Shown here piece by piece: positions 1 to 34,029 of a stretch of 34,029 nucleotides of DNA (the first letter of the stretch is position 1; every line of letters begins with the position of its first letter). The DNA is taken from positions 1 to 34,029 of the IMG/VR virus record IMGVR_UViG_3300042898_000460; one strand, written 5' to 3'. Origin of the DNA: a virus. A model generated the notes under the pieces. That model ran no database searches and was not told the DNA's origin. It saw only the letters and a program-made list of their open reading frames with translations. The position numbers and the translations under genes are program-made.

Positions 1-234
1 CTAACTCCTGGCTTATTATACCCTCTGGATAACCTATCTTACCTTGATGTATCGCAGCCTGTAAGCCTTCCATAAGTTGCTGCTTACTTGAACTTGTAAA
101 CTTTAAACCTTGTATCATTACCCCTTCACGTTGTAAGTCCTCTAGGATAGGGTCGCCAACCCCCGTACTATCGACAAGGATAGGGCATTTAGGCAGCCTA
201 AGGATAGTTTGCTTGGTATTATGCCAATCCATTT
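1..234. repeat. Left copy of contig-end overlap (127 b exact plus 107 b allelic)
   Basis: Bases 108-234 are identical to 33903-34029, exactly 127 bases, which is a common assembler k-mer length and marks a circular assembly rather than a biological terminal repeat. Bases 1-107 align without gaps to 33796-33902 with 14 substitutions (about 87% identity). The overlap implies a circular or circularly permuted genome of about 33,795 bp and a mixed population at terL. Confidence 0.9.
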
Positions 235-1024
235 GAAAGCGGTCAAAATAAGCCACATTTCCGTCTTCGTCTAAGCCTACTATTACAGTCCAATCGACTG
301 ACTTAGCAAGGTCAATTCCATAAGCTACAACAGGCATTGTTGTTACTGGGTGTAAACATTTGCGTATATGTTGGCTACCAAAAGGGTTTGCTGCGTTCTC
401 CGCAGGGTTTGCCATATACTCCTGCTCAAATACAACCTCTGGGAGTTGCTTCCTTGCATCGTCTATTTCGTTGGGGTCAATATATGGGTTATCGTATGTA
501 GTGAATTTAAAGCTTTGCCAATCGGGTTCGGCTTTGCTAAACAAACTAAAAAAGTAATTCTTACCTTTAGGGGTGCTTAAGAATATAGCTTTCCCTTTGT
601 AGTCAGTTAAGGTAGGTCTTATCGAATTTAGCCACCCATCTTCAAGGTTAGGTATAAAGGAAGCCTCGTCTATTACGGCTAAGTGAAACTTTAAGCCTCT
701 TAGGTTATCTAACCTTTCTCCTGTAAAGAAACGTATGCTTCCACCAGTAATAAAATTAATAACCAGGTCGCTTTCGTTTTTAGAGTATATCTCTAATGGT
801 AATAGGTCTACTATTTCCTTAAAGAATATCTTTCCTAATTGGTAAGTAGGTGTAATGTAAGCTACACGCTTTTTATTAACCGCAGTTTCTATGCTTATGG
901 TTTGGCTAATCAAGGACTTGCCAAATCTTCTACCTGCCATCATTACAATAAACCTTTTATCGCAATCAAGTACTTGCTTTTGCGCTGGGTGTGGGTTATG
1001 TAATTTCAAGCCTACTGTCTGCAT
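1..1024 (-). CDS. terL: Terminase large subunit, N-terminal part (continues at 34029-33653)
   Basis: This is the ATPase-nuclease motor that pumps DNA into the prohead. The frame opens with ATG at 1024-1022, overlapping the TAA of the small subunit by one base (TAATG), and runs off the left edge; after joining the ends the protein is 388 residues. I read Walker A AGRRFGKS (about residues 30-37), Walker B LAVIDEA (115-121), a coupling motif STPKGKN (150-156) and the first nuclease acidic residue in GIDLAKS (D238). The next acidic site is VDSTG (D285). These belong to the classic phage terminase family. At 388 residues it is somewhat short for the family but all hallmark motifs are present. Bases 1-107 are a different allele from the matching sequence at 33796-33902, with all differences synonymous, so the left edge is not the same strain as the right edge. 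Confidence 0.96.
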   Translation of the reverse strand, partial: MQTVGLKLHNPHPAQKQVLDCDKRFIVMMAGRRFGKSLISQTISIETAVNKKRVAYITPTYQLGKIFFKEIVDLLPLEIYSKNESDLVINFITGGSIRFFTGERLDNLRGLKFHLAVIDEASFIPNLEDGWLNSIRPTLTDYKGKAIFLSTPKGKNYFFSLFSKAEPDWQSFKFTTYDNPYIDPNEIDDARKQLPEVVFEQEYMANPAENAANPFGSQHIRKCLHPVTTMPVVAYGIDLAKSVDWTVIVGLDEDGNVAYFDRFQMDWHNTKQTILRLPKCPILVDSTGVGDPILEDLQREGVMIQGLKFTSSSKQQLMEGLQAAIHQGKIGYPEGIISQEL

Positions 1025-1434
1025 TATCTATCGTAGGTTATTTTAATCTCACTTACTTCGTGTTTGTTTTCGGACTTCTCTACCAAGCTATTTAATCGCT
1101 GAGTTATGCTTGGATTGTAAACCCCTGCCATACCCCCTTCGATTTGGTCTTGCCTAATTTTTTTCCTAATATGCGAACAGATGGTTAAAAAATCTGCGTA
1201 AGCATTATTTGTATTAGCAAAATAATGGCTTAAATCTCCTATAATTCCTTTGTCTGCGCAAAAGTTCTCAAAGCCTTCTATTGTCAAAGGTCGCTCCCTT
1301 AATCTGTAAACTTCGTCTCCGTCTTTGCCTACAAAGTCGTGTACTTTAATAGGATTGCTTTTGCAGTATTCTGCGTACTCGTTAAAGTATTGAAGCATTA
1401 GTTCTGGTGTCTCTATAAGTTTAAACCTACCCAT
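1024..1434 (-). CDS. terS: Terminase small subunit
   Basis: The small terminase recognises phage DNA and delivers it to the large subunit. The 136-residue protein has an N-terminal helical segment with LRERPLTIEGFENFCADKG (about 45-64), reminiscent of the DNA-recognition part of gp3-like packaging proteins, then AYADFLTICSHIRKKIRQDQIEGGMAGVYNP (about 79-110), the oligomerisation-type helix with the GxAGxYN signature common in this family, and a charged tail ending SEIKITYDR. It sits directly upstream of terL with a one-base TAATG overlap, the usual terS-terL arrangement. Its start overlaps the end of the preceding gene by 8 bases. Assignment rests on family resemblance plus position; I am fairly sure. 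Confidence 0.85.
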   Translation of the reverse strand: MGRFKLIETPELMLQYFNEYAEYCKSNPIKVHDFVGKDGDEVYRLRERPLTIEGFENFCADKGIIGDLSHYFANTNNAYADFLTICSHIRKKIRQDQIEGGMAGVYNPSITQRLNSLVEKSENKHEVSEIKITYDR

Positions 1435-1780
1435 CTATTTTGTTTTTATAGTGTTGGCATATCCTATCCATTACGGAAAGGTAATATGTGTTAAAATCTT
1501 TGTAACCTTCGTTGTCTTGTTCGTATGTCTTGTATAAGATGCCCCTTAATCTTTGACTTGGTGTTTTAAACGTGTCTGGGTCAGCCTTTAGGTTTTCTAC
1601 AATGTCTTGCTCTTCTTTACTAAACGGCTCTTCTTTAATTGCTAAGTAGCAGAACTGTTGGTTAAGCTGAAAAAGAGAAGCTGCATCTTTAGGACTTAGT
1701 TCCTGGGTTGCTAAGGTTAGCTTGATTGTCTTGTCTTTGCGTGAAGCTATGCTTTCAATTTGTGAACTTAATAAAATCAT
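1427..1780 (-). CDS. Conserved phage protein of unknown function
   Basis: A 117-residue acidic/basic mixed protein with no signal peptide or membrane segment. The N-terminal third (MILLSSQIESIASRKDKTIKL) leads into a helical region, and the C-terminal part (KTPSQRLRGILYKTYEQD then FNTYYLSVMDRICQHYKNKI) looks strongly helical and amphipathic. I recognise similar proteins in terminase-proximal clusters of Bacteroidota phages but know no function. It overlaps the upstream gene by 4 bases and terS by 8 bases, so it is translationally coupled to packaging genes. The LRGILYKTYEQ...YY..VMDRICQHY pattern could fold as a small helical bundle; an accessory role in packaging or recombination is only a guess. 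Confidence 0.75.
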   Translation of the reverse strand: MILLSSQIESIASRKDKTIKLTLATQELSPKDAASLFQLNQQFCYLAIKEEPFSKEEQDIVENLKADPDTFKTPSQRLRGILYKTYEQDNEGYKDFNTYYLSVMDRICQHYKNKIDG

Positions 1781-1998
1781 AGTATGCCGTTAATTATGTC
1801 GTTTGCTTCGTCTATTGCATCTTCTTGGTCGAGGTATGTATCTACGTCTGCTATATGTTTGTTAATTAAAGTTTCTGCCATTGCATAGGTGTAGTGTCCT
1901 ATCGTGGTCATATCGTCTCCGTTTTTACCCGTCTTACATACCGCAAGGAAGTAAGCTTTGTGCGTAAGGAGTAACCATATAGCATTTAGTTTTCTCAT
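1777..1998 (-). CDS. Small hypothetical protein
   Basis: A 73-residue protein. The N-terminus (MRKLNAIWLLLTHKAYFLAVC) is hydrophobic with aromatic residues but lacks a clean transmembrane stretch; the C-terminus is acidic (DVDTYLDQEDAIDEANDIINGIL). The ATG overlaps the TGA of the small basic gene before it (ATGA) and its own stop overlaps the next start, so it is a tightly coupled member of the packaging operon. No recognised family. Confidence 0.7.
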   Translation of the reverse strand: MRKLNAIWLLLTHKAYFLAVCKTGKNGDDMTTIGHYTYAMAETLINKHIADVDTYLDQEDAIDEANDIINGIL

Positions 1999-2117
1999 CT
2001 ACCTTGACCTTTGTATGGTTTAGGTCTTGGGTTATGTTTGTTAAAGGACTTCTTAGCCGAGCCTCGTTTCCTTTTCCCGAAATTTACTTTTGAACTATTT
2101 TCTTTAATCTTTGCCAT
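1995..2117 (-). CDS. 40-residue highly basic protein
   Basis: A short gene translated as MAKIKENSSKVNFGKRKRG, then SAKKSFNKHNPRPKPYKGQGR: about one third of residues are Lys or Arg, with no predicted hydrophobic core, so it is probably disordered and nucleic-acid binding. It starts 14 bases inside the end of the HNH gene and ends with an ATGA overlap to the next start. I have the impression of similar tiny KRKRG-containing proteins beside terminase genes of Bacteroidota phages. A role in DNA condensation or packaging is inference only. Confidence 0.72.
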   Translation of the reverse strand: MAKIKENSSKVNFGKRKRGSAKKSFNKHNPRPKPYKGQGR

Positions 2118-2364
2118 TCGGTATATTTTTTAAGTGTATCTCTTTTAAGAACTCCTTATATTGTTTTTTATCTCCGTATTCTATGTGGCACTTCCTACAC
2201 AAACCCATTAGGTTTTCTATCGTGTCTTTGTCTTTGCTGCCACCCATTCCTCTCGCCTCAATATGATGAATGTCTACTGCTTGTGAGCCACACACTTCGC
2301 AAGGAATGAAGTCCGTTTTTTTATACCCCATTCCCTGCAAATAAATTTGTGTGTGTTTCTGCAT
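2104..2364 (-). CDS. HNH endonuclease, small packaging-associated
   Basis: An 86-residue HNH (beta-beta-alpha-metal) nuclease. The zinc ribbon is formed by CEVCG (about residues 22-26) and CRKCH (about 56-60); the catalytic segment is VDIHHIEARGMGGSKD (29-44) followed by the conserved ENLMGLCRKCH. Small HNH proteins next to terS-terL are known in HK97-like phages, where they support cos cleavage or terminase function. The position two to four genes upstream of terS fits that. It is distinct in type from the homing-like HNH gene at 33023-33544. ATG at 2364 chosen; a 53-base gap separates it from the previous gene. Confidence 0.88.
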   Translation of the reverse strand: MQKHTQIYLQGMGYKKTDFIPCEVCGSQAVDIHHIEARGMGGSKDKDTIENLMGLCRKCHIEYGDKKQYKEFLKEIHLKNIPNGKD

Positions 2365-2417
2365 ACTTTCCCCATTAAATTTTCCGTTAGTTAATAATAA
2401 AAATTTAAGTATGCAAA

Positions 2418-2840
2418 TTATTTATTGTCTATTTCTTTTAGTTTGTTAATTGCCCATTCAATTCCACTCGTACCGCCCCAGGCGTCATACATTAACCCGC
2501 CACAACCTTCACTATAAGGTACGTCTTTGTGTTGTTGGTGTCTTTTAAATGAAGCCATACGAGCAATAGTATCTCTACTAATCGGCTCACGATTTGCCAA
2601 CTGCCTTGCCCTTGCCTTACCAGTTGCTTCTCCGCAAGAACCCCAACCATTTTTCTCAACCCATTCTATTGCCCTCTTTGCGTTGTTAGTTGCACTCTCA
2701 GGATAGTCGGTATAGCTTTCGGCAAACTTGCCACCTGCAAGGATAGCCTTCCAAACTTGGTTAGCCTTCTCTTCGGTATCGTAAACGCAACCGCCTGAGC
2801 CTATTCTATATTTCCCGTTAGAGCATTTTATTACTGGCAT
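2418..2840 (-). CDS. Conserved phage protein, possibly head/assembly-related
   Basis: A 140-residue soluble protein. Residues 1-37 (MPVIKCSNGKYRIGSGGC, VYDTEEKANQVWKAILAGG) look like a short beta-rich module; residues about 42-138 carry an NAKRAIEWVEKNGWGSCG / RQLANREPISRDTIARMASF / GCGGLMYDAWGGTSGIEWA signature. I recognise this second module as a widespread phage domain, often found fused to, or near, capsid maturation or portal genes, without an assigned activity that I can name. Here it is separated from the head genes and instead overlaps the glycosyltransferase by 10 bases. Several Cys and Gly-rich turns may bind metal. Function unknown. Confidence 0.72.
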   Translation of the reverse strand: MPVIKCSNGKYRIGSGGCVYDTEEKANQVWKAILAGGKFAESYTDYPESATNNAKRAIEWVEKNGWGSCGEATGKARARQLANREPISRDTIARMASFKRHQQHKDVPYSEGCGGLMYDAWGGTSGIEWAINKLKEIDNK

Positions 2841-3826
2841 AGTTTACTATAAATATACTTTCGGTCTAAATTTATCTCGTCAAAGTTATACTTCTTTTTG
2901 CAGAACTCAAATAACTTTTGTCCGCTTTCCTTTCGCATATCCGCATCGCTTACCAAATCTTTGATGTGTTTATACCAATCCTTTTGGCTTTTAACGTAAT
3001 GCACCGGCATATCTAAGTAAGGATTGACGTGGCTAACAATGGCAGGGTTCTTTTTTGCAGCCGTTTCTAATACCTTAAGGTTGGACTTCATAGCGTTAAA
3101 CTTATTATCTACCAGTGGGATAACTGAAATGTCTGAGTCCGTATAAGCACCCATATATTCCGTAACCTTTGCATAGTTGTAAATCGTAGGGTTAAGCTTT
3201 AGCCCACAAGTAAAGCTATCAATCATTTTATCCCATATAGGTTTTTCGGCATCATTATAACCTGCTATTACAGTTCTTATATTCATACCTTGCAATCTTT
3301 TGAACGGCTGCCTAAGTATTTCTAAATCTCTTTCGTGCGTTCCGCTTCCGCTCCAGAACAATCTTACTTTGTAATCTTCGGTCTTGTTATCCTGGAACTG
3401 CTCTTGCCCATAAGGTAATGCGTTTGGTAAGATGTGAACGTTCTTATTGTATTGGCTTATCTCACTTGCTAATCTTTCGTGTGTGCAAGTGCAAAGGTCT
3501 GCAATCTCTAAGTAATCGGTAATCTGTTTACCTATGTTATTGTACTTGTATCGGTAATACAAAAGGTGCGTTTCGCTAAGTTCCCAGTAATCGTCATTAT
3601 CGACTACCAACTTAAAGCCATACTTAGTGCGCCAGGTGTCCATTTGCTTTGCATCTATCTCGTTAAGCATTCTATTCATTAACACAATATCCCAACCTTG
3701 TTCTAATATTTCGTCATTCAATACATCGGTAATAAGTGCGTACTCTTTTTCTAAGTGTACTATTGGCATCATTATTCTATGTAACCCAACTCCGCTATTC
3801 GCTGAAGTTATACAAAGTATTCGCAT
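2831..3826 (-). CDS. Glycosyltransferase, GT-B (GT4-like)
   Basis: A 331-residue protein beginning MRILCITSANSGVGLHR, the Rossmann entry with a glycine loop typical of GT-B glycosyltransferases. A second Rossmann half starts near residue 150 (VRLFWSGSGTHERDLEILR), with VIAGYND (about 186-192) and the donor-side pattern DISVIPLVDNKFNAMKSNLKVLETAAKKNPAI (about 232-264), where SNLKVLEAAA resembles the EX7E-type sugar-nucleotide site of GT4 enzymes. Soluble, no membrane anchor. It overlaps the GT2 gene start by 19 bases and forms a three-gene sugar cassette with the GT2 and the acyltransferase. The acceptor is not visible: phage DNA, virion protein or host surface polysaccharide are all possible. 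Confidence 0.82.
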   Translation of the reverse strand: MRILCITSANSGVGLHRIMMPIVHLEKEYALITDVLNDEILEQGWDIVLMNRMLNEIDAKQMDTWRTKYGFKLVVDNDDYWELSETHLLYYRYKYNNIGKQITDYLEIADLCTCTHERLASEISQYNKNVHILPNALPYGQEQFQDNKTEDYKVRLFWSGSGTHERDLEILRQPFKRLQGMNIRTVIAGYNDAEKPIWDKMIDSFTCGLKLNPTIYNYAKVTEYMGAYTDSDISVIPLVDNKFNAMKSNLKVLETAAKKNPAIVSHVNPYLDMPVHYVKSQKDWYKHIKDLVSDADMRKESGQKLFEFCKKKYNFDEINLDRKYIYSKLCQ

Positions 3827-4491
3827 CTTATATTCTTTTGGTTGTGATATATGTCTTGGTATTTATCCCATACGCTTTGCGCCCGTGCCAAGCTTTCGTC
3901 TTTCATTCGTCTATAATCAGTTCCGTTTCCGACATCGTGTCCTATGTGTTCCGACCTCATATCTGGTAGGTAATAGTTTGTAAAGCCTGATATAGTCGCA
4001 CGTTCTCCATAATCTGCATCTTGCATTCCGTAAGGGTCGTATGCTTCATTGTAACCGCCAACTGCATCTATAAGTTCACGAGTAATAAAATTATCTCCAA
4101 AAGGTGTGTGCGTTTTATGTACCCCGTCTACAATGGGTGGTAATGCTTCTACGCAATGTATACCAATAATGCCAGTTTTTGACACACGTTTAGAAAACAT
4201 AACCCATTTTGACAACCAATTTTCAGGAAGTAAAATGTCATTGGCTAATAAACAAACCGCATCGTAATTAGTAGTAAGCCTAAGTCCTGCGTTTACTCCT
4301 GCTGCTATGCCTCGTTTTTCTTTTGACAAGTCATAACCGGCAAAAGGATAGTTAAACGTTTCGTGCGTATCGCTTCCGTTATCTATTAAGAAACAATCCG
4401 CATTGTAACCAGAGTTAAAAAAGTTTTGGTTAATTACACGCTGCGTTAAATCGTGTCTATTTTGTGTAAGTAATAAAATAGCTACTTTCAT
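3808..4491 (-). CDS. Glycosyltransferase family 2 (GT-A)
   Basis: A 227-residue GT-A fold enzyme. The N-terminus MKVAILLLTQNRHDLTQRVI plus CFLIDNGSD (about 33-41) is the nucleotide-binding beginning of GT2 enzymes; KRGIAAGVNAGL (about 59-70) is the usual N-x-G segment; AVCLLANDILLPENWL (about 79-94) supplies a DxD-like acidic motif reduced to ND; the YDPYGMQDADYGERA region (about 150-165) is the catalytic acceptor loop with acidic residues. A bare cytosolic enzyme with no C-terminal membrane helices. Its first codon overlaps the stop of the acyltransferase gene by one base. Works presumably with the GT-B enzyme on the same glycan. Confidence 0.85.
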   Translation of the reverse strand: MKVAILLLTQNRHDLTQRVINQNFFNSGYNADCFLIDNGSDTHETFNYPFAGYDLSKEKRGIAAGVNAGLRLTTNYDAVCLLANDILLPENWLSKWVMFSKRVSKTGIIGIHCVEALPPIVDGVHKTHTPFGDNFITRELIDAVGGYNEAYDPYGMQDADYGERATISGFTNYYLPDMRSEHIGHDVGNGTDYRRMKDESLARAQSVWDKYQDIYHNQKNIRCEYFV

Positions 4492-4970
4492 TATCTTATG
4501 TTTGAGCCGATTTCTCGTGCAGGTACTCCTGCGTATTTAGTATTTGGCTTTGCATCTCCTTTAACAAAAGCACTTGCACCTATCATACAATTTTCTCCTA
4601 CGTTTGCAAACTGATGTAGAACTGCATTAAGTCCTATATTAGCATTTTTATCTACAATACAATGTCCACCTATTTTTGCTCCGCAACTTATAGTAACATT
4701 GTCTAGGATTGTGCAATCGTGTCCAATGTGTGCGTGTTTCATTATGAAACAACTATTACCAATAAATGTATCAATCTCCGTACCTGCATCTATTGTTACA
4801 AGTCCTGTAATAACATTGTTATCGCCAATGTAAACTTTGCCTTTTTCTTTTTGCCAAAACTTTTTATGCTCGGCTTTGTCGCCTATAATACAATAAGCAC
4901 CAATGTAATTGCCATCTCCAATAATTACGTTATCGCCAATGATAGCGGTAGGGTGGATAAAGTTAGCCAT
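4491..4970 (-). CDS. Left-handed beta-helix acyltransferase (hexapeptide repeat, LpxA-like)
   Basis: A 159-residue hexapeptide-repeat protein: IHPTAIIGDNVIIGDGNYIG at the start, then imperfect [LIV]-G-x4 turns through CMIGASAFVKGDAKPNTKYAGVPAREIG. The opening (FIHPTAIIGDNVIIGD...) and internal MKHAHIGHDC with the His pair resemble the UDP-GlcNAc acyltransferase/LpxA and sugar O- or N-acetyltransferase group; the GVPAREIG end is typical of this superfamily. Such enzymes trimerise and transfer acyl groups to sugars. Lying next to two glycosyltransferases it probably decorates the same glycan. Length is short compared with LpxA (about 260), lacking its C-terminal helical domain, so acetyl transfer is more likely than lipid A acylation. 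Confidence 0.85.
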   Translation of the reverse strand: MANFIHPTAIIGDNVIIGDGNYIGAYCIIGDKAEHKKFWQKEKGKVYIGDNNVITGLVTIDAGTEIDTFIGNSCFIMKHAHIGHDCTILDNVTISCGAKIGGHCIVDKNANIGLNAVLHQFANVGENCMIGASAFVKGDAKPNTKYAGVPAREIGSNIR

Positions 4971-5208
4971 TCTTTTTTTTATTTTTAGGTTTAGGTTGTT
5001 CTTCGTACCAAGTGTATAAGCGTTTAATCATATCGAAAATACAATTACCGCACCAAACTGTTAAGATAAAATCTGCACTCATATATTTGCGATAAATATG
5101 TTCGTACATTTTTAATATGTCTAAATCTATATTACGCACATATCCATTCTGGACTGTATGCCAATTACCAACGTGTTCATCTAAAAAGTTTCTGTGTTCT
5201 ATTTCCAT
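4963..5208 (-). CDS. Hypothetical protein
   Basis: From the ATG at 5208 the product is 81 residues; a GTG three codons upstream (5217) is the alternative start. It contains a conserved-looking block, NWHTVQNGYVRNIDLDILKMYEHIYRKY, a Cys pair in VWCGNCIFDMIKRLYTWYEEQ, and a basic tail (PKPKNKKKNG). No membrane segment. It overlaps the acyltransferase start by 8 bases and lies against a membrane-protein gene. No function recognised. Confidence 0.65.
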   Translation of the reverse strand: MEIEHRNFLDEHVGNWHTVQNGYVRNIDLDILKMYEHIYRKYMSADFILTVWCGNCIFDMIKRLYTWYEEQPKPKNKKKNG

Positions 5209-5432
5209 AAGTTCCACATTAGTTTAGAAAGTAAAGGAGCAGCTACACCTGGTATAAATACAAACGCAATTACATCGGTACATATTGCAGGAAGTAAATA
5301 TAAAGTTAAACCTGTCCAAGCTGCTAAACAACTTGTGCAACTAAAAGGCTTAAAATCTAACTTCCACTTCCTATGGAATTGGTGTATCTCTACAAAGAAT
5401 ATTGCAAAGCATATCGCTGCTATAATTATCAT
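5199..5432 (-). CDS. Small membrane protein
   Basis: A 77-residue protein with an N-terminal hydrophobic segment (MIIIAAICFAIFFVEI), a polar loop with basic residues and a CTSC pair, then two closely packed hydrophobic stretches (LAAWTGLTLYLLPAICTDVIAFVFIPGVAAPLL). Two to three membrane passes are likely. It starts 4 bases inside the end of the upstream gene. An opposite-strand frame overlaps it, but all neighbours read on the minus strand and this frame has start/stop coupling on both sides. The CxxC plus membrane layout could bind metal or sit as a redox pair; role unknown. Confidence 0.65.
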   Translation of the reverse strand: MIIIAAICFAIFFVEIHQFHRKWKLDFKPFSCTSCLAAWTGLTLYLLPAICTDVIAFVFIPGVAAPLLSKLMWNLWK

Positions 5433-5683
5433 AAATTATTTTCTTTTAAATAATGGTCTACTACTTGTATTGAATCAAATTCTTTTCCTATTGGATTTTC
5501 CCACATAAAAAAACCATCTATATCAACTCCTGTTGAATAATGTTTTAAAACCCATCTTAACAATCTAACCATATTGCCTCTTTCCTCAACTGGTTCCATT
5601 TGTGCAATAACAATGTCTGATATGTATTTGAAATCCTCATTATCTAAAGCATCTCTTATTTGTTCTTCTGTATATAGTTTCAT
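5429..5683 (-). CDS. Hypothetical protein
   Basis: An 84-residue acidic soluble protein (MKLYTEEQIRDALDNEDFKY...). It is mostly helical by composition, with a RWVLKHYSTGVDIDGFFMWENPIGKEFDSIQVVDHYLKENNL end. It follows the sigma-like gene by 3 bases and overlaps the membrane-protein gene by 4. No family recognised. Confidence 0.62.
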   Translation of the reverse strand: MKLYTEEQIRDALDNEDFKYISDIVIAQMEPVEERGNMVRLLRWVLKHYSTGVDIDGFFMWENPIGKEFDSIQVVDHYLKENNL

Positions 5684-5686
5684 TTG

Positions 5687-6163
5687 TTATTTGCGTAATT
5701 GTTTTTTAAGTTCTCGTTTAGTTAGTTTTAGTTCCCTATGGATTGACATATAAGGTATACCTGTAACCCTGCTTAATTCTTTAGCATTGCAGTTGTGCTT
5801 AATAGCATACACTCTTAAAAGTTCCGCTTTGTACCAATGCATCTTTGATAACTCATCTTCTACTTTGTCAAGCAATTCTTCGTCTCTATCGTGTACTATC
5901 AATTCTACTTCTAAAGGCTTTCGGTATGTGCGATAAAATTGGCTAGTGTTACTTTGCATCATATTAATCATAGTGCGAACTAAATAGAACTTTAATACAT
6001 TACGGGTGCGCATATCAATTAATCGTTCTTCTTCCATTTCGCATAGCACCTTAAATATTTCGCTTCTTAAATCTTCTCGTAAATCTTCAGGCTGCATCTT
6101 GTCTATTGCTTCCTTTAGTTCTCGGCTTTCCCAAAGTTCTAATATGATGCTATTCTTGTTCAT
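5687..6163 (-). CDS. Sigma-factor-like regulatory protein
   Basis: A 158-residue protein with two helical parts separated by an acidic linker. Residues about 30-85 (LRSEIFKVLCEMEEERLIDM then FYLVRTMINMMQSNTSQFYRTYR) resemble region 2 of ECF-like sigma factors. Residues about 110-156 end in a helix-turn-helix, CNAKELSRVTGIPYMSIHRELKLTKRELKKQLRK, with the spacing of region 4 (recognition helix MSIHRELKLTKREL). A phage-encoded sigma or sigma-like transcription regulator for middle or late genes is plausible. The region-2 signature is weak, so a sigma-derived DNA-binding protein without polymerase binding is the alternative. It overlaps the VRR-NUC gene by 14 bases. Confidence 0.62.
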   Translation of the reverse strand: MNKNSIILELWESRELKEAIDKMQPEDLREDLRSEIFKVLCEMEEERLIDMRTRNVLKFYLVRTMINMMQSNTSQFYRTYRKPLEVELIVHDRDEELLDKVEDELSKMHWYKAELLRVYAIKHNCNAKELSRVTGIPYMSIHRELKLTKRELKKQLRK

Positions 6164-6455
6164 ATTCCTTTAGGATTAATTTGCCGTTTTCTTCGGTTGC
6201 TATATAACAGAAACAATTTGCCGTTTTTGCTAAATTTAAGAACGCTATTTGATAGCTGCTAAGTTTGTCTCCTATTGCTTTAGTCTCGCAATATACCGCT
6301 ACTCCTGTTTGAGTATGGAAGCCTACAACATCTGGCACTCCTTTTAAACCAATGAAGGTTCGACCTCTAACCGCTAAATTGTTATTACGCCATACAAAGC
6401 ACCCGTTTTTATTTAGCTTTTGGATGGCTTCTTTGGTTAATTCGTTTGCGGTCAT
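6150..6455 (-). CDS. VRR-NUC domain nuclease
   Basis: A 101-residue single-domain nuclease of the PD-(D/E)XK superfamily. The hallmarks are GLKGVPDVVGF (about residues 37-47) with the catalytic Asp, then VYCETKAIGDKLSSYQIAFLNLAK (about 54-77) containing the ExK and the conserved Q-x3-F/L helix. Stand-alone VRR-NUC proteins are widespread in phages and act on branched DNA (Holliday junctions, flaps) in recombination or before packaging. It sits between the replication protein and the sigma-like gene, consistent with a job in resolving replication or recombination intermediates. Confidence 0.88.
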   Translation of the reverse strand: MTANELTKEAIQKLNKNGCFVWRNNNLAVRGRTFIGLKGVPDVVGFHTQTGVAVYCETKAIGDKLSSYQIAFLNLAKTANCFCYIATEENGKLILKEYEQE

Positions 6456-6469
6456 ATTACAAAACTATA

Positions 6470-7231
6470 TTAAGAAAATGAAACTTTGCCATTTTTAATT
6501 TGCAAATCAAAAAATAAAGCTACTGCAACTGCTCTAGCTTGGTTTTTTAACCATTGCTCAGTCCATTCGTCTCGGTACTGCTTTGCACTTATGATGTCCA
6601 TTTTATTAGCCTTATAGGTAATAATCTCCATTAGTTTCTTTTTAGCAAGTGCGCCATCATCTTTTGTCCATACCTTGATGCCTGTACTATTAAGCTTTGT
6701 AAATACTGATAATGGGTTAAATAACCTATCAAAATTTCTATTCTCTAAAAGCTTATATTCTTGGTAACTGTAATCAATTATCTCTAAATCGGTTAAGTGT
6801 GGGATTGCTTCTACTCGTTCTTGTGGCATCATTTTTCTTACTTCATTTGCTTTTTTCTTATATCTGTCCATTACCTGACTAAAATAAGCAGGGCTAAAAT
6901 TCTGGTAGTGGTCAATGAAGTCATTAGCTACCATTTGCTTAAACGCTACTTTTATTTCGTTTATTGTGAAGTTACCGTATTGGCTTCTAATCCAATCTTC
7001 TAATAAAGCTAACTTAACTTTGTCTGGCATAACATTGATACCTACTAACTGCATTATATAAATTAGGTTTTGATGCAACATTATTTGGTTTACGTTTCTA
7101 ACCCTATCCCCCGAAAATGCGGTCATAATCTCCTGCTCCATAGGTAGTAGCGTTAATGAGGTTGTATCCATCAAGGTTAAACTGTTCTCCTTTTGTAAGT
7201 TTTCGTTGATTATTTGTAGTTCCTTTTGCAT
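6470..7231 (-). CDS. Putative replication protein (helicase-loader-like?)
   Basis: A 253-residue soluble protein. The middle region (DKVKLALLEDWIRSQYGNFTINEIKVAFKQMVANDF, about 70-105) and the following FSPAYFSQVMDRYKKKANEVRK (about 113-134) form a helical pattern I associate with replication accessory proteins of Bacteroidota phages and mobile elements; the C-terminal half (about 170-253) is again helical with basic residues. The ATG at 7231 lies 128 bases inside the preceding ydaU-like gene, an unusually long overlap; internal ATGs at 7171 and 7141 are alternatives, but the N-terminal LQIINENLQKE...LTLLPMEQEI region looks genuine. Role as a loader of the host replicative helicase is inferred from its position after an initiator-like gene. 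Confidence 0.6.
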   Translation of the reverse strand: MQKELQIINENLQKENSLTLMDTTSLTLLPMEQEIMTAFSGDRVRNVNQIMLHQNLIYIMQLVGINVMPDKVKLALLEDWIRSQYGNFTINEIKVAFKQMVANDFIDHYQNFSPAYFSQVMDRYKKKANEVRKMMPQERVEAIPHLTDLEIIDYSYQEYKLLENRNFDRLFNPLSVFTKLNSTGIKVWTKDDGALAKKKLMEIITYKANKMDIISAKQYRDEWTEQWLKNQARAVAVALFFDLQIKNGKVSFS

Positions 7232-7808
7232 ATAGTTTAGCGTTATTTATCCAATTATTTACGGCGTGTGTCCAACTTTTCATAGGGTTTTTACCGACTT
7301 TCCATCCGTTGCTTTCGTAGTAATTTACGAATTTTTCGGCTTCAATATTAGCTTGGTCTACTCCTATCCGTGTAGCCATATACTCAAAAGCCTGTTCAAA
7401 ACTACATCTACTTTTATTATTATTTAAATCTTTATTTATATTTATATTTACATTTTCCATATGAGGCTTCATATGACTATTCATATGCGTTTCATATGTA
7501 GTGTCTAATGTAGCTTTATTTTTTGATTTTATATTGTTTCTCCTAGATTCTGTAAAGGTTTTACGTTTATCCTTCTCAATGTCAAGCCTGACATTATACC
7601 ATAAACCTTCGTCATCTTGTATAAACTTGCATTTCACTTGTTCCCACAAGTGACCAACCGTATGAACTATCATATGATGATTCATATGACCTCGGTTAAA
7701 TTGAAGCATAAGCAGGTCCATATATGCACCTTTTTCTTCAAATGTCATTCCCATAGTGCCACTAACATAGTCGCCGGGATAAAATAAAAACGCTGGGTCT
7801 TTTGCCAT
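7104..7808 (-). CDS. YdaU/DUF1376-type replication initiator-like protein
   Basis: A 234-residue protein. Residues 1-75 (MAKDPAFLFYPGDYVSGTMG, MTFEEKGAYMDLLMLQFNRG) match the DUF1376/YdaU winged-helix start typical of phage replication proteins. The linker (about 95-130) carries the HM-rich run THMNSHMKPHMEN, encoded by CATATG repeats. The C-terminal part (EKFVNYYESNGWKVGKNPMKSWTHAVNNWINN, about 152-186) resembles DnaD/DnaT-like primosome modules. Start ATG at 7808 is preceded directly by a U-rich run and two hairpins (7818-7897). The embedded repeats and AT-rich tract suggest the replication origin lies inside this gene, as in lambda O-type initiators. Confidence 0.8.
   Translation of the reverse strand: MAKDPAFLFYPGDYVSGTMGMTFEEKGAYMDLLMLQFNRGHMNHHMIVHTVGHLWEQVKCKFIQDDEGLWYNVRLDIEKDKRKTFTESRRNNIKSKNKATLDTTYETHMNSHMKPHMENVNININKDLNNNKSRCSFEQAFEYMATRIGVDQANIEAEKFVNYYESNGWKVGKNPMKSWTHAVNNWINNAKLYAKGTTNNQRKLTKGEQFNLDGYNLINATTYGAGDYDRIFGG
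7420..7688. other. Putative replication origin: CATATG iteron clusters plus AT-rich tract
   Basis: Inside the initiator-like gene the palindrome CATATG occurs at 7458-7463, 7470-7475, 7482-7487 and 7493-7498 (spacing 12, 12, 11), and at 7671-7676 and 7683-7688 (spacing 12) with a one-mismatch copy CGTATG at 7659-7664 (again 12). The spacing is close to one DNA turn, as for iterons, and an almost pure A/T tract at 7420-7456 could be the unwinding element. Origins within initiator genes are known for lambdoid phages. Origin function here is inference. Confidence 0.55.
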
Positions 7809-7897
7809 AAAAAAATAAACCCCGATAGCTGCGAACTATCAGGGTTATTATTATTTAACCACTAAACACATAGGCGGTTCGCAGTTCGTCTATGTGT
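7809..7897 (-). promoter_or_regulatory. Double-hairpin leader with complementary loops, upstream of 7808 gene
   Basis: Read on the minus strand: hairpin 1 (7897-7866) has arms ACACATAGACG and CGCCTATGTGT (one A-C mismatch) and a 10-base loop AACTGCGAAC. Hairpin 2 (7846-7818) has arms AACCCTGATAG and CTATCGGGGTT (one G-U) with loop TTCGCAG. The loops are exact reverse complements over CTGCGAA/TTCGCAG, so they could kiss. Hairpin 2 runs into TATTTTTTT and then ATG, so it also looks like an intrinsic terminator abutting the start codon. The same layout occurs at 33545-33633 before the HNH gene, sharing GGGGTTTATTTTTTTATGG. Confidence 0.72.
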
Positions 7898-7918
7898 CTT
7901 ATATACTGCAAATATAGA

Positions 7919-8347
7919 CTAATTTTGTATAATTTCAATTTTTTGACAAATTCTTTTCATTTTGTCTTTAAACCAATCTTCCGTATCAATTAGGTTATTT
8001 GCTTGTTTTATATTATGAATTGCGGTTGTGTGGTCTTTAGTGCCACTGTATGCGCTAATCTCTTTCAGGCTCAATTTAGTATATCGCCTGAGTAGATAGG
8101 CAGCAGCTTTGCGCCCGAAGGTAGTTTTTAAAGACCTATCTTTTTTCAGTACATCGCATTCAAATACTTCTTCTACTAATTTGACGATGCTTCTCGCACC
8201 TATATCCGCACCTATAGGCTCATTATCTTCTATGCCTAACAACCCTAATTGCGACATCATTTCGTGTAGCTGCATATGGGTATTACGTTGCGCATAGTAT
8301 AAATCCTTTAGTTGTCTTATTGAAACATCTTTATTTCTAGTTAGCAT
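7919..8347 (-). CDS. DnaA domain IV-like DNA-binding protein
   Basis: A 142-residue protein whose C-terminal half (about 70-140) matches DnaA domain IV: GRKAAAYLLRRYTKLSLKEI followed by SAYSGTKDHTTAIHNI. The KDHTTAIHN segment corresponds to the DnaA signature (G-x-DHTTV-x-H) that reads DnaA boxes. The N-terminal 65 residues (helical, MQLHEMMSQLGLLG...) are not DnaA-like, and there is no AAA+ ATPase domain, so it cannot load helicase itself. It could recruit, compete with or redirect host DnaA, or bind its own origin. It sits directly upstream of the initiator-like gene, supporting a role in initiation or its control. Confidence 0.85.
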   Translation of the reverse strand: MLTRNKDVSIRQLKDLYYAQRNTHMQLHEMMSQLGLLGIEDNEPIGADIGARSIVKLVEEVFECDVLKKDRSLKTTFGRKAAAYLLRRYTKLSLKEISAYSGTKDHTTAIHNIKQANNLIDTEDWFKDKMKRICQKIEIIQN

Positions 8348-8349
8348 AA

Positions 8350-8541
8350 TTAAAACGGCAATCCCGTATCTTCTTTAGGTTTGAAATCATTAATGTAAAT
8401 TTTGTAATCTGGTTGCTTATCTTCTGTCTTGTAAGCGTTTACCCACATCGAGTATTTTACATCATTAATTGTAAAGTTAATTACTTCTCCTTTAGCGGTG
8501 GTGTTTTTCCAAGCACCTGTACTCCATTTTTTTTCTGTCAT
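8350..8541 (-). CDS. Small hypothetical protein
   Basis: From the ATG at 8541 (two bases after the stop of the preceding gene) this gives 63 residues; a TTG-initiated extension to 8571 would overlap that gene and is less likely. MTEKKWSTGAWKNTTAKGEV and then alternating hydrophobic/polar strands (VKYSMWVNAYKTEDKQPDYKIYINDF) and an acidic-proline end (KPKEDTGLPF). The beta-rich body with aromatic residues and an acidic C-terminal tip is reminiscent of a minimal OB-fold ssDNA-binding protein, which would fit next to ERF and DnaA-like genes, but this is a structural guess only. Confidence 0.6.
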   Translation of the reverse strand: MTEKKWSTGAWKNTTAKGEVINFTINDVKYSMWVNAYKTEDKQPDYKIYINDFKPKEDTGLPF

Positions 8542-8542
8542 T

Positions 8543-8752
8543 TTATTTATTTTTAATTGAATATTGAGCAACTAATTTACTTTGTTTTTTTGTACCTACA
8601 TTAATTAATTCCGTTTGTACTTTGTAGCCTTTGCGTTTTAATTCAAATACTACGGCTGCAAGTCTAAGACTGTTGTACTTCGTCAAAGCTTGGATTGGTG
8701 TCAATGTTTTGCCCGAAAGCAAGTGGTTCAAGATTTGTTGTTGTTGTGTCAT
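8543..8752 (-). CDS. Helix-turn-helix DNA-binding protein
   Basis: A 69-residue winged-helix/HTH protein: QQQQILNHLLSGKTLTPIQA then LTKYNSLRLAAVVFELKRKGYKVQTE and a beta wing (TKKQSKLVAQYSI). This follows the small phage HTH family with the pattern ...IL.HL..GK.LT...AL..Y...RLAA.I.ELR..G. Such proteins occur in early operons of phages and mobile elements and may regulate them. It begins 89 bases inside the end of the upstream gene, in another frame; both look real because this HTH fold needs its first helix. Confidence 0.75.
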   Translation of the reverse strand: MTQQQQILNHLLSGKTLTPIQALTKYNSLRLAAVVFELKRKGYKVQTELINVGTKKQSKLVAQYSIKNK

Positions 8753-8909
8753 TGTTATTGATTTGTGTTAAAAAAACTGGTTTGTCTAAGATGTTTTGAT
8801 ATTTTTCTATAAATAATAGTAGGTCATTATATGCATCTTCATTATACCAAGCATAATGGTATACTTCTGCAAGTAGCATCTGCCTTTCAAATGGTAATAG
8901 TTCACGCAT
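8664..8909 (-). CDS. Hypothetical protein overlapping the HTH gene
   Basis: An 81-residue protein. The first 45 residues (MRELLPFERQMLLAEVYHYA, WYNEDAYNDLLLFIEKY) are helical and look conserved; the rest, which lies in the 89-base overlap with the next gene, is low complexity (NNNDTTTTNLEPLAF...). This suggests the tail is dispensable and constrained mainly by the overlapping HTH frame. Its ATG at 8909 shares a base with the stop of the ERF gene. Function unknown. Confidence 0.65.
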   Translation of the reverse strand: MRELLPFERQMLLAEVYHYAWYNEDAYNDLLLFIEKYQNILDKPVFLTQINNNDTTTTNLEPLAFGQNIDTNPSFDEVQQS

Positions 8910-9442
8910 TAGCTTTTCTTTATTGTTTCTTTAATCTTGTTAAATTCGTCTAAAGTCTTAATAGCATTAATTTTTAAAGCAGCCTTAACCTTCTGGTCAT
9001 CTGTAAATTTTGTTTTGTCTAATTGCTCAATCAAAAATGCCTTTTGTCCTTCGCTTACTTCGTCTTTATGCTCATTAGTAGCATCTGCATCTTTAGTGTC
9101 ATCGATTGCGAATAACCCATTAAGCGCATATTTTCGAGCATATGAGCTACAAGCTCCGGTTAGCTGAGCCGCATCCATTCCCTTTTTGTTTTCTTCTTCA
9201 CGAGCAATACCTGTGCAGGTAATATTATTTTCTCCGTCACTTAAACAAGCCGTAGCCTTTACATAAACTCTACCGCCTACTTCTATAACCTCGTCGCTTA
9301 ACATTAAAGCGTAGCCGTACTTATGGCAGATAGGTTTTGCAGCTTCGATTATATCTTCTGCACTTCTGTACTTGTATTTAGCAAAAGCATTGAATTGGTT
9401 TTTAGGTGCTTTTAATTCCTGTTGAATTTTAATTAGGCTCAT
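8909..9442 (-). CDS. erf: ERF-family single-strand annealing protein
   Basis: A 177-residue recombinase of the Essential Recombination Function family. Motifs: FAKYKYRSAEDIIEAAKPI (about 20-38), GYALMLSDEV, VKATACLSDG, and the signature GIAREEENKKGMDAAQLTGA then SSYARKYALNGLFAIDDTKDAD (about 85-125). ERF proteins form rings that anneal complementary ssDNA, circularising or recombining phage DNA. The C-terminal 45 residues are lysine-rich and probably recruit SSB or DNA. The ATG at 9442 follows the previous stop by one base; a TTG at 9463 would extend it into that gene. In the presumed early operon. Confidence 0.92.
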   Translation of the reverse strand: MSLIKIQQELKAPKNQFNAFAKYKYRSAEDIIEAAKPICHKYGYALMLSDEVIEVGGRVYVKATACLSDGENNITCTGIAREEENKKGMDAAQLTGACSSYARKYALNGLFAIDDTKDADATNEHKDEVSEGQKAFLIEQLDKTKFTDDQKVKAALKINAIKTLDEFNKIKETIKKS

Positions 9443-9443
9443 A

Positions 9444-9641
9444 TTATTTGGTTTCGGTGTCAATAGAATAATGTTCTAAAATTTCGATAATAGGTTCTTG
9501 TCTTTTCTTTAGGCTAAGAAAATACTCGTATGCTTGTGAGTACTCTAAGTACATACTCATACCATCAAATCTATTATCTACTTTAGTATAATAAAATACT
9601 GTGCCATCTGGCTTAGTTTCTTTGATAAATTCAATCTTCAT
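9444..9641 (-). CDS. Small hypothetical protein
   Basis: A 65-residue soluble protein beginning MKIEFIKETKPDGTVFYYTK, a beta-hairpin-like start, then a helical, tyrosine-rich part (YLEYSQAYEYFLSLKKRQEP) and an acidic end. It resembles short early proteins of Bacteroidota phages but has no function I can name. It overlaps the first early gene by 11 bases and precedes erf. Confidence 0.68.
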   Translation of the reverse strand: MKIEFIKETKPDGTVFYYTKVDNRFDGMSMYLEYSQAYEYFLSLKKRQEPIIEILEHYSIDTETK

Positions 9642-9837
9642 ATACTTCGTTTTTTAATAGTTCAAGTTCTGCATTGTTTTCTACCCAACGAGTAAACGTG
9701 TAATCATCATCTTCGTAATCGTAGTTTTTAGGTAGTAAAGCGGGGTCGTAAGGGTTTGTTGTACTCCTGCTCCCGTCGATTAATATGTTCCCATATCGCT
9801 GATATTGGAACATTTGGTAGGTGGTTAAATGTGTCAT
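9631..9837 (-). CDS. Small hypothetical protein, first gene of early operon
   Basis: A 68-residue acidic protein (…PKNYDYEDDDYTFTRWVENNAELELLKNEVYED), aromatic at the N-terminus (MTHLTTYQMFQYQRYGNI). ATG at 9837 lies about 18 bases from the -7 box of the promoter at 9855-9888, so its leader would be only about 10 bases. Strong negative charge could suggest DNA mimicry or binding of a host basic protein, as for many first early genes, but I see no family match. Confidence 0.62.
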   Translation of the reverse strand: MTHLTTYQMFQYQRYGNILIDGSRSTTNPYDPALLPKNYDYEDDDYTFTRWVENNAELELLKNEVYED

Positions 9838-9854
9838 ATTGTGTTTTGTTTCTA

Positions 9855-9888
9855 CAAATATACTACATTAAACAATACAAAGTGCAAA
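9855..9888 (-). promoter_or_regulatory. Bacteroidota-type promoter of the early operon
   Basis: On the minus strand TTTG (9888-9885) is followed after 22 bases by TATATTTG (9862-9855), matching the -33 TTTG and -7 TAnnTTTG consensus of Bacteroidota. Transcription would begin near 9848 and run into the gene at 9837. The candidate at 32890-32923 has the identical -7 octamer and the same 22-base spacer. Confidence 0.65.
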
Positions 9889-10126
9889 ACTATTAAAATA
9901 TTTTAAAATTATTTTTGCATCATTGTTGCAAATAATGTGGCTTATATAGGATAAAAGCACATCAAATTGTGCAATTTATAGCACATTTTGTACACCAGAA
10001 CGTACAAAGTAAAGCTAAAACTTGACTAAAAATGTAATAAAGTAAAGGTATAACTTGACAAAGTCGGAAGTAAAATGCAGCCAAAAGTAGTAGTTTTACT
10101 ACCTTTTGTTGTACTAAAGTGAAACT
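9889..10126. other. Gene-free regulatory region with direct and inverted repeats
   Basis: No convincing gene. The stretch is very AT-rich. It holds two 21-base direct repeats (10006-10026 and 10039-10059, 19 of 21 identical, both AAAGTAAAG...AACTTGAC, exactly 33 bases apart, about three helical turns), a short palindrome TGTGC/GCACA around 9968-9985, and a 11-bp bulged hairpin at 10082-10108 (CAAAAG+TAGTA against TACTA+CTTTTG). It separates the late/lysis genes from the early operon and is the best place for an operator. Confidence 0.55.
10082..10108 (-). terminator. Hairpin downstream of the 10127 gene, possible terminator
   Basis: The arms pair 11 bases with one bulged base and a 4-base loop. 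It lies 19 bases past the stop of the last gene of the upstream transcription unit. There is no clean U-run directly after it on the minus strand, so a factor-dependent terminator, RNA end or operator are alternatives. Confidence 0.3.
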
Positions 10127-10558
10127 TTATAGTAATTTTTGGAAGTAAAGTTTATCGTAACCCCCGTATGAATACTCTGGTAAGTAAAGCTTGAACTTGC
10201 AATCTATAAGGTTATTAGCCGAAGGGAAGTTGTCTAATGTAGTATAAGTAATGGCTATATGGCAAAAAGTAGATGCTGCTTTTAGCCTCGTTTTAATCAT
10301 TCGTCTTTGTATGCCTTGCCCTCTATAATCTTTATGAACCCACGCCCTGTTAAATATGCAAATGCCTTTAGAATAAATTGAGCCGCAATAAGCAACAATA
10401 CGGCTCATATCGTCAAGCATAACCCACCATTCCCGATTAAATTGGAACTCGTCAGCACAACCCTTAAAGTTTGGGTTGGTGTAATCTAATTCCCTGAGTT
10501 GCTCGTAGGTATCTCTATCTAATATATTGCCGAAGCTAAATATCTTTTTGAGGCGCAT
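10127..10558 (-). CDS. GNAT-family N-acetyltransferase
   Basis: A 143-residue protein with the GNAT acetyl-CoA site: AWVHKDYRGQGIQRRMIKTR (about residues 73-92), where RGQGIQ is the Q/R-x-x-G-x-G/A motif A, followed by the helix typical of the fold. Upstream strands (DEFQFNREWWVMLDDMSRIVAYCGSIY) and downstream ITYTTLDNFPSANNLIDCKFKLY (an N-x-S-ANNL alpha-4 region) also fit. ATG at 10558 is preferred; the frame is open to a TTG at 10573. Phage GNATs can acetylate host proteins or antitoxins, or modify other substrates; the target is unknown. It overlaps the previous gene by 23 bases. Confidence 0.8.
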   Translation of the reverse strand: MRLKKIFSFGNILDRDTYEQLRELDYTNPNFKGCADEFQFNREWWVMLDDMSRIVAYCGSIYSKGICIFNRAWVHKDYRGQGIQRRMIKTRLKAASTFCHIAITYTTLDNFPSANNLIDCKFKLYLPEYSYGGYDKLYFQKLL

Positions 10559-10739
10559 TGTGTATTTGTTCAAGTTTGGTTAAATATAAAATGGCATCTT
10601 GCAGTTCTTCTTTTAAGTGCGTTATCCATTGACCTGTCTTTAAATCTTGCCTGTCCATTGTAGTCCCGTACTTTGATTTCCCTACAAGTTCACGTCTACG
10701 CATATCTTCAATTACTAAGCTAAGTATTTTACTATCCAT
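10536..10739 (-). CDS. Small phage protein, MazG-like helical region
   Basis: A 67-residue protein with the block RRELVGKSKYGTTMDRQDL and WITHLKEELQDAILYLTKLEQI. The KYG-T...DR.D.....W..H..EELQDA..YL.K pattern is frequent in phage proteins and resembles the EExxD helices of MazG-like nucleotide pyrophosphohydrolases. At 67 residues it would have to oligomerise to form a catalytic bundle. Immediately follows the exonuclease gene (stop and start abut). Nucleotide-pool function is a suggestion only. Confidence 0.68.
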   Translation of the reverse strand: MDSKILSLVIEDMRRRELVGKSKYGTTMDRQDLKTGQWITHLKEELQDAILYLTKLEQIHNAPQKDI

Positions 10740-11474
10740 TTATTTGTCTGTTTTGCTATGTATCTTAAAACAAGTTTTGCACTTGTATTGTATTTTCTTT
10801 ACACCCGTTGCGGTTGTTCTACGAAGTGAAATAATTAAGTCATCACTTCCACATTCAGGGCAAGAGCCCCTATCTTGTCCGAAGATAACTCCGTAATGTG
10901 TTTTAGGTTCGATGTGGTTTTTAAGTGCATTAAATACCTGCTCTAATAATACAACATCTTTTTGGCAGTACTTAATCATTTTAGCCATTGCCACTTTGTC
11001 CTTATGCAAGACAATGTCTTTCCATAAACTATATTCTGTTTTAATCTTAGTGCCAATTCCTAAGTAGTCAGCTATGTAATTAAGCTTGTTGCTATTAAAT
11101 CTAAACTTTTGACGTGCTACTTTTAACGTGTCGATTGTAACGTACTTAGGAAACATCTCTATGCCGTGAAACAAGCAGCGTGTTCTTATCCAAGCAAGGT
11201 CAAACTTGTCGCCATTATGCCCTATAAGTTCCGAAGCCGTATTAGCTACATCTACAAAACTTTGTAGCATTCTTTTGTCGTTCTGTTTGCTATCCCATTC
11301 CAAATGGTAAACTTCTTTTTCGTCTTCCCACTTGTAGCAGATGCAAATGATAGCACGTTCTTTAATAATGCTATCGGCAGTTACATTAAGCTTGTAACCT
11401 GCGCTCCAGAAAAAGCCAATGTTAGGAGAGGTTTCAATGTCAAAGAATAGTCGTTTGCGTTTTGATTTTAACAT
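10740..11474 (-). CDS. DnaQ-like 3'-5' exonuclease with zinc ribbon
   Basis: A 244-residue RNase H-like exonuclease. Exo I FFDIETSPN (about residues 10-18) supplies the DxE pair, Exo II IGHNGDKFDLAWIRTR (about 88-103) the second Asp, and Exo III MIKYCQKDVVLLEQVF (about 165-180) the YxxxD-type end, so the DEDD set is complete. Residues about 207-240 form a zinc ribbon (CPECG and CKTC). This combination resembles predicted polB-related exonucleases in phages that lack a polymerase. No polymerase gene is seen here, so it likely works in recombination, repair or nucleotide recycling with host polymerase. Confidence 0.85.
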   Translation of the reverse strand: MLKSKRKRLFFDIETSPNIGFFWSAGYKLNVTADSIIKERAIICICYKWEDEKEVYHLEWDSKQNDKRMLQSFVDVANTASELIGHNGDKFDLAWIRTRCLFHGIEMFPKYVTIDTLKVARQKFRFNSNKLNYIADYLGIGTKIKTEYSLWKDIVLHKDKVAMAKMIKYCQKDVVLLEQVFNALKNHIEPKTHYGVIFGQDRGSCPECGSDDLIISLRRTTATGVKKIQYKCKTCFKIHSKTDK

Positions 11475-11477
11475 TGT

Positions 11478-11696
11478 TTATTTTTGGCTGAATTTATCTA
11501 TTGTAGTAGTACCCATTGCAGCTATGCAAATAACCATTACGGCATCTACAAGTTTATCCGAAGGGGCAATCTCTTGATGCGTGAAGCTATTAGCTAATAA
11601 GGTAACACAGATAAATAAAGCCGATAGTAAAGCAATAACTCGCTTTGTAGACACGCTACCTCTTTCGTCTGATAATAAATTGGCTAACCATTTCAT
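11478..11696 (-). CDS. Holin candidate (two membrane helices)
   Basis: A 72-residue protein with a cytosolic basic/acidic start (MKWLANLLSDERGSVSTKR), a first hydrophobic helix (VIALLSALFICVTLLANSF), a short polar loop (THQEIAPSDK) and a second one (LVDAVMVICIAAMGTTTI) with a lysine end. Size, two-pass topology and position right after the lysozyme gene fit a class II-type holin. I have the impression that the GSVSTKR...TTTIDKFS framework recurs in Bacteroidota phages. No biochemical evidence. Confidence 0.72.
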   Translation of the reverse strand: MKWLANLLSDERGSVSTKRVIALLSALFICVTLLANSFTHQEIAPSDKLVDAVMVICIAAMGTTTIDKFSQK

Positions 11697-11705
11697 AGTA
11701 TTAAT

Positions 11706-12152
11706 TTAAGGTGTGAAGTATAATTTTGACTCAGATGCTCTACGCTTTGTAAGACCTGCAAGAACTTTCCCACCTGCTTTATCCCACTTAGCAAACTCTA
11801 AAGCTATCGAAGGGTCGTTAGGGTTAGCGTTTACCTTCTTTAATAAAGTAGAACTCTTTAGGTTACCGATACCAGCGTTATAGGCAAAGCTTGTAAGCGC
11901 AGCAAACTGATTAGGTGTAACTACGCTTTTGATTAAAGGCTTTACCTTATCCGCAAACTCCTTAGCTATTATCTCAAATAACTCATTGGCTCGTTCTTGG
12001 GTAATCTTATCGCCAGGCTTTACAGGTTTACCATCTTCAAAAAAAGTATTCCCGTAGCCGATTGTATCTTTTGCAGCACTGCATTTGTAAGCTACTAATT
12101 TGCAGCCCTCGTAGAATTTAATAAGGTCTTTGCCTTTGTCGTTTAATTGCAT
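11706..12152 (-). CDS. Endolysin, GH24 lysozyme
   Basis: A 148-residue muramidase that cleaves the MurNAc-GlcNAc bond of peptidoglycan. The catalytic block is FYEGCKLVAYKCSAAKDTIGYG: E15, eight residues, C24, five residues, T30, i.e. the E-8-C/D-5-T triad of R21/T4-type lysozymes with Cys at the Asp position, as in several phage members. QFAALTSFAYNAG (about 83-95) and GGKVLAGLTKRRASE near the end are the usual later motifs. There is no signal peptide or SAR helix, so release depends on a holin. Confidence 0.95.
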   Translation of the reverse strand: MQLNDKGKDLIKFYEGCKLVAYKCSAAKDTIGYGNTFFEDGKPVKPGDKITQERANELFEIIAKEFADKVKPLIKSVVTPNQFAALTSFAYNAGIGNLKSSTLLKKVNANPNDPSIALEFAKWDKAGGKVLAGLTKRRASESKLYFTP

Positions 12153-12153
12153 C

Positions 12154-12594
12154 TTAATTTATTTGTGAGTATAGAAATAAAGTTAGCATAGCAAACAAAA
12201 CTGAGTTAAGCCTATGAAGTTTTAGTTCAAAGTTCATATCTTTTTCGTACTGCTCGTAAATTGCTATGTTTTTATAATACCTATTACGATAGTCGTTTAA
12301 CGTGTCGTTTGATATTTTATTGCGTATTGTAAGGGTATCTTTAAGGGTAAGTAAGTCAATGCGAAGGCTATCCCTTGTTTTGATGTTAGCTTTAATTAAG
12401 CTATCTATTCGTGTGTTTTGGTAGCTTACTAAATTAGTTAGGCTATCAAATGAGTTGTTAATCTTCTCGCCTTCTGTACGGCTAATAACAATCTTATCCT
12501 CGCCGCCTATCTTCTTAACGTATTGGGCGTAACTTAAACTTGGTGCTATTAGTATCAACAGAATTAGCGGAGTCCAATTTAGCCTTAACTTCAT
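12154..12594 (-). CDS. Secreted/membrane coiled-coil protein, spanin-like candidate
   Basis: A 146-residue protein. It starts with a signal peptide (MKLRLNWTPLILLILIAPSL, SYAQ cleavage site), then a long polar helical segment with repeated Asp/Ser/Leu (about 45-115) and ends in a hydrophobic stretch (LHRLNSVLFAMLTLFLYSQI). The coiled-coil body flanked by hydrophobic ends suits a periplasmic spanning role in lysis. It begins 80 bases inside the lipoprotein gene before it, in another frame, an arrangement reminiscent of overlapping Rz/Rz1 genes. Function is inferred from layout only. Confidence 0.55.
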   Translation of the reverse strand: MKLRLNWTPLILLILIAPSLSYAQYVKKIGGEDKIVISRTEGEKINNSFDSLTNLVSYQNTRIDSLIKANIKTRDSLRIDLLTLKDTLTIRNKISNDTLNDYRNRYYKNIAIYEQYEKDMNFELKLHRLNSVLFAMLTLFLYSQIN

Positions 12595-12805
12595 TTAGTT
12601 CCGTTTTTAATTCTTTTACTTCTTGTTTTAAGGTAACAATAGTTTTTACTGTCTTAGTAATTACCTTCTTGTTATCCTGAGAAGCCACACCCTGCACTTG
12701 TTCACTTTGCACTTGGCTTTGTTTTACTTTGTCTTGCAACTCTTTGATTTGGTTATCGGTTTTAGTTCCGCAACCTATCAAAGCAACAAATAATAAATAG
12801 CGCAT
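12515..12805 (-). CDS. Small lipoprotein, o-spanin-like candidate
   Basis: A 96-residue product starting MRYLLFVALIGCGTK: a lipobox-like LIGC at residues 9-12 directly after a short hydrophobic segment suggests lipidation at Cys12. The mature part is a continuous helix rich in Lys, Gln and Glu (QIKELQDKVKQSQVQSEQVQ, ...TLKQEVKELKTELNEVKAKL), a strong coiled coil. This matches outer-membrane spanin subunits in architecture. The gene overlaps the next lysis gene by 80 bases and the previous stop by one base. Confidence 0.6.
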   Translation of the reverse strand: MRYLLFVALIGCGTKTDNQIKELQDKVKQSQVQSEQVQGVASQDNKKVITKTVKTIVTLKQEVKELKTELNEVKAKLDSANSVDTNSTKFKLRPIR

Positions 12806-13077
12806 TACTTGAACTTTTTAAGAGCCTTTAGGTCTACTGCCATTTCCAAACGAGCCGTACTCGCTGCGTTACTGCTATCGCTCTTACGCACCATTTCATA
12901 CAAGCTGCCAATCTTTTCGTCTTGCTTTTCGTTACGCTTTGCATTGTCGATGTATAGGTAACTAATACCGCATATACATAAAAATAGCATACCAACGACA
13001 GGGTTTTTGCTAAACTCTTTAAATGAAATAGGTAACGGGTTAGCTGATACGTTTACGCTTCTTGCTGCTTTTGCCAT
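12805..13077 (-). CDS. Single-pass membrane protein, i-spanin-like candidate
   Basis: A 90-residue protein: a polar/basic N-terminus (MAKAARSVNVSANPLPISFK), a membrane helix (PVVGMLFLCICGISYLYI, about 27-44) and a charged helical C-terminal region (DNAKRNEKQDEKIGSLYEMV...). Type II topology with a helical periplasmic domain is what an inner-membrane spanin looks like, and it lies directly next to the lipoprotein candidate. Alternatively it is an accessory lysis regulator. Confidence 0.55.
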   Translation of the reverse strand: MAKAARSVNVSANPLPISFKEFSKNPVVGMLFLCICGISYLYIDNAKRNEKQDEKIGSLYEMVRKSDSSNAASTARLEMAVDLKALKKFK

Positions 13078-13078
13078 A

Positions 13079-13510
13079 TTATTTTCTTTTCCAAAAGAAT
13101 AAGATTAGCGTAATTATCAATATAAGCGCAATTAGAGCCTTATAAAATTCGCTGAAGGACTTATCCTTAGTTTTAGTTATCTTCGAAATTTGGGTACTTT
13201 CTGTGCGATTTAGAGCCATTGAGTCCGTCTTGGTCTGCTTACTATCCGTTTGTTTTTCTTTTGTGCCTCTTGTGTAGGTTTCGGTGTACTTAGGAATTGT
13301 AATCATACTATCCTTAGTAACCCACAAAGTATCGTAGTAAGTTATTGTCTTGGTAAAATACTCTTCCTTTTCTACTACTTTGGTAACACTATCAAAAACA
13401 ACCACACGCACACTATCAAATGTTTTGACAACAGTGCTATCTAAACGCTCCGATGCCTTCTTTACCGAAGCACACGAAGTAAGTAATAAGGCTAAAAAAA
13501 TTAATCTCAT
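13079..13510 (-). CDS. Unimolecular spanin candidate (lipoprotein with C-terminal membrane helix)
   Basis: From ATG 13510 the product has 143 residues: MRLIFLALLLTSCASVKK gives a classic lipoprotein signal with LTSC lipobox; the body is Thr/Ser/Lys-rich with beta-prone repeats (SVRVVVFDSVTKVVEKEEYF, ITYYDTLWVTKDSMITIPKY); the end is a membrane helix with positive anchor (FYKALIALILIITLILFFWKRK). N-terminal lipid plus C-terminal inner-membrane helix is the diagnostic layout of u-spanins such as T1 gp11. ATG overlaps the TGA of the previous gene (ATGA); a TTG at 13534 would destroy the signal peptide. Confidence 0.68.
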   Translation of the reverse strand: MRLIFLALLLTSCASVKKASERLDSTVVKTFDSVRVVVFDSVTKVVEKEEYFTKTITYYDTLWVTKDSMITIPKYTETYTRGTKEKQTDSKQTKTDSMALNRTESTQISKITKTKDKSFSEFYKALIALILIITLILFFWKRK

Positions 13511-13677
13511 TTTAGTTTTTTGGTCATTTTCCAATAGTATCTAATAGCCATACCGCCAGAAACAATAGCCACCAAACTTGCAATCAATGTGAATAGTGGT
13601 TGAATACTTGTAATGCTAATTGTTGCACTTACTAATGATACCATTGTTGATTGGTCTGCTTGGTGGTTATTTTCCAT
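13507..13677 (-). CDS. 56-residue membrane protein, possible holin
   Basis: A short gene: MENNHQADQSTMVSLVSATI, then SITSIQPLFTLIASLVAIVSGGMAIRYYWK and basic MTKKLK. One confident membrane helix (IQPLFTLIASLVAIVSGGMAI), preceded by a moderately hydrophobic stretch, and a basic cytosolic tail. It begins one base upstream of the stop of the previous gene boundary (13678) and ends by ATGA overlap with the u-spanin-like lipoprotein, so it opens the lysis cassette. A class III-like holin or antiholin is plausible. Confidence 0.65.
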   Translation of the reverse strand: MENNHQADQSTMVSLVSATISITSIQPLFTLIASLVAIVSGGMAIRYYWKMTKKLK

Positions 13678-14064
13678 TTATAGTTCTTCTTCTTCTTGTT
13701 TGTTAAATTCTATGCCGGTAGTCCAATCTTGTAAGAAGGTAAAATCTTCCAAGCCTTGTGGATTGACTACGTTAATTATTTGAAAATCAAATTCTTTATC
13801 ATTTAGCGCATCAATATCTTTGGTTAGCTTCTTGATACCTTCTTTAGAGAATTTGTAATCGCCTTTTTCTGTAAGCACTAAAATGCCTTTTTCGTCTACT
13901 GAAGCGTTATCTAAGCGAAGTTCCTCAACTTGTGCGTTGTATTCTTCGTGATACTTTTTAACCTTCTCATAAACTTTTACAAGCTTCTTAGCTACTTTTG
14001 TTTCTTGATTTCCGATTACTGCATTAATGTCCTGCACTAATTGTTTGAGTTGTTTGTATTTCAT
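13678..14064 (-). CDS. Conserved phage protein of unknown function
   Basis: A 128-residue soluble protein: an N-terminal helix (MKYKQLKQLVQDINAVIGNQ), a charged coiled helix (KLVKVYEKVKKYHEEYNAQVEELRL), a small hairpin (GILVLTEKGDYKFSKEGI) and an acidic end (EEEEL). I recognise similar proteins near tail-fibre and lysis genes in Bacteroidota phages but without assigned function. The helical-plus-hairpin layout could be an assembly chaperone for the fibre. A 30-base gap separates it from the upstream gene. Confidence 0.7.
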   Translation of the reverse strand: MKYKQLKQLVQDINAVIGNQETKVAKKLVKVYEKVKKYHEEYNAQVEELRLDNASVDEKGILVLTEKGDYKFSKEGIKKLTKDIDALNDKEFDFQIINVVNPQGLEDFTFLQDWTTGIEFNKQEEEEL

Positions 14065-14094
14065 TGTTTAATTTTTTGTAAAGATATATAGATT

Positions 14095-14424
14095 TTATTT
14101 ATTCCACGGCAAAGGTAAATTTACAATCGGTGGGTTCTTAAGGTTCTCGATTTGAGTATCTAAGTTTAACTCCATAGCTTCTACGTTGTTACCTGCTACT
14201 AACCACTCGCATACTTGGTCGAAGGTTAAATCGTCATATGCAGTAAAGTCCGTGTCCGAAGGTGTAGCGCAAGACATCGCTCCGTATACTTCAGCATTGT
14301 AAGTTTTATCCCCGTCTACTTGTTCTGCTTGGTAACGCCAATGCACTGTTTTTACTACGTCTGTTAAACTATCTTCGCTCGGTGCGGTGTCCATTTGCGA
14401 TACTACCCATTTAAAAGTTGTCAT
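14095..14424 (-). CDS. Conserved phage protein, fibre-associated
   Basis: A 109-residue protein: MTTFKWVVSQMDTAPSEDSL, TDVVKTVHWRYQAEQVDGDK then YNAEVYGAMSCATPSDTDFT and AYDDLTFDQVCEWLVAG. The W.V..M.......L..VV..V.WRY sequence followed by YG.........F..Y..LT...V..W is a pattern I associate with small phage proteins next to tail fibres. It starts one base after the fibre stop. Attachment to or assembly of the fibre is inferred from position. Confidence 0.7.
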   Translation of the reverse strand: MTTFKWVVSQMDTAPSEDSLTDVVKTVHWRYQAEQVDGDKTYNAEVYGAMSCATPSDTDFTAYDDLTFDQVCEWLVAGNNVEAMELNLDTQIENLKNPPIVNLPLPWNK

Positions 14425-14425
14425 A

Positions 14426-17400
14426 TTATTTGTTTTTTAATTGTTCAATTTGTTGTTGTTGTTCTTGTATCGCTTTAATTAAAACAGGAACTATTTTGCT
14501 ATAATCCACTCCTTGCATTTCTTTTCCGTCTTTTACTCCTGTTACTGCGTAATTAATTACTGATTGTAACTCGTGAGCAATAACGCCATAACCCCGACTT
14601 TTGTCTGCTTTCCATTCGTAATCGTATGTCTTAATCTTTGTTAGTAAATCAAGTCCGTTAAAGTCCTTAAGGTCTTGTTTAAGTCGGTAGTCAGAAGATG
14701 TATTATAAGCGGTTGCTGAACCTGTTACAGATACAGAACCAACACTTGTACCATCTTTTCTAAAAACTAAAATTGAACCATCTGTTGAAATTCTATTTAA
14801 ATACATACAAACTCCATCGAGAGTAGCTACTACTTGATAACTTCCGGTAGAATAATACCAGCCACCTACTCCGCTACTTGCACCAACAGGGTTTGATGTA
14901 GTAGATATAGCTACATCCCCCCCACTTGTTATGCGCATACGTTCGGCAATAGTACCAGATGAATTTCTTGTTGCAAACTTCAAAATTCCCTCACTACTCG
15001 TTGATGGTGATATGAATTGAGTTTCAATAGTTGCGCCAACACCAAAACCACCTCCAAAATATATACCAACATAACTATTTGCGGTTGTAGATGTGTTTCT
15101 TAAATATAAAGGGTAAGAAGCATCAATAAATCCTCCTGTATCATTTGAACTAACATTAACTTGTAATCTATTAGTAGGCGATGTTGTTCCTATCCCAACA
15201 TCCCCCCCACTTGTTATGCGCATACGTTCGCTTCCACCACTATAAAAAGTAGGAAATACATAAGACAATAAACCACCTATCCTATTTTCTCCCGTTACTG
15301 AACTATAAGTAAACACAACAGGAACAGTTGAAGCATCAATAAGACTCAAACCATTTGTTGAACTTGATGGTATATCAATATTTAATTTTGTATTTGTAAT
15401 AGTAGTACCTATACCTACGTTACCACCACTTGTTATGCGCATACGTTCTCCGAAATTCTCAAATATTAAATCAGAAGAATTGCTATAAATAGTTGCATAA
15501 GTAGTTCCACCATTATTACTTTGAAATCTTAATGCAGAATAATTATCTGTACTTCTACCCCTTAATGCTATTGCAGTAGATGAAGAAGGTGTATTAATTG
15601 TAACTGTATCTCCTGCCGTTACACTACTTGAGAATGTAGCTGCTTGATTAGAAGCTATGCGTAATGCCTCAGTAAGAACATTTGAAGTACTATTTGTAAA
15701 TAATCTAAACTCAGTACCCGCTCCTGTTCCGTATTGAGAATACACTCTTAAGTCAACTCCCGTGCCAACAAGATTATCACCCGCTGCTCCAATTTTAATA
15801 GCCGTATAAATTTGTGAAGCACTCCCCCAACTTGAAGCAACTGATGTAAAAGCATAACCACTTGTAGCAACACTATCAACTAAAACATTACCATTAAATC
15901 TACCTGTACCGCTAACATCAAGTTTGTATGTGTTGTTAGTGTTTCCGATAGATAAATTACCTGAAGCGTTTAACGTCATCGCTTGGGTAAAGGATATAGC
16001 GTTACCTGCCGTTCCTGAAGGAGCGTTAAACCAAGAATGTATGCCATCCTCCATTTGATATAAATTAGCGGTTGTTGTCTGTATATATTTCCACCCACTA
16101 TTATAATATGCGTTTGCAGTTAAGTATAAGTCAGCATTATTGTTACCTGCTATAGCAGCGTTGTTTATTTGAATAGCTGGTACAACTGAAGCCCACGCAC
16201 TCGGTGTAACTCCTAATCCTAAGTTGCCTGAGTCTGTTAATGTTAATCTTGTAGTTCCTTGTGGTTGAATATAAAAAGAACCTGCTGTATCAACAAAAAA
16301 GTCAGTACGATATGTTGTTGATTGTCCAAAACTAAATTGAGCAATACTGCTTCCGCTTTTAATAACTTCTAAAAATCCATTAGTAGTAGCTGCACCACCA
16401 ATTACAATACCTGTTCCACTATCATAAACTAAGCTATTACCTATTGTACTTGCACCTGTAAACTTAGGTAGGTAGTTTGTAGTACCTGTACCCGTTACTG
16501 GATTTGTTAAAGCATTTTGCTTGTTGTTAAATGTAGTCCAATCGGTGCTTGATAATAAACCTTGTTGTGAACCACTCGCAGTTGCAATAGCTAAAGTAAT
16601 AGTTCCGCTTGTTGTAATAGGCGTAGAGCCAATAGTTACTCCGCTTGTTGCAGAAGATAATCCTACCGAGGTAACCGAACCCGTGCCGTAAGAGGTGCTA
16701 TCTACACTACCATCGGCTTTTAAAAATTGCGAAGATGTACCGCCCGACTTAACTAAAGTAGTTGCGTTTAACGTACCTATGATTGTTGCAGCGTTACCCG
16801 AACCGCTTGTCTTGTTTATGTATAAGCCTTCGCCACTACCACCTTTAGTAATATTTAAAGCAATACCACTACCGCTTGAATGTGTTATGCCAACTGTATC
16901 GCCACTACCAGAACTTGAAAAAGTACCTTTAGCAGCAATTAAAGTATGCGTTCCTAAATCTACGTTAGCCGTTGCACCCGTGTACGGAACGTAACCCGTT
17001 AAGCTTGGTATTTGAGAAGTAAGAGCTAAAGTACCGCTTGAATTAGGCATACTATAAGTACGCTCAGTATCGCTTGTAATAGTTGTAGTGTCTAAAACAA
17101 AGCTTCTTGTGGTGCTATTTTGGTCTAAGTAAAATTTAATTCCCGTTGAACCTGCTGCACCAATACTGCTATAACCAAGACCTGCCGCAATAATACCCGA
17201 AGCTTGTTGAAAGTTTATTGTGTTACCCGTTCCTGCTATTAGGTTTAATTTTAAACCACGCATTGAAACAAAGCTTCCATCATCTTCCATTGAACTATTG
17301 CCTAAAACTGTGTTAGCAGTAAATTTAGGGATAGCATTTACGTTACCCGTACCGCTAATTAAAGAAGTAGGGAAGGTTTCTAAAGTACCATTGCCACGAA

Positions 17401-18085
17401 TGTACTGAGCCGTTGTTCCGTTAAAAGTTAAACCTAAAGTTCCGCTTGTAGTTAAAGGACTACCAGATACGCTTATCGCATCGCCACCAACTGTTAAAGC
17501 TACGCTTGTTACAGTACCTACCGCACCGCTTGAACGCTGCCAAATAGAACCGCTATAAATAACATAATCGCCAACTGCAAAAGTCAAAGGACCAGCTCCA
17601 AAGTTTACTGTTCCTGCTACGTTACAAATGTAAACATCTCCCGTGTCGCCCGTTCCGTTTGCAAGTGTAGGCGTGTTTGTAGATGCGTTCCAAGTTCCTT
17701 TGTATTCCATAATAGAACTTGGTAATTGACTGATAGGAACTTTACCGCCACTATCCAAAGAAGCGTAACCATTTGCGTTGCCCTTTTCACTTCTTAATTG
17801 GTAAGTATCTAATAAAGCTTGTGAAGGGAAAACTTCAGTATAAGCCGAACCACTCCACAAATAAAGTTTCTGAGTGTCTTTAGCACAATAGATAACGTTA
17901 ATATCGCCCGTTGCAGGAAACGAAGCTAAGTCAGTATAAAAGCTAACTGCACCGCTAAATATCGCTCCTAATTGTGCAAGTGTAATCTTCTTACTTACTC
18001 CACTAATCGGGTCGCCTATAATAGTTAAATCGGTACTAACTGGTGCTAACTCGGTCGCTAATTGGTTAATCTTTTTTCCTATCAT
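14426..18085 (-). CDS. Tail fibre / receptor-binding protein with S74 chaperone domain
   Basis: A 1219-residue protein. The N-terminal about 130 residues (MIGKKINQLATELAPVSTDL...KITLAQLGAIFSG) probably anchor it to the tail. The long middle is Ser/Thr/Gly-rich beta-helical repeats, with recurring GSVTSVGLSSATSGV-like and ERMRITSGGDVGIGTT units. The last about 90 residues (from SSDYRLKQDLKDF near 1130) are a peptidase S74 intramolecular chaperone with the Ser and Lys of the self-cleavage dyad in SSDYRLK, GVIAHELQ and a terminal coiled coil IQEQQQQIEQLKNK. S74 domains trimerise the fibre and then cut themselves off. This is the probable host-range determinant. Confidence 0.93.
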   Translation of the reverse strand: MIGKKINQLATELAPVSTDLTIIGDPISGVSKKITLAQLGAIFSGAVSFYTDLASFPATGDINVIYCAKDTQKLYLWSGSAYTEVFPSQALLDTYQLRSEKGNANGYASLDSGGKVPISQLPSSIMEYKGTWNASTNTPTLANGTGDTGDVYICNVAGTVNFGAGPLTFAVGDYVIYSGSIWQRSSGAVGTVTSVALTVGGDAISVSGSPLTTSGTLGLTFNGTTAQYIRGNGTLETFPTSLISGTGNVNAIPKFTANTVLGNSSMEDDGSFVSMRGLKLNLIAGTGNTINFQQASGIIAAGLGYSSIGAAGSTGIKFYLDQNSTTRSFVLDTTTITSDTERTYSMPNSSGTLALTSQIPSLTGYVPYTGATANVDLGTHTLIAAKGTFSSSGSGDTVGITHSSGSGIALNITKGGSGEGLYINKTSGSGNAATIIGTLNATTLVKSGGTSSQFLKADGSVDSTSYGTGSVTSVGLSSATSGVTIGSTPITTSGTITLAIATASGSQQGLLSSTDWTTFNNKQNALTNPVTGTGTTNYLPKFTGASTIGNSLVYDSGTGIVIGGAATTNGFLEVIKSGSSIAQFSFGQSTTYRTDFFVDTAGSFYIQPQGTTRLTLTDSGNLGLGVTPSAWASVVPAIQINNAAIAGNNNADLYLTANAYYNSGWKYIQTTTANLYQMEDGIHSWFNAPSGTAGNAISFTQAMTLNASGNLSIGNTNNTYKLDVSGTGRFNGNVLVDSVATSGYAFTSVASSWGSASQIYTAIKIGAAGDNLVGTGVDLRVYSQYGTGAGTEFRLFTNSTSNVLTEALRIASNQAATFSSSVTAGDTVTINTPSSSTAIALRGRSTDNYSALRFQSNNGGTTYATIYSNSSDLIFENFGERMRITSGGNVGIGTTITNTKLNIDIPSSSTNGLSLIDASTVPVVFTYSSVTGENRIGGLLSYVFPTFYSGGSERMRITSGGDVGIGTTSPTNRLQVNVSSNDTGGFIDASYPLYLRNTSTTANSYVGIYFGGGFGVGATIETQFISPSTSSEGILKFATRNSSGTIAERMRITSGGDVAISTTSNPVGASSGVGGWYYSTGSYQVVATLDGVCMYLNRISTDGSILVFRKDGTSVGSVSVTGSATAYNTSSDYRLKQDLKDFNGLDLLTKIKTYDYEWKADKSRGYGVIAHELQSVINYAVTGVKDGKEMQGVDYSKIVPVLIKAIQEQQQQIEQLKNK
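14913..15448 (-). repeat. Direct repeats inside the tail-fibre gene
   Basis: A 33-base segment at 14913-14945 is repeated exactly at 15198-15230, and its 23-base core (CCACTTGTTATGCGCATACG plus TTC) recurs at 15426-15448. It encodes the ERMRITSGGxVGIGTT-type turns of the fibre. Nucleotide identity exceeds what protein repetition needs, so gene conversion or recombination between copies is likely. Confidence 0.75.
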
Positions 18086-18086
18086 C

Positions 18087-18530
18087 TTAGTATTGGTATA
18101 TTGATGGCACTTGGCATCTATCGTTTAAGTAAGGTAATTCCATTGTAATGTCTATCTTAACTCCTGCAAGATAGTCGGGGTCGCTCTCTGTAAAGTAAGT
18201 CAAAGGAGCAGTATCGCCTATTTCCCAAATTGCTTTAGGATAACGTAACTGCGCCACTATGTCTTGACCTACTAAAGTCATATCGCTAAGTACTTCGGTT
18301 TCGTTTGTTTCTTCCATTAACATTCTGTCCATAAAATAAAGGCTAAAATTGTAAGTAATATTTTTAGCGTTTATAGTAGCACCCGTTAAAGTGTAGAACA
18401 TAGCAGGGTAAGTAACCTCGCCATTGCTTAAACGTTCCCACACATCACCGAAGTAAACAAAATTAATTTGTTCGTGGTCGTTTCCGAGTGTCGTTATTTG
18501 CTTTACTATTTGGTTTAACGTCAGGCTCAT
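18087..18530 (-). CDS. Head-tail connector / tail completion protein (putative)
   Basis: A 147-residue protein: a short helix (MSLTLNQIVKQITTLGNDHE) then a beta-rich body (INFVYFGDVWERLSNG...YPAMFYTLTGATI, ITYNFSLYFMDRML) and a final strand (KIDITMELPYLNDRC). I recognise the NQIVKQI...F..GD.WE....G.V.YP..F motif from Bacteroidota phage head-tail regions. Position after the DUF6712-like connector and before the fibre fits a stopper or tail completion role. No specific homologue named. Confidence 0.65.
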   Translation of the reverse strand: MSLTLNQIVKQITTLGNDHEQINFVYFGDVWERLSNGEVTYPAMFYTLTGATINAKNITYNFSLYFMDRMLMEETNETEVLSDMTLVGQDIVAQLRYPKAIWEIGDTAPLTYFTESDPDYLAGVKIDITMELPYLNDRCQVPSIYQY

Positions 18531-18594
18531 TCTTAATTTTTTCTAAATAAACACGAAGTTTATTTTGGTTTTTTATTGTTGTTACTTTGCTCAT
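18463..18594 (-). CDS. 43-residue basic peptide gene overlapping the next gene
   Basis: An ATG at 18594, two bases after the preceding stop, opens MSKVTTIKNQNKLRVYLEKI, KNEPDVKPNSKANNDTRKRP, RTN. The first 22 residues look like a basic helix; the last part overlaps the next gene by 68 bases in another frame. Start position and lysine content suggest a real small gene, but the overlapped tail may be noise. Confidence 0.42.
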   Translation of the reverse strand: MSKVTTIKNQNKLRVYLEKIKNEPDVKPNSKANNDTRKRPRTN

Positions 18595-18596
18595 AT

Positions 18597-19178
18597 TTAA
18601 CAAGTGCTACACCCTTTGTCTCCTTGATATAGTTCCTCGAAGCTTTTACCTGCGCAGCAATCAAAATCGCCTAACCAGATGCTTGTTGTGTAAGCATCAT
18701 TGTCAGGGTGTATTGCATCGATGCCACTTCCAGGGTTGAGGTACTCAGGATAAGTCGTAGAATATTCTTTTAGGTATTTAATAAGCCTTTGTTTGTAGAA
18801 CTCCGCACGAGCCTTATATCTATTCGCCACGTCAATCATATCTTGCATAGAAGGGTTCTCGGTATTCTCTCCACTCTTCCTTAACAAGCCTTTATTGTAG
18901 AACTGATAAGACAAGCCCATTGGTAACTCACTAAGTACATAGTGAACCAAAGTATCTGCAATGTAATTATCTAATAAAGTTACTTCAGGAACAGTCAAGT
19001 TGTTAGCCGTAATACCTGCTTGTAAGCGGTTGTATAAAGCACTTCCAAGCGCAGGTAATATATACATATCTTGTGCGGTCTTAATCTCAGGCAATACAAG
19101 TTTCTCGTCTACGTTAGCGTGTAAGCCAGACCTGTCTTTAATATTCTGTACGCTTATGAATAATGTGTTTAAGCTCAT
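18597..19178 (-). CDS. Head-tail connector protein (DUF6712-like)
   Basis: A 193-residue largely helical protein. KDRSGLHANVDEKLVLPEIKT (about 14-34), AQDMYILPALGSALYNRLQAG (35-55) and LLDNYIADTLVHYVLSELPM (about 66-85) followed by GLSYQFYNKGLLRKSGENTE are the pattern of Bacteroidota phage head-tail adaptor proteins in the DUF6712 group, comparable in role to gp6 of HK97. The C-terminus has Cys-rich DCCAGKSFEELYQ and a terminal CSTC, which might bind metal. It starts three bases after the portal stop. Confidence 0.78.
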   Translation of the reverse strand: MSLNTLFISVQNIKDRSGLHANVDEKLVLPEIKTAQDMYILPALGSALYNRLQAGITANNLTVPEVTLLDNYIADTLVHYVLSELPMGLSYQFYNKGLLRKSGENTENPSMQDMIDVANRYKARAEFYKQRLIKYLKEYSTTYPEYLNPGSGIDAIHPDNDAYTTSIWLGDFDCCAGKSFEELYQGDKGCSTC

Positions 19179-19181
19179 TTC

Positions 19182-21158
19182 TTATTTTTTTCTCGTTACT
19201 ATCATTGACTTCCACTCGTGTCTGCAACTTGGTGAGTGCGTATTTGTTCCTGGCAGTGTATACCAACCGCCACCACGTTCAAAAACATCGTAGCCAAGCC
19301 TTGCGCTCATTTGTTGAATTTCAGACATACTATAAACCTTCTTTGCACCTACTAAGTATCTACAAAAAGGTCTGCTTGTTCTAATGTCTATGTTGCTAAA
19401 ACCTGACTTCCATTTATACGCATAACGTATTAAAATTTCAGTTGTCTGAGGCTTCATAGCTTCTACAATCTCGCTCAATGGTCTTGTTAATGTTCTTTCT
19501 ACTTGAATGTTTTGGTCAATGCCTTTGCCTATCTTAACCTCAGTAGCTTTAATAAAACCCTTCTCAATTAAAGTATTAATAACACGCTTTACTGCACCTA
19601 CATCTTCTTTAAGTGTTTCTGCAATAACTTCAGGAGTTATATACTTTTGCTTACTAATTAAATCTAAGATATTACTTTGTAATTGTGTTACATCTGCAAA
19701 CGCTTGGAATTGGTTATCTTCAAACTTCCTGCGTTCACTCCATACATTGTACTTATCTTCATCTTCTCCGAACTCATAAAAAACTTGAAAATCCTCTTCG
19801 CTAAATTCAAGTTCTTCAGTTCCTAACCAAGTAGCTACCTCTTCGTCGCTTAAAGCATATCCACCTTTTAACATAGAACTTGCTTGTTCTCTTGTTATCT
19901 TGCCCTTGTTAAAATCTCTAATAATACGCTGCATATTTTGCCACTCTCTACCTTTCAAGCCTTTAATATGCTCGTTCACACTTAAAGGACTTGCTGCCAT
20001 TGGCTGCTCGGTTTCTGCAACTATTCCGTATTGTGTAGGGTCAATTCCTAACTTCTCTAATATCCACTCTTTTGGTGCTACTTGTAAAATAACATTTTCG
20101 CTAAAGTCAACTCCAATAGGGTCTACAGGTTGAAGCTTTAATTCCTCCGTAACTCCTGCATATTGTCCAAGCATATTAAATACACCCTCAATTTGCATTT
20201 GCTTATAACGTACATATGTGTTATTAAAGATTTCGTAGCTATCTCTTAATTGTTGTCTGTTTCCTAATTGACCAGGAACGGCAATACCGAACAAGTCAGG
20301 ACTTGTAATTTGGTGTCCGCTAAATATGTTAGTTTGTATTAACTCGTCTACACGGCTAAAATCTTCTTTAGTTAAATCACTCGCACCTAAGTCATCAACA
20401 ATAGGCTTACGAGTTGCATCGTTTACAAACGCAAGTAAATACTTCTTGCCGTCTGCACCCGTATACATATTGTCGAACTGTCTGCTTACTGCACGTTTCT
20501 CGTCAGGGCTTGGCTCTCCGTTTGGTAAGGTAATAAGTTTACTTGCAGAAAACCCTGTTTGAGCATTACCCAAAACGTGCTTACTAACTTCCACATCACT
20601 TTCGATGTAGTTAAGCGCACCGAAATATCCAGGAAGGCTATAAACGTTCATTCCTGGGCGATACTCCTTTACATAAAGTATCTGCACACCTTGTGGGTTA
20701 GCAGGGTTAAACGCACTATAAACTTCAGCCTTTTCTTGATTGCGTGTAGCTTTCCAATCGTCTTTATACCAAAACTGAGTATTGTCTTTATTGGTTCTAA
20801 TCTTTGTATAATCACAATGCCACAACTCAGCAACTTGACCGCCCATAACACTCCAAATAACTTGGATATAAGCACCGCCAAATAGTTCTAAATCTAAAGC
20901 AACCTTTTTAGTTAGGTCATTAAGCGTTTCCTCTCTGTTAACCTTTTGAACAATCGCTTGTTCTCCTGCCCAACCATTGCCGACAATGTAGTTTACCTTG
21001 CCTCTAATAATAGCGTTGTGCTTTGCAGATTTGTTAAATAGGTCTAATAAGTATTGCGGATAGTCATTGTTTTGACCATATTGCATATACCCTTCGCCTT
21101 TTTTCTCTTTATATTCCGGTTGCTTTGCTTCCGCAAATGTCAATACTTGTATTTCCAT
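19182..21158 (-). CDS. Portal protein fused to a MuF-like C-terminal domain
   Basis: A 658-residue protein. The first about 400 residues are a portal: NNDYPQYLLDLFNKSAKHNAIIRGKVNYIVGNGW, LDLELFGGAYIQVIW (clip/wing), VLGNAQTGFSASKLITLPNG and the long crown helix. Residues about 495-550 (LQSNILDLISKQKYITPEVIAETLKED...) read as a winged helix. The last about 75 residues (IRTSRPFCRYLVGAKKVYSM to SPSCRHEWKSMIV) match the C-terminal domain of Mu gpF-like minor head proteins, with the RPFCR and CRHxW Cys/His pairs. Portals here form the DNA channel; MuF ends normally reside inside the head. The fusion puts both in one chain. Confidence 0.85.
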   Translation of the reverse strand: MEIQVLTFAEAKQPEYKEKKGEGYMQYGQNNDYPQYLLDLFNKSAKHNAIIRGKVNYIVGNGWAGEQAIVQKVNREETLNDLTKKVALDLELFGGAYIQVIWSVMGGQVAELWHCDYTKIRTNKDNTQFWYKDDWKATRNQEKAEVYSAFNPANPQGVQILYVKEYRPGMNVYSLPGYFGALNYIESDVEVSKHVLGNAQTGFSASKLITLPNGEPSPDEKRAVSRQFDNMYTGADGKKYLLAFVNDATRKPIVDDLGASDLTKEDFSRVDELIQTNIFSGHQITSPDLFGIAVPGQLGNRQQLRDSYEIFNNTYVRYKQMQIEGVFNMLGQYAGVTEELKLQPVDPIGVDFSENVILQVAPKEWILEKLGIDPTQYGIVAETEQPMAASPLSVNEHIKGLKGREWQNMQRIIRDFNKGKITREQASSMLKGGYALSDEEVATWLGTEELEFSEEDFQVFYEFGEDEDKYNVWSERRKFEDNQFQAFADVTQLQSNILDLISKQKYITPEVIAETLKEDVGAVKRVINTLIEKGFIKATEVKIGKGIDQNIQVERTLTRPLSEIVEAMKPQTTEILIRYAYKWKSGFSNIDIRTSRPFCRYLVGAKKVYSMSEIQQMSARLGYDVFERGGGWYTLPGTNTHSPSCRHEWKSMIVTRKK

Positions 21159-21532
21159 TATTGTCTAATTGTGAATGTGCTTGTTGTTTCGTATTCCGTG
21201 AATGATATAGTTGTACCCTCAAGTTCCATAATGCCTGTTTCAAGCAGGTTTAAGCCCGTCGGGTCTGTGTTGGTAGTACTTGTTTGCTCGTATATTGTGT
21301 AGGTGTATTGCCCGTTTAAAGATGTATTAAAGTAGCTATTAACTACAATAGTGAACTCGTTGTATCTTTCCTTGTAAGCACTTATATCCGTATTGTTTAG
21401 CTTAACAAATTTGATGTCCGTATTTGTACTTCTATTCTCGAAAATGAATAGATAGTTAGGACTTGTTAAAACCTGCTTCTCAGTCAAGGTAAGTATTATG
21501 TTTTGGGTTTGCCCCTTAATTAATCTTATCAC
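21158..21532 (-). CDS. Putative virion structural protein
   Basis: A 124-residue beta-rich protein (MIRLIKGQTQNIILTLTEKQ, LTSPNYLFIFENRSTNTDIK, GQYTYTIYEQTSTTNTDPTG, ending FTIRQ), suggestive of an immunoglobulin-like or jelly-roll fold. The start is GTG at 21532, with no ATG nearby; it sits a few bases after the promoter candidate 21538-21567 and just downstream of a strong terminator, so it probably begins a new transcript with the portal. Similar proteins accompany portal genes in Bacteroidota phages; function unassigned. Confidence 0.68.
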   Translation of the reverse strand: MIRLIKGQTQNIILTLTEKQVLTSPNYLFIFENRSTNTDIKFVKLNNTDISAYKERYNEFTIVVNSYFNTSLNGQYTYTIYEQTSTTNTDPTGLNLLETGIMELEGTTISFTEYETTSTFTIRQ

Positions 21533-21537
21533 AACTA

Positions 21538-21567
21538 TAAATATAAAGTATAGCGATTGTTTGCAAA
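21538..21567 (-). promoter_or_regulatory. Promoter candidate for portal operon
   Basis: On the minus strand TTTG (21567-21564) precedes TATATTTA (21545-21538) by 18 bases; the -7 box differs from TAnnTTTG at the final base. Its position directly between a terminator and the GTG start supports it. It would give an almost leaderless transcript. Confidence 0.45.
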
Positions 21568-21599
21568 ATAAAAAACCCCCACCTAATTAAAGGCAGGGG
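21565..21599 (-). terminator. Rho-independent terminator after the tail-tube gene
   Basis: Minus strand: CCCCTGCCT (21599-21591), loop TTAATT, AGGTGGGGG (21584-21576), 9 pairs including U-G and G-U, then TTTTTTATTTT. Lies 26 bases past the stop at 21625. It resembles the stem of the terminator at 30391-30423. Confidence 0.85.
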
Positions 21600-21624
21600 C
21601 ATCTATATACAAAACCAAAACAAC

Positions 21625-22146
21625 CTAAGAACCTGCGGTAGTAAGTGCAGCCGCTACAACAGAATTAACTTCTGGAGCAAGGGCTGGCTCTGCACCTGTA
21701 AAGGTAAGAGTGTAACCGCTTCTATCGCCTTCAGCCGTTCCTGTACCTGCGTTACCGCCTGTAAGGTCTAAACCTCTTTGTTTGCCTAAATACCAATATT
21801 TGTTATTGTTATCTTTAGCTACTGCTACTAATGTGTTTTGAGCAAGCAACAAGATTTCGTTTCTTGTGTTTGCTTGTAATTTGTTTAATACTATGGTCAA
21901 TTCTGGAGCGTAAAAGATAGTACCATTTTGTACGTTTGCATTAACATTCTCAACTAATTGAGAAGTGCCTTTTACAAGTTCGTACTTAAAGAACTTCTTA
22001 CCTGCTGCCTTTACTAAAGCGGTAATTACACCACTTGCTTCGGTAGTTGAGGTAACATCTGCTGCTGCCATAAAATAAACCTCAGTAATTCCGCCCAATG
22101 AATCTTTACAATCAAGGCTGTAATTTTGAGTTAATGCGCACGCCAT
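21625..22146 (-). CDS. Major tail (tube) protein, putative
   Basis: A 173-residue protein: MACALTQNYSLDCKDSLGGI (Cys-containing start), EVYFMAAADVTSTTEASGVI, FKYELVKGTSQLVENVNAN, TLVAVAKDNNNKYWYLGKQRGLDLTGG, SGYTLTFTGAEPALAPEVN. The small beta-sandwich composition, the abundant-protein sequence style and the location between capsid and portal genes with terminators on both sides fit a tail tube protein or another very abundant virion protein. I recall similar proteins in Bacteroidota phages annotated as tail proteins. The gene's isolation by two terminators suggests separate, high expression. Confidence 0.68.
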   Translation of the reverse strand: MACALTQNYSLDCKDSLGGITEVYFMAAADVTSTTEASGVITALVKAAGKKFFKYELVKGTSQLVENVNANVQNGTIFYAPELTIVLNKLQANTRNEILLLAQNTLVAVAKDNNNKYWYLGKQRGLDLTGGNAGTGTAEGDRSGYTLTFTGAEPALAPEVNSVVAAALTTAGS

Positions 22147-22169
22147 TTTTATTAAATTAAATTAGTTTG

Positions 22170-22200
22170 AAAAAATGGGTGAGTATATTTCAACTCACCC
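22170..22200 (-). terminator. Rho-independent terminator after the major capsid gene
   Basis: Minus strand: GGGTGAGT (22200-22193), loop TGAAATAT, ACTCACCC (22184-22177), a perfect 8-bp stem, then ATTTTTTC. It begins 7 bases beyond the capsid stop. Confidence 0.88.
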
Positions 22201-22206
22201 GATAAA

Positions 22207-23160
22207 TTATGCAAGTACGAACTTAACCGTTTCGTCTGGAAAACTTATGTTAGTGCCGAATTTGAACTCTGACACAAAACGCACTTGGTCTGCTTCTTTA
22301 GCATAGAAAATTTCAAACTTCTCTTCTTCGTTCAATAAGTCAGTTCCTAAGAACATATTGCTTAAACGCATAGCGTAAACTTTGTTAGTTCCGTTAAGAC
22401 CTGCAACTGCAATTACTTTGATTGTAGTACCAGGAAGTACGAATTCGCTATCAGCTTTTACATCAATTTGGTAATTGAAAGAACCGCTATTTTTAAGAGC
22501 AACAGTATAAGTTCTAAATAAATCTTGACCGCAGAAGATAGTCATATCATCAGCAGCTACAACTTGTGCAGGGATTGCTTGGTAAACACCATCAAAGATA
22601 GAGATTACGTTTGCAGCAGTAATGCTTGATAAAGGAGCACCACTAATGTAAGTAGAAGCGTTTGCAGCAACAACACCTGAAGCAGCACCGATTAACTTAA
22701 CAAGACCATCGAACTTGTTTAAGTTTACATTTACACTTGAAGTGTCACCTTGCCATAAAGCAGTTTCTAATTGAGCAGCAATAGTTTTAGCTTTCTTTTC
22801 AGAATATTCTTGCTCAAAAGGAATAGAGTCATAATAAGAACCTGTAGGTAAAGCCTTCTGAAGATACTTAGCTTCTAAATCTTTAGGGCAAAGAGCTTCG
22901 TTAACTTTAATTTTACCTGGAGTTACAGTACGTTGAGTAAAAGTTGTAGAACCAGAAGCGTTAAAACCGCAAGAACCACCATCTTGGAAGATAGCGTCAG
23001 TTTGCATAATGTTAATCTTCTCGCTTGACTTTACGCCAACCATAACGTTACCAGCGCTCTTAATAAGAGACGCAGTTTTTGAACCTAATACAGAAGAAGT
23101 AACAAGTAATGCTTCGTTTTCTTTTGTATAGTTTGCTAATGCAGATACATCAAATCCCAT
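22207..23160 (-). CDS. Major capsid protein (HK97-fold, putative)
   Basis: A 317-residue protein. The start MGFDVSALANYTKENEALLV, then IKVNEALCPKDLEAKYLQKA and FEQEYSEKKAKTIAAQLETALWQGD (spine-helix-like, about 118-145) are the framework of the Bacteroidota-type capsid proteins I know from this kind of phage. Later VVAADDMTIFCGQDLFRTYTVAL and KVYAMRLSNMFLGTDLLNEEEKFEIFYAKEADQVRFVSEFKF form the beta-rich A/P domains. A strong terminator follows at once and scaffold plus prohead protease precede, as expected. The size is normal for the family after scaffold is supplied separately. Confidence 0.87.
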   Translation of the reverse strand: MGFDVSALANYTKENEALLVTSSVLGSKTASLIKSAGNVMVGVKSSEKINIMQTDAIFQDGGSCGFNASGSTTFTQRTVTPGKIKVNEALCPKDLEAKYLQKALPTGSYYDSIPFEQEYSEKKAKTIAAQLETALWQGDTSSVNVNLNKFDGLVKLIGAASGVVAANASTYISGAPLSSITAANVISIFDGVYQAIPAQVVAADDMTIFCGQDLFRTYTVALKNSGSFNYQIDVKADSEFVLPGTTIKVIAVAGLNGTNKVYAMRLSNMFLGTDLLNEEEKFEIFYAKEADQVRFVSEFKFGTNISFPDETVKFVLA

Positions 23161-23172
23161 TTTATTTTATTT

Positions 23173-23763
23173 TTATTTGTTTAATAAAGCGTTTCTAAAT
23201 TTCTCGATTCTATCGTACTTCATTGAGTGAGTTGTTACGTTAGAACCAAAGTTTTGTTTTGGTTGCGCAATAGGTTCAGCGTTAGGTGTCTTAGTAAGTG
23301 CTTCTATTAATTCAGCTACTTGACTAAAGCCATTCTTAACTTTTGCCTCTAATTGTGCTACTTGTGTTTTAAGACCTTCGTTTTCAGCTACTAAGTTTGC
23401 GATTTCGTCAGCCATTTTCTCGTCAATCTTTTTACCCATTTCAGCAGGAGTTTCGTCAGCGATTTCCGCTTCTGCTTCTGGAGTTTCGATAGATAAGATT
23501 TTTGCAGCTTCGTCTAATACGATTTTAGTGCCGTCTGCTAATTGGTGTTCGCCCATTGGAGCAGGTGTTCCGTCAGCCAATGTAACTTGTCCACCGATAG
23601 CAAGTTCGCTAATCATAACCTTTGTTCCGTCTAAAAGGCTATACTCAGCAAATGTAACAGGAACTTCGTCGATAGCCTCTTGAATAGGAGCAGGAACTTC
23701 TACTGGTGGCATATCTTCGAACAAAGCCCTAATTTGCATAATTGCATCTTTTGCGTTCATCAT
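23173..23763 (-). CDS. Scaffold protein
   Basis: A 196-residue protein made of an N-terminal helix (MNAKDAIMQIRALFEDMPP), a repetitive acidic beta section with three DGT units (YSLLDGTKVMISE, VTLADGTPAPMGE, HQLADGTKIVLDE, about 43-85), a coiled coil (MADEIANLVAENEGLKTQVAQLEAKV, about 115-145) and a basic capsid-binding end (MKYDRIEKFRNALLNK). Coiled-coil plus basic C-terminal helix is typical of capsid scaffolds. It lies between protease and capsid genes. ATG ATG doublet gives two possible starts (23763, 23760). Confidence 0.82.
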   Translation of the reverse strand: MMNAKDAIMQIRALFEDMPPVEVPAPIQEAIDEVPVTFAEYSLLDGTKVMISELAIGGQVTLADGTPAPMGEHQLADGTKIVLDEAAKILSIETPEAEAEIADETPAEMGKKIDEKMADEIANLVAENEGLKTQVAQLEAKVKNGFSQVAELIEALTKTPNAEPIAQPKQNFGSNVTTHSMKYDRIEKFRNALLNK

Positions 23764-23799
23764 TCTTTTTGTTTAAATATTAATAAAAGATTTTGTTTA

Positions 23800-24384
23800 T
23801 CATTTAACTCGTTGCAATATTTCTTTAATTGCATTCATAAGCTCTTGCTCTTTGTTTGGCTTTGTCTTGTATGTAAATAACCCCTCTACGCTAAAGCCTT
23901 TAAATTTACCCTCTTTAACATCGTTCCAAACGCCTTCATTATCTACTTTGAAAGAACCAAACCAAGACCCGTCAGGTGCATCTTCAAAACCCTTCATTGG
24001 AAGTATGCCACGGCTTTCGTCTGTAATAAAGCTTTCAAACATAGTAACGCCTTCTACCTGAGCATTAGGAGAGTGCATCAAGTTTACGTTTGACTGATAG
24101 CCTCTTTTGAAGAACTTTTGCGCAATTTTAAAAATAGTATCTTTACTAAAGACCACATAGTAATCGCCGTAAGTAGCATCGCTGCGAAAAATAGGTACGT
24201 CAGCAAGCATAAGAGGTCCACTAATGATACGCTTATCTTCGCTAACCACTTCAAAGCGTTGTTGGTTTTTAAAGGCATTCCAATTCTTTTGTATAGCCGG
24301 TTTGTCTACGAGTGCCACATAATCTACCTCGGCATCGTCGTTCATATCCTCGCTAATGTCTAATAAATATACAGGTAAGTCCAT
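23800..24384 (-). CDS. Prohead protease (XkdF-like)
   Basis: A 194-residue protein. Motifs: VDYVALVDKPAIQKNW (about 20-35), EDKRIISGPLMLADVPIFRS (about 50-69), YYVVFSKDTIFKIAQKFFKR, VNLMHSPNAQVEGVTMFESF (about 98-117, catalytic His), APDGSWFGSFKVDNEGVWND (about 136-155) and KGFSVEGLF (catalytic Ser). These are the hallmarks of the XkdF/PBSX-type phage head maturation protease, which processes scaffold and capsid. Immediately upstream of the scaffold gene. Confidence 0.88.
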   Translation of the reverse strand: MDLPVYLLDISEDMNDDAEVDYVALVDKPAIQKNWNAFKNQQRFEVVSEDKRIISGPLMLADVPIFRSDATYGDYYVVFSKDTIFKIAQKFFKRGYQSNVNLMHSPNAQVEGVTMFESFITDESRGILPMKGFEDAPDGSWFGSFKVDNEGVWNDVKEGKFKGFSVEGLFTYKTKPNKEQELMNAIKEILQRVK

Positions 24385-24419
24385 ATTTCTAAATATTAAG
24401 TGTTTTAAATTGTTATCAT

Positions 24420-26420
24420 TTAACCAAACCTTGCCCTTTGCTGAATAGCTGCCATACGTTGTTGGCTACTTGTTACATCGCTTTCTACTACATACGCTCT
24501 TGCAGTTTGATTACCAAGTGCATTAATAGATTGGTTATCTAATGTAGTTGTTTGGGCTTGTGGTTGTGGTGGCGTTATTGGTGCTCCTGCTGATACATTT
24601 GGAGCAGTCATATTTCCTGCACTACCTGAACTTGAGCTTCCAGGTACTTTAGTTGCTATAATGTTTTTAACCGCACTAAAACCTGTCGCAGCAGCAATAG
24701 CAACCGCAGGAATAGCCGCAGGGAATCCTAACTTAACACCCGCAGTAATACCTAAGTAGGTATTAATTAACGCAGCTGATACTGCTAAAGCTTTACCCGC
24801 AGCAGTTTCTTTTCCTACTATATCGCTTAGAGAAGTTAAAGCCGAAGCCGTTTGTTGCGCTAAAGCTATCTTTTGTTCAGATTCTTTTTTTGCTATGTCT
24901 ACTCTTGCCTTTGCATTTGCTTCAATGCTTGCAGTGTATTGCTCTTCAGTTATTAAGCTATTAGCAAATTGCTCTTCTAATAAAGCATCTTTTTGGTCTA
25001 ATAAACTTTTTTCTAATTCTAAATCAGTTTCGTTTTTAGCTATCTTTTTATCTATTTCAGCAAGGTCTTTTGCCGCTTGTTTCTTTTCGTCATCTTGAAC
25101 TTTAGTAAAGTTTTTTTGTAATTTAGCAAACTCTAAATCATCTTCGGTAGCCATTGTTTTGGCTTTTTCTTCAAGCATCTTTGCATCATCTGCCGCTTGT
25201 TTCTCCTTTTGTGTTTGGTTAATAGCATTAATGTCAGAATTTAGCTTTAGCCTTGCAGCAACTATTAATTCATTTCTTGTAGATTCAGCTATCTTAGTGT
25301 TAGCTAAAATAAGGTCTTTTTCTTTTATAAACGCAAGTTCAAGTTCTGCCTTTTTCTTTTGGTTCTCGTCTTTAAAAGTAGATAAAAATAGTTCGTTTCT
25401 TAAATTAGCTAACTTTTCTTGTGCTTCTTTTTCTGCCGCTATCTTCTCTTCGTTATCTTTTTTTAGTTGCTCAGATGCAGCCTTTGAAGCATCAGCACCT
25501 GCTTTAGCATTTTCTTTTAATATATCTTGTTGCCTCTTTTGCTCTTGAGCATCTAATACTGCTTGTTGTGTTTTAAGGTCTCTAAATTTCTTTAATTCCT
25601 CTTCAGATAAACCTTCTTTGCTTTTAAGCTTTTGTCTTAAAAATACAAGTTCGTTTTCCCCTTGCTGCTTACTTAATGCGTATATTTCTTTCTCCTTTCC
25701 ACCTTGTGCAGTAAGTACTTTAATTCTTGCCTCAATACCTTCGTTACCACGCTTTGTTGTTTGTTCTAAAGAAGCTAATGCACGTTCTGCTTCTGATGTA
25801 ATACCTACAAAGTCAGTAACTTTTTGAACTATGCTTGTAAAAATTTTACCTACTTGATTAAGACCTGGAATAAAATCAAGAACGGCTTTTTTAATCTTAT
25901 CAAAGTTAGCAGCTACAAGACCTAAGCTTACAATAAGTAAACCAATACCAGTAGCCCCAATCGCCCCCTTAACTGCTTGGAATGCCTTTACTGCCGTATT
26001 TTTAAACTCACCAAAAGTAGAAGCAATAGCATCTTTAAACTCTGCTAAGTTTTGAACCGCATCACCAATAGCAAGTGCTGATTGTATCTTTGCTAATTGC
26101 TTAATAGTATCTTCTCCTGCAAGACCCGTAAGTTCTAAAGCACCTTGAACACCACCATAAGCGGCAGATAAAGCAGTAATAGTTTTAGCTGCATTATCAA
26201 TCCGTCTATTATTCTCTTCTTGCTTTTGGTTTGTTAGGTCTTGAAGTTTTTGCAATCTTTTTTGAGCAGCTTCTACTTCTGCACTATTTTCTCCATATTG
26301 CTGACCTAACTCTTGAACCGATTTGGTAGTTTGGTCTATTGCTGCTCTTAGGTCTTTTATCGATTGAGTTGCCTCATTAGAATCTACTGTTACGCTAAAA
26401 CCTACGTTTGTTGTTGCCAT
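24420..26420 (-). CDS. Tape measure protein
   Basis: A 666-residue protein. Long coiled coils (about 10-75 and about 260-520, rich in Lys, Glu, Ala) alternate with hydrophobic segments: AIGATGIGLLIVSLGLVAAN (about 155-175) and ALINTYLGITAGVKLGFPAA with IPAVAIAAATGFSAVKNI (about 560-600). The C-terminus is low complexity (GSSSSGSAGNMTAPNVSA) with a terminal QQRMAAIQQRARFG. This is the signature of phage tape measures that set tail length and help DNA entry. At 666 residues it predicts a tail of roughly 100 nm if about 0.15 nm per residue holds. Positioned upstream of the tail-tip genes' ends in this gene order. Confidence 0.88.
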   Translation of the reverse strand: MATTNVGFSVTVDSNEATQSIKDLRAAIDQTTKSVQELGQQYGENSAEVEAAQKRLQKLQDLTNQKQEENNRRIDNAAKTITALSAAYGGVQGALELTGLAGEDTIKQLAKIQSALAIGDAVQNLAEFKDAIASTFGEFKNTAVKAFQAVKGAIGATGIGLLIVSLGLVAANFDKIKKAVLDFIPGLNQVGKIFTSIVQKVTDFVGITSEAERALASLEQTTKRGNEGIEARIKVLTAQGGKEKEIYALSKQQGENELVFLRQKLKSKEGLSEEELKKFRDLKTQQAVLDAQEQKRQQDILKENAKAGADASKAASEQLKKDNEEKIAAEKEAQEKLANLRNELFLSTFKDENQKKKAELELAFIKEKDLILANTKIAESTRNELIVAARLKLNSDINAINQTQKEKQAADDAKMLEEKAKTMATEDDLEFAKLQKNFTKVQDDEKKQAAKDLAEIDKKIAKNETDLELEKSLLDQKDALLEEQFANSLITEEQYTASIEANAKARVDIAKKESEQKIALAQQTASALTSLSDIVGKETAAGKALAVSAALINTYLGITAGVKLGFPAAIPAVAIAAATGFSAVKNIIATKVPGSSSSGSAGNMTAPNVSAGAPITPPQPQAQTTTLDNQSINALGNQTARAYVVESDVTSSQQRMAAIQQRARFG

Positions 26421-26423
26421 ATC

Positions 26424-28505
26424 TTATATTGTTGGATATTTTGTGTTTATCACTTTTAAAAATGATAGTTTAGTTGTGTTATATTCCATTGGGTTAAAGT
26501 TCTCTACTTTGTTAAGCCTAAATAGTACTCCGTCAATGTATACATACTTACTAAAATCTAAATTGAAAACGTCTACTATGTCTAATAAACCAAAGCAGCT
26601 TAAAAGCTTACTATCCTTGTTTGTAATCTCAGCAAGGTAAGGACTATGATAATCATTAAAAACATTAAATTCCGTAAAGTTAGAAGGTGTAAATTGTATC
26701 TCTTTAGGTGCGCCAAAATTAATGTCGCTTGTAGAATTAATAGGGTCATTTAAATGCCCTGCATAACCATAGCTTGTAAAACTACCTAATACAGTTGTTG
26801 TATTCATAATGTCCCAACTTGTTACGCCTGTAATCTTTTTGGTTTGCATTATACGAATTATGCTATCCATTCTATCCTCAGCACTATTCGTGTTTGACTT
26901 TTTATAGATTGCAGGAAATACTTTGTCTTGTCCTGTTGCTTGATAAAGTACCGAAGATGCAAATATTACTTCTAAAACATCGGTTTCTTTTACAAAGTCA
27001 AACTCCGTATCGTAAATAAAATCTCCATATCCTTCGGTATATTTTTTACGATAGTTTTCATTGTAGAAGTCATTATCTTGCTTGAACTTATAATTATAGT
27101 AACGAGCGTTAACTTCACTCATTGGCTTAATACTTATAGGCTTTGCCCTATCTACTTTGTTAGTCCAATCTTCTGCTTCAAGAGGTGTAGTAGGATAAAA
27201 GTCCACATACGGACTAATAACCAATTCTTTGTCGTTAAACTTATTCTCATAAACGTAAAGGTTAAACATCTTTACAATGCTTAAAAAGAAATCTCTTTGA
27301 AATATACCTTTTGGAATTGTTTGACTTATCTTAATAGTTTCTCCCAAGTTAATTTGTACTTGTGTTGGAGTACTTGTAGTAATGCCTACATTACCATTAA
27401 ATATTTCTAACTCTATAAATGTGCCAAGTATTTCTACTTGCATATTATCTCCGCTATTAAACGTAACGCCTTGAACTGTGAAATCACAATTAAACATTCT
27501 TGTAACACTTGCATCAAAATCCTGTGAGCCAATTTGCACTCCGTTTTTTCTAAGTATTACAGTATAGTTAGGTTGTGGTGCAGTAAATATGTTTACAAAC
27601 CCCGTTAAAGTAATTTGTATGTTTGTAGTTAGCGTTGCACCAGTGTAAGTAAACAAAGTGTTCGTTCCGTCAATAGTAAAGCTACCTGCGGTAACTAAAG
27701 TGTATTGAACGTAAGGGTCGCTTGTTAATAGCATATTTCTATTAATAGCACTTGCGCTCATACTCGTATTATTTAACGCAGTAATATTTGTTTGGTTATT
27801 AGGTATGATAAGCCTTTTAAATAAAGGGGTATCAAAAAACGAGCAGTCAAATGTATAGTCCGTTCCTGCAAATATCTTTTCTATGTATTCTTTAACATAT
27901 AAAGCAGGTCGAAAAGTTGTATATTGAAAGTCCTTTTTAGCTACTCCGTAACCACCTGCACCACCTGAACCTGCACCAGTGCTAACATTACCATAATCAA
28001 TTAACGGATAATAGTAACCCGAACCACCTGCGTTATCCCAACTCGCACTAATATTAGCTACGCTATAAGTATGGTCATAAGCACTAAAATCTAAATCTTC
28101 TAATCGCTTATTTCCCAACTCATTAATAAAACCGCCTAACTCTCCAAATACACTACATTGGTATTCAATAGTTTCTTTGTCAATAACTATTTCCAATATT
28201 CGTAAAGTGCCTTTGAATATTTGCACTTTGTCAATAAAGATTTTGCAGTTAGCTTGTTTAGTTACGTTATAGTTATAACCTACGTTTGGTAATGAATCTA
28301 CTGTAACATTAGCGTTGTTAAGTTCAAAGATATAACCAAAAACAAGGTTGTTATTTGCCGTTCCTGGTATGCTTATTGTTTTACTAAAAGAAGTATTGCG
28401 ACTACCGAACTCACTTACATCATCAATGGCATAAGTAAACTCGGTAGATATATCCTTTAATAAATCAATCTTTTGCTCTTCTATGTATATCTCTGTGCTA
28501 ATCAT
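26424..28505 (-). CDS. Tail tip / baseplate protein (putative)
   Basis: A 693-residue protein. N-terminal EIYIEEQKIDLLKDISTEFTYAIDDVSEFGSRN, TSFSKTISIPGTANNNLVFG is a conserved opening I associate with Bacteroidota phage tail proteins. A Gly-rich loop follows (NVSTGAGSGGAGGYGVAKKD, about 175-194) and then large beta domains and aromatic motifs (YNYKFKQDNDFYNENYRKKYTEGYGDFIYD). It is four bases upstream of the tape measure gene and has a one-base stop/start overlap with the next tail gene, so it belongs to the tail-tip complex. A distal tail or baseplate hub role is inferred. Confidence 0.72.
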   Translation of the reverse strand: MISTEIYIEEQKIDLLKDISTEFTYAIDDVSEFGSRNTSFSKTISIPGTANNNLVFGYIFELNNANVTVDSLPNVGYNYNVTKQANCKIFIDKVQIFKGTLRILEIVIDKETIEYQCSVFGELGGFINELGNKRLEDLDFSAYDHTYSVANISASWDNAGGSGYYYPLIDYGNVSTGAGSGGAGGYGVAKKDFQYTTFRPALYVKEYIEKIFAGTDYTFDCSFFDTPLFKRLIIPNNQTNITALNNTSMSASAINRNMLLTSDPYVQYTLVTAGSFTIDGTNTLFTYTGATLTTNIQITLTGFVNIFTAPQPNYTVILRKNGVQIGSQDFDASVTRMFNCDFTVQGVTFNSGDNMQVEILGTFIELEIFNGNVGITTSTPTQVQINLGETIKISQTIPKGIFQRDFFLSIVKMFNLYVYENKFNDKELVISPYVDFYPTTPLEAEDWTNKVDRAKPISIKPMSEVNARYYNYKFKQDNDFYNENYRKKYTEGYGDFIYDTEFDFVKETDVLEVIFASSVLYQATGQDKVFPAIYKKSNTNSAEDRMDSIIRIMQTKKITGVTSWDIMNTTTVLGSFTSYGYAGHLNDPINSTSDINFGAPKEIQFTPSNFTEFNVFNDYHSPYLAEITNKDSKLLSCFGLLDIVDVFNLDFSKYVYIDGVLFRLNKVENFNPMEYNTTKLSFLKVINTKYPTI

Positions 28506-29719
28506 TATCTAAATTGGCTTGTTAAGTATTTACCTACTTCGATTTCTATCTCAAAATTAAATAGTTTGTCCGCACTTTCTAACTTGTAGTCGTAGTTTGT
28601 TGTGCTTATGGTAACAGGGAAATAAGCACCAAGAACCTCCATATAAACAATAGGGCTTGATACAAGTTGAGCCAACCACGAATAATCTTGTTCGCTAACC
28701 CAATCGCTAGTAAGCTTATATTTATCCTTATGCTGAATAGCATAGTTGAAAGTTGTCTCGTTATATCTGTTATATCCATCAATGTTTGTCATTTGTCCAC
28801 CTACAAGCTGCCAATCGCTTCGCCTATATGATGCTCTTTGATATTCGCTTGACCTTCTATTTACAAGGGCAAACTTTTTAGTGTCCCAACCGCCGAGCCT
28901 ATTTAGGAACTCTAAGTTAAATTGTTGGTATTTAGGATAGCACTTATGCTTAATCTTAATTACCCTTGTTTGTGCGCCACCTCTTTTTAAATAGAAGTTA
29001 TAGCCGTAAGTATCTTCGTCTATAATCGTGCCACTTGCCCAATCGTTTATGTGTGCCGCTTGTAGGTTAAACATATTGAATTGACCATTTAAAGTTATGT
29101 TACCAGATACAGTATTAGTAACCACATCGCCTTGCCCTAATACCTCAACCCAAGCAGAATAACCGCCAGTTGCTATGCGTAGGAAGGTAATGTAAAAGTT
29201 ATCTCCGTATTCAAGTGTGATTTCGTCGGTATCTCGCTCCGTTAAGAAATCATCGGTAAAGTTTTCTAATAATAAATTATCGTAATAGTCCGATAGTACT
29301 AAAGGCGTTTGGTTCTTAGTTAAGAATACATCGGCAAACAATGGCGGCACAAAGTTGTAAGCTGAATAGCTACCCGATGCCAAGTTTGTAGTTGTAACAC
29401 CGCTAACCTCTTCTCCTATCCTTACTTGGTAATCTACTTTGATTTTATCGTTTGAAGCTACAAGTATTGAGTTGCCTGAAGGCTCGAAATAGTTAGTTAC
29501 GAAACTTCTAACCATTGGAGATGCGTTGAACACCCCGTAGCTACCTTCGGCACTTGGAGCAGGAAAAACTTTAGAACGTATTACTTGGCTTCCGTTTATG
29601 TATACGTCATAAACAAACTTAAAGTTTGTAGTTCCGCTATTAGTAGAACTTGAAACAAACCAAAGGTTTTCGTGCATAGACGAATAAGGTGCAGGGCTAC
29701 TTGTTATTGTTATTGCCAT
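28505..29719 (-). CDS. Minor tail protein (putative)
   Basis: A 404-residue beta-rich protein: MAITITSSPAPYSSMHENLW then FKFVYDVYINGSQVIRSKVFPAPS resembles fibronectin-III/tail-tip-like modules; later KIKHKCYPKYQQFNLEFLNRLGGWDTKKF and SSEYQRASYRRSDWQLVGGQMTNIDG. I recall this opening in Bacteroidota phage tail cassettes, without known activity. The gene starts 23 bases inside the end of the gp10-like gene. Tail-tip assembly is inferred. Confidence 0.72.
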   Translation of the reverse strand: MAITITSSPAPYSSMHENLWFVSSSTNSGTTNFKFVYDVYINGSQVIRSKVFPAPSAEGSYGVFNASPMVRSFVTNYFEPSGNSILVASNDKIKVDYQVRIGEEVSGVTTTNLASGSYSAYNFVPPLFADVFLTKNQTPLVLSDYYDNLLLENFTDDFLTERDTDEITLEYGDNFYITFLRIATGGYSAWVEVLGQGDVVTNTVSGNITLNGQFNMFNLQAAHINDWASGTIIDEDTYGYNFYLKRGGAQTRVIKIKHKCYPKYQQFNLEFLNRLGGWDTKKFALVNRRSSEYQRASYRRSDWQLVGGQMTNIDGYNRYNETTFNYAIQHKDKYKLTSDWVSEQDYSWLAQLVSSPIVYMEVLGAYFPVTISTTNYDYKLESADKLFNFEIEIEVGKYLTSQFR

Positions 29720-30368
29720 TTTTTATTCTAATTATTTTTAATTCAAAGTCATCTCCTAAAGCGGCAGATACATCATTTCTAAATTTCTCGTTTTCAAAAA
29801 CTTGTGTAACTGCGTTTGTAAAGTAATTGGTAGTTCTTAAACCTTTTTTGTGTATGCTTCTAGCTATTATAAATGCAAGGCTTCTACTATTTGTAATAGC
29901 CTTTTGTTCCGTTCCAAGCTTTGTGTATTTTTTAACCGATACCGATTTTAAGCTATTCTGTTCAATCCAAAGTTTAATATTGTCAATAGGTACTGACTTC
30001 TTGCTTTTTTTATATTTAAAGCGAGTATTTGGGTTAGCCTTTTCGTTTTTAGTACCTAAAACTCCTTCGTCTACATATTCAAAGTATTTAACTTGTTCGC
30101 TATCTAATTTGTAACCTACTTCTAAAACGTACTTATTACCGAACTTAAGAACAACAGGTATTGCAGGTTGCGCTAATGCTCCAGAAGATATTGAGTTTGA
30201 TTTTCTTAAATTGCTTACAATAGCATCGTTAAAAGCTTGACCATACAAAGCAAGGGTCTCTTCTAATATAGGCAAACCTATTTCATCGCCTGTTGCTAAT
30301 GGCTTAAAACCAAGCTTTTGTATAAACTGGTCTCTTAATGCTTGTCTTTGTGCTGAAGTAATACTCAC
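29697..30368 (-). CDS. Tail completion protein (HK97 gp10-like, putative)
   Basis: A 223-residue protein beginning with GTG at 30368: MSITSAQRQALRDQFIQKLG, then a basic middle (TRFKYKKSKKSVPIDNIKLW) and SRSLAFIIARSIHKKGLRTTNYFTNAVTQVFENEKF (about 165-200). The AR-S-I-HKKG-R-TNYF motif followed by a helix is characteristic of gp10-like/head-tail joining proteins that close the tail before head attachment. It precedes the minor tail genes and follows a terminator (30391-30423). Confidence 0.7.
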   Translation of the reverse strand: MSITSAQRQALRDQFIQKLGFKPLATGDEIGLPILEETLALYGQAFNDAIVSNLRKSNSISSGALAQPAIPVVLKFGNKYVLEVGYKLDSEQVKYFEYVDEGVLGTKNEKANPNTRFKYKKSKKSVPIDNIKLWIEQNSLKSVSVKKYTKLGTEQKAITNSRSLAFIIARSIHKKGLRTTNYFTNAVTQVFENEKFRNDVSAALGDDFELKIIRIKNGNNNNK

Positions 30369-30390
30369 GCTAATAAATATAAGGAAGGTC

Positions 30391-30423
30391 TAAAAATAAC
30401 TAACCCCACCAAAAATGGCAGGG
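30391..30423 (-). terminator. Terminator after the chaperone genes
   Basis: Minus strand: CCCTGCCA (30423-30416), loop TTTT, TGGTGGGG (30411-30404), 8 pairs with U-G and G-U, then TTAGTTATTTTTA. It lies directly beyond the stop of the -1 frame at 30424. Confidence 0.72.
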
Positions 30424-30702
30424 CTATTTAAGTTTCCTATGTTGCTCTTTATCGTAATCGGCTTTTGCCTTTAGATAGGATAGGGTGTTTAAGAATTGTA
30501 TTGTTGTAAGTTCATAGCTTTGGTCAACTGATATATTTTCGTGGTCGGCAACAGATTTGGCGCAATATTGCCATCCAAAATCTCGCATAAAGTTTGAACC
30601 ACCTTTAATGCCGACTCCATACTCATCCCCTGACTCATCATTTGTTTTACCAAATAAACCTGTGAAACCTCTATCCAATTTCTGTATACTTGATAAAAAA
30701 AA
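30424..30702 (-). CDS. -1 frame extension of the chaperone (GT-like)
   Basis: This frame has no ATG at the expected place (nearest start TTG at 30678, internal ATG at 30588) and overlaps the 0-frame gene by about 190 bases. If ribosomes slip back one base at T-TTT-TTT (30702-30696), the product continues LSSIQKLDRGFTGLFG... and ends GWQYCAKSVADHENISVDQS, YELTTIQFLNTLSYLKAKAD, YDKEQHRKLK. The fusion would be 252 residues against 230 for the 0-frame protein. The last 50 residues look like a real conserved helical tail, similar in style to GT extensions, and the hydrophobic-helix pattern is not that of an accidental frame. Alternatively the ATG at 30588 starts a separate 54-residue protein. Confidence 0.55.
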   Translation of the reverse strand, partial: FFLSSIQKLDRGFTGLFGKTNDESGDEYGVGIKGGSNFMRDFGWQYCAKSVADHENISVDQSYELTTIQFLNTLSYLKAKADYDKEQHRKLK

Positions 30703-31181
30703 ACAACCGATTGATAAACGTGCATAAATTTAGCCCCTTGTAAATCCTCGGCATATTCGCTATGCTTGGCTGCATCGTAGGTATCGTCGACCCATTTACC
30801 CCACCAATTTTTGCGTTGAGGCATAACCATTGAGGCTGCTAACTTGTGTAGGTTACCTACTAAATCGGTGCTAAATACTTTTGTCTCTATGTATCTTGCT
30901 GCTTTAATTTGCTGAACATCATAGATAAACTTATAACGTTTGCCATTTACTTCGGTGTACTTAACTGAGTTACCTTCTATTTTGTCATTTAAGAATCCTA
31001 AGTTTGCCTTTAATTTATTAAACTCTGTTACGCTTAGGCTATCTACTTGCGTGTCTGTAAGATTATGTAAAATGCCTACAAGCTTACTTTCAACGTCTAA
31101 GGTAGTCCAATCCTTGTCGGGATTTGTAACTATTGGGTAAATCTGTTGGTACTGCCAAACTGTTAAATCGTTCCAAGTCAT
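30489..31181 (-). CDS. Tail assembly chaperone (G-like)
   Basis: A 230-residue, mostly helical protein: MTWNDLTVWQYQQIYPIVTN, LVGILHNLTDTQVDSLSVTEFNKLKANLGFL and TEVNGKRYKFIYDVQQIKAARYIET (about 77-101) are the pattern of Bacteroidota phage proteins preceding tail genes. The C-terminal third (QMMSQGMSMESALKVVQTLC...) is a further helix. A T9 run at 30703-30695 within it is a canonical -1 slippery heptamer and the -1 frame stays open to 30424, so part of the product is probably extended, as for G/GT chaperones of long-tailed phages. The ATG overlaps the TGA of a possible tiny gene (31178-31270). Confidence 0.72.
   Translation of the reverse strand: MTWNDLTVWQYQQIYPIVTNPDKDWTTLDVESKLVGILHNLTDTQVDSLSVTEFNKLKANLGFLNDKIEGNSVKYTEVNGKRYKFIYDVQQIKAARYIETKVFSTDLVGNLHKLAASMVMPQRKNWWGKWVDDTYDAAKHSEYAEDLQGAKFMHVYQSVVFFYQVYRNWIEVSQVYLVKQMMSQGMSMESALKVVQTLCEILDGNIAPNLLPTTKIYQLTKAMNLQQYNS
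30695..30703 (-). promoter_or_regulatory. Slippery T9 run, programmed -1 frameshift site candidate
   Basis: Read on the minus strand in the 0 frame: GTT GTT TTT TTT TAT. The heptamer T TTT TTT fits X XXY YYZ exactly, giving -1 continuation into TTA TCA AGT. Nine T in a row inside a gene is unusual in this sequence. Confidence 0.55.
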
Positions 31182-31270
31182 TTTCTTAGTTTTAACATTA
31201 TCTCATAAGCAAGATGCCCACCTATGTAGCATAACGCTGCCAAAGGTAAGCAAATTGCAAAGAAGTACAA
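31178..31270 (-). CDS. Possible 30-residue membrane peptide (TTG start)
   Basis: Starting at TTG (31270) the frame reads MYFFAICLPLAALCYIGGHL, AYEIMLKLRK and stops at a TGA overlapping the chaperone ATG (ATGA). One clear membrane helix with a basic end. There is no ATG, but the ATGA coupling is the same as for the lysis and packaging genes, which raises its credibility. Confidence 0.32.
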   Translation of the reverse strand: MYFFAICLPLAALCYIGGHLAYEIMLKLRK

Positions 31271-31278
31271 TATTTTTA

Positions 31279-31743
31279 TTACTTTAATGATACGGCTACA
31301 CTTGTTGTGCTACTCTTGGCAGGAGGGTAAACTCTGGTAACCTCGCCAGTAACTCCGTTAATAATATCAAGACCTTGATGCGGTACTTTTTTCAAGAAAT
31401 CTTCCATATCCTTTTTGGCTTTAGCTGCGCTATTGTACTCGTTCAATATTTCCTCATATGCAGGACTTTCACATTTGGTGTAGTCATACTTAACTCCAAC
31501 CTCACGAATGTTAAACTTTGCGCTCATATACTCAAAGTCCTTACCATTAAGTACGGCTGCTTGTAATACCGCATCTTTATAGTCCTTGTTTGCCTTTAGG
31601 GTTTCAAGCATATCCTCTAAGGCTTTAACCTGGAGATGTGTTTTTAACGGGTCAAGTTCCCCTGCGTTTAAGCGTTCAATTAATTGGTGGGTAAACTCGA
31701 TGCGTTGTTCTTTTGTTGTTTCAAAGATTTGTTGTAGTTCCAT
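31279..31743 (-). CDS. Conserved phage protein of unknown function
   Basis: A 154-residue protein. An N-terminal helical half (TTKEQRIEFTHQLIERLNAGE, LDPLKTHLQVKALEDMLETLKANKDYKDAV) and a charged middle (EYMSAKFNIREVGVKYDYTK) with a C-terminal helix (EEILNEYNSAAKAKKDMEDFLKKVP) then a beta end (GVTGEVTRVYPPAKSS). I associate this layout with single-copy proteins in front of tail chaperone genes in Bacteroidota phages. Its start codon is part of the 21-base junction repeat at 31741-31761. Confidence 0.7.
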   Translation of the reverse strand: MELQQIFETTKEQRIEFTHQLIERLNAGELDPLKTHLQVKALEDMLETLKANKDYKDAVLQAAVLNGKDFEYMSAKFNIREVGVKYDYTKCESPAYEEILNEYNSAAKAKKDMEDFLKKVPHQGLDIINGVTGEVTRVYPPAKSSTTSVAVSLK

Positions 31744-32033
31744 AGGTTATTTGTTTTGGTTGTCTATTTTAGCTATTACTGTTCTACAAATAGGGAATGA
31801 TGCTACTACATTATTTTTTCTACTTTCTTTATTTTGAGTAAAAAATACGTAATAACCACCTATTTTAGGTTCATAAGAATCTGCTATTATTGTATATTCA
31901 ATAGTTCTATTTCCTGAATATAATTCTAATGTATATTTTTTCATAGGTTATTTGTTTTGGTTATTTTATTTTAATTAGTTAAAGTAAAATATATTACTTC
32001 TTATTTTACTTTCATAGGTTATTTATTTTGGTT
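31741..32033 (-). repeat. Three copies of a start/stop junction repeat
   Basis: A 21-base sequence occurs at 31741-31761 and 31942-31962 exactly, and at 32013-32033 with one substitution. On the minus strand it reads CCAAAACAAATAACCTATG (preceded by AA), that is, the codons for NQNK, TAA, two to three spacer bases and ATG. Each copy thus ends one gene and starts the next; the third ATG opens only a four-codon frame. Between copies two and three (31963-32012) lies an 11-bp AT-rich inverted repeat (AAAGTAAAATA/TATTTTACTTT) and no gene, suggesting a deleted cassette. Confidence 0.72.
31747..31944 (-). CDS. Small hypothetical protein between junction repeats
   Basis: A 65-residue protein: MKKYTLELYSGNRTIEYTII, ADSYEPKIGGYYVFFTQNKE, SRKNNVVASFPICRTVIAKI, DNQNK. 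Alternating strands suggest a small beta-barrel or sheet. It is bounded on both sides by the 21-base junction repeat, as if carried as a gene cassette. No function recognised. Confidence 0.65.
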   Translation of the reverse strand: MKKYTLELYSGNRTIEYTIIADSYEPKIGGYYVFFTQNKESRKNNVVASFPICRTVIAKIDNQNK

Positions 32034-32267
32034 ATAGGTTTGGTTGTAGTATTCTTCTCCTTCTTCACGATAGCCAAATACTCCATCTATATTTCCATAG
32101 TAAGCATCTATTATCTGCTCTTTTTCTTTTTCAAGAAATCCATTCTTAATATTATATATTAGATTAGCGTGTGCTACATTCATGCCATACACATAGCTAT
32201 TGTCATCATCACATGGCAATATTTTAGATTCTAATATTTGTAATAACTCTTGCATTGCGGTTTTCAT
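32019..32267 (-). CDS. Small hypothetical protein
   Basis: An 82-residue acidic protein: MKTAMQELLQILESKILPCD, a helix (MNVAHANLIYNIKNGFLEKEKEQIIDAYYGN) and a tyrosine/Asn end (EEYYNQTYNQNK). The NQNK end coincides with the third copy of the junction repeat. Overlaps the previous gene by 4 bases. Unknown function. Confidence 0.65.
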   Translation of the reverse strand: MKTAMQELLQILESKILPCDDDNSYVYGMNVAHANLIYNIKNGFLEKEKEQIIDAYYGNIDGVFGYREEGEEYYNQTYNQNK

Positions 32268-32476
32268 ATTGTTTCGGGTTTGTAATTATCTATGTCAAAA
32301 AAGCCAACTTTTGACTTATGTTCTGGACTTCTCATTCTACGCTTTGCAGGCTCATATCCCTGCTCGTTGCAGTAAGTAAGTATCTCTAAGTAAGTCGCAT
32401 CAATGTTAGACATCATTATACTAATAGGCTCACTTGCGTAATATTTGTCTATATATTCTTTTGTGCTTTGGGTCAT
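32264..32476 (-). CDS. Small hypothetical protein
   Basis: A 70-residue soluble protein (MTQSTKEYIDKYYASEPISI, MMSNIDATYLEILTYCNEQG, YEPAKRRMRSPEHKSKVGFF, DIDNYKPETI), with a basic middle. Overlaps the 41-residue membrane-protein gene by 47 bases. No family recognised. Confidence 0.62.
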   Translation of the reverse strand: MTQSTKEYIDKYYASEPISIMMSNIDATYLEILTYCNEQGYEPAKRRMRSPEHKSKVGFFDIDNYKPETI

Positions 32477-32555
32477 TGTGTTTAATTGTGTAGTCAGTTA
32501 AAGCTGCCATTACAAAACCTGTTGCAATTAGCAGAAGGCAGATAGCGTAAATCAT
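32430..32555 (-). CDS. 41-residue membrane peptide
   Basis: MIYAICLLLIATGFVMAALT, DYTIKHNDPKHKRIYRQILR, K. One membrane helix then a basic cytosolic tail. Its ATG overlaps the TGA of the preceding tiny gene (ATGA) and its 3' end overlaps the next gene by 47 bases. Small membrane proteins in accessory blocks often interfere with superinfection or host envelope, but nothing specific is visible. Confidence 0.5.
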   Translation of the reverse strand: MIYAICLLLIATGFVMAALTDYTIKHNDPKHKRIYRQILRK

Positions 32556-32638
32556 TTTGAGTAAATGTCTTGTAATTGCCCAATAAGGTAACAAGCTACT
32601 AAAAATACGGCTAAAAGTTGTGCGGTTTCTTTTTTCAT
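32552..32638 (-). CDS. 28-residue membrane peptide
   Basis: MKKETAQLLAVFLVACYLIG, QLQDIYSK. A short basic start, one hydrophobic helix, polar end. Ends ATGA-overlapped with the next small gene, so the two probably form a translationally coupled pair. Its leader contains AACCAAACACA before ATG, similar to the junction repeats downstream. Confidence 0.5.
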   Translation of the reverse strand: MKKETAQLLAVFLVACYLIGQLQDIYSK

Positions 32639-32694
32639 TGTGTTTGGTTTAGTGGGTTAAAATATGCGTTGGATAGTCGCACCCCTATTTTATT

Positions 32695-32868
32695 TTAGAT
32701 TTGTGTAGTTAAATAATCTCTTCTATTGATTAATTCATTTACCCAGTTTAAATACTCTTCAGTAAATACTTGACCTGCTTTTGTGTTTTGAGTAATTACC
32801 TTTTGAATTTGAGCAATTTTTAAATTTAATTGTCTCCACTCTTCTCTTAATTTGATCTTGTTATTCAT
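32695..32868 (-). CDS. Small coiled-coil hypothetical protein
   Basis: From ATG 32868: 57 residues, MNNKIKLREEWRQLNLKIAQ, IQKVITQNTKAGQVFTEEYL, NWVNELINRRDYLTTQI. Entirely helical with heptad-like leucine/isoleucine spacing. A TTG at 32892 would extend it but would include the promoter region. First gene after the promoter candidate at 32890-32923; its leader (CAAAACAAAATAACC then ATG) resembles the junction repeat. Confidence 0.62.
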   Translation of the reverse strand: MNNKIKLREEWRQLNLKIAQIQKVITQNTKAGQVFTEEYLNWVNELINRRDYLTTQI

Positions 32869-32889
32869 GGTTATTTTGTTTTGATATAT

Positions 32890-32923
32890 CAAATATACAA
32901 ACTATTCACATTCAACAATCAAA
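32890..32923 (-). promoter_or_regulatory. Bacteroidota-type promoter of the accessory/tail operon
   Basis: On the minus strand TTTG (32923-32920), 22 bases, TATATTTG (32897-32890). Same -7 octamer and spacer as the early promoter at 9855-9888. Transcription would start near 32883 and read the gene at 32868. Confidence 0.6.
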
Positions 32924-32991
32924 TTGTCTAAAAAAGTATAAGATTTTTTTTAAAATTATGATGAACGGCAAATATCAAGGATAAGCGGTAA

Positions 32992-33041
32992 TTATAGGAA
33001 GGCATACCTACCCGTGCCACGTTTAAGGCTGAAGTTCTGCC
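32992..33041 (-). pseudogene. Fossil 3' end of terL displaced by the HNH gene
   Basis: In one minus-strand frame this stretch reads QNFSLKRGTGRYAFL followed by TAA. The working terminase ends QNFSLKRGTGRYNFL followed by TAA (33653-33700). Fourteen of fifteen residues agree, yet only three of fifteen codons are identical (AAA, TAT, TTC), so the copies differ strongly at synonymous positions. The last codons of the HNH gene (ending at 33023) are read out of frame from the same bases. The simplest reading is that the nuclease gene entered an older terL just before this codon block and brought a substitute 3' end. Confidence 0.85.
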
Positions 33042-33544
33042 TCATATTTCCAAATATACCCATAAGCTTGTTTTTGTAACCCACGTACGCATTTAGATAT
33101 ATTTTGATAATTTACATTAAGTTTTGTGCCAAGCTCTCTCATTCCTATGTGTTTAGCTATAAAATTACCTTGTAAATCATATTGTAATATTGCTACCGAG
33201 CAATTATGATTTGCCCCAGATTTGCCTTTCCAGTAACGAATAGGCTTACATAAATTATTTTTCCAAGCGTGAACAGTGTTTTCCTTTGCGGTTACCCATT
33301 CTAAATTCTCTAATCTATTATCGTTTTTTATTCCGTTAATATGATTTATAAATGGTTTATTATCAATGTTTTCTATAAACTGCAAAGCTAAAAGCCTATG
33401 TATTTTATATGTCTTTTTGTTAATAAAGATAGTTACATACCCATCTTTTGATTGATAATTAGTTAATATCCTTTTTCTTTTTAGGCTATAAACTATACCT
33501 TCTTTTGAAATTAAATACCCTTCTAAACCTTTTATTTGTTCCAT
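33023..33544 (-). CDS. HNH homing endonuclease (NUMOD4-HNH-NUMOD1 type)
   Basis: A 173-residue free-standing homing-type nuclease. Residues 1-28 (MEQIKGLEGYLISKEGIVYS) resemble the NUMOD4 opening. The HNH core is IHRLLALQFIENIDNKPF then INHINGIKNDNRLENLEWVT (about 47-88), with the H-N-G-x-K-x-DNRxENLEWVT signature. The C-terminal part (VAILQYDLQGNFIAKHIGMR, ELGTKLNVNYQNISKCVRGL) is a NUMOD1-like DNA-binding helix-turn-helix followed by GYIWKYE. Such nucleases cut a site in an allele lacking them and spread by repair. The last residues are encoded by displaced terL sequence. ATG at 33544 abuts a U-run and two hairpins with complementary loops. HNH core complete, probably active. Confidence 0.92.
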   Translation of the reverse strand: MEQIKGLEGYLISKEGIVYSLKRKRILTNYQSKDGYVTIFINKKTYKIHRLLALQFIENIDNKPFINHINGIKNDNRLENLEWVTAKENTVHAWKNNLCKPIRYWKGKSGANHNCSVAILQYDLQGNFIAKHIGMRELGTKLNVNYQNISKCVRGLQKQAYGYIWKYEAELQP

Positions 33545-33633
33545 AAAAAAATAAACCCCTCATAAATATAATGGTGGTAGACATTATAGATACTTGGGGA
33601 ATAAATATTTTTGATTGTTGCTACCACACAACA
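33545..33633 (-). promoter_or_regulatory. Double-hairpin leader with complementary loops, upstream of HNH gene
   Basis: Minus strand: hairpin 1 (33633-33616) has stem TGTTG/CAACA and loop TGTGGTAG; hairpin 2 (33599-33556) has outer CCCC/GGGG, an internal loop, inner TATAATG/CATTATA and loop TCTACCAC. Loops share the 7-base complement GTGGTAG/CTACCAC. GGGG is followed by TTTATTTTTTT and ATGG. Different sequences but the same order and the same 19-base ending as the leader at 7809-7897. It also fills the terL-HNH gap and could terminate terL transcripts. Confidence 0.72.
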
Positions 33634-33652
33634 TTGCAAATATAAATATAAA

Positions 33653-34029
33653 TTATAAGAAATTATAACGCCCTGTTCCTCTTTTTAAAGAAAAATTTTG
33701 CCAAGCTAATGCAAGAGCAGTTACCGCATCATCGTGAAAGCCTGAAGGTGCTGAGTACTTAACCCCCGTTGCCGTATACATATATTCAAATACTTCAAGT
33801 TCCTGGCTGATTATTCCCTCAGGGTAGCCTATTTTCCCTTGATGTATCGCAGCCTGTAATCCTTCCATAAGTTGTTGCTTACTTGAACTTGTGAACTTTA
33901 AGCCTTGTATCATTACCCCTTCACGTTGTAAGTCCTCTAGGATAGGGTCGCCAACCCCCGTACTATCGACAAGGATAGGGCATTTAGGCAGCCTAAGGAT
34001 AGTTTGCTTGGTATTATGCCAATCCATTT
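33653..34029 (-). CDS. terL: Terminase large subunit, C-terminal part (continues from position 1 side)
   Basis: These 377 bases complete the gene that begins at 1024. The 124 complete codons encode residues 265-388: a nuclease acidic residue in VDSTGVGDP (D285), the KIGYPEG region, and the third metal-site block GFHDDAVTALALAWQ (HDD at 362-364), so the RNase H-like nuclease is intact. The protein ends QNFSLKRGTGRYNFL, then TAA at 33655-33653. The last 15 codons are synonymously recoded relative to the fossil at 32992-33041. Bases 33796-33902 are a second allele compared with 1-107. Confidence 0.95.
   Translation of the reverse strand, partial: MDWHNTKQTILRLPKCPILVDSTGVGDPILEDLQREGVMIQGLKFTSSSKQQLMEGLQAAIHQGKIGYPEGIISQELEVFEYMYTATGVKYSAPSGFHDDAVTALALAWQNFSLKRGTGRYNFL
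33796..34029. repeat. Right copy of contig-end overlap
   Basis: The last 127 bases (33903-34029) equal 108-234; the 107 before them match 1-107 with 14 substitutions. Same explanation as for the left copy: circular assembly plus two terL alleles. Confidence 0.9.

Follow-up and report, generated by a model that had tools for sequence, protein, structure and literature searches.

How can a homing endonuclease gene occupy the 3' end of an essential phage gene and leave that gene working? Known phage homing genes reach essential genes by introns or inteins, by gene splitting, or by adjacency. The question is raised here by the terL/HNH locus on the minus strand of IMGVR_UViG_3300042898_000460 (positions 1-34,029; this whole stretch of 34,029 nucleotides is referred to as the window). 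Reading downstream on the minus strand, the order is: terL; a recoded terL tail; a 108-nt leader; the HNH gene; and the native terL tail, now separated from terL and termed the fossil. The features are as follows.

33701..34029, minus strand: 3' body of terL (RNase H-like domain; Pfam Terminase_6N / Terminase_6C) to codon W373, flanking the element on its left; insertion point placed by comparison with HNH-less relatives
1-1024, minus strand: 5' part of terL, overlapping the 3' part by 234 nt
33040..33700, minus strand: whole insert (recoded tail, leader and HNH gene), 661 bp (660 in locus L003); in-silico removal restores the empty site
33653..33700, minus strand: recoded replacement terL tail, QNFSLKRGTGRYNFL and stop, carried by the element; codon pattern found only in HNH-positive contigs
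33545..33652, minus strand: leader, from the recoded stop to the HNH start; near-invariant among all HNH-positive contigs
33637..33644, minus strand: TATATTTG, weakly promoter-like, matching the Bacteroidota -7 motif TAnnTTTG
33616..33633, minus strand: leader hairpin 1, a kissing-loop candidate by dinucleotide shuffles
33556..33599, minus strand: leader hairpin 2, from folding and the kissing test
33023..33544, minus strand: I-HmuI-like HNH (HNH_3 + NUMOD1) homing endonuclease gene by Pfam, catalytic residues intact
32992..33039, minus strand: fossil, the native terL tail of the recipient as judged by tail comparison, QNFSLKRGTGRYAFL and stop, now outside the terL frame
32868..32991, minus strand: downstream intergenic region, matching the post-terL region of HNH-less relatives, with a promoter-like TATATTTG at 32897

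The two tails encode nearly the same peptide in different codons. The native tail, CAGAACTTCAGCCTTAAACGTGGCACGGGTAGGTATGCCTTCCTATAA, reads QNFSLKRGTGRYAFL and a stop and is intact at 32992-33039(-); the recoded tail, CAAAATTTTTCTTTAAAAAGAGGAACAGGGCGTTATAATTTCTTATAA, reads QNFSLKRGTGRYNFL and a stop at 33653-33700(-). Over these 48 nt, 14 of 15 residues are identical. At the nucleotide level, 29 of 48 positions are common, with a longest common run of 5 nt, and three of the 15 sense codons (AAA, TAT and TTC) are shared, plus the stop. The C-terminus of the HNH protein, ...EAELQP, is the fossil read out of frame; the fossil also provides the HNH stop codon (cCTTAAa). The codon count, the out-of-frame AELQP and the coordinates all agree with an earlier note on this DNA.

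In the window, terL is split across the contig ends: positions 1-234 and 33796-34029 cover the same 234 nt but with 14 mismatches, which presumably reflect mixed strains in the sample. A complete terL adjoining the HNH gene is seen in the single contigs of relatives L003, L011 and L012, not in the window alone.

The earlier note had proposed that the HNH gene is inserted in the 3' end of terL, and had predicted that relatives lacking it would run from terL directly into the native tail. Both points are confirmed. From a TerL scan of IMG/VR the best 80 close loci were taken, and three of these carry the element. In the ~77 HNH-less loci among them, the terL codon of insertion (GCTTGG|CAGAAC...) continues straight into the native tail, which places the insertion point after W373 of TerL. 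The native tail is then followed by TTTACCGCTTATCC..., as after the window fossil, or by TTGCAACAAGG..., as after the L011 fossil; the L003 fossil is followed by TTTCAACAAGG, nearly the same as TTGCAACAAGG.

The empty site is also recovered by deleting the 660/661-bp insert in silico, joining the flanks by script and aligning them with HNH-less relatives. The joined flanks of L003 align with L016 over 499 nt at 94.4% without a gap. Those of the window align with L036 (488 nt, 93%) and those of L011 with L021 (459 nt, 93%), in both cases with no indel at the junction. The best match to the downstream region of the window is again L036, at 91.8% over 159 nt counted from the fossil. Close relatives thus either have or lack the gene at a single site, a distribution typical of homing endonuclease genes. 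A separate observation concerns the HNH-less locus L007 (~6100-6167), which has the upstream haplotype of the carriers and a TGG to TTG change that turns W373, the insertion codon itself, into L; this is a possible resistant or post-loss allele.

The insert lies at the same codon in four backgrounds, represented by five contigs: the window; L003; L011/L012; and L085 (contig IMGVR_UViG_3300016484_000338), which ends inside the HNH gene. The readable fossils (GGCACGGGTAGGTATGCC in the window, GGCACCGGCAGATATGCC in L003 and GGCACGGGCAGGTACGCC in L011) depart from the native consensus at 0-3 of 48 positions (0/48 in the window) and vary with background, as expected if the fossil is the native end of terL, the identity first suggested for it. 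The recoded tail is identical within 2 nt among carriers and stands 17-19/48 from the native consensus; native tails in 100+ contexts diverge by at most 12/48. The displaced copy is thus like its local relatives and the inserted copy is not, the relationship that marks elements of the Allomyces/Glomus type. A degenerate search of all IMG/VR (2.9 million viral contigs) for the peptide with its TCN serine codon matches only four contigs, all HNH-positive, and no source lineage of the recoded tail appears in IMG/VR outside HNH-positive contigs. Being the same in all carriers and confined to them, the recoded copy fits the carried replacement that the earlier note took it to be.

The element is also more uniform than its surroundings. 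The window and L003 differ at 4 of 689 positions in the element, versus 26 of 270 at terL positions -330 to -60. The terL of L085 falls in another clade, as do those of L051/L052, and its recoded tail and leader are those of the other carriers as far as the junction. Since the fossils resemble local native alleles and the recoded tail and leader are near-identical in all four backgrounds, the element has moved and the fossils are the recipients' own. As judged from these sequences, this is one mobile unit in at least four backgrounds. A 55-60 nt upstream tract common to the window, L003 and L011 is suggestive of co-conversion; this is unproven, as HNH-less L007 has the same upstream haplotype and L060/L062 have most of it.

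The locus is very probably an intron-free homing element equipped with its own terL rescue 3' end and using the fossil as its right homology arm. The proposed unit comprises: the recoded terL 3' end (48 nt); the structured leader (108 nt); and the HNH endonuclease gene. HNH enzymes of the I-HmuI-like type often nick rather than cut, and this one is predicted most likely to nick or cut close to the W373|Q374 codons of an empty terL. If an HNH-positive donor then templated the repair, the element would be copied in, with terL as the left arm and the donor fossil plus downstream DNA as the right arm. The recipient terL would stay functional via the recoded 3' end, and its own 3' end would be shifted ~0.66 kb downstream as the fossil. 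These steps, drawn by analogy with WHO elements (PMC7282813), would yield exactly the observed layout.

The location of the target is constrained by the fossil itself. As worded in the earlier note, the nuclease targets the native 3' end of terL; this is not supported, given the intact native end in every readable HNH-positive allele. The native tail is still complete in the fossil, so that a target within the tail alone would make carriers cut themselves; the target must therefore span the insertion junction or lie to its left. For the same reason, the companion proposal that recoding renders the allele uncuttable fails as an account of the whole immunity, and survives only as putative protection of the left junction. 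In the revised model both junctions would be lost as targets: the left through recoding, and the fossil through loss of the left half of the site. An unrecoded copy at the left junction would recreate the target. Recoding would also eliminate a 48-bp direct repeat, leaving a longest common run of 5 nt, that could be used for deletion of the element by recombination.

Whether the recoding was selected for these effects is a closer question. The alternative is that the recoded codons are simply those natural to a foreign terL lineage, or the outcome of long drift within the element, and arrived with the HNH gene by recombination, unselected, with immunity coming from interruption alone. We rate this as a strong competitor, falling just short of an even chance. 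Over the first 12 codons, the recoded tail reaches 15 of 17 of the synonymous maximum distance from the native tail. Random synonymous codons give P=0.16 under HNH-like AT-rich usage, 0.07 under phage usage and 0.03 under uniform usage; because the recoding is not significantly beyond random in HNH usage, selection for divergence is not demonstrated. Consistent with unselected codons, the replacement N-terminus of a 5' mirror element (below) matches alleles without a detectable HNH gene. Weighing against a foreign source, no lineage with the recoded tail is present in IMG/VR and native tails differ by no more than 12/48. Plain drift from the native tail is opposed by the serine change AGC to TCT, which requires two non-synonymous steps.

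The HNH gene has features expected of a working nuclease. The protein matches Pfam HNH_3 (1.3e-10) and NUMOD1 (1.1e-5), and I-HmuI (PDB 1U3E) at E=4e-13. The invariant residues H49, N67, H68, N76 and N80 are present in the HNH protein (A1), so the active-site motif is intact, and a NUMOD-type DNA-binding repeat accompanies it. In pairs with appreciable divergence dN/dS is 0.06-0.14 (the window-L003 pair has only two differences), and on these comparisons the gene is under purifying selection. In bacterial genomes, a search for the gene gave a single match, at 34%. Carriers are rare (3/80 best terL loci), as might be expected if the putative nuclease were dead or domesticated and the arrangement a historical scar with no current homing. 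The intact motif, the low dN/dS and the near-identical copies in backgrounds whose neighbouring terL segments differ by ~9-10% make this unlikely.

A still less probable origin, to which we assign only a slight chance, is a free-standing HNH gene inserted between the copies of an old, diverged tandem duplication of the terL tail. Such duplications exist: at L065 (2672-2738) the terL tail is duplicated in tandem as an exact 66 bp, without any HNH gene. When the window and ~208 loci were searched for ORF tails present twice within 4 kb (10/14 or more identical residues), the result was the window element, this L065 duplication, a paralogue pair at L034, and nothing else, so the two-tail arrangement is not attributable to chance. 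Set against the duplication origin, relatives are single-tailed, the recoded copy is constant among carriers and the fossils follow the recipient. No HNH-less two-tail allele with the recoded copy was found, nor any HNH-less relative with both C-terminal copies, the observation that the earlier note had named as fatal to its proposal. Another reading, in which a group I or II intron contains the HNH ORF and the fossil is its downstream exon, can be practically dismissed: HNH/NUMOD genes of this family are often located in phage introns, but Rfam at lax thresholds finds no intron here, in line with the earlier note, a group I self-splicing core is not found, the HNH ORF crosses the right junction and leaves no 3' core, and terL stops before the HNH gene.

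The preferred reading, a homing element with a carried rescue end, has its closest relatives outside phages. In fungal mitochondria, mobile ORFs carry a replacement C-terminus for their host gene (Allomyces atp6; Glomus atp6, atp9, cox2 and nad3; PMC3630166), and the Glomus atp6 copies differ mostly synonymously (63.5% nt, 91% aa; PMC3630166). As in those systems, an endonuclease gene lies at the 3' end of an essential gene with an in-frame replacement C-terminus, and the native one is displaced downstream. The differences are that the mitochondrial elements encode LAGLIDADG or GIY-YIG enzymes and have tails of ~50-240 nt, whereas here the enzyme is HNH, the host gene is phage terL and the tail is 48 nt. 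WHO elements at FBA1 in Torulaspora and Lachancea yeasts, for which allele-specific cleavage and resistance were shown experimentally (PMC7282813), share the topology and the proposed repair: the resistance 3' end lies upstream of the nuclease and the old 3' end becomes the second homology arm. Their intein-like LAGLIDADG-zinc finger protein, ~400-bp fragments, tandem clusters and pseudogenes are not seen in the window element.

Phage precedents retain function via introns, gene splitting or bypassing (PMC2988022, PMC5009743, PMC10448857). T4 mobA / gene 60 and Aeh1 mobE / nrdA likewise place a free-standing HNH gene in an essential phage gene with function kept (PMC2988022, PMC5009743), but do so by gene splitting and ribosomal bypassing, with no carried recoded terminus and no fossil. 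The window-type terL tail frame contains no T4 byp-type non-coding gap. I-HmuI (PDB 1U3E) and other intron-encoded phage HNH enzymes belong to the same protein family, and the window element differs in having no intron. In the synthetic HomeR drive (PMC7968924), an engineered Cas9 system in Drosophila, the target is likewise the 3' coding end of an essential gene, for which the drive brings a re-coded version. The open-access literature searched yielded no earlier phage element that carries a recoded end. The combination of nuclease, replacement end and displaced native end is thus known from fungal mitochondria and yeast, and its phage HNH version is new as far as that literature goes.

Such an element would supply the invaded gene with a recoded repair, as engineered home-and-rescue gene drives do, and would be one way for essential phage genes to acquire mosaic ends. 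Each invasion leaves its trace in a displaced end, from which transfer direction and recipients can be read in the sequence. The phage setting also lets one ask whether immunity derives from the recoding itself or whether interruption is enough.

The leader of the window element differs from that of L085 at 1 of 111 positions, while the HNH coding sequences have a dS of ~1.2. Tail and leader together (159 nt) show 1-2 site differences between L085 and other carriers, and identity stops at the HNH start codon. Hairpin 1 has a TGTTG/CAACA stem and the loop TGTGGTAG; hairpin 2 has an outer CCCC/GGGG stem, an inner TATAATG/CATTATA stem and the loop TCTACCAC. The two 8-nt loops are complementary over 7 nt, making them kissing-loop candidates (4/20,000 dinucleotide shuffles; a unique place in the window). 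Because the leader hardly varies, this structure is unsupported by covariation. The outer stem of hairpin 2 overlies the purine-rich stretch preceding the HNH start codon, and in the predicted fold its GGGG could occlude the ribosome site. These features suggest translational control, for which I-TevI, SegB and MobE are precedents (PMC2988022), or a module exchanged between HNH genes. In the 3' form of the element, rescue tail and structured leader may be a conserved module joined to different HNH genes. The TATATTTG sequence at 33637..33644 fits TAnnTTTG, of which there are 28-36 sites per strand. Lax blastn of the leader against GenBank phages gave no match.

A related arrangement occurs in a second terL lineage. 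A generic scan for recoded duplicate ORF ends found no further case in the window's phage family. In a flank scan, the left and right flanks of 130 HNH ORFs of the same family (IMG/VR and GenBank) were compared as peptides, with ~600 mismatched controls. The window element scored 79 and 73 and the control maximum was 55; L214, L251, L269 and L244 also exceeded 55, two of them at the start of terL. Three further loci above the control maximum (L273, L260 and L288) were rejected as antisense low-complexity matches.

In the L251 lineage (L305, L322, L330 and L368; ~685-1434), a fossil TerL N-terminus is followed by the HNH gene and then by a replacement N-terminus, which on sequence is the mirror image of the window element. 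The fossil comprises 24 codons up to the Walker A glycines, the replacement has 67-71% nt identity to it, and the fossils vary with recipient (MLQKTT, MLQRTT, MLQTTT). The replacement is followed by a hairpin insert that breaks the frame exactly where the Walker A codons lie (GGTSS|S..KT; L251 3068-3130, equivalent to L305 1434-1496; similarly L244 3029-3084). This insert is GC-rich, variable in length (32-41 nt overall, 34-41 nt in the L251 lineage), contains stop codons and does not keep the frame. It also occurs in L309, L322, L330, L333, L339, L347, L351, L358, L361, L364 and L368, is absent from ~60/71 relatives, and is bounded by similar or identical codons (TCT...TCT in L364 and L361, GGA...GGA in L244); L351 retains the stem despite several base changes. 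The resulting byp-like gap in the L251 and L244 terL loci recalls the T4 gene 60 bypass. We lean, by a modest degree, towards phages holding a general class of natural home-and-rescue elements in which a small I-HmuI-like HNH gene is paired with a replacement terminus for the essential gene that it interrupts: a 3' form, as in the window; and a 5' form, as in the L251 lineage, with its byp-like Walker A hairpin.

The remaining two high-scoring loci concern other genes. In L214 (2787-3551), from the culturable Streptococcus phage SWK1, the HNH gene sits at the Walker A codons, with 25 codons left over from an Sfi21-type Sak4 on one side and a complete Sak4 gene of DT1 type on the other. This locus was rejected as a short rescue tail, the whole Sak4 gene having been replaced and an N-terminal remnant left. 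At L269 (~2135-2900), the start of a small nuclease-like gene (MQSEKVCYISGSPV) is fused in frame to the HNH gene and a recoded complete copy (KSILQDEKVCYLSGSPV...) lies downstream, possibly a further replacement-terminus element.
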